A stretch of 64,000 nucleotides of DNA from Candidatus Tenderia electrophaga (lineage in GTDB: Bacteria > Pseudomonadota > Gammaproteobacteria > Tenderiales > Tenderiaceae): positions 1,426,001 through 1,490,000 of the forward strand of contig CP013099.1 of the NCBI GenBank assembly GCA_001447805.1, in the 5' to 3' direction. Made by a program: the position numbers and the translations under genes. Below the pieces are notes generated by a model that worked only from the letters and a program-made list of their open reading frames with translations, was not told where the DNA came from and made no database searches. Below are positions 1 to 64,000 of this stretch, in pieces (the stretch's first letter is position 1; each line of letters starts with the position of its first letter).

Positions 1-2
1 TT

Positions 3-65
3 ATGCTTGCCTGCCTGGCCCTGATTGCCTGGATATTCAAGACCGGCTACCGCTTGAAGCAATGA
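3..65 (+). CDS. C-terminal end of an unidentified membrane protein (partial)
   Basis: Only the last 20 codons before a TGA at 63-65 are inside the window. The frame reads a hydrophobic stretch (LACLALIAWIF) and then a short basic tail ending RLKQ, which looks like the last transmembrane helix and cytoplasmic tail of an inner-membrane protein. The gene starts upstream of the window, so the family cannot be named. It converges on the nitroreductase gene, with about 147 bases between the two stop codons in which I see no clear gene. Confidence 0.5.
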   Translation: MLACLALIAWIFKTGYRLKQ

Positions 66-212
66 CAGGTGGGCAGGCTTCGTGGCCAGCGCTAAACGCA
101 ACAGCGGTGCGCCCCGCGCCTCGTCCAACAATGGATTTGCAGCCTTACCCGGCTCCATGCGCCGCCGGCGGAGGCGTGTCTCGGCCTGGGGCTGTAACCG
201 CGGGGAGCCGCC

Positions 213-737
213 TTAATCGAGGTGGCTGACGATCTCGTCCAGTCGCCGCCGTTGGGTGGGCTCGGGCAGTTCCGCGGGGTAGCCGAGGCTGAGCATGGCG
301 ACGGGCACCGGCCCGGACTCAAGGCCAATGATCTCCCTCACCTTGGCTTCATCGAAATAGCCGACCCAGGTGGAGGCCATGCCGGCGGCGACCACGGCCA
401 GCTGGGCGTAGGCGGCGGCGATGGTGGTGTCCTGCAGGGCGTAGAGGTCGCGCCCGCGCTCGCCGTATTTTTGCGCGGAGCGCTCCGGTTCGGCACAGAA
501 GATCAGGCACACCGGGGCTTCGGCGATGAAGGCCTGTTGTTGTGCCGCGCCCGACAGCGCCCGGCGTTTTTCCGGGCTGCTGACCACTATGATCCGGTAG
601 GACTGAAGGTCCCCGGCGGAGGGGGCGCTGCAGGCGGTCTCGAGAATGGCGTGGAGTTTTTCCTGTTCGACGGGCTGATCGCTCTGATAACTGCGTACCG
701 AATGACGATGACGTACCGTTTCAAAAAAGTCCCACAT
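213..737 (-). CDS. Nitroreductase family protein
   Basis: Predicted FMN-dependent NAD(P)H oxidoreductase of the nitroreductase fold, cytoplasmic, 174 residues. The N-terminal RHSVRSY motif (residues 12-18) and the APSAGDLQSYRI segment near residue 38 are the usual FMN-contact regions. The C-terminal part has the expected G-W-x-G-Y and LSLGYP segments. The physiological substrate cannot be told from sequence; relatives reduce nitroaromatics, quinones or flavins. It lies 16 bases downstream of bamD on the same strand and is probably cotranscribed with it. The length is at the short end for the family. Confidence 0.85.
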   Translation of the reverse strand: MWDFFETVRHRHSVRSYQSDQPVEQEKLHAILETACSAPSAGDLQSYRIIVVSSPEKRRALSGAAQQQAFIAEAPVCLIFCAEPERSAQKYGERGRDLYALQDTTIAAAYAQLAVVAAGMASTWVGYFDEAKVREIIGLESGPVPVAMLSLGYPAELPEPTQRRRLDEIVSHLD

Positions 738-753
738 GCGCTGGTTCCTCGCG

Positions 754-1509
754 TCAGTTGAGTTGGTTCAGGGCCTCGTGATCGGGGTAGTTCAGTTGCA
801 TTACCTCTAAGGCATCGGCGGCCAGGTCTGCGACGCCGAGGCGGCGATAGGCCTTGATCATTATAACAAGGGCGTCGGGGATGGCCGGTGTCTGAGGATA
901 GTTTTCCAGGGCGTATTTGGCGCGGTTGGCAGCGGACAGGTAGGCGCCGCGGCGGAAATAATAATCGGCTACATTGAGTTCGTAGCGCGCCAGTTGATTG
1001 CGCAGATGCAGCATGCGCTGTTTGGCGTCAGCGACGTATCGGCTGTCGGGAAAGCGCTTGATCAGTTCTTCAAAATAGCGGTAGGCGTTACGGGCGCTTT
1101 GCGGTTGACGCCTGTCGGCCTCCAGGCCGAGCCACAGGTCGAGACTGCCCATGCCGCGTTCGAAACTCACCAGGCCGCGCAGGTAGTAGGCGTAGTCCAC
1201 GTCTGCGGCGCGCGGATAAAGCTTGATGTAACGGTCGGCGGCGGCGATGGCCGACTCGGGCTCGTCGTATTTATAGTAGGCGTAGATCACTTCCAGCTGG
1301 GCCTGCTGGGCGAAGGGACTGAAGGGGTGGTGGATCTCCAGATCCTCGTAATATTTGATAGCGCTTTGATAATCCTCCACCTCCATGGCGTCGCGGGCTT
1401 CGTCATAAAAGCGCTTGGCGGACCAGGTGCTCGGGTCCTGCGTCGAGGCGCAGCCGCTCAGCAGGGCGAGTAGCAGGGAAAAGGCGACTATCTGTTTCAA
1501 AAATGACAT
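754..1509 (-). CDS. bamD: Outer membrane protein assembly factor BamD
   Basis: Outer-membrane lipoprotein of the BAM complex, which inserts beta-barrel proteins into the outer membrane. The 251-residue product starts with a lipoprotein signal whose lipobox is LLSGC (Cys at about residue 20). TPR-like helices follow, with the family segments RFPDSRY, RMLHLRNQLA and YYFRRGAY-x-AANRAKY-x-LENYP typical of BamD (E. coli BamD is 245 residues). The divergent rluD gene across the nearby promoter region is the same arrangement as in E. coli. A second BamD-like gene lies immediately upstream; this copy matches the canonical length and is the better candidate for the essential subunit. Confidence 0.93.
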   Translation of the reverse strand: MSFLKQIVAFSLLLALLSGCASTQDPSTWSAKRFYDEARDAMEVEDYQSAIKYYEDLEIHHPFSPFAQQAQLEVIYAYYKYDEPESAIAAADRYIKLYPRAADVDYAYYLRGLVSFERGMGSLDLWLGLEADRRQPQSARNAYRYFEELIKRFPDSRYVADAKQRMLHLRNQLARYELNVADYYFRRGAYLSAANRAKYALENYPQTPAIPDALVIMIKAYRRLGVADLAADALEVMQLNYPDHEALNQLN

Positions 1510-1595
1510 AGCGGTTCCGGAATGGTTTGTGCTGGTGCGGGTGTGCGGCGCGGTCCGGCGTAGCCTAGCATAGTGCTGCCGGCCTGTGGGCCGGA

Positions 1596-2645
1596 TTAAT
1601 TGTCGTGGCCTTCCATGATGGAGGCCTGCACGTCGTTAAAGCGCCGGATCCAGATATTGTCCAGCCCCAGTTCGGTCTTGAGCCGCTCGGCGGCGTCGAT
1701 GGCCTGGTCGCGGCTGCCGTAGTTGCCGTAGAGCAGGGAATACCAGGCTTTATTGTTGTGCATGCGGCGAAAGTAGGCGCTCTGATCCTGCAGCTGGTGC
1801 TGCTCGATATAGCGCTGCAGACCTTCCTGGCTGCTGGTGCCGGCGATCTGCAGGGTGAAGTGCCGGGGGTTTTGTTGTAGCAGCCATTCTTCGCGGTGAA
1901 TGGATTCCTGCGCCAAGGTGGGGGCGATGGGCGCGGTGACCGGCATTACCTCGACGCCCGAGATGGTGGTGCTGGCGGAGGAGGTGATCAGCTCCAAGGC
2001 TTCGCGCGCGGCGGGGGTCTTGGGATATTGTTCGGCGATATATTTGGCACGTCGGATCGCGGCCTGCTGCCGGCCCTGTTCGAGTTGTTGCCTGACGCTT
2101 TCCAGTTCGTGGCGTGCCAGCAGGTTGCGCAGCTGGGCCATGCGCTGCAGGGCGTTGTCGCGATAGCCGCTGTCGGGAAAACCTTGCACCAGCAGGGAGA
2201 AACTCTGGAACGCTTGGCGGGCATGCTCGGGATCGACGATGGCCTGCTGAGCGGGCGCCGCCTCCGGGTTGGCCGTGCCTTGGGCGGAGCGGATCAGGCC
2301 CTTGAGATAATAGGCGTAGTCCAGATTGGCGTGCTCGGGATGGTTGGTGATGAAGCGCTCGGTCTGGGCCGCGCCGGCGTCGTATTCGCCCAGTTTGTAT
2401 TGCGCGTAGGCGATCTCCAGCGGCGCCAGCTGGGCATAGGGGCTGAGTGGATACCGGTCTTCTAGTTCCTTGAAGGCCTGGATGGCGCCGGCGTGGTCGC
2501 CGCCGGCCTGGGCCTTGCGCGCCTCGCCGTAGTAGTGTTCGGGGGACAGGCTGGCCTGCACTTGCTGAGTTTGCGGTGTCATGCTGGCGCAGCCGCTGAT
2601 CAGGGTAATGAGTATCAGGGCGGCGAGTGGGGAGTACGCTTTCAT
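1596..2645 (-). CDS. BamD-like TPR lipoprotein with C-terminal SPOR domain
   Basis: A 349-residue second BamD-like protein. The start is taken as the ATG opening MKAYSPLAAL, because that gives a normal lipoprotein signal with lipobox LISGC. Residues about 30-215 resemble BamD (PLSPYAQLAPLEIAY, GFPDSGYRDNALQRMAQLRNLLARHE, RAKYIAEQYP-x-TPAAREAL). The C-terminal 85 residues are different: FTLQIAGTSSQEGLQRYIEQ followed by KAWYSLLYGNYGSRDQAIDA and a predicted final strand. This is a SPOR fold, which in other proteins binds denuded septal peptidoglycan. It sits just upstream of bamD on the same strand, 86 bases apart. The likely role, inferred, is coupling envelope assembly to peptidoglycan or division sites. 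Confidence 0.8.
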   Translation of the reverse strand: MKAYSPLAALILITLISGCASMTPQTQQVQASLSPEHYYGEARKAQAGGDHAGAIQAFKELEDRYPLSPYAQLAPLEIAYAQYKLGEYDAGAAQTERFITNHPEHANLDYAYYLKGLIRSAQGTANPEAAPAQQAIVDPEHARQAFQSFSLLVQGFPDSGYRDNALQRMAQLRNLLARHELESVRQQLEQGRQQAAIRRAKYIAEQYPKTPAAREALELITSSASTTISGVEVMPVTAPIAPTLAQESIHREEWLLQQNPRHFTLQIAGTSSQEGLQRYIEQHQLQDQSAYFRRMHNNKAWYSLLYGNYGSRDQAIDAAERLKTELGLDNIWIRRFNDVQASIMEGHDN

Positions 2646-2803
2646 GTGCAAAGTTTGAACAAGCAATCGTTAAGAAGTCAGGCTAGAATACCGACTGCAT
2701 ATCCATTTGGCCAGTGGGGCTGTGGACGGTGGCGAGGAGGGGGATGACTCTGCTCGCATCGCGGTGTTTGGTGTAGGTGCGATTTTTTATTTTTCAAGTA
2801 TTT

Positions 2804-3763
2804 ATGTCCGATTTAGAAACTCTTTCTGCAGCGGTACCGGCGGCCCTGGCCGGACAGCGCCTGGATCAGGTGCTGGCGCAGCTGTTTCCCGATTATTCCC
2901 GCGCCCGTTTGCAGCAGTGGATCAAGGCGGGCCAGGTGCAGGTGGATGGCAAACAACTGCGCCCCAAGGATAGACTGCTGGGCGGCGAGCAGGTGGCGGT
3001 CCAGGCCACCGCCGCGCGCGAGGTGACTTGGCAGGCGCAGCCCCTCCCGTTAAACATCGTCTATGAGGACGAGCACATCCTGGTCATCGACAAGCCGGCG
3101 GGGCTGGTGGTGCATCCGGCCAGCGGCAATCCGGATGGCACCCTGGTCAACGCCTTGCTCAACCACGCCCCGGAGCTGGACGCGGTGCCGCGCGCCGGCA
3201 TCGTCCACCGACTCGATAAGGAGACCAGCGGCCTGCTGGTGGTGGCACGCACTCTGAAGTCGCAAAAACACTTGGTGGACATGCTGCAGGCGCGGGTCAT
3301 GAAGCGCCAGTACCAGGCGGTGATCTGCGGCGTTATGCCCAGCGGCGGCACGGTGGAGGCGCCCATCGGCCGGCATCCGGTGGACCGCAAGCGCATGGCA
3401 GTGGTGGCCAACGGCAAGCCGGCCGTGACCCACTACCGCGTTATCCGGCGTTTTCGCGCCCACAGCCATATCCGTGTCGATCTGGATACCGGCCGCACCC
3501 ACCAGATCCGTGTCCACATGGCCCATATTCGCCATCCCCTGGTGGGCGATCCGGTCTACGGCCAGCGTTTGCGCATTCCGCCCGATAGCAGCGAGCAGAT
3601 GATGGCAACCCTGCGCCGCTTTAGGCGCCAGGCTCTGCACGCGGCGCGGCTCGGGCTGGAGCACCCCGCCAGCGGCGAGCCGCTGGAATGGCAGGCGCCG
3701 TTGCCCGACGACATGGTCCGCCTGCTGGAAGTCTTACAACAGGACGCCGATGAGCATGCCTGA
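2804..3763 (+). CDS. rluD: 23S rRNA pseudouridine synthase RluD
   Basis: Isomerises U1911/U1915/U1917 (E. coli numbering) of helix 69 in 23S rRNA. The ATG at 2804 is preferred; an in-frame GTG at 2777 would add nine residues. An S4-like RNA-binding domain occupies about residues 10-80 (GQRLDQVLAQLFPDYSRARL). The catalytic domain has the HRLDKETSGLL motif whose Asp is the nucleophile, plus the LDTGRTHQIRVHMAHIRHPL block. The 319-residue length fits RluD. It overlaps the next gene pgeF by 14 bases, indicating translational coupling. Confidence 0.94.
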   Translation: MSDLETLSAAVPAALAGQRLDQVLAQLFPDYSRARLQQWIKAGQVQVDGKQLRPKDRLLGGEQVAVQATAAREVTWQAQPLPLNIVYEDEHILVIDKPAGLVVHPASGNPDGTLVNALLNHAPELDAVPRAGIVHRLDKETSGLLVVARTLKSQKHLVDMLQARVMKRQYQAVICGVMPSGGTVEAPIGRHPVDRKRMAVVANGKPAVTHYRVIRRFRAHSHIRVDLDTGRTHQIRVHMAHIRHPLVGDPVYGQRLRIPPDSSEQMMATLRRFRRQALHAARLGLEHPASGEPLEWQAPLPDDMVRLLEVLQQDADEHA

Positions 3764-4505
3764 TCAGAATGTTGGCTGGATTGTGCCTGACTGGCCGGCA
3801 CCGGCGCGGGTACGGGCGGGCAGCACCACACGTTTGGGCGGGGTGAGTGTGGCGCCCTATGACAGCCTTAATCTGGGTGACCATGTGGGCGATGTCCCCG
3901 ATGCAGTGGCTGAAAATCGTCGTCGCTTGCGCCAACAACATCAGCTGCCCGCAGACCCTGTCTGGCTCAAGCAGGTGCACGGTGTGGTGGTGGTGGATGC
4001 GGCGACCGTCCACGGCAGGCCCGAGGCCGACGCCGCCTTTAGCCGTCAATCCGGTGTGGTGTGCACGGTAATGACCGCCGATTGCCTGCCGGTATTGCTG
4101 TGCGACCGGCATGGCACCGTCGTGGCCGCGGTCCATGCCGGTTGGCGCGGCCTGGTGCACGGCGTGATCGAGGCGACCGTGCGGCGCATGGGCGTGTCGG
4201 CGGACAAGCTGATGGCCTGGCTGGGGCCGGCCATCGGCCCGGCCGCCTTTGAGGTGGGCGAGGCGGTGCGCGCCCAGTTTCTCGACGTCGATGCGCAGGC
4301 CGCGACCGCGTTTCAGCCGTCACCCCGGGGGCGCTGGCTGGCGGACATCTACCAGTTGGCGGCACAGCGTCTGACCCGGCTCGGGGTCGAACGGGTCTAT
4401 GGCGGTCATTGGTGTACGTTCAGTGATCAGGAACGCTTCTATTCCTACCGCCGCGACGCTGTCACCGGGCGCATGGCCAGCCTGATCTGGCTGGCCCACG
4501 AATGA
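3750..4505 (+). CDS. pgeF: Peptidoglycan editing factor PgeF (YfiH/laccase-domain protein)
   Basis: Member of the YfiH/DUF152 family, once called polyphenol oxidase; in E. coli it removes misincorporated amino acids from UDP-MurNAc peptides. The 251-residue protein has the expected metal-site elements: an early KQVHGVVV segment, the ADCLPVLL block with Cys, and HAGWRGLVHGVIEATV with His. The later GPAIGP-x-AFEVG segment is also a family hallmark. The reading frame starts inside the end of rluD (14-base overlap), the same order as in E. coli, so the two are surely cotranscribed. Confidence 0.9.
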   Translation: MSMPDQNVGWIVPDWPAPARVRAGSTTRLGGVSVAPYDSLNLGDHVGDVPDAVAENRRRLRQQHQLPADPVWLKQVHGVVVVDAATVHGRPEADAAFSRQSGVVCTVMTADCLPVLLCDRHGTVVAAVHAGWRGLVHGVIEATVRRMGVSADKLMAWLGPAIGPAAFEVGEAVRAQFLDVDAQAATAFQPSPRGRWLADIYQLAAQRLTRLGVERVYGGHWCTFSDQERFYSYRRDAVTGRMASLIWLAHE

Positions 4506-4545
4506 GCTATGATGAGGCCGGACACGCCTTGTCGGAGGTAAACGT

Positions 4546-5067
4546 ATGACCCATTGGTACATCCTGTCAGTGGTCGGTAAAGACCGGCCGGGTATCGTCT
4601 CCCATGTCACCACCGCCCTATATGATGGTGGCTGCAACCTGGGCGAGACCTCCATGATCCGGCTCGGCGACAGTTTCACCATCATGATGATGGTGCGCCA
4701 CGACGGCACGGTGAAATCGCTGCAAAACCTGCTCGCCACGGTGGCCGAGTCCATGGGCCTGCATGTGCACGTGGATAACATGGACGGCCACCTGCACCGC
4801 CACCTGGAGCCGGATGTGCACATCACCGTCTACGGCGCCGACCGTCCCGGCATCGTCGCCCATGTCACCGGGGCCTTGGCCGAGGCCGGGCTCAACATCG
4901 TCAATCTGGACTCCGATGTGGGCGGTACGGAAGACCAGCCCCTCTACGTCATGCATATCGACGGTGTCGCCGGGGAGGGGATCAAGGCACTGGAATCGGC
5001 GCTCGACGTGGTGGTTAAAGAGGGCGTCGAGGCCCGGCTGAGCCCCATCGATACCATGATCGGTTAG
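4546..5067 (+). CDS. Tandem ACT-domain protein, GcvR-like
   Basis: A 173-residue cytoplasmic protein made of two ACT domains. The first begins LSVVGKDRPGIVSHVTTALYDGGCN and the second YGADRPGIVAHVTGALAEAGLN, both typical DRPGIV ligand-binding loops. This is the architecture of GcvR, the repressor partner of GcvA in glycine-cleavage control; whether this copy acts on gcv genes is unknown. It has a strong ribosome-binding site (GGAGGT about seven bases before the ATG). The peptide deformylase gene starts two bases after its stop. Confidence 0.8.
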   Translation: MTHWYILSVVGKDRPGIVSHVTTALYDGGCNLGETSMIRLGDSFTIMMMVRHDGTVKSLQNLLATVAESMGLHVHVDNMDGHLHRHLEPDVHITVYGADRPGIVAHVTGALAEAGLNIVNLDSDVGGTEDQPLYVMHIDGVAGEGIKALESALDVVVKEGVEARLSPIDTMIG

Positions 5068-5069
5068 CC

Positions 5070-5570
5070 GTGGCGGTGTTGGAAATATTGAAGTATCCCG
5101 ACCCGCGCCTCAAGCAGTCCTCGACGCCGGTAGAGACCTTTGATGACTGTCTGCGCGAATTCATCGCAGAGCTGGAACGGACCATGCGCGCCGGGCCGGG
5201 CGGCGTGGGCATTGCCGCGCCGCAGGTGGCTGAGTTTATCCGCGTGGCCGTCGTCGATGTCTCAGGCAAGCCCGACATCGAGCATCACGGCCGCCTGGTG
5301 CTGGTGAATCCGGAAATCGTCGCCTACGACGGTTTCACCAAGGGCCGCGAGGGGTGCATGTCGGTGCCGGACTACACCGGCAACGTCGTCCGCGCCGAGC
5401 ACATCAGCGTGGAATATTTCGATGAGTACGGCCAGCCGCACGCCCTGCAAAGCAGCGGTTTCGAGGCGCGCGCCATTCAGCACGAACTGGATCATCTCGA
5501 GGGGCTGCTGTTCCTCGACCGGCTGGTGAGCCGCCGTAGCGATCTGTTTCGGCGCAAGGTTTACACCTAA
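5070..5570 (+). CDS. def: Peptide deformylase
   Basis: Removes the formyl group from the N-terminal methionine of nascent proteins; metal-dependent and cytoplasmic. All three family motifs are present: [13 protein letters not shown] (Cys metal ligand) and QHELDH (two His ligands and the catalytic Glu). Length is 166 residues, normal for the family. The start codon is GTG, two bases after the ACT-domain gene. It is not next to fmt here, unlike in many bacteria, and instead sits in an ACT-def-small protein-miaA string. Confidence 0.93.
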
Positions 5571-5588
5571 CACGCAAAAGCGTTGGCT

Positions 5589-5678
5589 ATGAAGCTGCAA
5601 AAAATCATGATGAGCCTTGTCTTCGGCGGTTTGATTCTGCTGATGCTGGTGCTTACGGTACTGAACGGGTTTATCTAG
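5589..5678 (+). CDS. Small single-span membrane protein (29 residues)
   Basis: A short open frame between def and miaA, 18 bases after the def stop. It encodes MKLQKI followed by a hydrophobic helix of about 20 residues ([19 protein letters not shown]), a textbook small inner-membrane protein with a basic N-terminus. Its TAG stop shares a base with the GTG start of miaA, which suggests translational coupling. There is no strong ribosome-binding site, so it may be translated by coupling from def. I do not recognise a family. The support is the fit between two gene borders and the hydrophobic, K-led composition. Confidence 0.5.
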
Positions 5679-6622
5679 TGTCTGATCTCCCCCCGGCCAT
5701 TTTTGTTATGGGCCCGACGGCGGCCGGTAAGACCGACTTGGCCATCGCCCTGGCCGAAACACTGCCCTGCGAGTTGATCAGTGTCGATTCCGCCCTGGTC
5801 TATCGCGGCATGGATGTGGGCACGGCCAAGCCTGAGCCGGAGATATTGCAGCGGGCGCCGCACCGCTTGATCGATATCCTCGATCCGGCCGAGACGTATT
5901 CCGCCGCCCGCTTTCGCGAGGATGCCCTGGCGGCTATGGCGCAGATCACGGCGGCCGGGCGCATTCCCCTGCTGGTGGGCGGGACCATGCTTTATTTCCG
6001 TGCCCTGGAGCAGGGCCTCTCGCAACTGCCGGCGGCGGATGCCGCGGTTCGCGCCCGGCTTGACGCCGAGCTGGAGGAAACGGGCCTGGCGGCGATGCAC
6101 AAGCGCTTGCAGCAGGTCGATCCTCAGGCCGCCGCGCGCATTCATCCCCACGACCCGCAACGTATCCAGCGCGCCCTGGAGGTCTTTGAAATCAGCGGTA
6201 AACCCATGAGCGAACTGCAGGCCCGGACCGCCGGGAACCGCCTGCCCTATCGCCTGTCGAAGCTGATCATCGCCCCCGCGTCCCGCGCCACTTTGCATGC
6301 GCGCATCGAAAAACGGTTTAAGCGCATGCTTGAACAGGGGTTTATCAACGAGGTGGCACGGCTGCGGCAACGCAGCGATTTGGCGCTGTCTATGCCCGCC
6401 ATGCGCGCGGTGGGCTACCGCCAGGCGTGGGAATACCTTGATGGAAAGTACGGTTATGAGGCATTGGTCGAACGCGGCGTCGCGGCGACGCGCCAGTTTG
6501 CCAAGCGTCAGTTGACGTGGTTGCGGGCCGAGCAGGGCGCGGCCTGGCTGGATAGCGAAGCCGACGATTTGTTGCCGCAGGCCTTGAAATATATAAGTAC
6601 TACCCTCAACTTATCCGAATAG
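5678..6622 (+). CDS. miaA: tRNA dimethylallyltransferase MiaA
   Basis: Transfers a dimethylallyl group to A37 of tRNAs that read UNN codons. The P-loop [11 protein letters not shown] is at residues 12-22. The substrate-binding segments [20 protein letters not shown] and [13 protein letters not shown] follow, and the C-terminal [12 protein letters not shown] block is typical. Length 314 residues. The GTG start overlaps the stop of the preceding 29-residue frame by one base. The miaA-hfq-hflX-hflK-hflC order downstream is the classic proteobacterial arrangement. Confidence 0.95.
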
Positions 6623-6764
6623 ATGTGGGTGTGCTAGTATTTTCAGGTGTTGCGTATCAGGGAAGAACGCGCCAAACCGAACCCCGGCCCTTGAAGACAA
6701 GGCGTCCGGCGGCTTGGCATAACGAAGTACGCTCCATAAACAATAACTAAAGGAGAGTAACGTA

Positions 6765-7001
6765 ATGAGTAAAGGGCAAAGCTTACAAGACCCTTTTTTG
6801 AATACCCTGCGTAAGGAGAAGATTCCGGTCTCCATCTATCTGGTGAACGGCATCAAACTGCAGGGTCAGATCGATTCATTCGATCAGTTTGTGGTGTTAT
6901 TGAAAAACAGTGTCAGTCAAATGGTTTACAAACATGCCATTTCCACCATTGTGCCGGCCAAAACGGTTAAACTGCCTCAGGCTGATGATGCCGCCGGTTA
7001 A
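6765..7001 (+). CDS. hfq: RNA chaperone Hfq
   Basis: Hexameric Sm-like protein that pairs small RNAs with target mRNAs. The 78-residue product begins [26 protein letters not shown] (Sm1 region) and has the YKHAIST Sm2 motif. It ends a few residues after the core, so the C-terminal tail is short compared with E. coli Hfq (102 residues). A strong ribosome-binding site (AAAGGAGAG) precedes the ATG. About 140 bases separate it from miaA and could hold its own promoter. hflX follows 28 bases later. Confidence 0.96.
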
Positions 7002-7029
7002 TCATTCAGGCCGTCGGGTAAACGATTAA

Positions 7030-8388
7030 GTGGAGTTTTTTGAACGCCCCAATGTGGGTGAACGTGCCGTTCTGGTGCACCTGGACTTTCAGGTGGAGGA
7101 CGCGCGTGAAGAGTTAGAGGAGTTCAAAGAACTCGCTTTGTCGGCCGGCGCTGCCCCTGTGGCCATCGTGCAGGGCAGCCGCCGGGCGCCTGATCCCAAG
7201 TATTTTATCGGTGGCGGCAAGGCCGAGGAGATCGTTGATATCGCCGGGGCCGAAGCGGCCGAGCTGGTGATCTTCAACCACACCCTGTCGCCGTCCCAGG
7301 AGCGTAATCTGGAGCGTTTATTGAAATGCCGGGTATTGGACCGCACCGGTCTGATCCTGGATATCTTCGCCCAGCGCGCCCATACCTTCGAAGGCAAGCT
7401 GCAGGTGGAACTGGCCCAGTTGCGCCACTTGTCCACCCGCCTGGTGCGGGGCTGGACCCATCTGGAGCGGCAAAAGGGCGGTATCGGCCTGCGCGGCCCG
7501 GGGGAGACCCAGCTGGAGACTGACCGCCGCTTGATCGGTCAGCGTATCAAGCAGCTCAACAAGCGCTTGGAAAAGGTGCGCCGCCAGCGCGAGGACCGGC
7601 GCCGGTCGCGGCGCAAATCCATGGTGCACACGGTGTCGCTGGTGGGCTATACCAACGCCGGTAAATCGACCCTGTTCAATACGCTGACGGACTCGGATGT
7701 GTATGCCAAAGACCAGCTCTTTGCCACGCTGGACCCGACCCTACGCAAGTTGGAGGTGGAGACCCAACATGACACCATCCTGGTGGATACGGTCGGGTTT
7801 ATTCGCCATCTCCCCCATAGCCTGGTGGCGGCGTTTCGCTCCACCCTGGAAGAGACCGAACAGGCGAACTTGCTGCTGCACATCATCGACGCCCATGATG
7901 ATGAGCGACACGAGCGCATCAACGAGGTCAATGAGGTATTAAAAGAGGTGGGGGCCGAGAACGTCCCCCAGCTTGAAATTTATAACAAGATCGATTTGAT
8001 CGCCGGCGCGGCACCGCGTATCGACCGCGACGCAGACGGCCGGCCGCTGCGGGTCTGGGCGTCGGCCAAGAGCGGAGCCGGTTTGGACTTGCTGAAGCAG
8101 GCCTTGACGGAACTACTGCAGTGGCGCGAGGCCAAAGAAGCAGGTGAGGAGATTTCCTTCGGGCAGGTAAGCTGCCGTCAGCACTACCGTTTACGTCTCG
8201 AACCCCAGGCCGGTCGTTTGCGCGCCGAGCTCTTCGAGCGCGACTTGGTACAGCACGAGGAAGTGCTTGAAAACGGCGACTGGCTGCTGGAAATCCTCGC
8301 CTGGCCGCGTCAGGTGGACGCCTTGTGCCACGGTAAGGAGTGCAAGGTTGTTTCAGACGAACCGCTTAATTCGGTTATAAATCTTTAG
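7030..8388 (+). CDS. hflX: Ribosome-splitting GTPase HflX
   Basis: GTPase that binds and splits stalled or heat-damaged 70S ribosomes. The N-terminal HflX domain (residues about 1-195) ends in the glycine-rich GGIGLRGPGETQLETDRR linker. The G domain follows: G1 GYTNAGKST at about residue 205, G3 DTVGFIRHLP, and G4 NKID. Length is 452 residues, slightly longer than E. coli (426). The start is the GTG at 7030. It is part of the hfq-hflX-hflK-hflC cluster. Confidence 0.94.
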   Translation: MEFFERPNVGERAVLVHLDFQVEDAREELEEFKELALSAGAAPVAIVQGSRRAPDPKYFIGGGKAEEIVDIAGAEAAELVIFNHTLSPSQERNLERLLKCRVLDRTGLILDIFAQRAHTFEGKLQVELAQLRHLSTRLVRGWTHLERQKGGIGLRGPGETQLETDRRLIGQRIKQLNKRLEKVRRQREDRRRSRRKSMVHTVSLVGYTNAGKSTLFNTLTDSDVYAKDQLFATLDPTLRKLEVETQHDTILVDTVGFIRHLPHSLVAAFRSTLEETEQANLLLHIIDAHDDERHERINEVNEVLKEVGAENVPQLEIYNKIDLIAGAAPRIDRDADGRPLRVWASAKSGAGLDLLKQALTELLQWREAKEAGEEISFGQVSCRQHYRLRLEPQAGRLRAELFERDLVQHEEVLENGDWLLEILAWPRQVDALCHGKECKVVSDEPLNSVINL

Positions 8389-8485
8389 TTTAGCCTTGCA
8401 GCTAAGGGCTAAGATTCCTAAAATTGCCAGTTCCGGTTTAGCAATGCCGGCTGGCTTACGACTTTTATAGCGATTGGAGAAACGA

Positions 8486-9712
8486 ATGGCCTGGAATGAG
8501 CCGGGTGGGTCGAAGGACAACGATCCCTGGGGAAACAAGAACAAAGGTGATCAAGGTCCGCCGGACCTGGACGAAGTGATCCGCAAGATGCAGAACAAGC
8601 TGGGCGGCCTCTTCGGTGGTAAGAAAGGCGGCGGTGGTGGTGGCCAATCCCCGGGTAAGGGCGGCACCGCCGGCATGGGGATCATGATCCTGGTGCTGGT
8701 CGGGGGTTGGTTGGTCTATGACATGGTCCACATCATACAGCCGGCGGAACGCGGCGTGGTGATGCGCTTCGGCGAGTACGTGGACACCATGCAGCCGGGC
8801 CTGGGCGTGCGCCTGCCGCGACCGATTGAAACGGTGGAGCGCGTCGATGTCGCCCAGATCCGTAACGTCGAGATCGGCTATCGTTCTTCCAGCGGCGGTC
8901 GGTCGACCACGAGCACCTCGGTCGGCAGCGAGTCGTTGATGCTGACCCGTGACGAAAACATCGTCGACGCCCAGTTCGCGGTGCAGTACCGCATCAAGTC
9001 GGCGCGCGATTATCTGTTCAATGTGCGCAATCCCGACCTGACCCTGCGTGAGTCCACCGAGAGTGCGGTGCGCGAAGTGGTGGGTAAAAGCAATATGGAC
9101 TTTGTGCTGACCGAAGGTCGCGGTGAAATCGTCAATCGTATCCAGGCCCTGACACAGGACATCCTCGACCGCTATGAGACCGGCCTGATAGTAACCAGTG
9201 TCAACATGCAGGATGCCCAGCCGCCGGACCAGGTTCAAGACGCCTTTGACGACGCGGTCAAGGCGCGTGAGGACAGGATCCGTTTGATCAACGAGGCCGA
9301 GGCCTACTCCAATAATGTTCTGCCCCGAGCACGCGGTGCCGCGGCACGGCAAATCGAGGAGGCCAATGCCTACAAGGAAGAGGTGGTTGCCAAGGCCGAG
9401 GGTGAGGCGCAACGTTTTGAGAACATCCTAAGTGAGTATACCGCCGCCCCGGATGTGACACGCCAGCGTCTTTATCTTGAGACCATGGAAGAAGTGCTGT
9501 CCAATTCATCCAAGGTGATGGTGGATGTGGAAGGCGGCAACAATATTATGTACCTGCCGTTGGATCGGATTATGCGTGATTCGGACTCGACACCGCTTTC
9601 ATCTTCCTCATCCGATTTCAGTTCGGCCCTGTCGGGCCTGAAAGATCAGGCGCAATCGGCCCAGCAGTTAATGCGGCGTGACAGCGACGTCCGCAGCAGG
9701 GAGAGACGTTAA
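8486..9712 (+). CDS. hflK: FtsH protease modulator HflK
   Basis: Band-7/SPFH inner-membrane protein that forms the HflKC cage around FtsH and modulates its proteolysis. The ATG at 8486 is chosen because TTGGAGAA lies just upstream as the ribosome-binding site. The product is 408 residues. The first 60 are polar and rich in Gly/Lys/Asp, a transmembrane helix spans about 63-80, and the SPFH domain runs to about 300 with RGVVMRFGEYVDTMQPGL. A Ser-rich tail follows. hflC starts on the last base of the hflK stop (TAATG-type overlap). Confidence 0.94.
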   Translation: MAWNEPGGSKDNDPWGNKNKGDQGPPDLDEVIRKMQNKLGGLFGGKKGGGGGGQSPGKGGTAGMGIMILVLVGGWLVYDMVHIIQPAERGVVMRFGEYVDTMQPGLGVRLPRPIETVERVDVAQIRNVEIGYRSSSGGRSTTSTSVGSESLMLTRDENIVDAQFAVQYRIKSARDYLFNVRNPDLTLRESTESAVREVVGKSNMDFVLTEGRGEIVNRIQALTQDILDRYETGLIVTSVNMQDAQPPDQVQDAFDDAVKAREDRIRLINEAEAYSNNVLPRARGAAARQIEEANAYKEEVVAKAEGEAQRFENILSEYTAAPDVTRQRLYLETMEEVLSNSSKVMVDVEGGNNIMYLPLDRIMRDSDSTPLSSSSSDFSSALSGLKDQAQSAQQLMRRDSDVRSRERR

Positions 9713-10590
9713 TGAATCAGAATAAGAGTATCGCCATTGTCATCGTCCTGGGTTTTGCCCTGATCTTAGGGCTATTCTCGGTCTATACCGTCAATGAGCG
9801 GCAGAAGGCCATCCTGTTGCGCTTGGGTGAAATCGAAAAGTCGGAAATTGAGCCCGGCCTCCATTTCAAGATCCCGTTCATCAATAACGTGCGCAAGTTC
9901 GACAGCCGTATCCTAACCATGGACGCCGAGCCCGAGACCTTCCTCACCGCGGAAAAGAAGAACGTGGTGGTGGACGCCTTCGTCAAATGGCAGATCACTG
10001 ATGCGGCCGAGTTCTTTACCTCCATGGGCGGGGATGAACGGCTGGCCAATGTGCGCCTGTCGCAGATCATCAAAAACGGCCTGCGCGATGAGTTCGGTAA
10101 GCGCACCATCCAGGAGGTGGTCTCCGGTGAGCGTGCCGAGATCATGGACATCCTGGTGACCAGCGCCGACAAACAGGTGGAAGAGTTCGGTATGGACGTG
10201 GTGGACTTGCGCATCAAGCGTATCGACCTCAAAGGCGATATCAGCGAGGCCATCTACCGTCGTATGGAGGCGGAACGTACCCGCGTCGCCAACGACCTGC
10301 GTTCGCTGGGTGCCGAGGAAGCGGAGAGAATCCGCGCCGATGCCGACCGCCAGCGCACCGTGATCCTGGCCGAGGCCTACCGTGAAGCCGAGCAACTGCG
10401 CGGTGAAGGGGACGCGACGGCGGCGAAGACCTACGCCACCGCTTTTGAAAAAGATCCCGAGTTCTATGCCCTGTATCGTAGTCTCGGCGCCTACCGCAGC
10501 TCGTTCAGAAGCAAGAACGACATGCTGGTAATCGAGCCGGATGCGGACTTCTTCCGCTATTTTGCGGACCCGAAGGGGACGGCTAAATAG
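9712..10590 (+). CDS. hflC: FtsH protease modulator HflC
   Basis: Partner of HflK in the membrane-anchored SPFH cage around FtsH. The 292-residue product has an N-terminal transmembrane helix (IAIVIVLGFALILGLFSVYTV), then NERQKAILLRLGEI and the SPFH domain, and the typical C-terminal FYRSLGAYRSSF-like segment here reading YALYRSLGAYRSSF. Start and stop codons of hflK and hflC overlap. A strong intrinsic terminator lies 45 bases beyond the stop. Confidence 0.95.
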   Translation: MNQNKSIAIVIVLGFALILGLFSVYTVNERQKAILLRLGEIEKSEIEPGLHFKIPFINNVRKFDSRILTMDAEPETFLTAEKKNVVVDAFVKWQITDAAEFFTSMGGDERLANVRLSQIIKNGLRDEFGKRTIQEVVSGERAEIMDILVTSADKQVEEFGMDVVDLRIKRIDLKGDISEAIYRRMEAERTRVANDLRSLGAEEAERIRADADRQRTVILAEAYREAEQLRGEGDATAAKTYATAFEKDPEFYALYRSLGAYRSSFRSKNDMLVIEPDADFFRYFADPKGTAK

Positions 10591-10635
10591 TCGCAGACCT
10601 CCATTTTCGCGCATAAACAGGTACAATAACCCCGT

Positions 10636-10666
10636 CGGGCATCATTCCATGATGCCCGCTTTTTTT
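10636..10666 (+). terminator. Rho-independent terminator after hflC
   Basis: A perfect 10-bp stem CGGGCATCAT / ATGATGCCCG with a three-base loop, followed by a run of seven T after one C. It closes the hfq-hflX-hflKC transcription unit. The next gene starts only a few bases beyond the T run. Confidence 0.9.
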
Positions 10667-10673
10667 GAAAATT

Positions 10674-10862
10674 ATGATGTGGCAAGACTTATGGGCCGCC
10701 CTGGCTCTGGTACTGGTGATCGAGGGCTTGTTGCCCTTTATCAGCCCCAGCGGCATGCGCAGCGCCTGGCAACAAATGACGCAGATGGACGATAAGACCC
10801 TGCGCCTCACCGGTCTGGTAAGCATGATCGCCGGCCTGGTGGTATTGGGCCTGGTGCGTTAG
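10674..10862 (+). CDS. DUF2065 family small membrane protein (YjeT-like)
   Basis: A 62-residue inner-membrane protein with two predicted helices (LWAALALVLVIEGLLPF and LTGLVSMIAGLVVLGLV) joined by a short polar loop (SPSGMRSAWQQM). This matches the DUF2065/YjeT family, commonly found between hflC and hisZ or purA; its function is unknown. The start may be the ATG at 10674 or the one at 10677, and neither has a clear ribosome-binding site. It begins eight bases after the hflC terminator, so its transcription may depend on readthrough. Confidence 0.8.
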   Translation: MMWQDLWAALALVLVIEGLLPFISPSGMRSAWQQMTQMDDKTLRLTGLVSMIAGLVVLGLVR

Positions 10863-10893
10863 CCACGAACACGAGACGAATCCGTACAGACAC

Positions 10894-12090
10894 ATGGCTG
10901 GAAACGTGACACCCAAAAATGATCGCTGGCTGCTGCCCGAAGGCATCGTCGAGCTGTTGCCGGCCCAGGCGCAACAACTAGAACAGTTGCGCCGCCGTCT
11001 GCTCGACACCTTCAACGGTTGGGGCTATGAACTGGTGATGCCGCCGCTGATCGAATATCTGGAATCCCTGCAGGTCGGCACCGGTAACGATCTCGATCTG
11101 CAAACCTTCAAACTCACCGACCAGCTCACCGGCCGCCTGATGGGGGTGCGCGCCGACATGACGCCGCAAGTGGCGCGCATCGATGCCCACGTGCTCAAGC
11201 GCGACCTGCCCACCCGGCTGTGTTACATCGGCCCGGTGCTGCATACCCGCCCCTCCGGTTTCGCACGCGCGCGCGCGCCGCTGCAGGTGGGGGCCGAACT
11301 CTACGGCCACGCCGGTATCGAGAGCGACGTGGAGATCCTGCGCCTGATGGTGGAGACCCTGAAACAGGCCGGCGTGGACAACATCCACATCGATCTGGGC
11401 CACGTCGGTATCTACCGCGAACTGGTGAAGGAGGCCGGTCTCAGCGCCGAGCAGGAAGTCACCTTGTTCGAGGCCCTGCAGCGCAAGGCCAAACCCGAGA
11501 TAGACGCCTGCCTGGCGCAGTGGTCGGTCAAGCAGCCGCTGCGCCGCCAGCTCGCAGGCTTAGTGGATCTGAACGGCGACCGTTCCGTCTTGGAGCGCGC
11601 GCGCGAGGTGTTCGGCAATGCCGGCGCCGGCGTGCAGGCCGCGCTGGAGAACCTGACCCGCATCGCCGAAACGGCCGCGCGCCATATCGGCGACCTGCCT
11701 TTGTATTTTGATCTGGCCGAACTGCGCGGCTATCGCTATCAGACAGGCGTCGTGTTCGCCGCCTTTGTCCCCGGCCACGGTCAGGAGATCGCCCGCGGCG
11801 GCCGCTACGACGACATCGGCAAGGCCTTCGGCCGTGCCCGGCCGGCCACCGGTTTCAGCAGCGATCTCAAGACCCTGGTGGCCCTGAGTCAAAATCATCC
11901 GCCCACGCCGGCGGGGATCTTCGCCCCGGCGGTGGAGGATGCCGCCTTAGATGCTAAAATCGCCCAGCTGCGCGCACAGGGAGAGCGTGTCGTCGCCATG
12001 CTGCCGGGCCAGACCGGCGAGGCCGCGGATTTCGGCTGCGACCGTCGGCTGGCGCAGGGTGACACGGGTTGGGATGTAATGTCTGTTTAG
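10894..12090 (+). CDS. hisZ: ATP phosphoribosyltransferase regulatory subunit HisZ
   Basis: HisRS-like non-catalytic subunit that pairs with the short form of HisG in the first step of histidine synthesis. The 398-residue protein has class II synthetase-like motifs (VMPPLIEYLESL, MGVRADMTPQVARID, GFSRARAPLQ-type motif here reading GFARARAPLQVGAELYG, and GRYDDIG). The position just upstream of purA and downstream of hflKC is the standard gammaproteobacterial location. Its presence implies that the genome encodes a short HisG elsewhere. Confidence 0.92.
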   Translation: MAGNVTPKNDRWLLPEGIVELLPAQAQQLEQLRRRLLDTFNGWGYELVMPPLIEYLESLQVGTGNDLDLQTFKLTDQLTGRLMGVRADMTPQVARIDAHVLKRDLPTRLCYIGPVLHTRPSGFARARAPLQVGAELYGHAGIESDVEILRLMVETLKQAGVDNIHIDLGHVGIYRELVKEAGLSAEQEVTLFEALQRKAKPEIDACLAQWSVKQPLRRQLAGLVDLNGDRSVLERAREVFGNAGAGVQAALENLTRIAETAARHIGDLPLYFDLAELRGYRYQTGVVFAAFVPGHGQEIARGGRYDDIGKAFGRARPATGFSSDLKTLVALSQNHPPTPAGIFAPAVEDAALDAKIAQLRAQGERVVAMLPGQTGEAADFGCDRRLAQGDTGWDVMSV

Positions 12091-12130
12091 CGGCTAAGCC
12101 ACTTTAGCCACAATCTTTTTTAAATGGTGA

Positions 12131-13438
<1,308 letters not shown>

Positions 13439-13460
13439 CCCGGACCGATCCCGGTTGTGA

Positions 13461-13500
13461 AAAAGGCCGCAGCGCTGGCAATGCGCTGCGGCCTTTCGCT
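13461..13500 (+). terminator. Intrinsic terminator after purA
   Basis: A 14-bp stem AAAGGCCGCAGCGC / GCGCTGCGGCCTTT with a seven-base loop, followed by a T-containing tail. It ends the hisZ-purA unit. The A-rich left arm may let it also act for transcripts coming from the right. The remaining bases up to the catalase stop at 13,666 hold no recognisable gene. Confidence 0.85.
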
Positions 13501-13665
13501 TTGAGGGACTGTGCCCACCCTTGGTCTATCACGGCTCAGGCGTGTCTTCGCGCTCCCCTTCACTCAAAGCGTAGTTGACAGCTAGGCCTTGTGCTCCGGC
13601 GCGGCGTCTACGAACACGAATCCTGCGCCTGCTCCCACGATCCCGGTGAGAAAGGCGGGCGCGAA

Positions 13666-15120
13666 TTACTTGTCCTTGAACGCCTTGGCAATACGATCAC
13701 CAACATCCCTATCGACCTTGCGCCAATACTCAAAGGCGCGCTCGAGCACGGCTTGAGTAACCCCGTCCTTGAGGTGGCCCACGACGTTCGAGACCAACCG
13801 ATCCCTGGCGGCGGCGTCCATGACTTCGCGAACCAGGGTGCCGGGCTGGACAAAGTCGTCATCGTCCTCGTGCGGCGTGTAGGCGGCGTGCATGAACTCG
13901 CCACTGGCCTCCCATTTTTCCACGTAGGGATAGCGCTCGGGATCGGCCTGTGGGCCGCCCTTGGAATTCGGCGCGTAGACCGGATCGCTGACGTTCTGCA
14001 CCCGCATCGCGCCGTCTTTGCTATAGCTGTGCACCGGCACTTGCGGCGAGTTGACCGGGATTTGTTTGTAGTTGACGCCGAGGCGCGCGCGATGGGCGTC
14101 GGCGTAGGAGAAGACGCGCGCCAGCAGCATCTTGTCCGGGCTGACACCGATGCCGGGCACCAGGTTGTTGGGCTCGAAGGCGGCCTGTTCGATCTCGGTG
14201 TGGAAGTCGGTGGGGTTGCGCGTGAGTGTCAACCGGCCGACCTCCATAGTCGGATAGTCGCTGTGCGGCCAGACCTTGGTCAGGTCGAAGGGGTTGAAGC
14301 GATAGTCTTTGGCATCGTCGAAGGGCATAATCTGCACCTTCAGGGTCCAGCTCGGGTGGTCGCCGCGTTGGATAGCGTCGAACAGGTCGCGACGGTGATA
14401 ATCGGAATCCTCGCCGGCGATCCGGTCGGCGTCTGCCTGGGTGAGGAAGTCGATTCCCTGATCGGTCTTGAAGTGATACTTCACCCAGAAGCGCTGGCCC
14501 TTGGCATTGACCCACATGTAGGTGTGGCTGGAGTAACCGTTCATGTGCCGGTAGCTTTTGGGAATGCCGCGGTCACCCATCAGCCAGGTGACCTGGTGGG
14601 CCGACTCGGGTGACAGGGTCCAGAAATCCCACTGCATGTCGTGATCGCGCAGGCCGGAATCGGCGCGACGTTTTTGTGAGCGGATGAAATGTTGGAACTT
14701 CATCGGGTCCCGGATGAAGAACACCGGCGTGTTATTGCCCACCATATCGTAGTTGCCTTGGCGGGTGTAGAACTTCAGCGCGAAGCCGCGCGGGTCGCGC
14801 CAGGTGTCGGGGCTGCCGCGTTCGCCGGCGACGGTGGAAAAACGGATCAGGGTATCGGTCTTGGTGCCCGGCTGAAAGACCGCGGCCTTGGTGTATTCGC
14901 TGACGTCCTGAGTCACTTCGAAATGGCCGAAGGCGCCGGAGCCTTTGGCATGAGGCTGGCGCTCCGGGATGCGCTCGCGATTGAAGTTTGCCATCTGTTC
15001 GATGAGATAGTGATCCTGCAACAGAAGGGGGCCGTCTGGACCGACGGTGAGCGAGTACTCATCGCTGGGGACGGGTATACCGGCATCGTTCGTGGTGGGT
15101 GTGCGGTCATCTTTCTTCAT
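13666..15120 (-). CDS. katA: Monofunctional heme catalase
   Basis: Decomposes hydrogen peroxide. The start is the ATG at 15,120, where a good ribosome-binding site (CGGAGGT) sits nine bases upstream; the open frame extends further but without support. The 484-residue product has the catalytic His in [12 protein letters not shown] (about residue 57), the distal Asn in [16 protein letters not shown], and the heme-ligand Tyr in [15 protein letters not shown] (about residue 339). It belongs to the small-subunit catalases. It is convergent with purA and has no oxyR-type regulator beside it. Confidence 0.95.
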
Positions 15121-15536
15121 TGTAATACCTCCGTTGTATGATGCGTTTCGACAATTGGCAATCATTGCCATTGAGTCCTGTTTGCGTCTTGAGTATATCG
15201 AGTGGCAGCATTGGCATGGAGAGCTTTGCTGCCTGATCGGCTTGATCGTGATGAGGGTCATGCCTTAGCTCATCCCTGCCTGCCCGCATAAAATAACACT
15301 TCTCAGGTGTGATCTTGTTATGCCACACTGGGAATCAGTCTTCCAGTTTTCACCGTCGTTCGTTTAGTTTTCTTGCTATGCACCGTAGCCCCTATCCTAG
15401 GAACACGTGAAATGACGGGCGTCCGGAATATTTTTCGTCATTGGCACGTCACTTGCTCACTCAGACGTGGGGGCAGCATCGCTGTCGCATCGCTTAGTTT
15501 TATATCGTCAATAATCAACCCGGGAGTTTCGCAACA
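15121..15536. other. 416-bp intergenic region between katA and the cytochrome c gene
   Basis: A divergent promoter region with no supportable gene. It includes the catalase ribosome-binding site and a perfect 15-base palindrome TGGCAATCATTGCCA at 15,156-15,170, about 40 bases upstream of the katA start, which could be an operator. The rest of the region shows no clear structure to me. Confidence 0.5.
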
Positions 15537-15845
15537 ATGAAAATACTAACAGCAGTCCAAGGGGTAGGGGTGTGTCTGGCCGTAATGTTGTTTGCGGCGC
15601 CGGTGTCGGCAGGTAATGCTCAGCAAGGCAAATCTTTGTCAGCGCAGTGCAGCAGCTGCCACGGCCCTGAGGGCCAGGGCATGGGCAGCAATCCGGCGCT
15701 GGCGGGGATGGACGCGGATGCTTTCGTTCAGAGTCTCAAGGCGTACCAGGCAGGCGAGCGCAAGCACATGATGATGGAGATGATGGCGAAAAAATTGAGC
15801 GAGCAGGAGATGGCCGATCTGGCTGCCTATTACGCCTCACTTTGA
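15537..15845 (+). CDS. Small periplasmic class I cytochrome c
   Basis: A 102-residue monoheme cytochrome. It has a Sec signal peptide (MKILTAVQGVGVCLAVMLFA, cleavage near VSAG), one heme-binding CSSCH motif at about residue 38, and a later methionine-rich segment (KHMMMEMMAKKLSEQE) that should supply the axial Met. The final ADLAAYYASL helix is typical of c4/c553-type domains. Likely an electron carrier, but no partner oxidoreductase is adjacent. The ribosome-binding site GGGAG is nine bases upstream. Confidence 0.88.
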   Translation: MKILTAVQGVGVCLAVMLFAAPVSAGNAQQGKSLSAQCSSCHGPEGQGMGSNPALAGMDADAFVQSLKAYQAGERKHMMMEMMAKKLSEQEMADLAAYYASL

Positions 15846-15999
15846 TGCAGTGCCCCGGTTTTTGCACGGTCTTTGATCCATAAGTTCTCATCAGCAGGGG
15901 CATCGCGCTCGATGGGGGATTGATCTCTTGAAGCAAGACAGCTGACCCTTGCTGGCAGGCATTAGTAATCCTCACTGTCAGGCGGGCGCTGCCAGAGGC

Positions 16000-16500
16000 C
16001 TATCGTGCTTGGCCGTCATGCTCATCTAACCAGTGGCGCATCGCGTCCAGTTCGCCCTGGAGCAGGGCACGACCTTGGGACGCTACCTGACGCTGATACG
16101 TGCCAAGCGGCGCATGTGCCCGGCATGCATCGCGCAGTGCGTCGATATCCTCTTGCGCCCCTTCCTGTAGCGCTGCTTCAGCGGTCCTGAGGGCCTTGCG
16201 CGGCACCTCGACGCGGGAATGGTGCATGGTGTTGCCCACCACAAAAACAGAGACGACCAGATACGGCAGCGCGTAGACAGCAATGAACACGATGTCGCCC
16301 TCCGTGTTGGGATCGTTGACCACCGGCACCGCCACTAATAGGACGAAGCATACGATGGTTATGAGGGCGGTGACGGCCACGATCAGGAAGCGCTTGTCCA
16401 ATGAACGCAGGCGTTGGTGCTCCGCCAGGAGCTCCGCCCGTACTGCAGCGATCCGCGCGCTGTCCGGCGGTGCGGACGTGATGTCGAAATCAAGTCCCAT
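16000..16500 (-). CDS. Hypothetical protein with two membrane helices
   Basis: A 166-residue protein I do not recognise. Residues 1-37 are polar with a short helical segment. Two hydrophobic helices follow (FLIVAVTALITIVCFVLLVAV and IVFIAVYALPYLVVSVFVVG), then a charged C-terminal region of about 75 residues (VPRKALRTAEAALQEG... ELDAMRHWLDEHDGQ) likely to form cytoplasmic helices or a coiled coil. It is a lone gene between the cytochrome c and the YdjM-like gene. Codon use looks like that of its neighbours. Function unknown. Confidence 0.6.
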   Translation of the reverse strand: MGLDFDITSAPPDSARIAAVRAELLAEHQRLRSLDKRFLIVAVTALITIVCFVLLVAVPVVNDPNTEGDIVFIAVYALPYLVVSVFVVGNTMHHSRVEVPRKALRTAEAALQEGAQEDIDALRDACRAHAPLGTYQRQVASQGRALLQGELDAMRHWLDEHDGQAR

Positions 16501-16852
16501 GCATTCTCCCCAAGAAAACCTCGTACTGATTTGTTATGAGTCTTATATTTGTATTTTCAGCACCATCCGGTGCCGTGCAAACATCATACTACGTATTTTT
16601 TGCAACAGCAGCATATTGGTCTCGGCTTCAAGAGTCTCATACGTTCAATAAACAGTGGCTTACAGCTGCGGTAGCGTGTCTGTGTCTGGAGCCGCCGCGA
16701 CAGCGAGCCGATATAGTGGGGGAACTCATGGGCTGTATCTGGGTCTTATCGCCGCAATGCCGCAAGCGTTAAACAAATAGCACGTTTCTGGTTGGGTTGT
16801 GTCGTGCGTCAGCGGCGACGTCGTCATCTTTACTTTGGCAGGGAGTTGATTT
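16501..16852. other. 352-bp intergenic region with no visible gene
   Basis: A divergent spacer between the 166-residue membrane protein and the YdjM-like gene. The left half is more AT-rich than the surroundings and probably holds promoters. I see no RNA gene, repeat or clear operator. Confidence 0.4.
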
Positions 16853-17911
16853 TTGGATTCACTCACGCAATTTGCCCTCGGTGCTGCGGTCGGCGAGGCT
16901 ACGCTGGGCCGGAAGGTTGGGCGTCGCGCGCTGTTGTGGGGTGGCATTTGCGGGACGTTGCCGGATCTGGATGTGCTGGTTCCGTTCGGGGATGCAGTAC
17001 AAGACTTTATCTTCCACCGCTCGGCCAGTCATTCGCTGTTTGTGCTGGCTTTGTTGGCGCCGCTGGTGGCATACCTGATTACGCGCATCCATCCCCAGAC
17101 GCGCCCCCATTACCGGGGGTGGCTGTTGTTGGTGTTCCTGGCCTTGTCCACCCATGTCCTGCTGGACAGCCTTACGGTGTTCGGCACCCAGATCTTCTGG
17201 CCCTGGGGCAGTGATCCGGTCACGTGGGGCACCATATTTATTATCGATCCTCTCTACACAGTGCCGTTGCTCGTTGGCGTCCTGGCGGCGTGGTTGTTGC
17301 GCTCCCGCTTAAAGGGACGGCAGTGGAACCAGCTGGGACTGACGCTGAGTTGTATCTACCTGGTGTGGACCGTGGGGGCGAAGGTTCATGTCAATGATAT
17401 CGCCGACCACCAACTTGCGAGTGACGGTCAACCGCCCGCGCAGGTGGTGACCATGCCGACGCCTTTCAACAGCCTGTTGTGGCGTGTGGTGGCCGTGGAC
17501 CAAGAGGCGTACCGCATCGGTTATTACTCACTGCTGCAGCAAGACAAGCCGATCCAATTCGAGCGTTTCCCGCGTAATCTCGGCGTGCTGGCCGGATTAG
17601 AGGACCACGAACCGGTCAGAAAGGTAAAATGGTTTACCAAAGGATTTTATGCCGCTGAGAAACGCAATGGCGATATCTTGATGATCGATCTGCGTGCCGG
17701 TCTGGAACCCGACTACGAATACTTTTTCAAGGTCGGCGAGCTTCAGGATCGCCAGGTGCGGCCGGTTCTTTCTCAACGGCTGCCGGTTCAGCGCAGCCTC
17801 GCCCGTCTGCCGTGGCTATGGGACAGCCTCACTGAACCCAGACCGATTCTCCGCGGTGCGCTTTTCAAGACCGCCGAGCTGGATACGCATACGTTGCTTG
17901 GCCCGCCATAG
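16853..17911 (+). CDS. YdjM-like membrane-bound metal-dependent hydrolase (DUF457)
   Basis: A 352-residue inner-membrane protein of the YdjM/DUF457 family of putative metal-dependent hydrolases. It begins at a TTG with CAGGGAG upstream; MDSLTQFALGAAVGEATLG is the characteristic family start. Conserved polar residues sit between helices: GTLPDLDVLV, HRSASHS and STHVLLDSLT. Several membrane helices are followed by a soluble C-terminal domain of about 150 residues. In E. coli ydjM is LexA-regulated; I see no LexA box here. The reaction is unknown. Confidence 0.83.
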   Translation: MDSLTQFALGAAVGEATLGRKVGRRALLWGGICGTLPDLDVLVPFGDAVQDFIFHRSASHSLFVLALLAPLVAYLITRIHPQTRPHYRGWLLLVFLALSTHVLLDSLTVFGTQIFWPWGSDPVTWGTIFIIDPLYTVPLLVGVLAAWLLRSRLKGRQWNQLGLTLSCIYLVWTVGAKVHVNDIADHQLASDGQPPAQVVTMPTPFNSLLWRVVAVDQEAYRIGYYSLLQQDKPIQFERFPRNLGVLAGLEDHEPVRKVKWFTKGFYAAEKRNGDILMIDLRAGLEPDYEYFFKVGELQDRQVRPVLSQRLPVQRSLARLPWLWDSLTEPRPILRGALFKTAELDTHTLLGPP

Positions 17912-17960
17912 ATCGATGCGGTCGGCGCGTAGCTGGGGCTGAGGGACGAGAGGGCCTAGC

Positions 17961-18521
17961 TTATTGCCGGTTCTCATCCTCCTTCTCAGTTCCCCATACT
18001 TTCTCCAGATACCCGGCACGCCCCGAACCGCTACGATACATCTTGTAGTGCAGCGGATTACTGCGGTAGTACTTTTGGTGATAGTCCTCGGCAGGGTAGA
18101 AGTTGGTGTAGGGCTCGACGGCGGTGGCGATGGATCGGTCGTAGCGGCCTGATTGTTCCAGCGCCTGTTTCGATTGTTCGGCGATGCGGCGCTGTTCGTC
18201 GTCGTGATAAAAGATCGCCGTGCGGTATTGCGAACCGACGTCGGCGAACTGGCGGTTTTCGGCGGTGGGGTCGATCTGGCGCCAGAAGACATCCAGGACC
18301 TCGTCGAAGCTGATTTTGCGCGTATCGAAGGTGACTTGAATCACTTCGGTATGACCGGTACTGCCACTGCAGACCTGTTCGTAGGTGGGGTTGTCCACGT
18401 GGCCGCCGGCATAGCCGGAAACGGTGGAGACCACGCCGTCCAAGTTGTCGAAGGGCGGCTCCATACACCAAAAGCAGCCGCCGGCCAGGGTCGCCTTTTC
18501 CAGATGCGCTTGTTCGTCCAT
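17961..18521 (-). CDS. msrA: Peptide methionine sulfoxide reductase MsrA
   Basis: Reduces methionine-S-sulfoxide in proteins. The start at 18,521 is chosen because GGAGGTGAC lies directly upstream and the product then begins MDEQAHLEKATLAGGCFWC, with the catalytic Cys at about residue 16. Family blocks GVVSTVSGYAGG, TGHTEVIQVTFD, QYRTAIFYHDDEQ and a YHQKYY segment are present. Length 186 residues. It follows slyD on the same strand but is separated from it by a terminator. A catalase gene about 2.8 kb away hints at a loosely grouped oxidative-defence area. Confidence 0.94.
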   Translation of the reverse strand: MDEQAHLEKATLAGGCFWCMEPPFDNLDGVVSTVSGYAGGHVDNPTYEQVCSGSTGHTEVIQVTFDTRKISFDEVLDVFWRQIDPTAENRQFADVGSQYRTAIFYHDDEQRRIAEQSKQALEQSGRYDRSIATAVEPYTNFYPAEDYHQKYYRSNPLHYKMYRSGSGRAGYLEKVWGTEKEDENRQ

Positions 18522-18603
18522 GCCGTCACCTCCTTGATCACTGAGATTAGTTTGGGCGTGTTGTTTGACCCGGCAATCGGGCGTAGATTCAAACCGGCGC
18601 AAC

Positions 18604-18636
18604 GAAAAAAGGAGGCCGGGGCCTCCTTTGTGTTTT
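18604..18636 (-). terminator. Intrinsic terminator after slyD
   Basis: On the minus strand a GC-rich stem (AAAGGAGGCC / GGCCTCCTTT type) is followed by a run of six T, just beyond the slyD stop at 18,652. It separates slyD from msrA. Confidence 0.8.
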
Positions 18637-18651
18637 TGTTAAGCGGCGCGC

Positions 18652-19134
18652 TCAGTGCTCGTGGCCGCCGGGGCCGTGCACGTGACCGTGTTCCAGCTCT
18701 TCCTCGGTGGCGTCGCGCACCTCCAGCACATCCACGTCGAAGTTCAAGGTGACGCCGGCGAGGGGGTGATTGCCGTCGATGGTGACGTCTTCACCTTCCA
18801 CCTCGGTGACGGTGACGACACTCATGCCCTGGTTGGTCTGCGCATGAAACTGCATGCCGGGCTTCACTTCGTCGACGCCCTCGAACATCTCTTTGGAGAG
18901 GGTTTGTTTCAGATTGTCATCGCGCTCACCGTAGGCCTCGGCCGGCTCGATGGTGACACTCACCTGATCGCCGGCGGTCTTGCCTTCCAGGGCGTTTTCC
19001 AGGCCGGGAATGATATTGCCGACGCCGAGAATGAAGGCGAAGGGCTGGTTCTTGTCGGCCTGATCGATTAGGGTGCCCTGCTCGTCTTTGAGTGTATAGG
19101 CGATGGTCGCCACTTTGTTGGTTGCGAGTTGCAT
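18652..19134 (-). CDS. slyD: FKBP-type peptidyl-prolyl isomerase SlyD
   Basis: Prolyl isomerase and chaperone, which in E. coli also supplies nickel to hydrogenase. The 160-residue protein has the split FKBP domain (QPFAFILGVGNIIPGLENALEGK) with the insert-in-flap chaperone domain (EAYGERDDNLKQTLSKEMF to about residue 125). It ends in a short His-rich tail HGHVHGPGGHEH. The tail is much shorter than in E. coli SlyD, so metal storage is probably modest. Monocistronic, divergent from the Nudix-like gene. Confidence 0.92.
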   Translation of the reverse strand: MQLATNKVATIAYTLKDEQGTLIDQADKNQPFAFILGVGNIIPGLENALEGKTAGDQVSVTIEPAEAYGERDDNLKQTLSKEMFEGVDEVKPGMQFHAQTNQGMSVVTVTEVEGEDVTIDGNHPLAGVTLNFDVDVLEVRDATEEELEHGHVHGPGGHEH

Positions 19135-19284
19135 GATGATGTTCGCTCTGTTGCAGAATAAAGCGAATCAGTTTACGCCCCTGCCACTGTTGTGGCAAGG
19201 TTGGGGCCCCGCACAGAAAACGTCGCTTGTTCAAATTTACCGCCAAGTCATACTATTAGCTCTGATACGTAAGTGGATACATGA

Positions 19285-19713
19285 ATGGAAGCCCCGATCG
19301 AGCAGACACCATCCAAGCGGCCGCGCCTCTCGGTCGGCGCGATTGTGCGTCACTTCGGCGGGGTGTTGCTGGTCAAGTGTGGCGATCGAGATGGCGCCGC
19401 CGCACAGTGGCGCTTGCCGCGCGCCGAGCAAGTGTGGGGCGAAACCTTGCAACAGACGGTTGCGCGCGCCGTGCAGCTGCAAACCGGCATACGGGTGGCG
19501 GCCGGGGATATTTTTCAGGTCTATGATTTGATCACGATAGACGGAGACGATCACACGGTAATGCTGGATTTCGAGGCGGCCTACGTGGACGGCGATCTCC
19601 GGCCGGGAGATTATGTGGAGGACGTGGCCTGGGCCAGCGGCCTGGCATTAAGATCCATGGAGGTCGAGGAGCACACGTCCGAACTGCTTTCCGATATGGG
19701 GTTATTAAGATGA
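19285..19713 (+). CDS. Nudix-fold protein with degenerate Nudix box
   Basis: A 142-residue protein with the Nudix fold pattern (SVGAIVRHFGGVLLVK, then WRLPRAEQVWGETLQQTVARAVQLQTGI). The catalytic box REUxEExGU reads RAVQLQTGI, so the metal-binding glutamates are replaced by Ala, Leu and Gln. It is therefore unlikely to hydrolyse nucleoside diphosphates and may act as a ligand-binding or regulatory module. It overlaps the downstream cupin gene by four bases (ATGA), so the two are made together. Confidence 0.7.
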   Translation: MEAPIEQTPSKRPRLSVGAIVRHFGGVLLVKCGDRDGAAAQWRLPRAEQVWGETLQQTVARAVQLQTGIRVAAGDIFQVYDLITIDGDDHTVMLDFEAAYVDGDLRPGDYVEDVAWASGLALRSMEVEEHTSELLSDMGLLR

Positions 19714-20093
19714 AGCAAAAGTATCTCAGCCGTTATCAGGACATTGAACCGTTTATTACCAAGGACGGCTCGGTGATCCGTGAACTCATGCATCCCGGCC
19801 GCCATGCTGCGAAGCAGCAGAGTCTGGCCGAGGCGCGCGTCGCGGTGGGCGCCAAGACCGTGTTGCATCGCCATCACCACACCGAGGAATTGTATTACGT
19901 CACCGCGGGCCGGGGCCTGATGACTCTGGGGGATCAACGCTTCGAGGTGAAGGTGGGGGATAGTATTTGCATCGCGCCGGGCACGCCGCACTGTATCGAA
20001 AACACCGGCAGCGAGGAGCTGGCCTTACTGTGTTGCTGCAGCCCCGGTTACAGCCATGAGGATACCGAGCTGTTGGCGAGTCAGTTGGCCTAG
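19710..20093 (+). CDS. Single-domain cupin protein
   Basis: A 127-residue small beta-barrel protein. The metal-binding cupin motif 1 is intact (HRHHHTEELYYVTAGRG) and motif 2 reads GDSICIAPGTPHCIEN, giving the usual three-His/one-Glu site. Such proteins range from isomerases to sugar-binding regulators, so no reaction is assigned. The C-terminal part is Cys-rich (LLCCCSPGY). Its ATG overlaps the stop of the Nudix-like gene, suggesting a joint function with that non-catalytic partner. Confidence 0.85.
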   Translation: MKQKYLSRYQDIEPFITKDGSVIRELMHPGRHAAKQQSLAEARVAVGAKTVLHRHHHTEELYYVTAGRGLMTLGDQRFEVKVGDSICIAPGTPHCIENTGSEELALLCCCSPGYSHEDTELLASQLA

Positions 20094-20122
20094 CCGGCTT
20101 TTCTCACTGGGCTAAGGGGGGC

Positions 20123-21205
20123 CTATTGCATCGCCATTTCCATGAGTACGTCGCGCATCTTGACCTTGAGCATGTATTCGGTTTTTTCATAGACGCGCCG
20201 GATGGCGGCGCCTTCATCCAGCCCCGGCACTTCCACTTGCCACTCGGTGCTGCCCAGCACCCGGCCGGTGACCTTGTCTGTCAACACCAGCTTGAGCGTG
20301 CCGTGGCCTACGGCCCAGCCGTTGCGTTCACCGATCACCGCCGTCTCCAGGCTGCCGCGCAGCATGTAGTCCGCGTTTTCCGCCGCGGGGTTCAGGTCCT
20401 GGGTGAGCAGGCCGCCGCGGATTAATTGCGCTACCCGTTCGGCATTGGGTTCACCTTCCAGGCCGGCGGGTTGGATCTGCAGGGTGGTGAGCAGGTTTTC
20501 GGCGTCCTGTTTTATCAGTGCCAGATTGAATTCAGGTTTGATGCCGCGGCCGGTGAGGTCGGCGTGTTGCATGGATTGCTGCAGCTGGGCGCGGATTTGC
20601 TGGGCGCGCCAGGCCATGGCAATCGTGCCGGCCTGAACGAAGGGGTCGGGGTCACTGCGCGCCTGTTTCATGTACTCGCGCGTTTGCTCATCCAGGGCTT
20701 GAATCTGATCCTGCAGATAGCCTTTGGCGGTGTTGCGCGGTACCGCCGCCAGGGCGTGATACGTATTGGCGTCGTTATCGAACCACTGCTCCACGACCTC
20801 GATCTTTTCCAACACCCGTTCGACCTCGGGCGCGGCCACCGTTTGGGCGGACGGTCCCATGTGGCTGCGCTTGAGTTCATAGCCGGCGGCGTCGGCAGCT
20901 TGTTGCAGCGTCATGCCGACGGCCTCGGTATCAATGAGGAAGTAATCTGTCAGATTGGCCAGTGCCCGCTGTCGCGCCTGCTCGGCGCTATCGCCCCCGG
21001 TACGGCTGGTGAGATAGTGCAGGCGTGGATAGTCCTCGCTTGCGCCGGCCACCCAGTCCGGTTGCGGCCCCGCATCGATGGCGTCGGCCGCGGCTTGGGC
21101 GGCCGATGAACCGGTCTGTGGCGCGGCGATCTCGTTCGGTGCGGTGGCGCAGCCGCTGACGATGGTGGCGGCAGCCAGTGCGATCGCGGCAATGCGTCTG
21201 GCCAT
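20123..21205 (-). CDS. LPP20-type lipoprotein
   Basis: A 360-residue predicted lipoprotein, with signal MARRIAAIALAAATIVSGC giving a lipobox Cys at about residue 19. Residues about 45-150 (PDWVAGASEDYPRLHYLTSRTGGDSAEQARQRALANL) match the LPP20 domain pattern of outer-membrane lipoproteins. The C-terminal half (NADYMLRGSLETAVIGERNGWAVGHG) resembles the fold used in LpoB/CsgG-like periplasmic proteins, but this is only an impression. Function unknown; likely envelope-associated. It is followed on the same strand by nothing and preceded by bepA. Confidence 0.7.
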   Translation of the reverse strand: MARRIAAIALAAATIVSGCATAPNEIAAPQTGSSAAQAAADAIDAGPQPDWVAGASEDYPRLHYLTSRTGGDSAEQARQRALANLTDYFLIDTEAVGMTLQQAADAAGYELKRSHMGPSAQTVAAPEVERVLEKIEVVEQWFDNDANTYHALAAVPRNTAKGYLQDQIQALDEQTREYMKQARSDPDPFVQAGTIAMAWRAQQIRAQLQQSMQHADLTGRGIKPEFNLALIKQDAENLLTTLQIQPAGLEGEPNAERVAQLIRGGLLTQDLNPAAENADYMLRGSLETAVIGERNGWAVGHGTLKLVLTDKVTGRVLGSTEWQVEVPGLDEGAAIRRVYEKTEYMLKVKMRDVLMEMAMQ

Positions 21206-21294
21206 TGCTTCCCCTCTTATGTTTTTTTAAGCGACTGTTATTTTTGTTTGGTTAACTTAAATTCATTGCCCATTGCGGTCAATGATTAATTCGT

Positions 21295-22770
21295 TTACTG
21301 CTGCGCCTGAGTTTCTTGTTGCGCCAGGGCTTGGCGTTTGAGCAGGGTCAACTGGGCCTTGATGCGTTCGGTTTGAAAGCTATTGTCGGCGGCAGTGTGA
21401 CTGAGGGCGTTTTCCAGCTGTTCGATGGCGGTGCGCAACTGGCCGATCATTTGGTAGTAATCGGCCAGGGCCATATAGGCGTTGCTCTGGCGGTCGGCGG
21501 CGCTCTCGGCCTTGGCCAGCAGCTGATAATACGACGGCAACACAAATTGCTGCGGTTTTTGAATCAGCTCGCGCAGGGTGTCGGCTGCCTGTTTGGGCCG
21601 GTCTGCCTGGATCAGGGCGCGCGCGTAGAGCACCGTCAGCTGGGGATGCAGGGGAAACAGTTTGAGCGCCTTTTGCAATCGCTGCAGTGCCGCCTCGTGT
21701 TCGCCCTGTTCCAACTCGACGTGCGCCCGCAGGGCAATGAATTGCTCCGACTCCGGGGTCTTCTGTAGCAGGGTGCGGCTGAATGTGTCGGCCTGCTCCA
21801 GGTTGCCGAGTTGCAGCTGGAACAGGGCGTATTCATATTGTTCCGCCGCCGATAAGGTGTCGGACTGCGACAGCCTGGCCTCGAGTTCCTTGAGCCGATA
21901 GCGGTGTTCCTGATCTGCCATGGCGCGCAGGCGCGCCTGAATGAAGGGAAAGCTGTCCGACTGGCGCTGCGTAATGTCGGGGTATTGGCCGGCGCGGTTC
22001 TGGGAATCGGCGATGCGGCTGGGCGTCACCGGGTGAGTGCGCAACAGCTCCGGCAGGTTGCTCTCCATGTAGCGGTAGGCCTCCTGCAGACGACCGAAGA
22101 AGGCGGGCATGTGGTAAGGATCGAAACCCGAGTTGACCAGGATGTCGATGCCGACACGGTCGGCCTCCTGCTCGTGGGCGCGGGTGAAGTTGAGTTGCTG
22201 CTGAATACTGCCCGCCGCCGCGGTGGCGATCATGGCGGAACTGAGCTGCGGCGAGCCCAACAAAATGGCGGCGATGATGGCCGCCGCGGTCTGCAACTGG
22301 CTGGCCGAGGCCTTCTGGAAGGCGCGTGCCAGGTGACGCTGGGTGACATGGGCGATTTCATGGGCCATCACCGCCGCCAATTCGCCTTCCGATTGGGCCG
22401 CCAGTATCAGGCCGCTGTGGATGCCGATATGGCCGCCGGGACCGGCAAAGGCATTGATGCTCGGGGCATCGACGATGAAAAAGTGAAAGGGCAGGTCGGT
22501 GCCCGCCGCCGCCAGCAGACGGTAGCCCAGTGAATTGATGTAGGCATTGAGTTCCGGATCTTCGATGATGTCCACATTCTGGCGCAGATTGCGCATAAAG
22601 GCCTGGCCGAGGCGGTAATCCTCTTGCGGCGAGAGGATGGTGGCCGAGGGGTCGCCCAGCTCCGGCAGGTGGGACATCTGGGCCGTGGCAGAGGCGCTGA
22701 GCAGCACGCAGAGCGCGGTAAACCAGGCCGCTAGTTGACGCGAGCGGCGGCCGTTGGCAAATGGCTTCAT
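21295..22770 (-). CDS. bepA: M48 family metalloprotease with TPR domain (BepA/YfgC-like)
   Basis: Periplasmic zinc protease and chaperone that assists or degrades outer-membrane proteins stalled on the BAM machinery. The start at 22,770 gives a Sec signal peptide (LAAWFTALCVLLSASATAQ) and 491 residues. The active-site HEIAH is at residues 137-141, and the third ligand Glu lies in EQEADRVG about 60 residues later. The C-terminal 180 residues are TPR repeats (YEYALFQLQLGNLEQAD, LRAHVELEQGEHEAAL). It is divergent from tusA, a pairing I know from other gammaproteobacteria. Longer in-frame starts exist but lack support. Confidence 0.88.
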   Translation of the reverse strand: MKPFANGRRSRQLAAWFTALCVLLSASATAQMSHLPELGDPSATILSPQEDYRLGQAFMRNLRQNVDIIEDPELNAYINSLGYRLLAAAGTDLPFHFFIVDAPSINAFAGPGGHIGIHSGLILAAQSEGELAAVMAHEIAHVTQRHLARAFQKASASQLQTAAAIIAAILLGSPQLSSAMIATAAAGSIQQQLNFTRAHEQEADRVGIDILVNSGFDPYHMPAFFGRLQEAYRYMESNLPELLRTHPVTPSRIADSQNRAGQYPDITQRQSDSFPFIQARLRAMADQEHRYRLKELEARLSQSDTLSAAEQYEYALFQLQLGNLEQADTFSRTLLQKTPESEQFIALRAHVELEQGEHEAALQRLQKALKLFPLHPQLTVLYARALIQADRPKQAADTLRELIQKPQQFVLPSYYQLLAKAESAADRQSNAYMALADYYQMIGQLRTAIEQLENALSHTAADNSFQTERIKAQLTLLKRQALAQQETQAQQ

Positions 22771-22876
22771 GGAGATGGAGTCAGCGTCTATGGGCATCAT
22801 CATCAATAGGTGCGAGGTTAGACAGGATGATATCATTGGCCGTTCAATTTTTTGTGGCGCTTGAAGAGGTTGCCGG

Positions 22877-23110
22877 ATGAGTACGCGTGTGGAAAAGGAA
22901 CTCGACACCAGCGGTTTGAACTGCCCCCTGCCCATTTTGCGCCTCAAGCAGGCCCTGCGCGGCATGGACAGCGGTCAGCGTTTGCGCATGATCGCCACCG
23001 ACCCTGGCTCCCAGTCCGACGTCGCCGCCTTCGCCGCCCAGACCGGTCATCGCCTGATTGAATCCCACGCCGAGGGCGACACGTTTTACTACTTAGTCGA
23101 AAAGGCCTGA
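22877..23110 (+). CDS. tusA: TusA-family sulfurtransferase
   Basis: A 77-residue sulfur carrier. The family core LDTSGLNCPLPILRLKQAL contains the sulfur-accepting Cys in the CPxP motif (about residue 16). TusA proteins pass persulfide sulfur in tRNA thiolation, molybdopterin synthesis and, in sulfur oxidisers, dissimilatory sulfur trafficking. This copy stands alone beside bepA with no rhodanese/dsrE or hdr genes, so a general housekeeping role is more likely. It shares a 106-bp divergent promoter region with bepA. Confidence 0.88.
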   Translation: MSTRVEKELDTSGLNCPLPILRLKQALRGMDSGQRLRMIATDPGSQSDVAAFAAQTGHRLIESHAEGDTFYYLVEKA

Positions 23111-23295
23111 GACTCGGCCGGTTTCCTCCCTGCGACGGTGCCAAACCGCCCCCTGTTGCGGTCCTGAAAGTGTCTCCAGTGATCCGTGTTGCGAGCCGTA
23201 AAGCTTTTCGCCCGGCTACCGACATAGTATGAGTAGATCGTAATACAATAAATTTATATATAAAAATTATATAGACATACCCCGGAGTATTTGCC

Positions 23296-24912
23296 ATGAG
23301 ACACCTGACCATCAAGCAGCTTTTCCGGGCGGCGATCGCCCTTATCGGGATACTCATTCTGTGTCAGGCCTTCTTTACGCTTAAGCAAACCGTTGCCGTC
23401 GAGCAACAGACCGTTCGCATGTTCAACAGCAGTCTGCCGACCCTGAAGCATGCCCGGGCCCTGCAGTTGCATATCGTGCAGGTGCAGCAGTGGCTCACCG
23501 ATATCAGTGCCACCCGCGGCTTGGATGGCCTCGACGATGGCCTTAGCGAAGCCGCTCAGCACGCCACCGCGTTTGACAGCAAGATTGATGAATTGACGCA
23601 AATGGACCCCGCCCGGGCGGATCAATATCAAAGCATCAAAGCGGCCTTCGAAGGCTATTACCAGCAGGGCCAGATCATGGCGCGGGCCTATATCGATCAA
23701 GGCCCTATCGGGGGTAACGCCATGATGGGGGACTTTGACAAGGCCGCCGAGCGCCTGGCCAACCGCTTCGCGCCTACCATCGAAGCCATCGAGTCGGAAG
23801 TCACACAACAACAGGCATTTTTAGAGAACAGCGCCATCACCAGCCGGCAAACGGTATTGGGCTTCTCGCTGCTGTACGGGGGGATTCTGGTCGTGCTGTT
23901 CGTCAGCCTGAGACAGTTCATTATCAAACCGTTGTGCCAGACCGTGGTGATGTTCCGCGATCTGGCCCGAGGTAGCGGCGACTTGACGAAGCGCTTGCCC
24001 GAGAAGGCCATCGGCGAACTGGGCGAGTTGGCCGCCTGCACCAATGTCTTTGTCGCCAAGCTGCAGACAGAGATCTCCTTGGTCGGTGAAGCGGTCAAAC
24101 AGCTGGACGGGGCCACGGAGCAACTGCACCAGACCACGCAGGATACCCATCAGGTGATGGGCAGACAGAAAGATGAAACCGATACCGTGGCCACCGCCAT
24201 CGAAGAGATGAGCGCCACCGTGAACGAAGTGGCCAGGAACGCCGTAGACGCTGCTGACGCGGCGCGCCAGGCGGATGAACAGGCCCAAAACGGCGCCGCT
24301 GTCGTGAGCAATACCATCGGCGTAATCAATAAGCTGGCCCAGGAGATCGAACGGGCGGCGGCGGTGATCCGCACTGTGGAAACCCAGACCGACACTATCG
24401 GCAAGGTCTCCATCGTCATCAGTGAAATCGCCGATCAGACCAACCTGCTGGCCTTGAACGCCGCCATCGAGGCTGCCCGCGCCGGGGATCAGGGCCGGGG
24501 CTTTGCCGTGGTCGCCGACGAGGTGCGCGAACTGGCGCGCCGCACTCAGGATTCCACTGCCGAAATCCAGGGCATCATCGAGCAACTGCAAGCCAGCGCC
24601 AAGCAAGCCGTGGAGGTGATGGAGACCAGCCAGCAACAGACCGGCGTCAGCGTCGAACAGGCGCGGACGGCGGGCACCGCCCTGGATGAGATCACCGCCC
24701 AAGTGGGCAATATCAGTCACCTCAATACCCAGATCGCCAGTGCTGCCGAAGAGCAGGGCGCGGTGTCGGAGGAGATCAACCGCAGCGTGGTGAATATTCG
24801 CGACATCTCTGACCAGACCGTCACCGAAATGGACGCGCTGACGCAGTCGGAAACCCAGTTGCTGCACGTGGTCGGCGAGCTGAAAACCCTGGTGGGTAGA
24901 TTTCATTACTAG
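23296..24912 (+). CDS. Methyl-accepting chemotaxis protein
   Basis: A 538-residue transmembrane chemoreceptor. The first membrane helix is near residues 9-28 ([18 protein letters not shown]). A periplasmic helical sensor domain of about 150 residues follows, then the second helix ([19 protein letters not shown]) and a HAMP segment ([17 protein letters not shown]). The signalling hairpin tip is [37 protein letters not shown], cited here only by its core [10 protein letters not shown]. The ligand is unknown. No che or flagellar genes are adjacent. The ribosome-binding site GGAG lies ten bases upstream. Confidence 0.93.
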
Positions 24913-24925
24913 CCCGATGAAAAAG

Positions 24926-24951
24926 ACCCGGGAGCACCGGGCTTTTTTTGA
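24926..24951 (+). terminator. Intrinsic terminator after the chemoreceptor gene
   Basis: A short GC-rich stem (CCCGG / CCGGG around a five-base loop) directly followed by a run of seven T, 15 bases past the stop of the chemoreceptor gene. Confidence 0.75.
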
Positions 24952-24958
24952 GCTTGAA

Positions 24959-25015
24959 ATATTAGATGGTTCTAATATATTATTATTGCCAGGCATTATT
25001 CACTATAGTGATAAT
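24959..25015 (+). promoter_or_regulatory. Promoter and two operator-like palindromes upstream of the RND pump
   Basis: Directly seen: a dyad ATATTAGA-TGGT-TCTAATAT at 24,959-24,978, a -35-like TTGCCA at 24,986-24,991, and a -10-like GATAAT at 25,010-25,015 with an 18-base spacer. A perfect 12-base palindrome TCACTATAGTGA (25,000-25,011) lies inside the spacer and touches the -10. A palindrome in that position is a classic repressor site. No regulator gene is adjacent, so the repressor would have to act in trans. Confidence 0.55.
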
Positions 25016-25043
25016 GTGAACGGAAACTTCGGGGGATGCGAAC

Positions 25044-26075
25044 GTGAGTCACACGCTGACTGCCTGGCTAATCGGACTAGCCTTTCTGTGTAGCAATCAA
25101 TCTGTACTGGCGGCCGACCTGGCCGTTGCCACGGCCCAAGCTCAAACCATTCAACAGGAACGCGTCTTCGATGCCGTCATCGAGGCGGTGCATCAGTCCA
25201 CCGTGTCGGCGCAGATCGTCGGCCGGGTGGTGGAGATCAATTACGATGTGGATGATTTCGTGCCCAAGGGCAGCGTCATCCTGCGGTTTCGTGACAGCGA
25301 GCAGCGCGCCCGCTTGGAGCAGGCCCAGGCCAGTCTGCAGGAGACCCAGGCACGCCTGAAAGAGGCGCAGGACGAGTACAGCCGCGTCAAGGATATCTAC
25401 GCCAAGAAATTGGTCGCCAAGGCCGAGCTGGACAAGGCCGAAGCGGGGTTGAAGGCGGCGCGGGCACGGGTCGAGGCGGCCGCGGCGCGCCTGGCCGAGG
25501 GCCAGGAGCAGCTCGACCACACCGTCATCAAGGCGCCCTTCGCCGGCGTGGTCACCCAGCGCCATGTGGAACTGGGCGAGACCGTGGGCGTGGGCCAGCC
25601 GCTCATGACCGGTTTTTCCTTTGAGCACCTGCGCGCCACCACCCAGATCCCCCAGGCCTTCGTCACCGCCGTGCGCGAGCATGGCGAAGCCCGCATCTCG
25701 CTGCCGGACGGCAAGCGCGTGGCGGCCGAATCCTTGCGCGTGTTCCCCTTTGCCGACGAGCAGAGCCACGCCTTTAACGTGCGCGTCAATCTGCCCCAGG
25801 GTGATCACGGGGTGTACCCCGGCATGTTCGTCAAGGTCGCTTTCGTCACCGGTGACGCGGAACGCGTGTTGATTCCGGCGGTGGCGGTGGTCAAGCGCAG
25901 CGAATTGACGGGTGTCTATGTGGTAGACGCGGCAGGGACGGTGAGTCTGCGTCAGTTGCGTATCGGTGCCCGTCACGACGAACAGGTGGACGTGTTGGCC
26001 GGCCTGGAGGTGGGTGAGCAGGTGGCCCTGGACCCCATCGCCGCCGGAATCGCGCTCAAGCAACAACAACGCTAA
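25044..26075 (+). CDS. RND efflux periplasmic adaptor subunit
   Basis: Membrane-fusion protein that links an inner-membrane RND pump to an outer-membrane channel. The 343-residue product has a GTG start with GGGGGAT upstream and a signal sequence ending near VLAADLA. The biotinyl-lipoyl halves are split by a helical hairpin (residues about 75-150, rich in ARLEQAQASLQETQARLKEAQ-type heptads). The second lipoyl half reads IKAPFAGVVTQRHVELGETV. A beta-barrel and membrane-proximal domain follow. It is 10 bases upstream of the permease gene. No TolC-type gene is nearby. Confidence 0.9.
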   Translation: MSHTLTAWLIGLAFLCSNQSVLAADLAVATAQAQTIQQERVFDAVIEAVHQSTVSAQIVGRVVEINYDVDDFVPKGSVILRFRDSEQRARLEQAQASLQETQARLKEAQDEYSRVKDIYAKKLVAKAELDKAEAGLKAARARVEAAAARLAEGQEQLDHTVIKAPFAGVVTQRHVELGETVGVGQPLMTGFSFEHLRATTQIPQAFVTAVREHGEARISLPDGKRVAAESLRVFPFADEQSHAFNVRVNLPQGDHGVYPGMFVKVAFVTGDAERVLIPAVAVVKRSELTGVYVVDAAGTVSLRQLRIGARHDEQVDVLAGLEVGEQVALDPIAAGIALKQQQR

Positions 26076-26085
26076 CGGACTTATC

Positions 26086-29000
26086 ATGGCTAAGGAGACG
26101 CTGGGCATCTCGGGCAGCATCGCGCAAAAATTCCTGCGCAACCAATTGACGCCGCTGTTGGCCCTGGTCGGTATCCTCATGGGTGTTTTCGCCGTGCTGG
26201 TGACGCCGCGCGAAGAAGAGCCGCAGATCGATGTCACCTTCGCCAACGTATTTATTCCCTATCCCGGCGCCACCGCCGTGGAGGTGGAGAATTTGGTCAG
26301 CACCCCGACGGAGCAGGTGCTTTCCGAGATCAAAGGCGTGGAGCACGTCCTCTCGGTGTCGCGCCCCGGCATGGCGGTGCTCACTGTACAGTTCGAAGTG
26401 GGCGAGGAACGCACCGAGAGCATCGTCAACCTCTACAATCAGATCTATTCCAACGAAGACTGGTTGCCGCCCAATCTCGGCGTAGGGCGCGCCATCGTCA
26501 AGCCCAAGGGGATCGACGACGTGCCCATCGTCAGCCTGACCCTGTGGACGGATGACCCGAGCCGCGCCGGGTATGAACTGCAACAGGTGGCCCACACCCT
26601 CGAGGCGGAACTGAAGCGGGTGCCGGGCACGCGTGACATCTATACCATCGGCGGACCGCAACAGGTGGTGCACATCCTGCTCGATCCGCAGCGCATGGCC
26701 GGTTATGACATCGCCTTCGATGATCTGCGCGCCGCGCTCAGCGCCGCTAACGCCACCCGTGACGCCGGGGAGCTGGTCAGTGACAACCGTGAAATCGAAG
26801 TGCAGGCCGGCGCCTTTCTCACCACGCCCGCCGAGGTGGCGGAACTGGTGGTCGGCATGCATGACGGCGTGCCGGTCTATCTCAGCGACGTCGCCGAGGT
26901 GGCCTTGAAGCCGGATCAGCCGGAACAGTTTGTCTGGTTCGGCAGCGGCGCCGCCGCCGAACAAAAGGGATTGGCGGCACAAGGTGAGTTTCCCGCCGTC
27001 ACGATTGCCATCGCCAAACAGCCCGGCACCAATGCCGCCACCATCGCCGATCAGGTGATCGAACGCGTGGAACAGCTCAAAGGCGTATTCATTCCCGCGG
27101 GCGTCGAGGTAACGGTGACGCGCAACTACGGCGCCACGGCCACCGACAAGGCCATGACCCTGATCAAGAAACTATTATTCGCCACCGCCTCGGTGGTGTT
27201 GCTGGTATTGTTCACCCTGGGTTGGCGCGAGGCCTTTATCGTCGGCAGCGCGGTGGTGATCACCCTGATGATCACCTTGTTCGCCTCTTGGGCCTGGGGC
27301 TTCACCCTCAACCGCGTGTCGCTGTTCGCCTTGATCTTTTCCATCGGCATACTGGTGGACGATGCCATCGTGGTGGTGGAAAACATACACCGCCATCGTC
27401 AGATGGGCGGCAAGCCTCTGCTGGAGGCCATCCCCCTGGCGGTGGATGAGGTGGGGGGGCCGACGATTCTGGCGACCTTTACCGTCATCGCCGCGCTGCT
27501 GCCCATGGCCTTCGTCAGCGGTTTGATGGGGCCTTATATGAGCCCCATCCCCATCAACGCCAGCATGGGCATGTTTATCTCATTGGCGGTGGCGTTTGTC
27601 GTTACGCCGTGGCTCACCTATAAGGTTTTCAGCAAACAAAACCAGACACACGAGCACACTGAAGCCGCAGTCGACCAGCGGCTCTACACTCTTTTCAATC
27701 GCGCTGTCGGCCCCTTCCTCGCCGGCGACGCCGGCCGTGGCCGCCGTTGGGGACTGCTCGGCGGCGTGATGCTGTTGATCTTGATCGCCGTCGGTCTGGC
27801 CTTCGTCAAACTGGTCATTCTCAAAATGTTGCCCTTCGATAACAAATCGGAGTTTCAGGTGGTGGTGGACATGCCCGAAGGCAGCAGCGTGGAGCAGACC
27901 AACCGCGTGTTGCAGGAACTGGCGCAATACATCGCCACCGTGCCTGAAGTGACCGACTATCAGATCTATGCCGGCACCGCCGCGCCCATCAACTTCAACG
28001 GCCTGGTGCGGCAATACTATTTGCGCAGCGGCGCCAACGTGGGTGACATCCAGGTCAACCTGGTGGACAAGGCCGAGCGTGATCGCCAGAGCCACGCTAT
28101 CGCGCTATCGGTGCGCCATCCGCTGCAGGCGATCGGTGCGCGCTTCAACGCCAATGTCAAGATCGTCGAGGTGCCGCCGGGGCCGCCGGTGCAGTCGCCG
28201 CTGGTGGCGGAGATCTACGGTCTCGACTATTCGGGTCAGATCCAAGTGGCCAAACAGGTGCGTGAGATTTTCGAACAGACCGATGAAGTGGTGGATGTGG
28301 ACGACAGTGTCGAACATCGCGCCCCGCGTCTGATCGTTGAAGTGGATCGCCAGAAGGCCGCGCGCCTGGGTGTGGCGCAACAGACTGTAGTGGCCACCCT
28401 CACCGCCGCCGTCGGCGGTGAGGACGTGGGGTATCTGCACGGCACCACCGACAAGTATCCCATGCCCTTGCGCGTGGAATTGCCGGTGGCCCACAAGGCC
28501 GACGCTCAGGCATTGCTTGATCTTCAAGTGCGTAGCCAAAGCGGTACCTTGGTGCGGCTATCGGAGATCGTTGAGTTGGTCCAGGGCGAACGCGAATACA
28601 CCATCTATCACAAAGACCTGCTGCCGGTGGTGTTCGTTACCGGCAACGTGGCGGGGGAGAGTGACAGCCCGCTCTACGGCATGTTCAGCATCCTGGCAAC
28701 GTTGAATGACACGCCGGTGCAGGGTGAGAATGTGCTGGAGCAGACCCTGCTGGACCAGCCGGAAAACCCCTATCGCTACAGTCTCAAATGGGACGGTGAA
28801 TGGCAGATCACCTACGAGACCTTTCGCGACATGGGCATCGCCTATGGCGTGGGCATGATCCTGATCTATGTGCTGGTGGTGGCCCAGTTTCGTTCCTATC
28901 TGGTGCCGCTCATTATCATGGCACCCATCCCGTTGACCATCATCGGCGTCATGCCCGGGCACGCCTTGCTGGGCGCCAACTTCACCGCCACCTCCATGAT

Positions 29001-29304
29001 CGGCATGATCGCCTTGGCCGGTATTATCGTGCGCAACTCGATTTTGTTGGTGGACTTCATCAATCAGTCCTATGCCGCCGGTATGCCCCTCGAGGAGGCG
29101 GTGATCCGTGCCGGCGCCGTGCGCGCCAAGCCTATCGTGCTGACGGGCCTGGCGGCCATGATCGGCGCCTTCTTCATTCTCGATGACCCCATCTTCAACG
29201 GCCTGGCCATCGCGCTGGTCTTCGGTATCTTCGTCTCCACCCTGCTGACGTTGCTGGTGATCCCGGTGATGTATTACGCCTTTATGCGCAAGCGCATGGG
29301 CTAA
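26086..29304 (+). CDS. RND efflux transporter permease (HAE1-like)
   Basis: A 1072-residue proton-driven inner-membrane pump. The ATG at 26,086 is chosen because it follows the adaptor stop by 10 bases and gives the family start (SIAQKFLRNQLTPLLALVGILMG). Two repeats each carry a first helix, a large periplasmic porter loop and further helices. The proton-relay Asp pair is visible in SIGILVDDAIVVVENIHRH. The sequence VTPREEEPQIDVTFANVFIPYPGA is typical of HAE1-like pumps of the multidrug/solvent type; the substrate is not predictable. Together with the adaptor it forms a two-gene unit. Confidence 0.92.
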   Translation: MAKETLGISGSIAQKFLRNQLTPLLALVGILMGVFAVLVTPREEEPQIDVTFANVFIPYPGATAVEVENLVSTPTEQVLSEIKGVEHVLSVSRPGMAVLTVQFEVGEERTESIVNLYNQIYSNEDWLPPNLGVGRAIVKPKGIDDVPIVSLTLWTDDPSRAGYELQQVAHTLEAELKRVPGTRDIYTIGGPQQVVHILLDPQRMAGYDIAFDDLRAALSAANATRDAGELVSDNREIEVQAGAFLTTPAEVAELVVGMHDGVPVYLSDVAEVALKPDQPEQFVWFGSGAAAEQKGLAAQGEFPAVTIAIAKQPGTNAATIADQVIERVEQLKGVFIPAGVEVTVTRNYGATATDKAMTLIKKLLFATASVVLLVLFTLGWREAFIVGSAVVITLMITLFASWAWGFTLNRVSLFALIFSIGILVDDAIVVVENIHRHRQMGGKPLLEAIPLAVDEVGGPTILATFTVIAALLPMAFVSGLMGPYMSPIPINASMGMFISLAVAFVVTPWLTYKVFSKQNQTHEHTEAAVDQRLYTLFNRAVGPFLAGDAGRGRRWGLLGGVMLLILIAVGLAFVKLVILKMLPFDNKSEFQVVVDMPEGSSVEQTNRVLQELAQYIATVPEVTDYQIYAGTAAPINFNGLVRQYYLRSGANVGDIQVNLVDKAERDRQSHAIALSVRHPLQAIGARFNANVKIVEVPPGPPVQSPLVAEIYGLDYSGQIQVAKQVREIFEQTDEVVDVDDSVEHRAPRLIVEVDRQKAARLGVAQQTVVATLTAAVGGEDVGYLHGTTDKYPMPLRVELPVAHKADAQALLDLQVRSQSGTLVRLSEIVELVQGEREYTIYHKDLLPVVFVTGNVAGESDSPLYGMFSILATLNDTPVQGENVLEQTLLDQPENPYRYSLKWDGEWQITYETFRDMGIAYGVGMILIYVLVVAQFRSYLVPLIIMAPIPLTIIGVMPGHALLGANFTATSMIGMIALAGIIVRNSILLVDFINQSYAAGMPLEEAVIRAGAVRAKPIVLTGLAAMIGAFFILDDPIFNGLAIALVFGIFVSTLLTLLVIPVMYYAFMRKRMG

Positions 29305-29551
29305 TCCTTCGACGAAAGCGCCCGGCGCGAGCGTGTTCCAGTCATGGCGTCGTCTGAGGCGACAGTTAAAAAAACGTATTAAAACAGTGTACTGCATCTA
29401 TTATGTAAGGTGATGGCTGATATCGGAGGGTGAGGGTATTTGCTTGATCTTTTCACTCAGGAACTATACTTGTGGGTAGAAGGAAACACAGTATTGCCAG
29501 GCATGTCGGCAATGGAGAAATTTAGTTGGCAGCCATTAGGAGGGATTCGTT

Positions 29552-29974
29552 ATGAACAGCCAAGTTCAACAGACCCAAGACACCATCGACTGGTCGGAAG
29601 TGGTGTTTCTGACCTTCATCTATGCCCTGTATCTGCTCTTTGTTACCGCCCCGATCGGCGCCATTATCAGCGCAATCAAAGTCTACCGCTTTAAGAAACT
29701 GGCCGAGCAGGAGGGTGCACAGCTTTCCCATGAACAGGTGCTGATTGCCACCCACCACGAGTGGCTGGCGCGCAGCTTCGTCGTGATGATAGTGCTGTTG
29801 ATGGTGGCCCTGGGCACGCTGGTCTATATGCTTGGCTACGCGGTATTTTGGGGGGCGGTAATCTGGTGGTTTTACCGCGTGTTCCGCGGTATCGGTGCCC
29901 TGATCGCGCATAAGGAGATGCCGGCGCAAATCTGCACCCGGGCGCAGTGCTACGGCCAGGTGAACCCCGCCTGA
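29552..29974 (+). CDS. Small multi-span membrane protein, DUF4870-like layout
   Basis: A 140-residue hypothetical membrane protein. Three hydrophobic spans are visible: VVFLTFIYALYLLFVTAPIG, FVVMIVLLMVALGTLVYMLG and AVFWGAVIWWFYRVFRGIGAL. A basic cytoplasmic loop (KVYRFKKLAEQEG) and SHEQVLIATHHEWLARS lie between spans 1 and 2. This layout resembles small DUF4870-type proteins, but I am not sure of the family. The ribosome-binding site is near perfect (TAGGAGGGA). The gene ends seven bases from the convergent mutarotase gene. Confidence 0.65.
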   Translation: MNSQVQQTQDTIDWSEVVFLTFIYALYLLFVTAPIGAIISAIKVYRFKKLAEQEGAQLSHEQVLIATHHEWLARSFVVMIVLLMVALGTLVYMLGYAVFWGAVIWWFYRVFRGIGALIAHKEMPAQICTRAQCYGQVNPA

Positions 29975-29980
29975 TACGCT

Positions 29981-30892
29981 TCAAGTCCCGAGCGGCTCGA
30001 CGGCGTAACGCAGCTGTAGGCGGTGTTCGTCGCCGGGCGCCAGGGTGACCGCATTCTCGGCCGCATTGGCGCTTTCTACGCAGACCATTGTCAGATAGCC
30101 GTCTTCCCCCAGGTCGCCCATGCGGGCGGCCTTTTCGGTCCAGGGATTCCATACCACGGTGCTGTCGCTGCCCTGCTTGCTGATGCGGATCTGGCGCGCC
30201 AGGCCGGGATCGAGAATCAGACAATCGGCGCGGCTGTCGAGATAGATTCGGTCCACCTCGCCGGCGAAGGTGACGGCGCCGGCCTGCCGCTTGCGCCGAA
30301 AATCGTCGACTTTATCGAGATAGTCGCAACCGTCCAGGCCCGTGACGCTGATCTGGCGTACGTCGCTGACATTGAAATAGGTATGCAAGGCCTCGCTGAG
30401 GGTAACCGGCTGCTGGCCTTGGTGCTGCGTGACCAGCTCCATTTCCAATGTGTCACCCACGGTAATTCGGCACTGTAGCGACGTGGGGTGGGGCCACAGC
30501 CGGCTCGGTATCTGCGCCGCTGGCAGGGCTAAACTGAGCCGGGTGGAACCATCGTCCAATCCCAGGCACTCTTGCACCTGCCACACTGCCGTCCGGGCAA
30601 AGCCGTGGGCTGGCCAGTCATTGTGTTCGGCATGAGCGCCGAACCAGGGCCAGCACACCGGCGCGCCGCCGCGAATGGCCTTGCCGGGGGCGAACAGGGC
30701 GGCCTTTGACAGCCAGATCACCGGATCGGCGTTATTGGGTTGCCAGGCGAGCAGCTGACTACCCTGCAGGGCGACGGCGGCACTGGCGTGGCGATTGTCG
30801 ATGCGCGCCAGCGCCCGGCCGTCCGGCGCGGGTTCAAAGCAGAGATGATCGGGCACGGCGAAGCGTTTGTTCAGGTCTGCGATCTCGTTCAT
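29981..30892 (-). CDS. D-hexose-6-phosphate mutarotase (YeaD-like)
   Basis: Aldose-1-epimerase-fold enzyme that interconverts anomers of hexose-6-phosphates. I take the ATG opening MNEIADLNKRF as the start; an upstream ATG at 30,934 would add 14 residues and would place the start inside a palindrome. Key family features: GGAPVCWPWFGAH, a catalytic-region His in ALHTYFNV, and VVWNPWTEKAARMGDLG near the C-terminus. About 303 residues. Several CTATGT repeats lie just upstream. Not part of a clear sugar operon. Confidence 0.85.
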   Translation of the reverse strand: MNEIADLNKRFAVPDHLCFEPAPDGRALARIDNRHASAAVALQGSQLLAWQPNNADPVIWLSKAALFAPGKAIRGGAPVCWPWFGAHAEHNDWPAHGFARTAVWQVQECLGLDDGSTRLSLALPAAQIPSRLWPHPTSLQCRITVGDTLEMELVTQHQGQQPVTLSEALHTYFNVSDVRQISVTGLDGCDYLDKVDDFRRKRQAGAVTFAGEVDRIYLDSRADCLILDPGLARQIRISKQGSDSTVVWNPWTEKAARMGDLGEDGYLTMVCVESANAAENAVTLAPGDEHRLQLRYAVEPLGT

Positions 30893-30924
30893 CAGGCGTG
30901 ATCCCGGCTGCGCCGTCTGGTCGG

Positions 30925-30983
30925 CTATGTACATAGATGTATGCTTATTGAGTCTATGTCAAGTCTTTGTAAAGAGTCTATGT
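30925..30983. promoter_or_regulatory. CTATGT repeats upstream of the mutarotase gene
   Basis: Directly seen: a perfect 12-base palindrome CTATGTACATAG at 30,925-30,936, then AGTCTATGT at 30,951-30,959, AGTCTTTGT at 30,962-30,970 and AGTCTATGT at 30,975-30,983, in spacings of 11 and 13 bases. The minus strand also has a TTGACA element (complement near 30,957-30,962). This pattern suggests a multi-site operator. Which protein binds is unknown. Confidence 0.45.
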
Positions 30984-31315
30984 ATCGCCGCGGAGTCGCT
31001 ATGATTCTAAAGTCGATCATGGTCTTTGCGGATGCCGAAGCCCTGCATCACTTTGTGCTTTTCCGCGGTCTGCGTTAAACTATGGCGCTGTTACCAGCTC
31101 ATAAGCATGCCGAGCGTTGCACCAACGCGATCCGGTGTATGCGATTTTTTCAGGCGGGCACCGCCCCGCCACTCAATTTTGGCCTAACGAGCCATACATC
31201 AATTGTCCGCTTGGGCAAATCGATAAGATGAATCTGTAGCAAGACGACGGCCCGTCGCTAACTGGCAGCAGGTGGGTTATTACACCTGAAAATTCCTTAA
31301 ATTGGTGAAACGAAT
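30984..31315. other. Intergenic region upstream of the betaine-synthesis operon
   Basis: 332 bases with no supportable gene. It must hold the promoter of the GSMT-SDMT operon. I see no clear sigma-70 boxes, repeats or riboswitch in it, beyond the CTATGT repeats at its left edge. Confidence 0.4.
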
Positions 31316-32149
31316 ATGCGAGGCAAATACGTGAACCAGACAACACAAGCACAATCCTTTGGCAAAGACCCAACAACCGTCCGAGACACAAGCCACTACA
31401 AAGAAGAATACGTCAAAAGCTTTGTCGAAAAGTGGGACGAACTCATCGACTGGGACAGACGTTGGCAGAGCGAGGGCGAATTTTTTATCGAACAGCTGCG
31501 CTCCTACGGAGTTGAGCGCGTGCTCGACGTGGCCTGCGGCACCGGCTTCCATTCCGTCCGGCTGCTGAGCGCCGGCTTCGACGTGGTGAGCGCCGACGGC
31601 GCACCCGAAATGCTGGCGCGCGCGTTTCAGAATGCCCGCGACCGTGGCTATATTCTGCGCACCGTGCAGGCCGACTGGCGCTGGTTGAATCGCACCGTCC
31701 ATGAGCAGTTCGACGCCGTGATCTGTTTGGGTAACTCATTTACCCATCTGTTCAAGGAGCACGATCGTCGTAAATCGCTGGCCGAATACTACGCCACGCT
31801 CAATCATGACGGCATCCTGATGCTGGACCAGCGTAACTACGATGCCATTCTCGATGAAGGCTTCAGCACCAAACACCAATACTACTATTGCGGTGAAGAC
31901 GTGATAGCCGAGCCCGAGCACGTCGATGAAGGTTTGGCCCGTTTCCGTTATACCTTTCCCGATAAGTCCTCCTATCACCTCAACATGTATCCGCTGCGCA
32001 AGAAATACACCCGCCGCCTGATGCACGAAGTGGGTTTTCAGCACATCGAGACCTACGGTGATTTCCAGGAGACCTTTAAAGCCAATGACCCGGATTTTCT
32101 AGTGCATGTGGCCGAGAAGTCCTATCAGGAAGAAGACGAGGAAAGCTAA
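31316..32149 (+). CDS. Glycine/sarcosine N-methyltransferase
   Basis: First enzyme of betaine synthesis from glycine. It uses S-adenosylmethionine to make sarcosine and then dimethylglycine. The 277-residue protein has the SAM motif VLDVACGTGFHSVRLL at about residues 69-84, and the GSMT-specific blocks LRTVQADWRWLNR, CLGNSFTHLF and LDQRNYDAIL. A GTG at 31,331 is an alternative start: it has GAGG upstream and would open NQTTQ-x-x-FGKDP, closer to how family members begin. The SDMT gene starts two bases after the stop. This marks a salt-stress osmolyte pathway. Confidence 0.93.
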   Translation: MRGKYVNQTTQAQSFGKDPTTVRDTSHYKEEYVKSFVEKWDELIDWDRRWQSEGEFFIEQLRSYGVERVLDVACGTGFHSVRLLSAGFDVVSADGAPEMLARAFQNARDRGYILRTVQADWRWLNRTVHEQFDAVICLGNSFTHLFKEHDRRKSLAEYYATLNHDGILMLDQRNYDAILDEGFSTKHQYYYCGEDVIAEPEHVDEGLARFRYTFPDKSSYHLNMYPLRKKYTRRLMHEVGFQHIETYGDFQETFKANDPDFLVHVAEKSYQEEDEES

Positions 32150-32151
32150 GC

Positions 32152-32988
32152 ATGAGCAGTCAATACTCGGACGCGGTGAATACCGCCCGTGAATATTACA
32201 ACAGCGAAGACGCCGACAATTTCTATGCCATCATTTGGGGTGGTGAGGATATTCATATAGGCCTGTATCAGTCGGACGACGAGTCCATCCCCGAGGCCAG
32301 CCACCGCACCGTGCGGCACATGGCGGAGAAGACCAAACTGACGCCGCAAGACAAGGTGCTGGATATCGGCTCCGGTTACGGCGGCCTGGCGCGGTATCTG
32401 GCCGAGACCTTCGGGTGTTCCGTGGTGGCGCTCAACCTGAGCGAAAAGGAAAACGAGCGCGCTCGTAAGCTGAATAAAGAGCGTGGCCTGGACGACAAGA
32501 TCGAAGTGGTGGACGGCAGCTTCGAAAACATTCCTGCCGAAGACAAGGCCTTCGATGTGATCTTTTCCCAAGACGCTATTTTGCACAGCGGCCAGCGCGA
32601 AAAGGTGTTGCAAGAGGTGGCGCGGGTGTTGAAACCGGGCGGCAAGTTCATCTTCACCGATCCCATGGCGGCGGATGACTGCCCCGCGGGCGTGCTGGAA
32701 CCCATCCTCAACCGCATTCATTTGTCTTCTCTAGGGTCGCCCGCCTTCTATCGCGAGACCGCGGCCAAGTTCGGCATGAAAGAGCTCAACTTTGAGGAGC
32801 TCACCCATCAGCTGGTGAATCACTACAGCCGCGTACTGCAAGAGACCGAAAAGCACGAGGCCGAACTCACCAAGAAGGTCGACAAGGCCTATGTGGAACG
32901 CATGAAGACCGGGCTGGGCCACTGGATCAACGGTGGCAAAAACGGCCATCTCGCCTGGGGCTTTTTCGTTTTCGAAAAAGAGGCCTAA
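32152..32988 (+). CDS. Sarcosine/dimethylglycine N-methyltransferase
   Basis: Completes betaine synthesis by methylating sarcosine to dimethylglycine and then to glycine betaine. It has 278 residues. The start region AREYYNSEDADNFYAIIWGGEDIHIGLY is characteristic of SDMT; the SAM motif VLDIGSGYGGLARYLA is at about residues 68-81, and FSQDAILHSG follows the motif-II region. It is cotranscribed with GSMT (two-base gap). Together with the BCCT carrier 18 kb away it gives the cell both synthesis and probable uptake of betaine. Confidence 0.93.
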   Translation: MSSQYSDAVNTAREYYNSEDADNFYAIIWGGEDIHIGLYQSDDESIPEASHRTVRHMAEKTKLTPQDKVLDIGSGYGGLARYLAETFGCSVVALNLSEKENERARKLNKERGLDDKIEVVDGSFENIPAEDKAFDVIFSQDAILHSGQREKVLQEVARVLKPGGKFIFTDPMAADDCPAGVLEPILNRIHLSSLGSPAFYRETAAKFGMKELNFEELTHQLVNHYSRVLQETEKHEAELTKKVDKAYVERMKTGLGHWINGGKNGHLAWGFFVFEKEA

Positions 32989-33075
32989 GCACCGCGCTTT
33001 GGCGACATGAACAGTCGGGTCCACCGTCACAACGGTAAGACCCTCCCGGATATCAACCTGGCGATATGATTATAT

Positions 33076-33100
33076 CCCCGGTGTTGATTCCGGGGTTTGT
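33076..33100 (+). terminator. Possible terminator after the betaine-synthesis operon
   Basis: A CCCCGG / CCGGGG stem with an eight-base loop, followed by a T-rich tail (TTTGTGTT), about 88 bases after the SDMT stop. It is the only hairpin of this kind between the operon and the convergent cobS gene. Confidence 0.5.
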
Positions 33101-33187
33101 GTTGCTCCCCTTCAGCATTGCCCGTGTCTTAAGCGACACAACCCCCTACCGATATAAATTCCCCCCACAGTTGTTTTTCCGAGGTGC

Positions 33188-33931
33188 TTATTGCACCAGG
33201 AGTGCGCTTAGCAGCACAACGGTTTCCGTGATCTCCACCAGCGCGCCGGCAGTGTCACCGGTGGTGCCGCCGATACGTCTGAGCATGAATAGGCGTGCCA
33301 GCACCAACGTGACGCCCGCGGCGGCGAGCGGCCAAAGCGCCGCTACACCCAATGCGGCGATGACCGAGGTCAGGGTAATGAGTAGCACGATCTTGGCGCT
33401 GCGGCGCGGCAAGTGGTCCGCGAGCATACTGCCGAGCCCGCCGGGGCGGACGTAAGGGGTGGTGAAAAACAGCAGCAACAAGGCCGTGCGGCCGAGCAGC
33501 GGGGCGAGCAACAGCAGCGCCCAGTTGGCGTCGGCGATGAGTTGGGTCAGAGCGGTGAACTTGAGCAGCAGCACCAGCACCAGAATCACCACCGCCGCCG
33601 GACCGCAGCGGGGATCCTTCATGATCGCAAGTGTTCTGTCGCGATCGCCCAGACCGCCGATCCAGGCATCGGCGCTGTCGGCCAGGCCGTCCAGATGCAG
33701 CAGGCCGGTGGATAGCACCCACGCGGCCAGCAGTAGCGCGGCGGCGATGAACGCTGGCGCGCTGCTCAGTCCCCAGCCAAGTCCGGCGAGCAGGGTACCG
33801 ATCAGCAGGCCGACCAGTGGGTAGAATAGCAGCGAGCGGCCGACCGCTTCGTTGGCCGGTGCGGCCTCGAGGCGTATGGGTAAGGCGGTGAGAAACTGCA
33901 GGGCGATAAACATGGGGCGGGGAGGGAGCAT
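33188..33931 (-). CDS. cobS: Adenosylcobinamide-GDP ribazoletransferase
   Basis: Cobalamin synthase, which joins adenosylcobinamide-GDP to alpha-ribazole (or its phosphate) at the inner membrane. The start at 33,931, one base beyond the cobC stop, gives 247 residues. Several membrane helices are present. The conserved HLDGLADSADAWIGG and DPRCGPAAVVILVLV blocks match CobS. It is the last gene of the cobalamin operon and completes the nucleotide-loop steps together with CobU, CobT and CobC. Confidence 0.93.
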   Translation of the reverse strand: MLPPRPMFIALQFLTALPIRLEAAPANEAVGRSLLFYPLVGLLIGTLLAGLGWGLSSAPAFIAAALLLAAWVLSTGLLHLDGLADSADAWIGGLGDRDRTLAIMKDPRCGPAAVVILVLVLLLKFTALTQLIADANWALLLLAPLLGRTALLLLFFTTPYVRPGGLGSMLADHLPRRSAKIVLLITLTSVIAALGVAALWPLAAAGVTLVLARLFMLRRIGGTTGDTAGALVEITETVVLLSALLVQ

Positions 33932-33932
33932 G

Positions 33933-34517
33933 TTATCCCCGACCGAGCGGTTGGAGCGCGGCGCTCCGCTTGTCGCTGCCATCGATACGCAGGCTCAACA
34001 ATGCGCCGTGCCGGACCTCGATCTCCAACAGCTTGCCGAGCGGGCGGTTCTGAACGTGACTGAGCAGCACCCGGATCACGCCGCCGTGGGTAACGAGCAG
34101 CAGCCGCTCGCCGGCGTATTGCCGGGTAATGTCACCCCAGGCCTCCAATACGCGGGCGCGGAACAGCGCCAGGGGTTCACCGCCGGGCGCTGAGTGCTGT
34201 TCGGGGTCGTTCCAGAAACGGGCCAGTGCATCCGGGGTGTGCGCCATGATATCGGCGGCAGGCAATCCTTCCCAGGCGCCGAAATGCATTTCCTGCAAGC
34301 GTTCATCCACCACCAGGGGCAGAGATCGCTGCCAGGCGAACTCCTCGGCAAAACCGGCGCAGCGTTGCAGTGGCGAAGTGATAACGCGGTCCCAACCACG
34401 CTTGGTGCCGGTGGCGCGCCACATCTGCTGTAAGCCGATGTCGGTCAGGGGGTCATCGGTGCTGCCGCGAAACGCACTGCCGCCCTGGACCTCGCCGTGA
34501 CGCAGCAGATCAATCAT
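33933..34517 (-). CDS. cobC: Alpha-ribazole phosphatase, histidine phosphatase family
   Basis: Removes the 5'-phosphate from alpha-ribazole phosphate or from cobalamin phosphate. The start at 34,517 gives MIDLLRHGE, with the phosphate-accepting His in the RHGE motif near residue 7. The second catalytic His is in LLLVTHGGVIRVL. Length 194 residues. It begins 14 bases after the cobT stop and ends one base before cobS. The operon context fixes the substrate among the many members of this superfamily. Confidence 0.88.
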   Translation of the reverse strand: MIDLLRHGEVQGGSAFRGSTDDPLTDIGLQQMWRATGTKRGWDRVITSPLQRCAGFAEEFAWQRSLPLVVDERLQEMHFGAWEGLPAADIMAHTPDALARFWNDPEQHSAPGGEPLALFRARVLEAWGDITRQYAGERLLLVTHGGVIRVLLSHVQNRPLGKLLEIEVRHGALLSLRIDGSDKRSAALQPLGRG

Positions 34518-34531
34518 TGTCAGCGCACCCA

Positions 34532-35590
34532 TCACAGCTGTTCCGACACCCGGGCCTGTGCAAAGGTCGCCATGTCGTTATGCAGGGCGCAGGCCATGCG
34601 CAACAGTGGCACGGCGACGGCGGCGCCGCTGGCTTCACCCAGGCGCATCTGCAACGCCAACAGCGGCCGGGCGCCGAGGGCGTCGAGTACCCGGGCGTGG
34701 CCCGGTTCGGCCGAACTGTGTGAGAACAGCAACCACGCCTCCATACCGGGGCGCAGCCGCACGGCGACCAGCGCCGCCACCGAGCTGATGAAACCGTCCA
34801 CCAGGACCGGCTGGCCCATTTGCGCGCAGGCGATGTAGGCCCCGGCCAGGGCGGCGATCTCGAACCCGCCGAGCCGTCGCAACGCCTCATGGGCCGAGTC
34901 GAGGTGGTCGCCATGCCGTTCCAGCGCCGCTTGAATGACCCGCACTTTGTGGGCGATGCCGCGCTCGTCGAGCCCCGTGCCGGGGCCGGCGAGCTGTTTC
35001 GGTTCGCAATCGAGCAGGGCGCAGGCGAGCGCGGTTGCCGCTGTGGTATTGCCGATGCCCATCTCGCCACCGATGAACAGCTGGGCGTGGTCCAGCCGGG
35101 CGCGTTCGGCGGCGTGGCGGCCGGCCGCCAGGGCCCGCCCCAGCTGGTGTTCGCTCATCGCCGCTTGCTGCAGGAAATTGGCGCTGCCCGGGCCGAGATC
35201 GTAATGCTTGACCCCTTTCAGGGGGCCGGTATCGTGCGCCGTGCCCAGATTGATGACCTCCAGCTGCGCGTCGATCTGCCGGGCCGCTGCGTTGATGGCG
35301 GCGCCGCCGCGGGCGAAGTTCTTCACCATCTCGGCGGTGACGGCCTGGGGAAAGGCGGACACGCCCTCGGCCACCACGCCGTGGTCGCCGGCGAAGACAG
35401 TGATCTGTACCCGCTCCACTCCCGGTCGCGCGGTGCCCTGCAGCGCGGCGAGGTGGATAGCGGTCTCTTCCAGACGCCCGAGTGAGCCGTGCGGTTTGGT
35501 GAGTTGCGCCTGGCGCGCCTCGGCGGCCTGCCGGGCGTCCTCGTCCGGGGCGGCGGCCGGCACCTCCAGCCATAAGATGTTTTCATTCAC
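34532..35590 (-). CDS. cobT: Nicotinate-nucleotide--dimethylbenzimidazole phosphoribosyltransferase
   Basis: Makes alpha-ribazole phosphate from nicotinate mononucleotide and a benzimidazole base. The GTG at 35,590 is chosen: it has GGAGAA upstream and overlaps the cobU stop by four bases. The product of 352 residues shows [32 protein letters not shown] and the catalytic-Glu block [12 protein letters not shown]. Dimethylbenzimidazole synthesis (bluB or bza genes) is not encoded in this window. Confidence 0.94.
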
Positions 35591-36117
35591 AGGGGTTCTC
35601 CTTTTAACACTTGGGGCAGCCCGGCGACGGTCAGTACCACCCGGTCGCACAGTTGCGCCAATTCCTGATGCAGGCGGCCGACCTCGTCACAGTAGCGGCG
35701 GCTCAGTTCACCCAGCGGGGTGACGCCCATGTTGGTCTCGTTGCCGACCAGAATGATTTCGCCCGGCAATGTCGGCAGCGTGGCCAGCAGCGCCTCATGT
35801 TCACGCGCGAACAATGTCGCGTCGTCCGCGGTTAGCAGATTGGTGAGCCAGAGGGTCAGGCAGTCCACCAGTACGCAGTGGCCGGCGGCGGCATGTTGGT
35901 CGAGCGCCGTCGCTAATTGCAGCGGCTCTTCGACCAGCTGCCAGTCGTTCGGCCGGCGCCGTTGGTGATCGGCGATGCGGCTCTCCATTTCACCGTCCCC
36001 GGCCGTCGCGGTGGCGATGTAGGTCACCGGCAGGCGGCTGGCGGTGGCCAGGCGCTCCGCCAGCCGGCTCTTGCCTGAGCGCACGCCGCCGAGAATGAGG
36101 GTTTTGCGTGTCGTCAT
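35587..36117 (-). CDS. cobU: Adenosylcobinamide kinase/guanylyltransferase
   Basis: Bifunctional enzyme that phosphorylates adenosylcobinamide and then adds GMP. The 176-residue protein has the P-loop [12 protein letters not shown] at residues 10-21, the [10 protein letters not shown] block and the [11 protein letters not shown] block. Sited between cobQ and cobT, with four-base overlaps on both sides. It is called cobP in Pseudomonas nomenclature. Confidence 0.94.
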
Positions 36118-37589
36118 GCCGGCATCTCCTTTGTTTGTATCAGTTCGAGTAATCCAGCGCCGTCCAGGTGTTGCGCCACCGCGTCGGCCAGCCGCTCGAT
36201 GGCGGCGTCGCGCAGGGCGAAGTAGTCGAGTGGCTCCGCATCCGCCAGCCCGGCCCAGGCGAGCAGGGCCTGGCTGGCGCTGGGCGTGTCGAACAGGCCA
36301 TGCAGATAAGTGCCGAGAATCAGCCCGTCGTCGCTGAGCGCCCCGTCCGGCCCGTGCGCCAGTTGTAACGCCGGGCGCTGCAGCGCGGGGCCTGTGCTGA
36401 CGCCCGCGTGGATCTCATAGCCACTGACCGGTGCATCATCGAGCGCAAGCGTGCCCTGCACGTTGCGCAGCTGTTTTTCCGCTGCCAGGGTCGTCTCCAT
36501 GTCGAACAGTCCCAGGCCGTTGCTGCTGCCCGGTTCGCCTTCGATGCCGTCAGGGTCGTGAATGGCCCGGCCGAGCATCTGAAAGCCGCCGCAGATGCCG
36601 ATCAGCTTGCCGCCGTAGCGCAGGTGGCGTCGGATGGCCGTCTCCCACCCCTGGTCACGCAGCCAGGCCAGATCGGCACGTACGCTCTTGGAGCCGGGCA
36701 GGATGATGAGATCGGCGGCGGGGGGTGTTTCGCCCGGGCCGACGAAGCGCAATGTCACCTGGGGGTGCAGGCGCAAGGCGTCGAAATCGGTGTGGTTGCT
36801 GATGCGCGGCAGCGCCGGCACAACGACATCCAGTGTCGTGGCGGCCTTGGCCGAAACGGTCTCACGCGGCAGGGCGTCTTCCGCTTCCAGGTGCAGATCC
36901 TGCAGATAGGGCAACACGCCCAGCACCGGCTTGCCGGTCTCCTGTTCCAGCCACTTTAGCCCCGGCTCCAATAAAGAAATGTCACCGCGAAAACGGTTGA
37001 TGACGAAGCCCTTCACCCGCGCCCGTTCACTCTCGCTGAGCAGGGCCAGGGTGCCCACCAGATGGGCGAAGACGCCGCCGCGGTCGATGTCGGCCACCAG
37101 GATCACCGGACAGTCCACCGCCTCGGCAAAGCCCATGTTGGCGATATCGTTGTGGCGCAGATTGATCTCCGCCGGTGAACCCGCCCCTTCCACAATGACC
37201 GCATCGTAACGCTGCGCCAAGCGCGCGTGGGAGTCGAGCACCGCCGCGCGGGCAGTGCGCTTGTAATCGTGATAACTGGCGGCATCCATCTCGCTGATGG
37301 CGCGACCGTGGATGATGACCTGGGCGCCGGTATCGGAGTTGGGTTTGAGCAGTATCGGATTCATATCGGTATGCGTCTCCAGGCCGCAGGCCTGGGCCTG
37401 CACCGCCTGGGCGCGGCCGATCTCGCCGCCATCGGCGGTGACCGCGCTGTTCAAGGCCATGTTCTGCGGTTTGAATGGCGCCACGTGCACGCCCCGGCGT
37501 GCCAACCAGCGGCACAGTGCCGTGACCAGCAGGCTCTTGCCGGCGTCCGAGGTGGTGCCCTGGATCATCAATGTCTTGTTCGTTGGCAT
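36114..37589 (-). CDS. cobQ: Cobyric acid synthase
   Basis: Glutamine-dependent amidation of side chains b, d, e and g of adenosylcobyrinate a,c-diamide. The 491-residue protein starts with an ATP-binding dethiobiotin-synthetase-like domain ([19 protein letters not shown]). The class I amidotransferase domain has the nucleophile Cys in [11 protein letters not shown] and the His in YLHGLFDT. Called cbiP in Salmonella. It overlaps cobU by four bases and starts three bases after the periplasmic BtuF-like gene. Confidence 0.95.
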
Positions 37590-37592
37590 GGT

Positions 37593-38468
37593 TTATCTCT
37601 GTTGACGTGCCTGTTGCAAAAAGCGGCACAACTGTTCGGCGCCGTCCAACACTCTGGGCGTGGCGCGTTGCAACAATTCCGGCGGGATAAAAAACAGCCG
37701 TTCGTGTTTCACCGCACTCAGTTGCGGCCACTGGCGCCAGTCATCCAGCCACTCCGGGCGCTCCTCGCCCATGCCGCTGGCGACGATTACCTGCGGATTG
37801 CGCTTCAACACCGCCTCGGTGTTGATGTGGGTCGACAGCGTTTTCAAATCGGCGAACACGTTGCGCCCGCCGCACAGGGCGATGACCTGACTGATAAGGT
37901 GGTCGCCGTTGATGGTCATCAGCGGTTGGTTCCAGGTCTCGTAGAAAACCGACAGTGGCGGCTGGTCGGCGTGGCGGCGCCGTAGTTCGGCGACCCGGGT
38001 CTGGAACGCCGCGGCGGCCCGATCGGCCACGGTGGCGGTGCCGGCCAGTTTGCCCAGGCGGCGGATGTTGTCGGCCACATCGCCCAGCCGGCGCGGTTCG
38101 CTGAGGTAGAGGGGCAGACCGAGGTCACGTAGTTTGTCCAGATTGGCGCTGTTATTGCCGCTGACCCAGCCCACCACCAGGTCCGGCTGCAGGGCCAGGA
38201 TGGCCTCCAGGTCCACCGACTTGTAGCCGCCGATGCGGGGAATGTCATTGGCCGCCGGCGGATAGTCGCTGTAGGAGACCGCCCCGACGATGCGCTCACC
38301 GGCACCGGCGGCGAACAGCAGCTCGGTGTTGTGGGGGGCCAGGCTGACGATGCGCTGCGCCGGTGCCACGAGCTGAACCAGCGTGCCGGCGTCGTCGCGC
38401 ACCTGAATCGCCGCCCAGGCGGGCATACTGAGTGCAAGTAGCACCAACGTTAAGCAACGGTGAAGCAT
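37593..38468 (-). CDS. btuF: Periplasmic cobalamin-binding protein, BtuF-like
   Basis: Substrate-binding protein for vitamin B12 uptake. The 291-residue product begins with a signal peptide ([15 protein letters not shown]). The class III binding-protein fold follows (RIVSLAPHNTELLFAAGAGERIVGAVSYSDYPPAA, cited by its core SLAPHNTELLFAAGAG). A typical YETWNQPLMTINGDHLI segment is near residue 180. Its start overlaps the end of cobD by 19 bases. No BtuC permease or BtuD ATPase gene is present in the window, so its transporter partner must be elsewhere or shared. Confidence 0.87.
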   Translation of the reverse strand: MLHRCLTLVLLALSMPAWAAIQVRDDAGTLVQLVAPAQRIVSLAPHNTELLFAAGAGERIVGAVSYSDYPPAANDIPRIGGYKSVDLEAILALQPDLVVGWVSGNNSANLDKLRDLGLPLYLSEPRRLGDVADNIRRLGKLAGTATVADRAAAAFQTRVAELRRRHADQPPLSVFYETWNQPLMTINGDHLISQVIALCGGRNVFADLKTLSTHINTEAVLKRNPQVIVASGMGEERPEWLDDWRQWPQLSAVKHERLFFIPPELLQRATPRVLDGAEQLCRFLQQARQQR

Positions 38469-39481
38469 GTGTATGTCTCCTTGATCTGCGAGTCGATATG
38501 GGACAGCGCCTGTGCCAGGCGTTGCCATTGCGCCGCGTCGGCGGGCAGGCCGAAGCGTAATGCGGCCGGTTGTTCGAAGCGCCGCACCAGAATGCCGTGC
38601 TGCGCCAGGGCGTGTTGAATGGCCGCCGCCTGTGGCGTCAGCACGCGCTGGAACAGGGCCGTGCCGCCGTCCGGGGGCAGTCCGTGTTCGCTCAGCAGCC
38701 GCGCCAGGCGTTCCCCCGCGTGTCGCAGTTGCGCACGCGTCGCCTGCTGCCACACCCGGTCGGCCAGGGCCTGTTGTGCCACCCAGCGGGCGGGGCCCGC
38801 CACGCTCCAGGGGCCGAGACGCGCCTCCAGTTCGGTGAGCCACGCGGCCGCGGCCAGGGCGAACCCCACCCGCGCCCCGGCCAGACCGAAAAACTTGCCC
38901 AGCGACCGCAGCACCACCAGACCGGGGCGGCTGGAATAGGGGGCCAGACTCTGATCCGGCGTACAGTCCATGAAGGCCTCGTCCACCACCAGCCGGCCGC
39001 CGCGCCGCCGCAGGCGGTCGTGCAGGGCCAGTAGTTCAGCCACGGCGAAACGATGGCCGGTGGGGTTGTTCGGGTTGATGATGACCACCGTGTCCAGATC
39101 GGTCGCCGCCGGTAACACATGCGGCGGCAGCGCCACCACGTTATGCCCGGCGCGCCGCCAGGCGTGGGCGTGTTCGGCATAGCCCGGCGTGGGGATACCC
39201 ACCCGGCCCGGCGGCTGCAGGGCGGGCAGGGCCTGAATCGCCGCCTGGGAGCCGGCCAGGGGCAACACTGCCGGGGCGCCGTAATAGGCGGCGGCGCTGG
39301 CAGACAGACCGTCTTCGGCCTCCGGCAGGCGGGTCCACACGTCGGGTGGAATGGGCGGCACCGGCCAGCCATTGGGGTTGATGCCGGTGGAGAGGTCCAG
39401 CCACTGTTCGGCCGGGATGCCGTAGTCCTGTGCCGCCTGCAACAATCGTCCGCCGTGTTCAAGCAAGCCGGAGACCTCCAC
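38450..39481 (-). CDS. cobD: Threonine-phosphate decarboxylase (pyridoxal-phosphate enzyme)
   Basis: Makes (R)-1-amino-2-propanol O-phosphate, the linker of the cobalamin nucleotide loop. The 343-residue fold-type I aminotransferase has the substrate-binding start [27 protein letters not shown], and the PLP Lys in [17 protein letters not shown]. It begins at a GTG overlapping the cbiB stop by 23 bases. Called cobD in Salmonella and cobC in Pseudomonas; the name here follows Salmonella. Function is supported by position next to cbiB, the enzyme that uses its product. Confidence 0.9.
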
Positions 39482-40358
39482 TGATGACTATCACCCCGAG
39501 CCAAAGCCAGGTGGCGTTGCGCACCAGAGCCAGTGCCGCGTCGATATGGTGGGGGGCGGGCGGCGCGCCCCGACCCAGCACGGGGCGCTGTTTTATACAC
39601 CCGTGGTAGCGGGCCGCCCCGCCCAGCGCCACCCCCAGGGCACCGGCGCCCGCCGCCATCACCGGTCCGGCGTTGGGGCTCTCCCAGCGACGGCCCTGCG
39701 TTTGCCAACAGTGCAAGGCGTTTTTGCAATGCCCGACCAGGGTGTAGCTCAGCGCCGTCAGACGCGCCGGGATGTAGTTGAGCAGGTCGTCCAGTCGTGC
39801 CGCGGCCCAGCCGAAGGCCTGGTAACGCGCTGTGCGGTAGCCCCACATGGCGTCCAGGGTGTTGCTGAGCCGGTACAGCACCACGCCCGGCGCGCCTGCC
39901 ACCACAAACCAAAACAGGGCGCCGAAGAGGGCGTCGTTGCTGTTTTCCAATACCGACTCCAGTGTTGCCCGGGTGACCCCGTCGCGGTCCAGGGTGTCGG
40001 TATCGCGGCTGACCATGAAGCCGGCGCCCTGCCGTGCCGCATCAAGATCATGGTGACGCAGGGCGTCGCGGACCCGGCGGGCGTGCTGGCCGAGACTGCG
40101 GTGGCCGATGGCCAGATAGAGCAGGGCGATATCCAGCATGATGCTCCCCGGCAGGCCGCCGGCGAACAGCGCCAGCAGGGTCAATGGGGCGATAAGCAGG
40201 ATGACGGCGCTGAGGCCGCGCATGCGGCTGTCGCCATACAGACGCCGCTCCAGCGCCTGGGCCAGGCGGCCGAAGCCGACCAGGGGATGATAACGGCGCG
40301 GTTCGCCCAACGCGGCGTCGAGCAGTAGCGCGGCGGAAACGACCAGTGCCGTCATCAT
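39459..40358 (-). CDS. cbiB: Adenosylcobinamide-phosphate synthase
   Basis: Membrane enzyme that attaches aminopropanol (phosphate) to adenosylcobyric acid. The 299-residue protein has the family start [20 protein letters not shown] and several membrane helices. The polar blocks [27 protein letters not shown] and [10 protein letters not shown] are conserved in CbiB. It overlaps the upstream signal-less BtuF-like gene by four bases. Known as cobD in Pseudomonas nomenclature. Confidence 0.93.
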
Positions 40359-41167
40359 GCGTGTTGTGCCGCCCAGGTTTTGATGATCGTATGCAGTTGG
40401 CGCACGCCGTCGGTGAGGGCGGCCGGCCCGGGCTGCAGAATATCGGCCGATTTGATTTCATGGAGTTGGCCCGTGCGCACGGCGGGGATGCGCTCCCAGC
40501 CCGGTCGTGCCTGCACCTGCTCGGGGCGGAAGCGTTTGCCGCACCAGGAGCCGATGATGATATCGGGGGCCCGTCGCACCACCTCGGCCGGAGCGGCGAT
40601 GATGCGCTCCCGGGCCGATTGGGCCGCCGCCAGGTCGGCAAAACAGTCGCGACCGCCGGCGCTATCGATCAATTCCGATACCCAGCGGATGCCGCTGATC
40701 AAGGGGTCGTTCCACTCCTCAAAATAGACGCGCGGGCGGCCGGGCAGGGCGGCGGCGCTGCGCATGATCGCGTCCAGCCCCTGGCGCAGCTCGTCGATGA
40801 GCGCCTCGCTCCGGGGGGTGGCGTGAACCAGGGCGCCCAGGGTGCGGATCATATCGAATATGCCCGCCACACTGCGCTGATTGAACACGTGGACGGCAAT
40901 ACCGGCACGGATCAGTTCGGCGGCGATGTCGGCCTGTAGATCGGAAAAGCCCAGCACCAGGTCCGGCTCCAGTTCCAGAATCTTGTCGATCTTGGCGCTG
41001 GTAAAGGCGGCGACCTTGGCTTTGTCCCGGCGCGCCTCGGGCGGTCGGACCGTATAGCCGGAGATGCCGACGATACGGTCCTGCTCACCCAGCAGATACA
41101 GGGTTTCGGTGGTCTCCTCGGTGAGGCAGACGATGCGTTGCGGGCCGTTGCCATGGCCGAAGTTCAT
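40355..41167 (-). CDS. BtuF-like cobalamin-binding-protein homologue without signal peptide
   Basis: A 270-residue protein with the class III solute-binding fold ([29 protein letters not shown], cited by [35 protein letters not shown]). It starts [11 protein letters not shown] and has no hydrophobic signal sequence, so it should be cytoplasmic. Both neighbours overlap by four bases, which leaves no room for a longer N-terminus in the same frame. Such proteins are often labelled cobalamin-binding; an intracellular corrinoid carrier or sensor role is an inference. Confidence 0.8.
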
Positions 41168-41781
41168 AGGTCCACCCCGGTCTGTGCCTTCACACCGGCG
41201 CGGAAGGCGTGTTTCACGTCGCGTAATTCGGTCACCGTGTCGGCCGCCTCGATCAATGTCTCGGGAGCGCCGCGGCCGGTGATGACCACATGCTGCATGG
41301 CGGGCCGGGCGCGCAGGTCGGCCAGCACGGTGTCCAGGTCCAGCCAGCCGTATTTCAGTGGATAGGTGAGTTCATCCAGGATGACCAGCCCCACCGACGC
41401 GTCGCGCAACATCTCGCGCACAATGGCCCAGCCGCGTTGCGCGGTTTCGATATCGCGCTCGCGGTTTTGCGTCTCCCAGGTAAAGCCCTCGCCGAGCACG
41501 TGCCAGACCAGACCGGATTGGCGGCGCAGAAAGCCCTCTTCACCGGTGTCCGAGCGGCCTTTAATAAATTGGGCCACGCCCACCTGCATGCCGTGGCCGA
41601 GGGCCCGCACCGCCATGCCGAAGGCCGAGCTGGATTTGCCCTTGCCGTTGCCGGTGAGCACCAGCAACACGCCCCGTTCCGCATCGGCCTTGGCGATCGA
41701 GGCGTCGATGACCGCCTTTTTGCGCTGCATGCGTTGGCGGTGGCGTTCGTCGCGCTGCTGTGGATTGTCGTGACTACTCAT
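41164..41781 (-). CDS. cobO: Cob(I)yrinic acid a,c-diamide adenosyltransferase
   Basis: Attaches the 5'-deoxyadenosyl group to corrinoid cobalt. The 205-residue protein has the P-loop LTGNGKGKSSSAFGMA at about residues 42-57, VAQFIKG and LVILDELTYPLKYGWLD. This is the BtuR/CobA/CobO family. The N-terminal 25 residues are basic and polar (RDERHRQRMQRKKA), as in relatives. About 105 bases of AT-rich sequence separate it from cbiA; a secondary promoter there is possible. Confidence 0.95.
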   Translation of the reverse strand: MSSHDNPQQRDERHRQRMQRKKAVIDASIAKADAERGVLLVLTGNGKGKSSSAFGMAVRALGHGMQVGVAQFIKGRSDTGEEGFLRRQSGLVWHVLGEGFTWETQNRERDIETAQRGWAIVREMLRDASVGLVILDELTYPLKYGWLDLDTVLADLRARPAMQHVVITGRGAPETLIEAADTVTELRDVKHAFRAGVKAQTGVDL

Positions 41782-41886
41782 TTGCTGTCTCCGATCAGTT
41801 TGCCGCTTTCCGGGTCCCTGGTAGACCCGCTCGGGCAGTAGAAAAATTCGTGTAAATCACATTAAGTACATTATTTAATTAATTGT

Positions 41887-43236
41887 TTATAAATTAATTT
41901 TATTGCGCTGAAACAGCGCCGCGGCGGCCGCCGGGTTGGCGGGGAAGTACCAGTGCACATAGCTGGCCAACAGTGAGCCGTGGCGATACAGGGCCTCGCC
42001 TTGCCGGCCCTTGCGCTGGCCCACGGCATGGCCGACGGGGTCCAGCGCCATCTCCGCGGCGGAGTGGTGGAAGGTGTGGCCGCGCAGTTCGCCTTGCTCA
42101 AATTGCGCCGCCTGCATGCCGAGGCTGACCAACCGCTCCTGCATGCGGGCGCGGCCGGGCAGCAGCCCCACCATGGCCCCTTCATGGCCGTCTCGGTCGG
42201 TCAGTGATTCGAGCAGATACAGCATGCCGCCACACTCGGCCAGCAGCGGTTTGCCGGCGTCATGATGGGCGCGGATGGAGGTCTTCATGGACTCGTTGGC
42301 CGCCAGCCGCTCCAGGTGCAGCTCGGGATAGCCGCCGGGCAGGTAGACGGCATCGGCCGCCGGCACAGCCGGGTCGGTCAGTGGTGAGAAAAACGCCAAC
42401 CTGGCCCCGAGTTCTTCGAGCAAGTCCAGGTTGGCGCGGTAGATGAAGGAGAAGGCGGCGTCCCGGGCCATGGCGAGGGTGGTGCCGGTCAGCGGCTTGC
42501 CTGAATCGGGGGCGACCACCGGCGCAAACGGCACCGCCGCGGGCAGGGTGTCATCGACCAATTGCAGGGCGTCGGCGGCGCGCTCCAGGCGTTGATCCAG
42601 ATCCTCCAGCTCGGCGGCCTGCACCAGCCCCAGATGACGCTCGGGCAGGGTGAACTGCGCCTCACGCGGCAGCCAGCCGACGCCCCGCAGGTCCGGCGGC
42701 AGGGATTCGGCCACCATCTCGTAATGCGCCGCGCTGCCGACCCGGTTGGCCAACACCCCGGCCATGGGGAGGTCGGGGCGATAGCTGGCCAGGCCGTGGG
42801 CCAGGGCGCCGAAGGTCTGGGCCATGGCGCCGGCGTCGATCACCGCCAGCACCGGCATGCCGAAGCGGGCGGCCAGGTCGGCGCTGGAGCTGTCACCGTC
42901 GAACAGTCCCATTACCCCTTCCACCAGGATCAGGTCCGCGCTGGCGGCGGCGTCATAGAGCAGGCGCCGGCAATGGTCCTCGCCGCCCATCCACAGATCG
43001 AGCTGGTAGACGGGATTGCCGCAGGCCTGTTCCAGCAGGGTCGGGTCGATGAAGTCCGGCCCGGTCTTGAACACCCGGACATCTCTACCCAGGCGGCGAT
43101 GATAGCGCGCCAGGGCGGCCGTGACCGTGGTCTTGCCCTGGCCGGAGGCGGGGGCGCTGATCAACAGGGCGGGGCAACGGCGCAATTCGCCGCCTGCGTC
43201 GTTTGTCCTGTCCTGATTGGGCTCGTGTTGCGGCAT
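41887..43236 (-). CDS. cbiA: Cobyrinic acid a,c-diamide synthase
   Basis: Glutamine-dependent amidation of corrin side chains a and c. The start at 43,236 lies five bases after the btuN-like stop and gives 449 residues (MPQHEPNQDRT...). The N-terminal P-loop domain reads ISAPASGQGKTTVTAALARY. The amidotransferase domain has LPGGYPELHLE, the nucleophile Cys in LLAECGGMLYL, and the GHTFHHS His region. The family acts on cobyrinate (CbiA) or hydrogenobyrinate (CobB); which one applies here cannot be read from sequence alone. Confidence 0.92.
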   Translation of the reverse strand: MPQHEPNQDRTNDAGGELRRCPALLISAPASGQGKTTVTAALARYHRRLGRDVRVFKTGPDFIDPTLLEQACGNPVYQLDLWMGGEDHCRRLLYDAAASADLILVEGVMGLFDGDSSSADLAARFGMPVLAVIDAGAMAQTFGALAHGLASYRPDLPMAGVLANRVGSAAHYEMVAESLPPDLRGVGWLPREAQFTLPERHLGLVQAAELEDLDQRLERAADALQLVDDTLPAAVPFAPVVAPDSGKPLTGTTLAMARDAAFSFIYRANLDLLEELGARLAFFSPLTDPAVPAADAVYLPGGYPELHLERLAANESMKTSIRAHHDAGKPLLAECGGMLYLLESLTDRDGHEGAMVGLLPGRARMQERLVSLGMQAAQFEQGELRGHTFHHSAAEMALDPVGHAVGQRKGRQGEALYRHGSLLASYVHWYFPANPAAAAALFQRNKINL

Positions 43237-43241
43237 CGGCG

Positions 43242-43817
43242 TTACCCTGCGGCTTGGTGGCGCTTCACCACATCGCGCAGTGCCACCACGGCCAGGTGGA
43301 TGAGCGCCGCGCCGCCGACATAAACGAGCAGGTTGGTCAGCATGCCGGGGAAGTACTGCAGCAGGCGGCCGCCGAACTCGGCCAGGGTCGGCTCCGCGAA
43401 GCGCCCGGAGAGGAAATAAAAGCCGCCGCTGGACAACAGCTCGCAGAGGGTGGCGCCGCCCAGCAGGCTGACGCCCAGCGGCATCAGGGTGCGCCATTGA
43501 AAACTATAGCAACGGGCATACCAGCGCCCGGCCAGCCACAGGGCGCCGTAGGCGGGCAGCAGAAAGCCGTAGGCGGGACTGATGCAGAAGCTGCTGACGC
43601 CGCCCCAGGTCACGGCGGCGAAATCGAGCAGGCCCGCCCCGGCCAGCAGGGCGGGAAACGCCCAGCGTGAGCTGAGATAGACACCGGCGAGGAAGAAAAT
43701 GGCCCAGGAGGCGCTGGGGAGTGCCGCCACACTGGCGACGTGATGCCCCCGCGTCATGATCAAGAGTAATACCAGGCCCAGGCCGATCAGCCATTGGTGG
43801 CGTGTAGTGAGTGTCAT
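43242..43817 (-). CDS. BtuN-like membrane protein, putative B12 uptake component
   Basis: A 191-residue integral membrane protein with about five hydrophobic spans (WLIGLGLVLLLIM, SWAIFFLAGVYLSS, FPALLAGAGLLDFAAV, YGFLLPAYGALWLAG, LTNLLVYVGGAALIHLAVVAL). Its position between riboswitch-controlled btuB and cbiA matches the gene called btuN in comparative studies of B12 regulons, an optional transport component of unknown mechanism. The assignment rests on context and hydropathy more than on motifs. Confidence 0.65.
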   Translation of the reverse strand: MTLTTRHQWLIGLGLVLLLIMTRGHHVASVAALPSASWAIFFLAGVYLSSRWAFPALLAGAGLLDFAAVTWGGVSSFCISPAYGFLLPAYGALWLAGRWYARCYSFQWRTLMPLGVSLLGGATLCELLSSGGFYFLSGRFAEPTLAEFGGRLLQYFPGMLTNLLVYVGGAALIHLAVVALRDVVKRHQAAG

Positions 43818-43842
43818 TGCGGACTCCTTGTCTGTGATTGGA

Positions 43843-45648
43843 TCAGGGTTGATAGCGCACGGTCAGATAGGCGCCGCGCCCGGGTTGGTTGTAGTCGGCG
43901 GCGGTCTGGTAGTCGCGATCGAAGAGGTTGTCGATGCGCAGTTGGGCGCGCCAGGCCGGGCTCAGGCGATACTCAGCGCGCAGCGCCACCACGCCGTAGC
44001 CCGCCAGCCGCTCGCGGTTGGCCAGGTCGTCATAGCGCTGGCCGAAGGCCACCAGGGTGGCGCCGATACTGTGCGCGCCGATGGCCCGATCCGCCGTCAG
44101 GCGCAGACTGCGTTGGGCGCGGCGCGGCAGCACATTGCCCTGATTGCTCCCCGCGGTGCGCACCTCCGGGTCCAGCACACTGGCGCCGGCGTTGAAGCGC
44201 CAGGCGGCTATCTGCACACCGGCGTCGGCCTCCAGGCCGCGGATGCGGGCCGCGGCGATATTGGCTGGTGAGAAGGTGGCGGCATTGAAGGCGATCAGAT
44301 TGTCGATATCGGTTTGGTAGGCATGCAGCGACCAGTGGGCGTGCGCCGTATTGCGCTTGATGCCCACCTCGACGCTGCCGGACTCCTCGGGTTGCAGGCC
44401 GGGATCACCGTAGCCCGGGAAGTAGAGCTCATTGAAGCTGGGCGCCTTGAAGGCGGTGCCGTAGGCGACGGTGAGGCGGGTCGCCTCGCTCAGGTCATAG
44501 CCCCAGGCGGCGCTGCCGGTGGTGTGAGCGTCGAACTGTTCGTTGTCGTCGCGGCGCAGGCTGAACTGCAGATCATGGTCGCCCAGGTCGCCCTGGTACT
44601 GGCCGAACAGGGCGGTATTGTCGCGCTCGGTGACGGTGTAGGCGGTGGTGCTGTCCACCGCGTCCTGCCGGTGGTCCACGCCAAGGGTGAGCAGGTGGGC
44701 GGCGCCCAGGCTCAGGTCGTTCTGCCAGCTGAGGCTGTCGCGTTGCGTGTCGAAGCGGCTTTGGGCGACGCCGTTGGCGAGGTTCTCCGACTCATCCTGG
44801 CTGCGCCCGACCTGCAGGCGGGTATACCAGCCGTTCAACGGCGTGGCGCTGAGCTTGACGCCCATGATCTGCTGCAGGGTCTCTGCCGTGTCGCTGGCGC
44901 TGCCGTCGAATTCCGTCTCGCCGGCGGCGCGCAGCCAATGCAGTTCCGCCTCCATGTCGTTGCTGAAACGGTAGCCGGCGCGCAGGGCGGCGGAGAGGTT
45001 TTGGTAGCCGTCGCGGTCCGGATTGTGGCCGGCGTCGTTTTTGGCGTCGAAGCCCTCGGTATCCGAGCCGCTGGCGTTGAGGTTGTACCAGCCGCGCGGA
45101 TTGCCGCCGGCGACCCCGCCGCCCAAGCCGTAGCTGGAATAGCTGCCGCCGCTCACATAGGCATGGGGGCTGGTTTCGCCGTCGCCCTTGCGGGTGAAGA
45201 TCTGGATCACCCCGCCGATGGCCTCGGAGCCGTACAGGCTGGAGCGCGGCCCGCGCACGATCTCGATACGTTCGATTGCGTGGATGGGCAGGTCTTCAAT
45301 GGCCGCCTGGCCGGTGGTGGCCGAGCCCATCTCGATGCCGTCGATCAGCACCAGTACGTGATCGGAGGCCGTGCCGCGCAGGAACAGGGAGGTGGCCTTG
45401 CCGCGGCCGCCGTTGTTGCTGAAATCCACGCCGGGGGTGGCGCGCAGCAGCTCGGTCACGGAGGTCGCCTGTTGGCGTTCGATGTCGTCGCGGTTGATAA
45501 CCGTCACCGGCGCCAGGGTCTGGTCGCCGGTCTGGGCCGTGCGGGTGGCGGTGACGATGATGGGGTCGCTGGCGACGGCCTGGGCCGTCCAACTGGAACT
45601 CAGACCAAACAGCAAGGCGGTCTGCAGAGTAATGGAACCGGTCTTCAT
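43843..45648 (-). CDS. btuB: TonB-dependent outer-membrane receptor BtuB
   Basis: Outer-membrane importer for vitamin B12. The start at 45,648 follows GGAGGAAAA and gives a 601-residue precursor with a signal peptide (residues 1-26). The TonB box DPIIVTATR comes right after it. The plug domain reads RQQATSVTELLRATPGVDFSNNGGRG and RGPRSSLYGSEAIGGVI. A 22-strand barrel follows, ending YLTVRYQP. The cobalamin riboswitch in its leader confirms the substrate class. Confidence 0.95.
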   Translation of the reverse strand: MKTGSITLQTALLFGLSSSWTAQAVASDPIIVTATRTAQTGDQTLAPVTVINRDDIERQQATSVTELLRATPGVDFSNNGGRGKATSLFLRGTASDHVLVLIDGIEMGSATTGQAAIEDLPIHAIERIEIVRGPRSSLYGSEAIGGVIQIFTRKGDGETSPHAYVSGGSYSSYGLGGGVAGGNPRGWYNLNASGSDTEGFDAKNDAGHNPDRDGYQNLSAALRAGYRFSNDMEAELHWLRAAGETEFDGSASDTAETLQQIMGVKLSATPLNGWYTRLQVGRSQDESENLANGVAQSRFDTQRDSLSWQNDLSLGAAHLLTLGVDHRQDAVDSTTAYTVTERDNTALFGQYQGDLGDHDLQFSLRRDDNEQFDAHTTGSAAWGYDLSEATRLTVAYGTAFKAPSFNELYFPGYGDPGLQPEESGSVEVGIKRNTAHAHWSLHAYQTDIDNLIAFNAATFSPANIAAARIRGLEADAGVQIAAWRFNAGASVLDPEVRTAGSNQGNVLPRRAQRSLRLTADRAIGAHSIGATLVAFGQRYDDLANRERLAGYGVVALRAEYRLSPAWRAQLRIDNLFDRDYQTAADYNQPGRGAYLTVRYQP

Positions 45649-45777
45649 GAAATTTTCCTCCGGCGCACACACCCGTGCGCATAGCATGTAATCGCGACAT
45701 GCGGAGGAAAAAACAGACGAAAACAGACATATAGCTGCCGTCGTCGCATCGCCCTCCGCAATGCCAACCAACAGCTA

Positions 45778-45980
45778 CAGGCCGGTCTCCGGACTCACGA
45801 GTGGGGACGTCTCCCCGGGGCTGCGCCTTCCCGTGTCATGACACAGTGGCGTGTAAATGCAGACCCTTGACTCGTTTACCGTTGCGGGGGCAGTGCCGGG
45901 ATGGTTGGTTGCCTAAGGGCAACAACGCACCGGCTTCCCGTTTCATCCGGCGGGTGAAAACCCGCCTGGACACCTGAAGC
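45778..45980 (-). ncRNA. Cobalamin riboswitch
   Basis: In the leader of btuB, read on the minus strand, the classic elements occur in order: a GGTG-containing 5' arm after ACGGGAAGCC, then CCGGCACTGCCCCCGCAACG, the B12-box GCCACTG, GGGAAGGCGCAGCCC, and GAGTCCGGAGACCGGCC closing the P1 region. It should lower btuB (and probably operon) expression when adenosylcobalamin or another corrinoid is abundant. The btuB ribosome-binding site lies about 120 bases further downstream. Confidence 0.95.
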
Positions 45981-46062
45981 AAGGGGCGGAAATCTATAGC
46001 AACGCCAAGGGGGTGTCAAGCAAGAAGGCAGAGGTGATTGCCAATTCCGGACACGGCTCTTA

Positions 46063-46082
46063 TACTGTACAAATAAACAGTA
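46063..46082 (+). promoter_or_regulatory. LexA (SOS) box upstream of imuA
   Basis: The 20-base site TACTGTACAAATAAACAGTA matches the gammaproteobacterial LexA consensus CTGT-N8-ACAG exactly, with matching outer TA/TA. It lies 28 bases before the imuA ATG and overlaps a TATACT -10-like element, so LexA binding would block transcription. This places imuA-imuB-dnaE2 under DNA-damage control. Confidence 0.92.
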
Positions 46083-46109
46083 GTTAGGAATAAAGGACGC
46101 GGCAGTCGA

Positions 46110-46718
46110 ATGGATGGAGCACTACAACAGCTGTTACGCAATAACCGCCTGCTATGGCGCGGCCGGGGTGGTGTCATGCCGGCGGGCGGCGGCCTGGCGA
46201 CGGGTTTTGCGGCACTGGACACCATCCTGCCTGAGGGCGGCTGGCCGCGCGACGCCTTGTTGGAGCTGGTAGTGCCGCAGTGGGGGATCGGTGAGTTGCA
46301 GTTGCTGCTGCCGGCGATGCAGGCCGTTGCCCGCGCGGGGCGCTGGGTGGTGTGGATTGCGCCGCCCCATATTCCCTATGCCCCGGCCTTGGCCGACGGC
46401 GATGTGCCGTTGAACCGCGTGCTGTTGCTGCAGCCGCGGCGCCAGGAGGATATCCCCTGGGCCATGGAAAAGGCGCTGCATAGACATGCCCTGGTGCTGG
46501 CCTGGCCGGGGCGCTTGAAACCGGTGATGGTGCGGCGCCTGCAACTGGCGGCCGAGGCGGGGCGTAGCCTGGGGGTACTGTTTCAGACACGCGACCGGGG
46601 CGCCTCGCCGGCGGCATTGCGCCTGCGCTTACAGCCCACGGTGTCCGGGCTGCAGGTCCATATTCTCAAGAGCCGGGCCGCCGACCGTCGCCAGACGGTT
46701 GAGCTGGCCCTGATGTGA
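46110..46718 (+). CDS. imuA: Translesion synthesis-associated protein ImuA
   Basis: RecA/SulA-like accessory protein of the ImuA-ImuB-DnaE2 mutasome. The 202-residue protein has the family N-terminus (GGGLATGFAALDTILPEGGWPRDALLELV, cited by GFAALDTILPEGGWP), a Walker-B-like segment (VLAWPGRLKP) and a C-terminal LKSRAADRRQTVELAL. It sits just behind the LexA box. imuB follows 12 bases after the stop. Confidence 0.92.
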   Translation: MDGALQQLLRNNRLLWRGRGGVMPAGGGLATGFAALDTILPEGGWPRDALLELVVPQWGIGELQLLLPAMQAVARAGRWVVWIAPPHIPYAPALADGDVPLNRVLLLQPRRQEDIPWAMEKALHRHALVLAWPGRLKPVMVRRLQLAAEAGRSLGVLFQTRDRGASPAALRLRLQPTVSGLQVHILKSRAADRRQTVELALM

Positions 46719-46730
46719 CGGGCGTGACGC

Positions 46731-48224
46731 ATGGCCAAATCCGCGCCCGTTCTGCCGCTGCAGCAATCGCTTTTCCCACCGCCTCCGCCGCAGTCCACGC
46801 CGGTGGCTGCAGCCGCCAAAACTTCCTTATGGGCGGCGCTGGTGTTTCCCCGGCTGGCCCTGGAGGTATTGCGCGAGCCGGTGGATGAGTCGCCCTGGGT
46901 CGTGGTGCAGGCGCAGCGCGGTCAGTCGTTGGTGTATGCCGCCTCCGAGCCGGCGCGTGCGCAGGGAGTGGCGATGGGCATGGCGCTCACGGCTGCCTAC
47001 GCCCTGTGTCCGGTGCTGCAAACAGAAGAACGCGATGCGGCGGCCGAGCAGAGTTGCCTCGCCGCCCTGGCCGACCGGGCCGGGCAGTACAGTTCCATGG
47101 TCAGTCTGGAGCCCGACGGCCTGCTGCTGGAGATCGGCGCCAGCCTGAAACTGTTCGGCGGACTGGGGGCGCTGCAGGCGCAGTTGCGGCACACCCTGCA
47201 GCAACTGCCTCATGTCGTAAGCATGGCCGTCACTCCCACGCCCCAGGCGGCCCTGCTGTTGGCCCGTTGCGCTGTCGAGGCGACGGTGACCGAGGCGGAG
47301 GCGCTGCGCGCCGCCCTGGGCGATCTGCCGCTGGCGGCGCTGTCGGTGAGTAACAAACAGGCACGGCTGTTCAGCCGTCTGGGGCTGCGCAATCTGCGTG
47401 ACCTGTGGCGTCTGCCCGGCGATGGCCTGGCCAGGCGTTTCGGCCGTGAGTTTGTCGATTATCTGAACCGCCTGCTGGGCCACACACCCGAGCCGCGTCC
47501 GGCCCACCAAGGCGCGCCTGAGTTCAGCACCCGCTGGGTCTTTCCCATCGAGACCGACAACACCACCTTTATCCTGCACGCCCTGGAGCAACTGCTGCCG
47601 CAACTGATCCGCTTCATGCGCGCGCGCGAGTTGGCGCTGGAGCGGCTGCAGATTATGTTTTATCACCCCGGCAAACAGATCAGTCGTCTCGAATTGGGCA
47701 TGCAGCGCCTGTGTCGCGATGCGGCGCATATGCTGGAACTGTTGCGCGAACGCTTGGAACGGGAAGTGTTGATCGCACCGGTGTTGGAGCTTGAGTTAAG
47801 CGCCGACGAATTGCATCCCTTCAACGCGCATAATGCGCCGCTGTTCAGCCGGGATGATGAGGACGACGGCGAGTGGCAACAACTGCTCGACCAACTGCAA
47901 AACCGCCTGGGCGCGGCGGCGGTGACAGGCCTGCAACTGTTGGATGAACACCGGCCGGAGCATGCCTGGGACTACGGTCCGGCGCAGTCGGGGGAGACGG
48001 CGCCCGGCCGGCCGTTGTGGTTGTTGCCGCAGCCGAGCCCGTTACCGGGCGGGATACGCGGCATGACACTGTTGTCCGAGCCGGAGCGCATCGAAAGCGG
48101 CTGGTGGGACGGTCGCGACCTGCGCCGTGATTATTACCGCGCCCGTGACAAAAACGGCCGGCGTTTGTGGCTGTTTCGCGATCTCAACGACGGGCGTTGG
48201 TATCTGCACGGCCTGTTTGGTTGA
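46731..48224 (+). CDS. imuB: Y-family polymerase-like protein ImuB
   Basis: Catalytically inactive Y-family polymerase homologue that recruits DnaE2 and the sliding clamp during SOS mutagenesis. It has 497 residues. The palm begins about residue 25 (LWAALVFPRLALEVL); acidic residues of active polymerases are not evident there. The little-finger region continues to about 370, and the C-terminal part ends RRLWLFRDLNDGRWYLHGLFG. The N-terminus carries LQQSLFPPPPPQS, whose QQSLF resembles a beta-clamp-binding motif. It is three bases upstream of dnaE2. Confidence 0.92.
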   Translation: MAKSAPVLPLQQSLFPPPPPQSTPVAAAAKTSLWAALVFPRLALEVLREPVDESPWVVVQAQRGQSLVYAASEPARAQGVAMGMALTAAYALCPVLQTEERDAAAEQSCLAALADRAGQYSSMVSLEPDGLLLEIGASLKLFGGLGALQAQLRHTLQQLPHVVSMAVTPTPQAALLLARCAVEATVTEAEALRAALGDLPLAALSVSNKQARLFSRLGLRNLRDLWRLPGDGLARRFGREFVDYLNRLLGHTPEPRPAHQGAPEFSTRWVFPIETDNTTFILHALEQLLPQLIRFMRARELALERLQIMFYHPGKQISRLELGMQRLCRDAAHMLELLRERLEREVLIAPVLELELSADELHPFNAHNAPLFSRDDEDDGEWQQLLDQLQNRLGAAAVTGLQLLDEHRPEHAWDYGPAQSGETAPGRPLWLLPQPSPLPGGIRGMTLLSEPERIESGWWDGRDLRRDYYRARDKNGRRLWLFRDLNDGRWYLHGLFG

Positions 48225-48227
48225 AGG

Positions 48228-51482
<3,255 letters not shown>

Positions 51483-51568
51483 CCGGACTGTTCAATATGT
51501 TCAGCGATGGCCGTCATATGATTTGAGACTCAATTCATCCAAGCGTTTTCAAGTGCGGCCAAAAAATT

Positions 51569-51615
51569 TAAAAAAGGCCCGTACGCTAAGCGAGCGGAAC
51601 AGGCTTGATCGGGCC
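51569..51615 (-). terminator. Probable terminator after the BCCT carrier gene
   Basis: On the minus strand, CGGCCC/GGGCCG-type arms at 51,610-51,615 and 51,576-51,581 enclose a 28-base loop with some internal pairing, followed by a run of T (51,571-51,575 as A on plus). It lies about 60 bases past the stop of the BCCT gene, in the spacer convergent with dnaE2. Confidence 0.5.
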
Positions 51616-51676
51616 GTCGATATCTATTATTCAGAGTCGCCCTTAAATGAATCAGGTGCGGCGAAAAGGGACGATG

Positions 51677-53317
51677 TTAGTCGCTTTGATCTTTATTGGT
51701 GGGCTTTTCATCGGCGCGCGATGATTCACCGCGCTGGTTAAGATTGAGGCCGGGTAGCGCTGGCGTCTTGCCGCTGACGAGTTGTTCAGGCGAGGGGACG
51801 CCGCGACTGGCATAGTCCACGCGCAGCGCCCGTATCAGACCATAGACCGCGATAAGAATAAAAGCCGCCATCGGCAGTCCTGTTGTCAGCGAAGCGGCGC
51901 GCAGAGCGGTGAGACCGCCGGCATACAGCAGCACCCCGGCGACCGTGCCTTCGGCCAGGGCCCAGAACAGACGTTGTACCCGGGGCGGATTGGGGTGGCC
52001 GCCAGAGGTGACCATGTCGTCCACCAGCGAGCCTGAGTCAGACGAGGTCACAAAAAAGATAATGATCAGCAGCGTGGCCAGACCCCACATCAAGCTGCTG
52101 AAGGGCAGATGGTCGAGAACGGCGAATAGTGCCAGCGCTTCGTTCTGTCGGGCCGTCTCGGCAATGCCACCGGGGCCGAAGCGTTCCAGGTGCAGGCCCG
52201 TGCCGCCCAACGCGGAAAACCACAAAAAGCCTCCCAGGCTGGGTACCGCCAGGGTAGTAATGATGAATTCGCGAATGGTGCGTCCCTTAGAGATGCGCGC
52301 CACAAACACGCCGACAAAAGGAGACCAGGAGATCCACCAACTCCAATAAAACAGCGTCCATTGCGCTTGCCAGTCGCCCTTGGCGCCGGGGTCGATGTGC
52401 AGACTGGTGAAGGGGAATTTTTGCAAGTAGTAGCCCAGGCTGTCGAGAAACAGCTCCAGAATAAAGACCGTCGGGCCGGTCACTACCACAAAGGCGAAGA
52501 TGACCACGGCCAGACCGATGTTGAATTCGCTGAGACGGCGGATTCCTTTGTGTAAGCCTGTGACCACCGACACCGTAGCAATGGCGGTGATGCCCCCCAC
52601 CAACAGCAATTGCGCCGTGGTGCCTTGCGGCATATCGAATAGCCGGTTAAAACCGGCGTTGACTTGAATCGCCCCCAGCCCCAGCGACGTGGCAACGCCG
52701 AACAGCGTGCCCACCGTGCATAAAATATCAACTGCATGACCGATCGGCCCGCGGATGCGCTCGCCCAGCAAAGGGTAAAGCAGAGAACGGGGCGCCAGCG
52801 GTAAGCCGTGACGGAAATGAAAATAGGCCAAGGGCAATGCCAAGGCAGTGTAAATCGCCCACGGATGCAGTCCCCAATGATAGAAGGTGTAACGCATCGC
52901 CTCGCGCACGGCGGCGTCGGTTTCGGCCTCACCGTGGGGTGGATTGAGATAGTGTTGCAACGGTTCGGCGACGCCGAAGAAAACGATTCCGATCCCCATG
53001 CCGGCGCTCATGAGCATGCTGAACCAGCTGAGGTGGCTAAACTCCGGTCGAGCATCGTCACCGCCCAGGCGTATGCGCCCGAAGCGGCTGAACAACAGCC
53101 ATATCACCACCCCCAGCAGGATGCTGGCGGTGAGAATATAGAACCAGCCAAACGTCTCCACGATGCTGCTCTGTAAGGACTGAAAGGTTTGCCGGGTGGT
53201 TTCGGTGAATACCGTGCCGAAAAAGACAAACCCCACCACCAGTCCTGCCGCGGGTAGAAAGACCCAAGGTTCCATAGCCTGGAACAGACGTTGGCTGAGC
53301 GTGCGATATAAGCCCAT
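51677..53317 (-). CDS. BCCT-family betaine/choline/carnitine transporter
   Basis: Sodium- or proton-coupled uptake of quaternary-ammonium osmolytes. The start MGLYRTLSQ at 53,317 is favoured because the cytoplasmic N-terminus is then short, although no ribosome-binding site is clear; about 546 residues. Twelve helices are expected. Signature segments: SAGMGIGIVFFGVAEPLQHY and the Trp-rich WTLFYWSWWISWSPFVGVFVARISKGRTIREF (cited by YWSWWISWSPFVG). The hydrophilic C-terminal tail of about 35 residues could be a regulatory osmosensing extension. It complements the GSMT-SDMT betaine pathway. Confidence 0.92.
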   Translation of the reverse strand: MGLYRTLSQRLFQAMEPWVFLPAAGLVVGFVFFGTVFTETTRQTFQSLQSSIVETFGWFYILTASILLGVVIWLLFSRFGRIRLGGDDARPEFSHLSWFSMLMSAGMGIGIVFFGVAEPLQHYLNPPHGEAETDAAVREAMRYTFYHWGLHPWAIYTALALPLAYFHFRHGLPLAPRSLLYPLLGERIRGPIGHAVDILCTVGTLFGVATSLGLGAIQVNAGFNRLFDMPQGTTAQLLLVGGITAIATVSVVTGLHKGIRRLSEFNIGLAVVIFAFVVVTGPTVFILELFLDSLGYYLQKFPFTSLHIDPGAKGDWQAQWTLFYWSWWISWSPFVGVFVARISKGRTIREFIITTLAVPSLGGFLWFSALGGTGLHLERFGPGGIAETARQNEALALFAVLDHLPFSSLMWGLATLLIIIFFVTSSDSGSLVDDMVTSGGHPNPPRVQRLFWALAEGTVAGVLLYAGGLTALRAASLTTGLPMAAFILIAVYGLIRALRVDYASRGVPSPEQLVSGKTPALPGLNLNQRGESSRADEKPTNKDQSD

Positions 53318-53474
53318 AACGATTTGAGTATAAGAAACATTATTCCCAAGCGAAAGGCAGCGCGCCGGCGAGCTTGCACAGGTTTTTGTTAATACGTCAC
53401 GTTTTGCATGAGGTGTTGGCGCTTCCAGTGAGTGCATCTCTTAACAACTGTCTGCGACACTAATATGCCCGCCG

Positions 53475-54950
53475 TCAAATCCGTTGACTCAGCTGCCACT
53501 CCGTTCCGTGCATAAATATCTCGGGGCTGAGATCTTCCACCCGTCTCACACCGCTGGCGGCCATCATCGCCAACGCCGTGTGTACAGTGTTCTTATGAAA
53601 GTTGGTGACGCGTGTCTTTTTGTCTTCTACCACCAGACCTTGTACCAAGCGGGGATTCTGGGTGGTGATGCCGGTGGGGCATTGGTTGGTATTGCAGCGC
53701 AAGGCCTGGATGCAGCCGAGGGCCAACATAAAGCCGCGGGCGGAGTTACATATATCGGCGCCCAGTGCCAGCATTTTGATGATGGACACGGCCGTGAGGA
53801 TTTTGCCGCTGGCGATGAGTTTGATGTGATCACGGAGGCCGCGGTCTTGAAGGCTTTGGTGTACGAATTTCAATGCCGGTTCCAACGGCATGCCCACTGA
53901 GTCGGAGAACTCCAGTTGCGCGGCGCCGGTGCCGCCTTCGGCACCGTCCACGGTGATAAAGTCCGGATAGATGCCGGTGGCCTGCATGGTGTCGCAAAGT
54001 GTTGTAAATTCCTCGCGCCGTCCGACGCAAAGTTTGAACCCCACCGGTTTGCCGTTGCTGAGTGCGCGCAAGCGTTGGATGAAGCGTAACAAGCCAGTGG
54101 CATCGTTGAACACCTTGTGCCCCGGCGGTGAAACCACCCGGGTGTGGGGGTCGATCATGCGGAATTCGGCAATTTCGGACGTGTTTTTGATGGCCGGCAA
54201 GACGCCGCCATAGCCCGGCTTGGCACCCTGGGAGAGCTTGAGTTCGATCATTTTTATTTGCTCATGAGCCGCGCTTTCCCGGAAGGCGTTCGGGTCAAAG
54301 CGGCCGTCTTGGGTGCGGCAGCCAAAATAGGCGGTGCCGATTTGCCAAACCAAATCACCACCGCCTTGCAGATGATACTTGCTCACGCCGCCTTCACCGG
54401 TGTTATGGTAAAAACCACCCATACGGGCGCCCTGGTTCAGCGCCAGAATCGCATTTTTACTGATGGCGCCGAAGCTCATGGCTGAGATGTTGAGTAGGGC
54501 GGCGCTATAGGGCTGGCTGCATTGTTCATTGCCGATGCGAATGCGGGGTGCCGCCTCGGGAATCTCGGCAGGATAAATGGAATGTTTTAAACCTTCATAA
54601 GACGGGTCGTATAGGTTCAGCTCAGTTCCATAAGGGTGAGTATCATTGGTCTCTTTGGCGCGCTGATACACGATTCTGCGGTAATTGCGCGAAAACGGCG
54701 TGCCATCAGTATGACGCTCGATGAAATACTGCTGGATCTCCGGACTGATAAACTCGAACAGATAGCGAAAATGCCCGATAATGGGAAAATTACGCAGAAT
54801 TGTATGCTTGTGCTGCACCATATCGTAAACGCCCAGCAACAGCAGGGGGGCGATAATAACCATTGCCCACCAGAAGCCAGGATAAAACCAACTGATAAGG
54901 GCGATGCCGGACAATATGCCCGCACTCGAAAGCATAAACAGTTTTCTCAT
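53475..54950 (-). CDS. Membrane-anchored FMN-binding glutamate-synthase-like protein
   Basis: Homologue of the FMN-binding domain of glutamate synthase (YerD-like), 491 residues. It starts with two hydrophobic helices (LSSAGILSGIALISWFYPGFWWAMVIIAPLLLLGVY). The TIM-barrel FMN domain follows: ISAMSFGAISKNAI, GEGGVSKYH, VDGAEGGTGAAQLEF. The iron-sulfur cysteines are kept with GltB spacing in GCIQALRCNTNQCPTGI (C-x5-C-x4-C). The glutamine amidotransferase domain of true GltB is absent, so it does not make glutamate by itself. Its physiological reaction is unknown. Confidence 0.88.
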   Translation of the reverse strand: MRKLFMLSSAGILSGIALISWFYPGFWWAMVIIAPLLLLGVYDMVQHKHTILRNFPIIGHFRYLFEFISPEIQQYFIERHTDGTPFSRNYRRIVYQRAKETNDTHPYGTELNLYDPSYEGLKHSIYPAEIPEAAPRIRIGNEQCSQPYSAALLNISAMSFGAISKNAILALNQGARMGGFYHNTGEGGVSKYHLQGGGDLVWQIGTAYFGCRTQDGRFDPNAFRESAAHEQIKMIELKLSQGAKPGYGGVLPAIKNTSEIAEFRMIDPHTRVVSPPGHKVFNDATGLLRFIQRLRALSNGKPVGFKLCVGRREEFTTLCDTMQATGIYPDFITVDGAEGGTGAAQLEFSDSVGMPLEPALKFVHQSLQDRGLRDHIKLIASGKILTAVSIIKMLALGADICNSARGFMLALGCIQALRCNTNQCPTGITTQNPRLVQGLVVEDKKTRVTNFHKNTVHTALAMMAASGVRRVEDLSPEIFMHGTEWQLSQRI

Positions 54951-55091
54951 TGAGGTTCTCTCCAGCGGCCCCGCAAAACGCTAATATTTTATACCGATTG
55001 GCACATGATTCGATTGATGTTTATCAATGTAAGTTGGGCTAAAGCGCATAAGATATTGCGTTAATCATCGCTACAAGAGGAGTGACTCCAA

Positions 55092-55742
55092 GTGAGAAAC
55101 ATCGCCCCGACATTGATAAGCAGCACCCTGGCATTGGCGCTTTTCGCCAGTCCCGCCGCGGCCGAATCGAAGTCTATGGATGGTGACGATCATAAGTCCG
55201 CAAACGCCAATGCGGGCTACAAGAGTACGGATGTGGTCGGTCGTGAAGTCGTGAGTCAGGACGGACGATCGCTGGGTACGATCCAAGACCTGGTGTTCGA
55301 CAGCTCCGGACGGTTGATCTATTTTGTGCTTTCAGGCGTCGGCTCTCATGGTAAGAACCTGGACAAAATGCTGGTGCCGTGGGCGCGGCTCGATCACACA
55401 TCCGAGCCCTATAGGGTCGATTTCCATGCCGAAAAAATGACCAATGCCCCGACCCTGTCATCCCGGGATATCGATAATTTCGCCGATCCCCAGACCCGAC
55501 GCGAGGCGGATAGCCATTTCGAACCGAATACGTTTAAGGATGTCGGCATGGCGGGCAAACTCAACGAAGAAAAGATCCGCCACCTATTCGCAAAATACGA
55601 CAGCGATTCCGACGGTGCGCTGGGTCGCGGCGAGTTCGGTGATGCCACCGGGCTGATCTCCATGTTTCGGGAGTTTGACAGTGACGACAATGGGTCTATC
55701 AGTCGGTCGGAATTCGGTCATTTCGTTAGGATGAACCGATAG
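55092..55742 (+). CDS. Secreted PRC-barrel protein with C-terminal EF-hand pair
   Basis: A 216-residue exported protein. It has a GTG start with GAGGAG upstream and a signal peptide ending near SPAAAES. Residues about 45-115 form a PRC-barrel (DVVGREVVSQDGRSLGTIQDLVFDSSGRLIYFVLS). The C-terminal 60 residues carry two EF-hand loops, DSDSDGALGRGE and DSDDNGSISRSE, both with good calcium-ligand spacing. A calcium-responsive periplasmic or surface role is inferred; the function is unknown. It is divergent from the glutamate-synthase-like gene. Confidence 0.82.
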   Translation: MRNIAPTLISSTLALALFASPAAAESKSMDGDDHKSANANAGYKSTDVVGREVVSQDGRSLGTIQDLVFDSSGRLIYFVLSGVGSHGKNLDKMLVPWARLDHTSEPYRVDFHAEKMTNAPTLSSRDIDNFADPQTRREADSHFEPNTFKDVGMAGKLNEEKIRHLFAKYDSDSDGALGRGEFGDATGLISMFREFDSDDNGSISRSEFGHFVRMNR

Positions 55743-56022
55743 GCGCTGCCCAAGTAGCCGGCCTTATAGTCAGTGAACGCAAACGGGGGGTACTGTACGA
55801 CAACCCGGGCCAATGCCTTGCGTTTTTGGTTGGTCGGCGCCAAATGGGATATGTGGGCGGCACCATTGGCAGCCGCTTGTTCATTCACCGCGGTGATGAC
55901 TCGCGGGCTGTCGTTGACCCTGAGTCGAGCGCCCTTCCTGCTCGCCTGTATGAAACGGTTCTGATGTGACGGGCCTACCCTGGGTGCCTTATTCACAGGC
56001 TCGAATCGCTGGCGTAGAAAAC

Positions 56023-58872
56023 CTATGAAGCCTTCTTGCGCTTGGCGGGTGGTTTAAGCATCGGTTTTAAAAACCGACCAGTGTGCGAGCTTGTGTGCTG
56101 GGCGACATCTTCCGGTGTACCGCAGATCACGATCTCTCCACCTTTGTCTCCGCCCTCCGGGCCGACATCGATAATCCAGTCGGCGGTTTTGATGACATCC
56201 AGATTATGCTCGATGATGACGATGGTATTGCCGTGGTCGCGCAGGCGGCTGAGTACGCTGAGCAGCTGTTCGATGTCGTGGAAATGTAGGCCGGTGGTGG
56301 GCTCGTCCAATATGTAAATGGTCTTGCCGGTATCGCGCTTGGAGAGCTCGCGCGCCAGTTTGACCCGCTGTGCCTCGCCACCGGACAGCGTCGTGGCGTT
56401 CTGTCCCAGGGTGATGTAGCTCAGGCCCACGTCCATCAGGGTTTGCAGCTTGCGTTGGATGGCGGGCACGGCGCTGAAGAATTGCAGCGCCTCTTCGACG
56501 GTCATCTCCAGCACTTCGTAGATATTCTTGCCTTTGTATTTTACGTCCAAGGTTTCGCGGTTGTAGCGTTGGCCTTTGCAGACGTCGCAGGGGACGTAGA
56601 TGTCCGGCAAAAAGTGCATCTCGACTTTGATGACGCCGTCGCCCTGGCAGGCCTCGCAACGGCCGCCCTTGACGTTGAAGCTGAAACGGCCGGGACCGTA
56701 GCCGCGCGAGCGTGCCTCCTGGGTACCGGCGAACAGATCACGGATCGGCGTGAACAGGCCGGTGTAGGTGGCGGGATTGGAGCGCGGTGTGCGGCCGATG
56801 GGGCTCTGGTCGATGTCGACCACCTTGTCGAATTGTTCCAGGCCGAGCATTTCGGCACAGGGCGCCGGGTCTTCGCCGGCTTTGTTGATGATGATGGCGG
56901 CATTGCGATAGAGGGTGTCGTTGATGAGCGTGGATTTGCCCGAGCCGGAGACGCCGGTGACACAGGTCATCAGCCCTACCGGGATGTCGACGTTGATACC
57001 TTTCAGGTTGTTGCCGGAGGCGCCGCGAATGCTCAGCATGCGTTCGGGATCGACGGGCGTGCGCGCGGCGGGAATGGCGATCTCCTTCTTGCCGCTGAGA
57101 TACTGGCCGGTCTCCGAGGCCGGGTTGTTCATGACCTGTTCGGCTGTGCCCTGGGCGACGATCTCACCGCCGTGGACGCCGGCGCCGGGGCCGATGTCGA
57201 TGACGTAGTCGGCGCTGCGGATGGCCTCTTCGTCGTGTTCCACCACGATCACTGTGTTGCCCAGGTCGCGCAGGTAGGTGAGGGTGGAGAGTAAGCGCTC
57301 GTTGTCGCGCTGGTGCAGGCCGATGGAGGGTTCGTCCAGCACGTACATGACCCCCACCAGTCCGGCGCCGATCTGGCTGGCCAATCGAATCCGTTGCGCC
57401 TCGCCGCCGGATAGGGTGTCGGCGCTGCGTTCCAGGCTGAGATAATCCAGACCCACGTTGACCAGGAACTTGAGCCGCTCCTGTACCTCTTTGACGATCT
57501 TGGCGGCGATCTGGCCGCGTTTGCCCGGCAGGCTCAGGTCACCGAAAAACGTATGGGCCCGGCCCACCGCCATGGCGGTGATGTCAGGTAGGTTGTGGCC
57601 GGCGATGAAGACGTTGCGCGCCTCGGTGCGCAGCCGCGCGCCGCCGCAATCGGGGCAGGGCTGGTGGCTGAGATACTTGGCCAGTTCGTCGCGCACCACA
57701 TTGGATTCGGTCTCGCGATACCGCCGTTCCATGTTGGGGATGATCCCTTCGAAGGGCGCCTTTTTGGTGCGCGGCAGGCCGCGGTCGCTGAAGAAGGTCA
57801 TCTCGATCTTTTCGGACCCGCTGCCGTAAAGCAGCACCTGGCGGTGATGTTCATCCAGGTCTTGGAAGGGCGTGTCAAGATCGAAGCCGTAATGCTTGGC
57901 CAGGGATTGCAGCAGCTGAAAATAATAGGCGTTGCGGCGGTCCCAGCCGCGGATGGCGCCGCTGGCCAGACTGGACTCCGGATGATGCACCACGCGGCCG
58001 GCATCGAAGAACTGTTTTACACCGAGGCCGTCGCAGCTGGGGCAGGCGCCGAAGGGATTGTTGAAAGAGAACAGTCGCGGTTCCAGTTCGGTCAGGCTGT
58101 AGCCGCAGTGCGGGCAGGCGAACTTGGCCGAGAACACCAGGTCCTGTTTTTTATCCTGGTCTAAGTAGGCCACACGAGCGATGCCGTCGGAAAGGTGCAG
58201 CGCGGTTTCAAAGGATTCGGCCAGCCGCTGCTTCAGGTCATCGCGCACCTTGAAGCGGTCCACCACGGCCTCGATGGTGTGCTTTCGCTTTTTGTCCAGT
58301 TCCGGCACCTGGTCCAGCTCGACAATCTGGCCGTCGATGCGGGCACGGATAAAACCCTGGGCGCGCAGCTCGGCCAGCACCTGTAAATGCTCACCCTTGC
58401 GGCCGTCGATGACCGGCGCCAGCAGCATCAGCTTGGTGCCCTCGGGCATTTCCAGCACGTGGTCGACCATCTGGCTGACGGTCTGGGCCTCCAGTACCAC
58501 ATCGTGTTCGGGACAGCGTGGTTCGCCGACGCGGGCGAACAGCAGGCGCAGATAATCGTAGATTTCGGTGACCGTGCCGACGGTGGAGCGCGGGTTGTGC
58601 GAGGTGGATTTCTGCTCGATGGAGATGGCCGGTGACAGTCCCTCGATATGGTCCACGTCCGGCTTTTCCATCATCGATAGAAACTGGCGCGCATAGCTGG
58701 ACAGCGACTCCACATAACGCCGTTGACCCTCGGCATAGATGGTGTCGAAGGCCAGGGACGACTTGCCCGAACCGGACAGGCCGGTGATGACGATCAGCTT
58801 GTCGCGGGGCAGGTCGAGGTCGATGTTTTTGAGATTGTGGGTGCGCGCACCGCGGATGTGGATGGTATCCAT
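56023..58872 (-). CDS. uvrA: Excinuclease ABC subunit A
   Basis: DNA-damage recognition ATPase of nucleotide excision repair. The 949-residue protein has two ABC modules: Walker [15 protein letters not shown] near residue 31 and [14 protein letters not shown] near residue 640. The signature [12 protein letters not shown] and [12 protein letters not shown] segments are present. Two zinc-finger Cys pairs occur (CPHCGYS...CPSCDGLG and CEACQGDG...[10 protein letters not shown]). A weak LexA-like sequence in its upstream region does not reach consensus, so SOS control is not shown by sequence. Confidence 0.97.
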
Positions 58873-58948
58873 ACTGCATTTTCCGTCGCTAAGTGAACCT
58901 GTTAATATACGATCTTTTCACTCCACGAAGCAAAGTGATTTAAGCCTG

Positions 58949-60367
58949 ATGAAGAATTCCGGGATGACCCCCACCGAACGCCGCGCCGCCGTGTCGCTGG
59001 CGGGTATTTTCAGTACGCGCATGCTGGGTCTGTTCATGATTCTGCCGGTGTTCGCCCTCTACACCGAACACCTGGAAGGCGCCACGCCGTTTCTGATCGG
59101 CCTGGCCATCGGCATCTACGGCCTGACCCAGGCCATCCTGCAAATTCCCTTCGGCATGTTGTCCGACCGCATCGGCCGCAAGCCGGTGATCTACGGCGGC
59201 CTGTTGATCTTCGCCCTCGGCAGCGTGGTGGCGGCCATGTCGGACTCCATCACCGGCATCATCCTCGGCCGTGCCCTGCAGGGCGGCGGCGCCATCGCCG
59301 CGGCGGTGATGGCGCTGGCGGCCGACCTGACCCGCGAGGAGCACCGTCTCAAGGCCATGGCCATCATGGGCATGAGCATGGGGGTGTCGTTTTCCATCTC
59401 GCTGATCCTGGGGCCGCTGTTCGACAGCTGGTTTGGCGTGCATGGTCTGTTCTGGATGACCGCCATGCTGGCCCTGGTGGCCATGGCCATCCTGGCCCTG
59501 GCGGTGCCCACGCCCACGGTCAGCCGTTTTCACCGCGACGCCGAGCCGGTGCCGGCCCAATTCAAGAACGTGCTCGGGGACAGCCAGTTGCTGCGCCTCG
59601 ATTTCGGCATCTTCGTACTGCACCTGATCCTGACGGCCATCTTTGTCGCCGTGCCGCTGGACCTGCAGAACAAGGCCGGCCTGGCCAGCGAACATCACTG
59701 GATGGTGTATCTGTTTGTCATGCTGCTGTCATTTGCGGGCATGGTGCCCTTCATCATCATCGCCGAGAAACGACGCAAGATGAAACAGATATTCGTCGGC
59801 GCCATTGCGCTGCTGATTGTGGCCGTACTCTCCATGAGCCAGGTCAGCACCTCGCTGGTCGGCATGGTGGCGGCCTTGTTGGGATTTTTTCTGGCCTTCA
59901 ACCTGCTCGAGGCCTCGCTGCCCTCACTGGTGGCCAAGATCGCCCCGGCGGACATGAAGGGCACGGCCATGGGGGTCTACACCAGCTCTCAGTTTCTGGG
60001 CGCTTTTACCGGCGGCGTCGCCGGCGGTTGGATCTATCAACACGTGAGCGCAGAAGGGGTATTCATTTTCTGCGGCTTCATGGCCTCGCTTTGGGTGATC
60101 CTGGCCAGTACCATGAAGGCGCCGCGTCATCTCGGCAGCTACATGATTCATGTGGGGCCTGTGTCCAGGGCTCAGGCCGTCGAGTTATCGGGTGAAATCG
60201 CTACAGTCGTCGGGGTGGTTGAAGTGGTGGTCATCCCTGAAGACGAGGTGGCCTATCTCAAGGTGGATAACCAACGGCTGGATCAGGACGCATTGGCCCG
60301 GTTTTCCGTGGCCGACCCCGACGCGCAGGACGGCCACCCGTCCGCGCCGGTGACTGCAAACTCCTGA
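58949..60367 (+). CDS. MFS transporter with C-terminal YAM domain (YajR-like)
   Basis: A 472-residue major facilitator of unknown substrate. The start [21 protein letters not shown] at 58,949 is chosen from family length; the open frame extends upstream only as antisense to uvrA. Motif A is [16 protein letters not shown]. Twelve helices end near residue 395. The C-terminal 70 residues ([49 protein letters not shown]) form the ferredoxin-like YAM domain of YajR. It is divergent from uvrA, a common neighbour in related genomes. Confidence 0.9.
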
Positions 60368-60838
60368 GTTGTGCGTGGCCCGCATTTCCCAACGGGATCG
60401 CGGGTTAATTCCCAGTGCTTCGACCGGGGGCTGATACATCGTTATGCCCAAGCGTCGAGATATTTTACATTTTTCGTCACGGCGGCGGGCGTCCGCCGGT
60501 AGCGCCGCTGCGCAGGGAAGCGTGCTTGACTGAAAAACGCACAATTCGCGCAATATCAGCCTTAATGGCGTTGCGCATGCCGTGCCATCGGCGCGCCGCT
60601 GTCAATGAATTTTACACATTGGCTTATGGTGGTGCTTTAAACACTGTTCTATATTTTGGTAAGCCTTTAGAATACTTGCGCTTAGCACGAATTGGTCTAT
60701 TTCATGCATCCCGGCATGTCGAGCGTGATGGCTGACAGTATTGCCCAGCCTATGCGTCACCCGTCTCGGGTAACATGGCCGAGCCGCATAGAAACAGCGT
60801 ATAAATAATGGAATAAAAAACCAAGAATGGGAGTAAGC
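60368..60838. other. 471-bp intergenic region with no gene
   Basis: Between the MFS gene and the dockerin-bearing gene. I find no supportable coding region. The right half is more AT-rich than its surroundings and probably carries the promoter of the next gene. Beyond that I see nothing I can name: no riboswitch and no clear repeat. Confidence 0.4.
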
Positions 60839-62668
60839 ATGAGTACCGAAAATCGATATGCGAAAATGGTTCGACGTGTGGTTCGCGAATCGGGCGGGTC
60901 AATCACCGGAGTCGGCAAGGCGATCGTCGCCGCGATGCTGATTTTATCCTCCCTGATCATGGCGCCGGCCATGGCGCAACAGGCCGATTCCAAGGGCACG
61001 GATTTTTGGCTGATGTTCAACGGTAACCTGGCGGGTGGCGGTGAAGTCGTTAATCTGTTTCTAACCGGCGACACGGCGGCCACCGGCACGGTGGAGATCC
61101 CTGGCCTCGCATTTTCGACGCCATTCTCGGTCACGCCGGGGACCGTGACCACGGTCACCCTGCCGTTGGCGGTGCGGGTTGACAGCAGCGATACCGTCGA
61201 GAATAAGGGGGTGCATGTGACGGCGGACCAAGAGGTTACGGTCTACGGACTCAACCGCCGCGATTCGACCACCGATGCCTTCATCGGGCTGCCGACCGAC
61301 ATCCTCGGCACGGACTACATCAACCTCGGCTATGCCAATGTGAATGTGGTGAATGGCACCCAATTCGGCATTGTCGCCAGCCAAGACAACACCACGGTCA
61401 CCATAACCCCCAGCGTCACCACCGGTGCGCGCACTGCCGGTGTGCCCTACAACATCACCCTGAACCAGGGGGAAACCTATCAGCTGCGCAATGCCTCACC
61501 GGCGCCCGCCGATTTGAGCGGTACCATCATTCAGTCGGATCTGCCCATCGCGGTGTTCGGGAGCCATCAGTGCGCCAACATCCCGCAGGGCTTTACGGCC
61601 TGTGATCACATCGTGGAGCAGCTGCCGCCCACCACCACCTGGGGCACGGCCTTTGTTACCTTTCCGCTGGCGACGCGGCTGAACGGCGATACCTTTCGTA
61701 TCCTGGCCGCCGAGGATGTCACCACGGTGAGCATCAACGGCAGCGTTGTCGCCACCCTCAACCGCGCAGAATTCCACGAGACGATTCTTACCGCCGGTTC
61801 CGTCATCAACACGGATAAGCCGGTGCTGGTGGCGCAATACTCCCACGGTACCTCGTTTGATGGGGTGACCTCGGATCCGTTCGAAGTGCTGGTGCCGCCG
61901 TTCGAGCAGTTCCTGGCTGGATACACGGTGACCACGCCCGCCACGGGCTTTGCCATCAACTTCGTCAGCGTGGTCGCGCCCAACGCCGCGGTTGGGGCCA
62001 TCACCCTGGATGGCGCGCCCATTCCGGCGGGTGACTATACGCCCATCGGCGCCAGTGGTTTTTCCGGCGTAGCAGTGCCGGTGAGTCTCGGCAGCCACAA
62101 CCTGGCCGGGCCGTTGCCGTTCGGACTTTCCAGCTACGGTTTTGATTCCGCCGATTCCTATGGTTATCCGGGCGGTCTGGGACTGGCCCAGGTGGCCGAA
62201 CTCACCGACCTGGGCCTGACCCCGGCGACGGCGACCAACCCCATCAATACCCAGCATTGCGTGATTGCCACTACCCTGGATCAGGGCGGCAATCCCTTGC
62301 CCGGGATTCGCGTGGATTTCACTGTCGCCGGGGTGAATCCGAATAGCGGATTCATTTTCACTGACGCCAATGGTGAAGCAGAGTTCTGCTACACCGGTAC
62401 AGTAGTGGGGGATGATATCGTCACCGCCACCGTCGGAAACCTCTCCGCCACGGCGTCGAAGACCTGGACCGATATCGCGGTGCAGCGTTGTGATGTGGAT
62501 AGTAGTGGCGTGGTGGATATCAGCGATATCCGCGCCATCGCAGCGGCACGCAATACGCCGGCCGCGGGCCCCACTGATCCGCGCGATGCCGACGGCAACG
62601 GTATCATCAGAGCCAATGATGCGCGTAAGTGTGTACTACAGTGCACCAACTCGCGTTGCGCGCCTTAA
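60839..62668 (+). CDS. Secreted protein with IgGFc-binding-like domain, Ig-like domain and dockerin-like module
   Basis: A 609-residue exported protein. The ATG at 60,839 is chosen because GGGAGT lies just upstream; another ATG at 60,827 is possible. After a long charged N-terminus and signal helix (AAMLILSSLIMAPAMAQ) comes a domain of the IgGFc-binding N-terminal type (KGTDFWLMFNGNL, VYGLNRRDSTTDAFIGLPTD, residues about 40-330). A Big_1-like Ig domain follows (DQGGNPLPGIRVDFTVAGV, about 470-550). It ends with a dockerin-like pair, DVDSSGVVDISD and DADGNGIIRAND, and a Cys-rich CVLQCTNSRCAP tail. This is a candidate partner of the downstream cohesin-like protein. Confidence 0.78.
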   Translation: MSTENRYAKMVRRVVRESGGSITGVGKAIVAAMLILSSLIMAPAMAQQADSKGTDFWLMFNGNLAGGGEVVNLFLTGDTAATGTVEIPGLAFSTPFSVTPGTVTTVTLPLAVRVDSSDTVENKGVHVTADQEVTVYGLNRRDSTTDAFIGLPTDILGTDYINLGYANVNVVNGTQFGIVASQDNTTVTITPSVTTGARTAGVPYNITLNQGETYQLRNASPAPADLSGTIIQSDLPIAVFGSHQCANIPQGFTACDHIVEQLPPTTTWGTAFVTFPLATRLNGDTFRILAAEDVTTVSINGSVVATLNRAEFHETILTAGSVINTDKPVLVAQYSHGTSFDGVTSDPFEVLVPPFEQFLAGYTVTTPATGFAINFVSVVAPNAAVGAITLDGAPIPAGDYTPIGASGFSGVAVPVSLGSHNLAGPLPFGLSSYGFDSADSYGYPGGLGLAQVAELTDLGLTPATATNPINTQHCVIATTLDQGGNPLPGIRVDFTVAGVNPNSGFIFTDANGEAEFCYTGTVVGDDIVTATVGNLSATASKTWTDIAVQRCDVDSSGVVDISDIRAIAAARNTPAAGPTDPRDADGNGIIRANDARKCVLQCTNSRCAP

Positions 62669-62680
62669 GCAAGCAGTCAA

Positions 62681-62720
62681 TTGCCGGGGGCCAAAAGCTC
62701 CCGGCAAGCCGTTTTAGTTT
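62681..62720 (+). terminator. Intrinsic terminator after the dockerin-bearing gene
   Basis: A perfect 8-bp stem TTGCCGGG / CCCGGCAA with an 11-base loop (62,681-62,707), then a T-rich tail (GTTTTAGTTT). It lies 12 bases after the stop and separates the gene from the PEP-CTERM cohesin gene. Confidence 0.75.
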
Positions 62721-62758
62721 AATGGGAAATAATTAAGATTAAGTAAGGAGTAATCCCC

Positions 62759-63403
62759 ATGAAGAAGTTTATGACCCCTATTTTCGGCCTGGCACTGTTG
62801 GCCGTTACCACCCAGGCAGGGGCGGTGGTGCTGAGTCTGGAACCGTCCTCGCAAGATGCGGTGCCGACGGATGCCGTCAGTCTGGATCTCACCGTAAGCG
62901 GGCTGAGTGCCGGCGGCCCCGATTCCTTGGGTGATTTTGATCTGGATATCTTTTATGACACCGCTGCGCTTACCTTCAGCGGTTATAGCCTGGGGGGTTT
63001 CCTCGGTGATATCGGTCTGGGCGAGGCGCTGGATTTCAGTCTGGGCGATCTGGGCGGCGGCATTATCAATCTTCACGAAGTGAGCCTGCTGGAAGCGGAT
63101 GCGGTGAGCTGTGTCTTTTGTGCGGGCCCGTACCTGGATGATATCCAGCCCGGTAGCTTTGTCTTGGCGACCCTGGATTTCATTGTTGACGTTCTGCCGG
63201 TGGGCAGCAGCACCACGGTCGGGATTGGCGGCATCTTTTCACTGGATGACGGCTTCGGCGATCCGCTGGCCATCACCGGCACCGCCGATGCCGTGATTCG
63301 CAACCCGGCCCCTGCGAGTGTGCCGGAGCCGGCAACGCTTGCGCTGCTCATGCTCGGCCTGGTGGGGATGACCTTGATGCATCAACGCCGATCGCGGGCC
63401 TGA
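62759..63403 (+). CDS. Cohesin-like protein with PEP-CTERM sorting signal
   Basis: A 214-residue exported protein. It has a signal peptide (PIFGLALLAVTTQAGA) and one beta-sandwich domain. The pattern SLEPSSQDAVPTDAVSLDLTVSGL, SLGDFDLDIFYDTAALTF and PGSFVLATLDFIVD matches cohesin-type folds. It ends in the PEP-CTERM tail VPEPATLALLMLGLVGMTLMHQRRSRA, with a proline-rich motif, a membrane helix and a basic end. Exosortase would cleave this and anchor or release the protein. No exosortase gene is present in the window. It has a strong ribosome-binding site (AAGGAG) and its own terminator-bounded unit. Confidence 0.85.
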   Translation: MKKFMTPIFGLALLAVTTQAGAVVLSLEPSSQDAVPTDAVSLDLTVSGLSAGGPDSLGDFDLDIFYDTAALTFSGYSLGGFLGDIGLGEALDFSLGDLGGGIINLHEVSLLEADAVSCVFCAGPYLDDIQPGSFVLATLDFIVDVLPVGSSTTVGIGGIFSLDDGFGDPLAITGTADAVIRNPAPASVPEPATLALLMLGLVGMTLMHQRRSRA

Positions 63404-63627
63404 GTTGATGTCCCGCTAGTAACTTAAGCCCCGGGTAAGCACTCGGGGGCAATGGGGTAATCATCGGGCTGATCCTGATTGCAAAGGTACACTTGCCCTA
63501 TCACGGCTGAGGGTGTAGTAATAGTGAAATCACAAAAATGAGACGGCCCGAAGATAGGCTCGGCGCATGAGATTGCATTGAGAACGTCTGGTGGTTAGTA
63601 GCGGGTTTGGCATGAGTGGGGGTCACC
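63404..63627. other. 224-bp intergenic region before the last gene
   Basis: A spacer between the PEP-CTERM gene and the truncated last gene. A weak GC-rich hairpin (GCCCCG / CGGGGGC) lies near 63,430-63,450 but has no T run. No gene is supported. The promoter of the next gene is presumably here. Confidence 0.35.
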
Positions 63628-64000
63628 ATGACACACCGGATACAGGCAATCCTTGCCTCGGTCCTATTATATTTTTCTCTTTTCGGACCCGCACTGGCGG
63701 CGGATGTGTGTCCGTCCGGGTGTGCGCACGCCAGCATCCAAGACGCCCTCGATGCTGCAACCTGGGGTGCCACGATAACCGTCGGCCCAGGAGTCTATAG
63801 AGAAACCATCGTCACAACAACCAAGTATGTGACCTTGCAAAGTGTAGCGGGCGCCTCGGATACCATTATCGACGCTACCGGGCTGGGGGAGCGTGTTATC
63901 ACCATCAACACATGGCCCGATGTGGTACTGGAGCGCTGCGATGTGGATGGCGACTATGTCGTGGACATTAATGATATTAGAGCCATCATGGCGGTGCGTA
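63628..64000 (+). CDS. Secreted protein, beta-helix start joined to a dockerin-like module (runs off the window)
   Basis: An open frame from the ATG at 63,628 to the window end: 124 codons plus one base, with no stop. It has a signal peptide (AILASVLLYFSLFGPALA) and a Cys-containing start CPSGCAHASIQDALDAA. The next segment, VGPGVYRETIV, YVTLQSVAG and TIIDATGLGERVITI, is typical of the first turns of pectate-lyase/NosD-type beta-helix proteins. The chain then runs directly into ERCDVDGDYVVDINDIRAIMAVR, a dockerin-like repeat nearly matching the one at 62,497-62,560. The usual many beta-helix turns are missing, so the protein is unusually compact. Confidence 0.7.
   Translation, partial: MTHRIQAILASVLLYFSLFGPALAADVCPSGCAHASIQDALDAATWGATITVGPGVYRETIVTTTKYVTLQSVAGASDTIIDATGLGERVITINTWPDVVLERCDVDGDYVVDINDIRAIMAVR

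Follow-up and report, generated by a model that had tools for sequence, protein, structure and literature searches.

In the genome of Candidatus Tenderia electrophaga, a small open reading frame encodes a Nudix-fold protein whose Nudix box is degenerate, and its stop codon overlaps the start codon of a cupin gene. This arrangement raises the question of what a disarmed Nudix protein may do, and whether the cupin is its fixed partner. A first-pass annotation had proposed a catalytically dead protein in a fixed partnership, one that may bind a nucleotide-type ligand and control or present the cupin. The reading favoured here, at somewhat better than even probability, is that the protein is a Nudix pseudoenzyme, born within one order of bacteria, selected for a non-catalytic role and usually co-produced with a facultative metal cupin.

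The locus

The window (the whole 64,000-nt stretch of DNA analysed) is part of a 3.66 Mb contig in a 3.76 Mb genome (G000). The Nudix protein matches Pfam NUDIX (PF00293, 6.6e-8; score 33.1 bits, cut-off 21.1), which places it in the Nudix homology clan. The match covers residues 13–118 of 142 and is the sole Pfam match of the protein at E-values up to 1. The cupin matches Cupin_2 (PF07883, 2.3e-18). Neither protein attains the cut-off of any NCBIfam model. The four-base overlap reported previously is present as ATGA (Table 1).

Table 1. Features of the Nudix-cupin locus (window positions; gene coordinates of the Nudix protein and the cupin include the stop codon).
Feature	Positions	Strand	Remarks
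FKBP-type peptidyl-prolyl isomerase gene, divergent from the Nudix gene	18652..19134	-	PF00254, 1.3e-15; His-rich C-terminal tail
Nudix-fold protein gene with degenerate Nudix box	19285..19713	+	142 aa
Degenerate Nudix box region (protein residues 48–69)	19426..19491	+	8 degenerate rows aligned with 14 selected intact ones
ATGA stop/start overlap of the Nudix and cupin genes	19710..19713	+	sequence
Cupin_2 protein gene	19710..20093	+	127 aa; widespread family, metal ligands invariant

A promoter scan gives one promoter-like site, on the minus strand, where shuffled sequences average 0.5; a terminator search found none. PADLOC gives one weak match, in which the Nudix protein hits PDC-S07 (7e-4).

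Loss of the catalytic residues

The consensus of the Nudix hydrolase box is GX5EX7REUXEEXGU. The box of the window protein reads RAVQLQTG: at positions 62, 65 and 66, the glutamate positions of REVxEETG, it has A, L and Q, and the Gly-Gly ahead of the box is R-A. Eleven genomes of the order were sampled (G000 to G010), and a related degenerate form is found in eight. At positions 62, 65 and 66 the other seven display A, T, Q (G003); I, T, Q (G002); I, Q, Q (G004); A, E, Q (G006); E, A, A (G009); V, H, Q (G001); and E, R, T (G008). Thus all three box glutamates are gone in five of the eight members and two are gone in three. In 6/8 the last box glutamate (position 66) is replaced by Gln, and the second Gly of the Gly-Gly is absent in all eight.

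Fourteen intact rows, picked by hand from 24 intact tree rows (class-wide intact matches of at least 110 residues), were aligned for comparison. All 14 have E at positions 62, 65 and 66. Position 110 is D in 14/14 of these rows versus 1/8 of the degenerate members. More widely, R-E-x-x-E-E is kept in each of the 28 loci that were read from the class beyond the order (taken from the best 30 loci, two of which belong to the order; 207 of 369 class genomes matched) and in the four phylum matches outside the class. The degenerate form is absent from these 28 loci and four matches.

The nearest homologues found are ordinary Nudix hydrolases of the class, e.g. L118 in G134 and L119 in G029. They share with the window protein the fold, a similar length, and W42, P45, H90 and W116, but they keep GG, REVxEETG and D110, all of which the window protein has lost. 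With the Gly-Gly and positions 62, 65 and 66 lost, the protein lacks the intact box of an active Nudix hydrolase. The earlier description of it as catalytically dead is well supported at the sequence level, as the box glutamates, the Gly-Gly and the downstream aspartate are gone and the 14 intact relatives retain them; the protein would be expected not to hydrolyse.

The predicted structure is weak (pLDDT 57.7, built from three sequences), with a Nudix-like order of strands and helices. It gives structural matches up to Z 5.4, and Nudix proteins appear by name among the 50 listed; the remaining matches presumably contain a Nudix domain as well.

Selection and phylogeny

The degenerate frame is open in 8/8 genomes. 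Between the window and G003, the only pair without a high or saturated dS (several pairs give infinite dS), the Nudix gene shows pS 0.46, pN 0.136 and dN/dS 0.21 over 141 codons. For the same two genomes dN/dS is 0.086 for the cupin and 0.03 for the FKBP neighbour. By this measure the degenerate gene is under purifying selection, and the open frame in eight genomes and the dN/dS of 0.21 against G003, the nearest relative, point to more than chance.

The degenerate clade also has conserved residues of its own. K31, Y80, L105, G108, D113, V114, A115, S118, M125 and E133 are fixed in at least seven of its eight rows; at these positions the intact rows are not fixed, or are different. E53 is retained in seven of the eight rows, H90 and D81 in all, and seven or eight rows have an acidic residue at D113, E133 and D137. 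A C-terminal stretch, DVAWASGLALRSM in the window, is conserved in the clade and is recognizable also in the two members that lack the cupin (G001 and G009).

In the tree, seven of the eight degenerate rows form one branch (support 97/98). The G008 row is a long branch among the intact rows; the bootstrap did not converge, and all eight rows lie on one side of a branch in only 30% of 200 bootstrap trees. Despite its place in the tree, the G008 gene has the same location as the others, with the FKBP gene on one side and the cupin on the other.

Compared with the five other genomes encoding both proteins, the window's Nudix protein is 34%–74% identical and its cupin 61%–77%. The Nudix protein thus diverges faster than its neighbour, and the two need not form a tight functional unit.

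Pairing within the order

The Nudix and cupin genes are adjacent in six of the 11 order genomes (G000, G002, G003, G004, G006 and G008). Two genomes, G001 and G009 (95% and 98% complete), have the degenerate Nudix gene without the cupin, and in one, G010, the cupin occupies this place but the Nudix gene is missing. Neither gene is found in G005 (77% complete) or G007. True cupin members match at 1e-50 or better; the best matches in G001, G007 and G009 reach only 7e-7 to 6e-6. Weak matches to other Nudix proteins are also present in genomes of the order.

In all six genomes with the pair the frames overlap or abut. The overlap is four bases in the window and G003 (ATGA in both), one base in G002 and G006, and eight bases in G008; in G004 the frames abut (0). 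The junctions differ, so the two frames have stayed close together even as the sequence changed. Translational coupling from the Nudix gene to the cupin gene would fit this arrangement.

The FKBP gene adjoins the Nudix gene in 7/7 genomes where that side is visible (it is not visible in G001). The position next to FKBP is thus better conserved than the pairing with the cupin. In G009 (L164:6511-7443) the Nudix stop is immediately followed by the start of a gene with a MEKHLA domain (PF08670, 1.2e-53), located where the cupin would be, and ABC transporter genes come after it. G002 and G004 carry their MEKHLA genes on other contigs, and G007 has a MEKHLA gene and no degenerate Nudix. In G001 an ABC transporter ATPase gene lies about 40 bases past the degenerate Nudix gene. 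In G010 the FKBP gene lies on one side of the cupin, and on the other is a gene related to that of the window's LPP20-type lipoprotein. The Nudix slot, between FKBP and cupin, is taken there by a T4 gp19-like tail tube gene (L166:7454-7981).

The four-base overlap had been taken to argue for a fixed partnership. Closeness of the two frames does hold in 6/6 pairs, but the Nudix gene occurs without the cupin in 2/8 genomes and the cupin without the Nudix gene in 1/11. A fixed partnership as originally worded is rejected because the distribution is facultative, and a four-base overlap need not signal an obligatory pair.

Distribution outside the order

The 80 named cupin loci examined were the top matches among at least 570 confirmed relatives. 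The degenerate Nudix gene lies beside the cupin in two (L036 and L037), both from the window's genus; 78/80 have the cupin without it. When 110 cupin loci, some of which share contigs and 30 of which have only ~1.5 kb of flank, are checked by profile and motif, the degenerate Nudix is detected only at the window locus, L036 and L037. Of 369 evenly drawn class genomes, 68 have the cupin (E-value up to 1e-20), and a by-eye comparison of positions, among the Nudix matches listed, finds cupin and Nudix side by side only in the window's genome. None of the ordinary class Nudix hydrolases lies beside a cupin where both positions are known (by eye, among the matches listed). The search of other genomes, which the first-pass annotation had suggested as a check, therefore recovers the pair, but only in this order. 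In the genomes examined, the pairing is order-restricted, usually coupled and facultative.

A different Nudix gene with an intact box is located ~0.5 kb downstream of the cupin in 3/110 loci (L064:1665-2138, L111:5893-6363 and L187:2323-2841), which counts against a statement that no Nudix is near the cupin elsewhere. The frame between the two genes is one we take to encode a pseudouridine synthase. These Nudix genes are not adjacent to the cupin and have no bearing on the degenerate protein.

Clustering of the open reading frames in the 80 loci shows no conserved cupin neighbourhood: besides the cupin and an antisense frame, no group occurs in more than 13 loci. One group is presumably an amidase, judging from its sequence; the others are likely to be spurious frames. 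In the titles and abstract openings of the literature matches listed, a Nudix-cupin pair is not described.

Nine of the 80 cupin loci are in records titled Methanosarcina, isolates among them (L038, L042, L044, L058, L060, L061, L063, L075 and L082). Their cupins are 58%–63% identical to that of the window, and the family is also found in beta- and gammaproteobacterial records. The family thus reaches the archaea without the degenerate Nudix, and this suggests transfer of the cupin between domains.

Possible roles of the degenerate protein

An ordinary Nudix hydrolase would have lost its box glutamates within one order and become a pseudoenzyme. The pseudoenzyme would then have been kept for a non-catalytic role, most likely to bind, and not cleave, a phosphorylated ligand of the nucleotide type or else a protein surface. 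Its gene would usually come first in a unit of two, with translation continuing into the metal cupin gene; the pair would be a local co-expression arrangement, with the cupin as a facultative partner that elsewhere stands alone. By analogy with known proteins, the pseudoenzyme is probably a non-hydrolysing ligand binder, and Gln at position 66 in 6/8 members would fit a polar contact kept without metal.

A closer tie to the cupin would be that of a dedicated regulator or subunit, where the pseudo-Nudix forms a complex with the cupin and gates it on a nucleotide-type ligand. Six of six pairs overlap or abut through differing junctions (4, 4, 1, 0, 1 and 8 bases), and the conserved C-terminal stretch is a further point in favour; but that stretch is also recognizable in the two genomes lacking the cupin and so is not cupin-specific, G001 and G009 have the Nudix gene but no cupin, and G010 and 78/80 named loci have the cupin but no degenerate Nudix gene. 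This proposal is tentative and holds a modest probability at best. A Nudix fold that catalyses with another set of residues would agree with the retained E53, H90 and D81, with the acidic D113, E133 and D137, and with the single box glutamate left in each of three members. Such a repurposed enzyme is improbable, given that the second Gly of the Gly-Gly is gone in 8/8 and D at 110 remains in 1/8.

The gene could also be a decaying relic, unneeded and drifting away, kept only for translation that feeds the cupin gene. It does diverge faster than both neighbours, cupin and FKBP, and it is not found in 3/11 order genomes (one of them 77% complete). Against decay are the frame open in every member, the dN/dS of 0.21 and the clade-fixed positions, as well as its retention in G001 and G009, where no cupin follows. 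Purifying selection together with the protein's own conserved residues argues for a kept pseudoenzyme, not a relic, and decay is given little credence. Rather unlikely, though less so, is a wider version of the ligand-binder proposal: a disarmed hydrolase acting as a free-standing, metal-free nucleotide sensor, exchangeable and translated ahead of a varying effector, i.e. the cupin in six genomes and the MEKHLA-domain protein in another. If true, bacteria would be plugging an exchangeable sensor ahead of small ligand-binding proteins.

To our knowledge, non-enzymatic Nudix domains are found mainly inside larger proteins, and those of TRPM2 (NUDT9H), DBC1/CCAR2 and NrtR are parts of such proteins. 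The window protein, unlike these, is free-standing at 142 aa with no second Pfam domain. NrtR-type transcription factors have a C-terminal winged-helix DNA-binding domain. That assignment does not fit the window protein, with its length of 142 aa and NUDIX (13–118) as its only Pfam match.

Non-enzymatic Nudix proteins are an accepted class and a precedent for the fold without hydrolysis, as outlined in PMC5389931. In TRPM2 NUDT9H, DBC1/CCAR2 and NrtR the fold is non-hydrolysing, or serves as a ligand sensor or interaction domain (PMC5389931, PMC6461439, PMC4974056 and PMC5671594), and the TRPM2 domain is described as having lost hydrolysis and as binding ADP-ribose. The earlier suggestion that the Nudix protein may bind a nucleotide-type ligand and control the cupin has precedents among such proteins; here the binding and any effect on the cupin are putative. 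A free bacterial Nudix protein that shows graded loss of the box over eight genomes, and whose class also contains intact relatives, would be a compact case for the study of passage from hydrolase to binder.

The cupin partner

The earlier statement that the overlapping cupin keeps a complete metal site is borne out. H53, H55, E59, E60 and H94 are invariant in all 64 alignment rows (63 of the 80 loci plus the window; gapped or stop-containing rows and those >88% identical were dropped). The profile match and the metal ligands (HxH, E, H) identify the protein as a Cupin_2 member.

The AlphaFold2 model of the cupin has a pLDDT of 93.0. Its top structural match is DddK (6a55_A; Z 17.5, 2.1 Å over 119 residues, 24% identity), followed by Pac13 (Z 16.5), phosphomannose isomerase (16.4) and KdgF (15.8). 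Among solved structures compared by profile, TM1287 is the best match (9.5e-13), and none is close. All five share the cupin barrel with the window protein, but its family is set apart from them by a strongly conserved TKDGSxIRE-like start and an LCxCxPxYxHxDT-like end. The structural matches are near one another in Z and differ in function; thus the reaction of the cupin is not assignable.

DddK is a DMSP lyase with a metal site and the catalytic tyrosines Tyr64 and Tyr122. Y62 of the cupin, invariant in the 64 rows, aligns with the DddK tyrosine located two residues past the metal glutamate. By its numbering this is presumably Tyr64; no counterpart of Tyr122 was established. Mutants of both DddK tyrosines are named in PDB titles.
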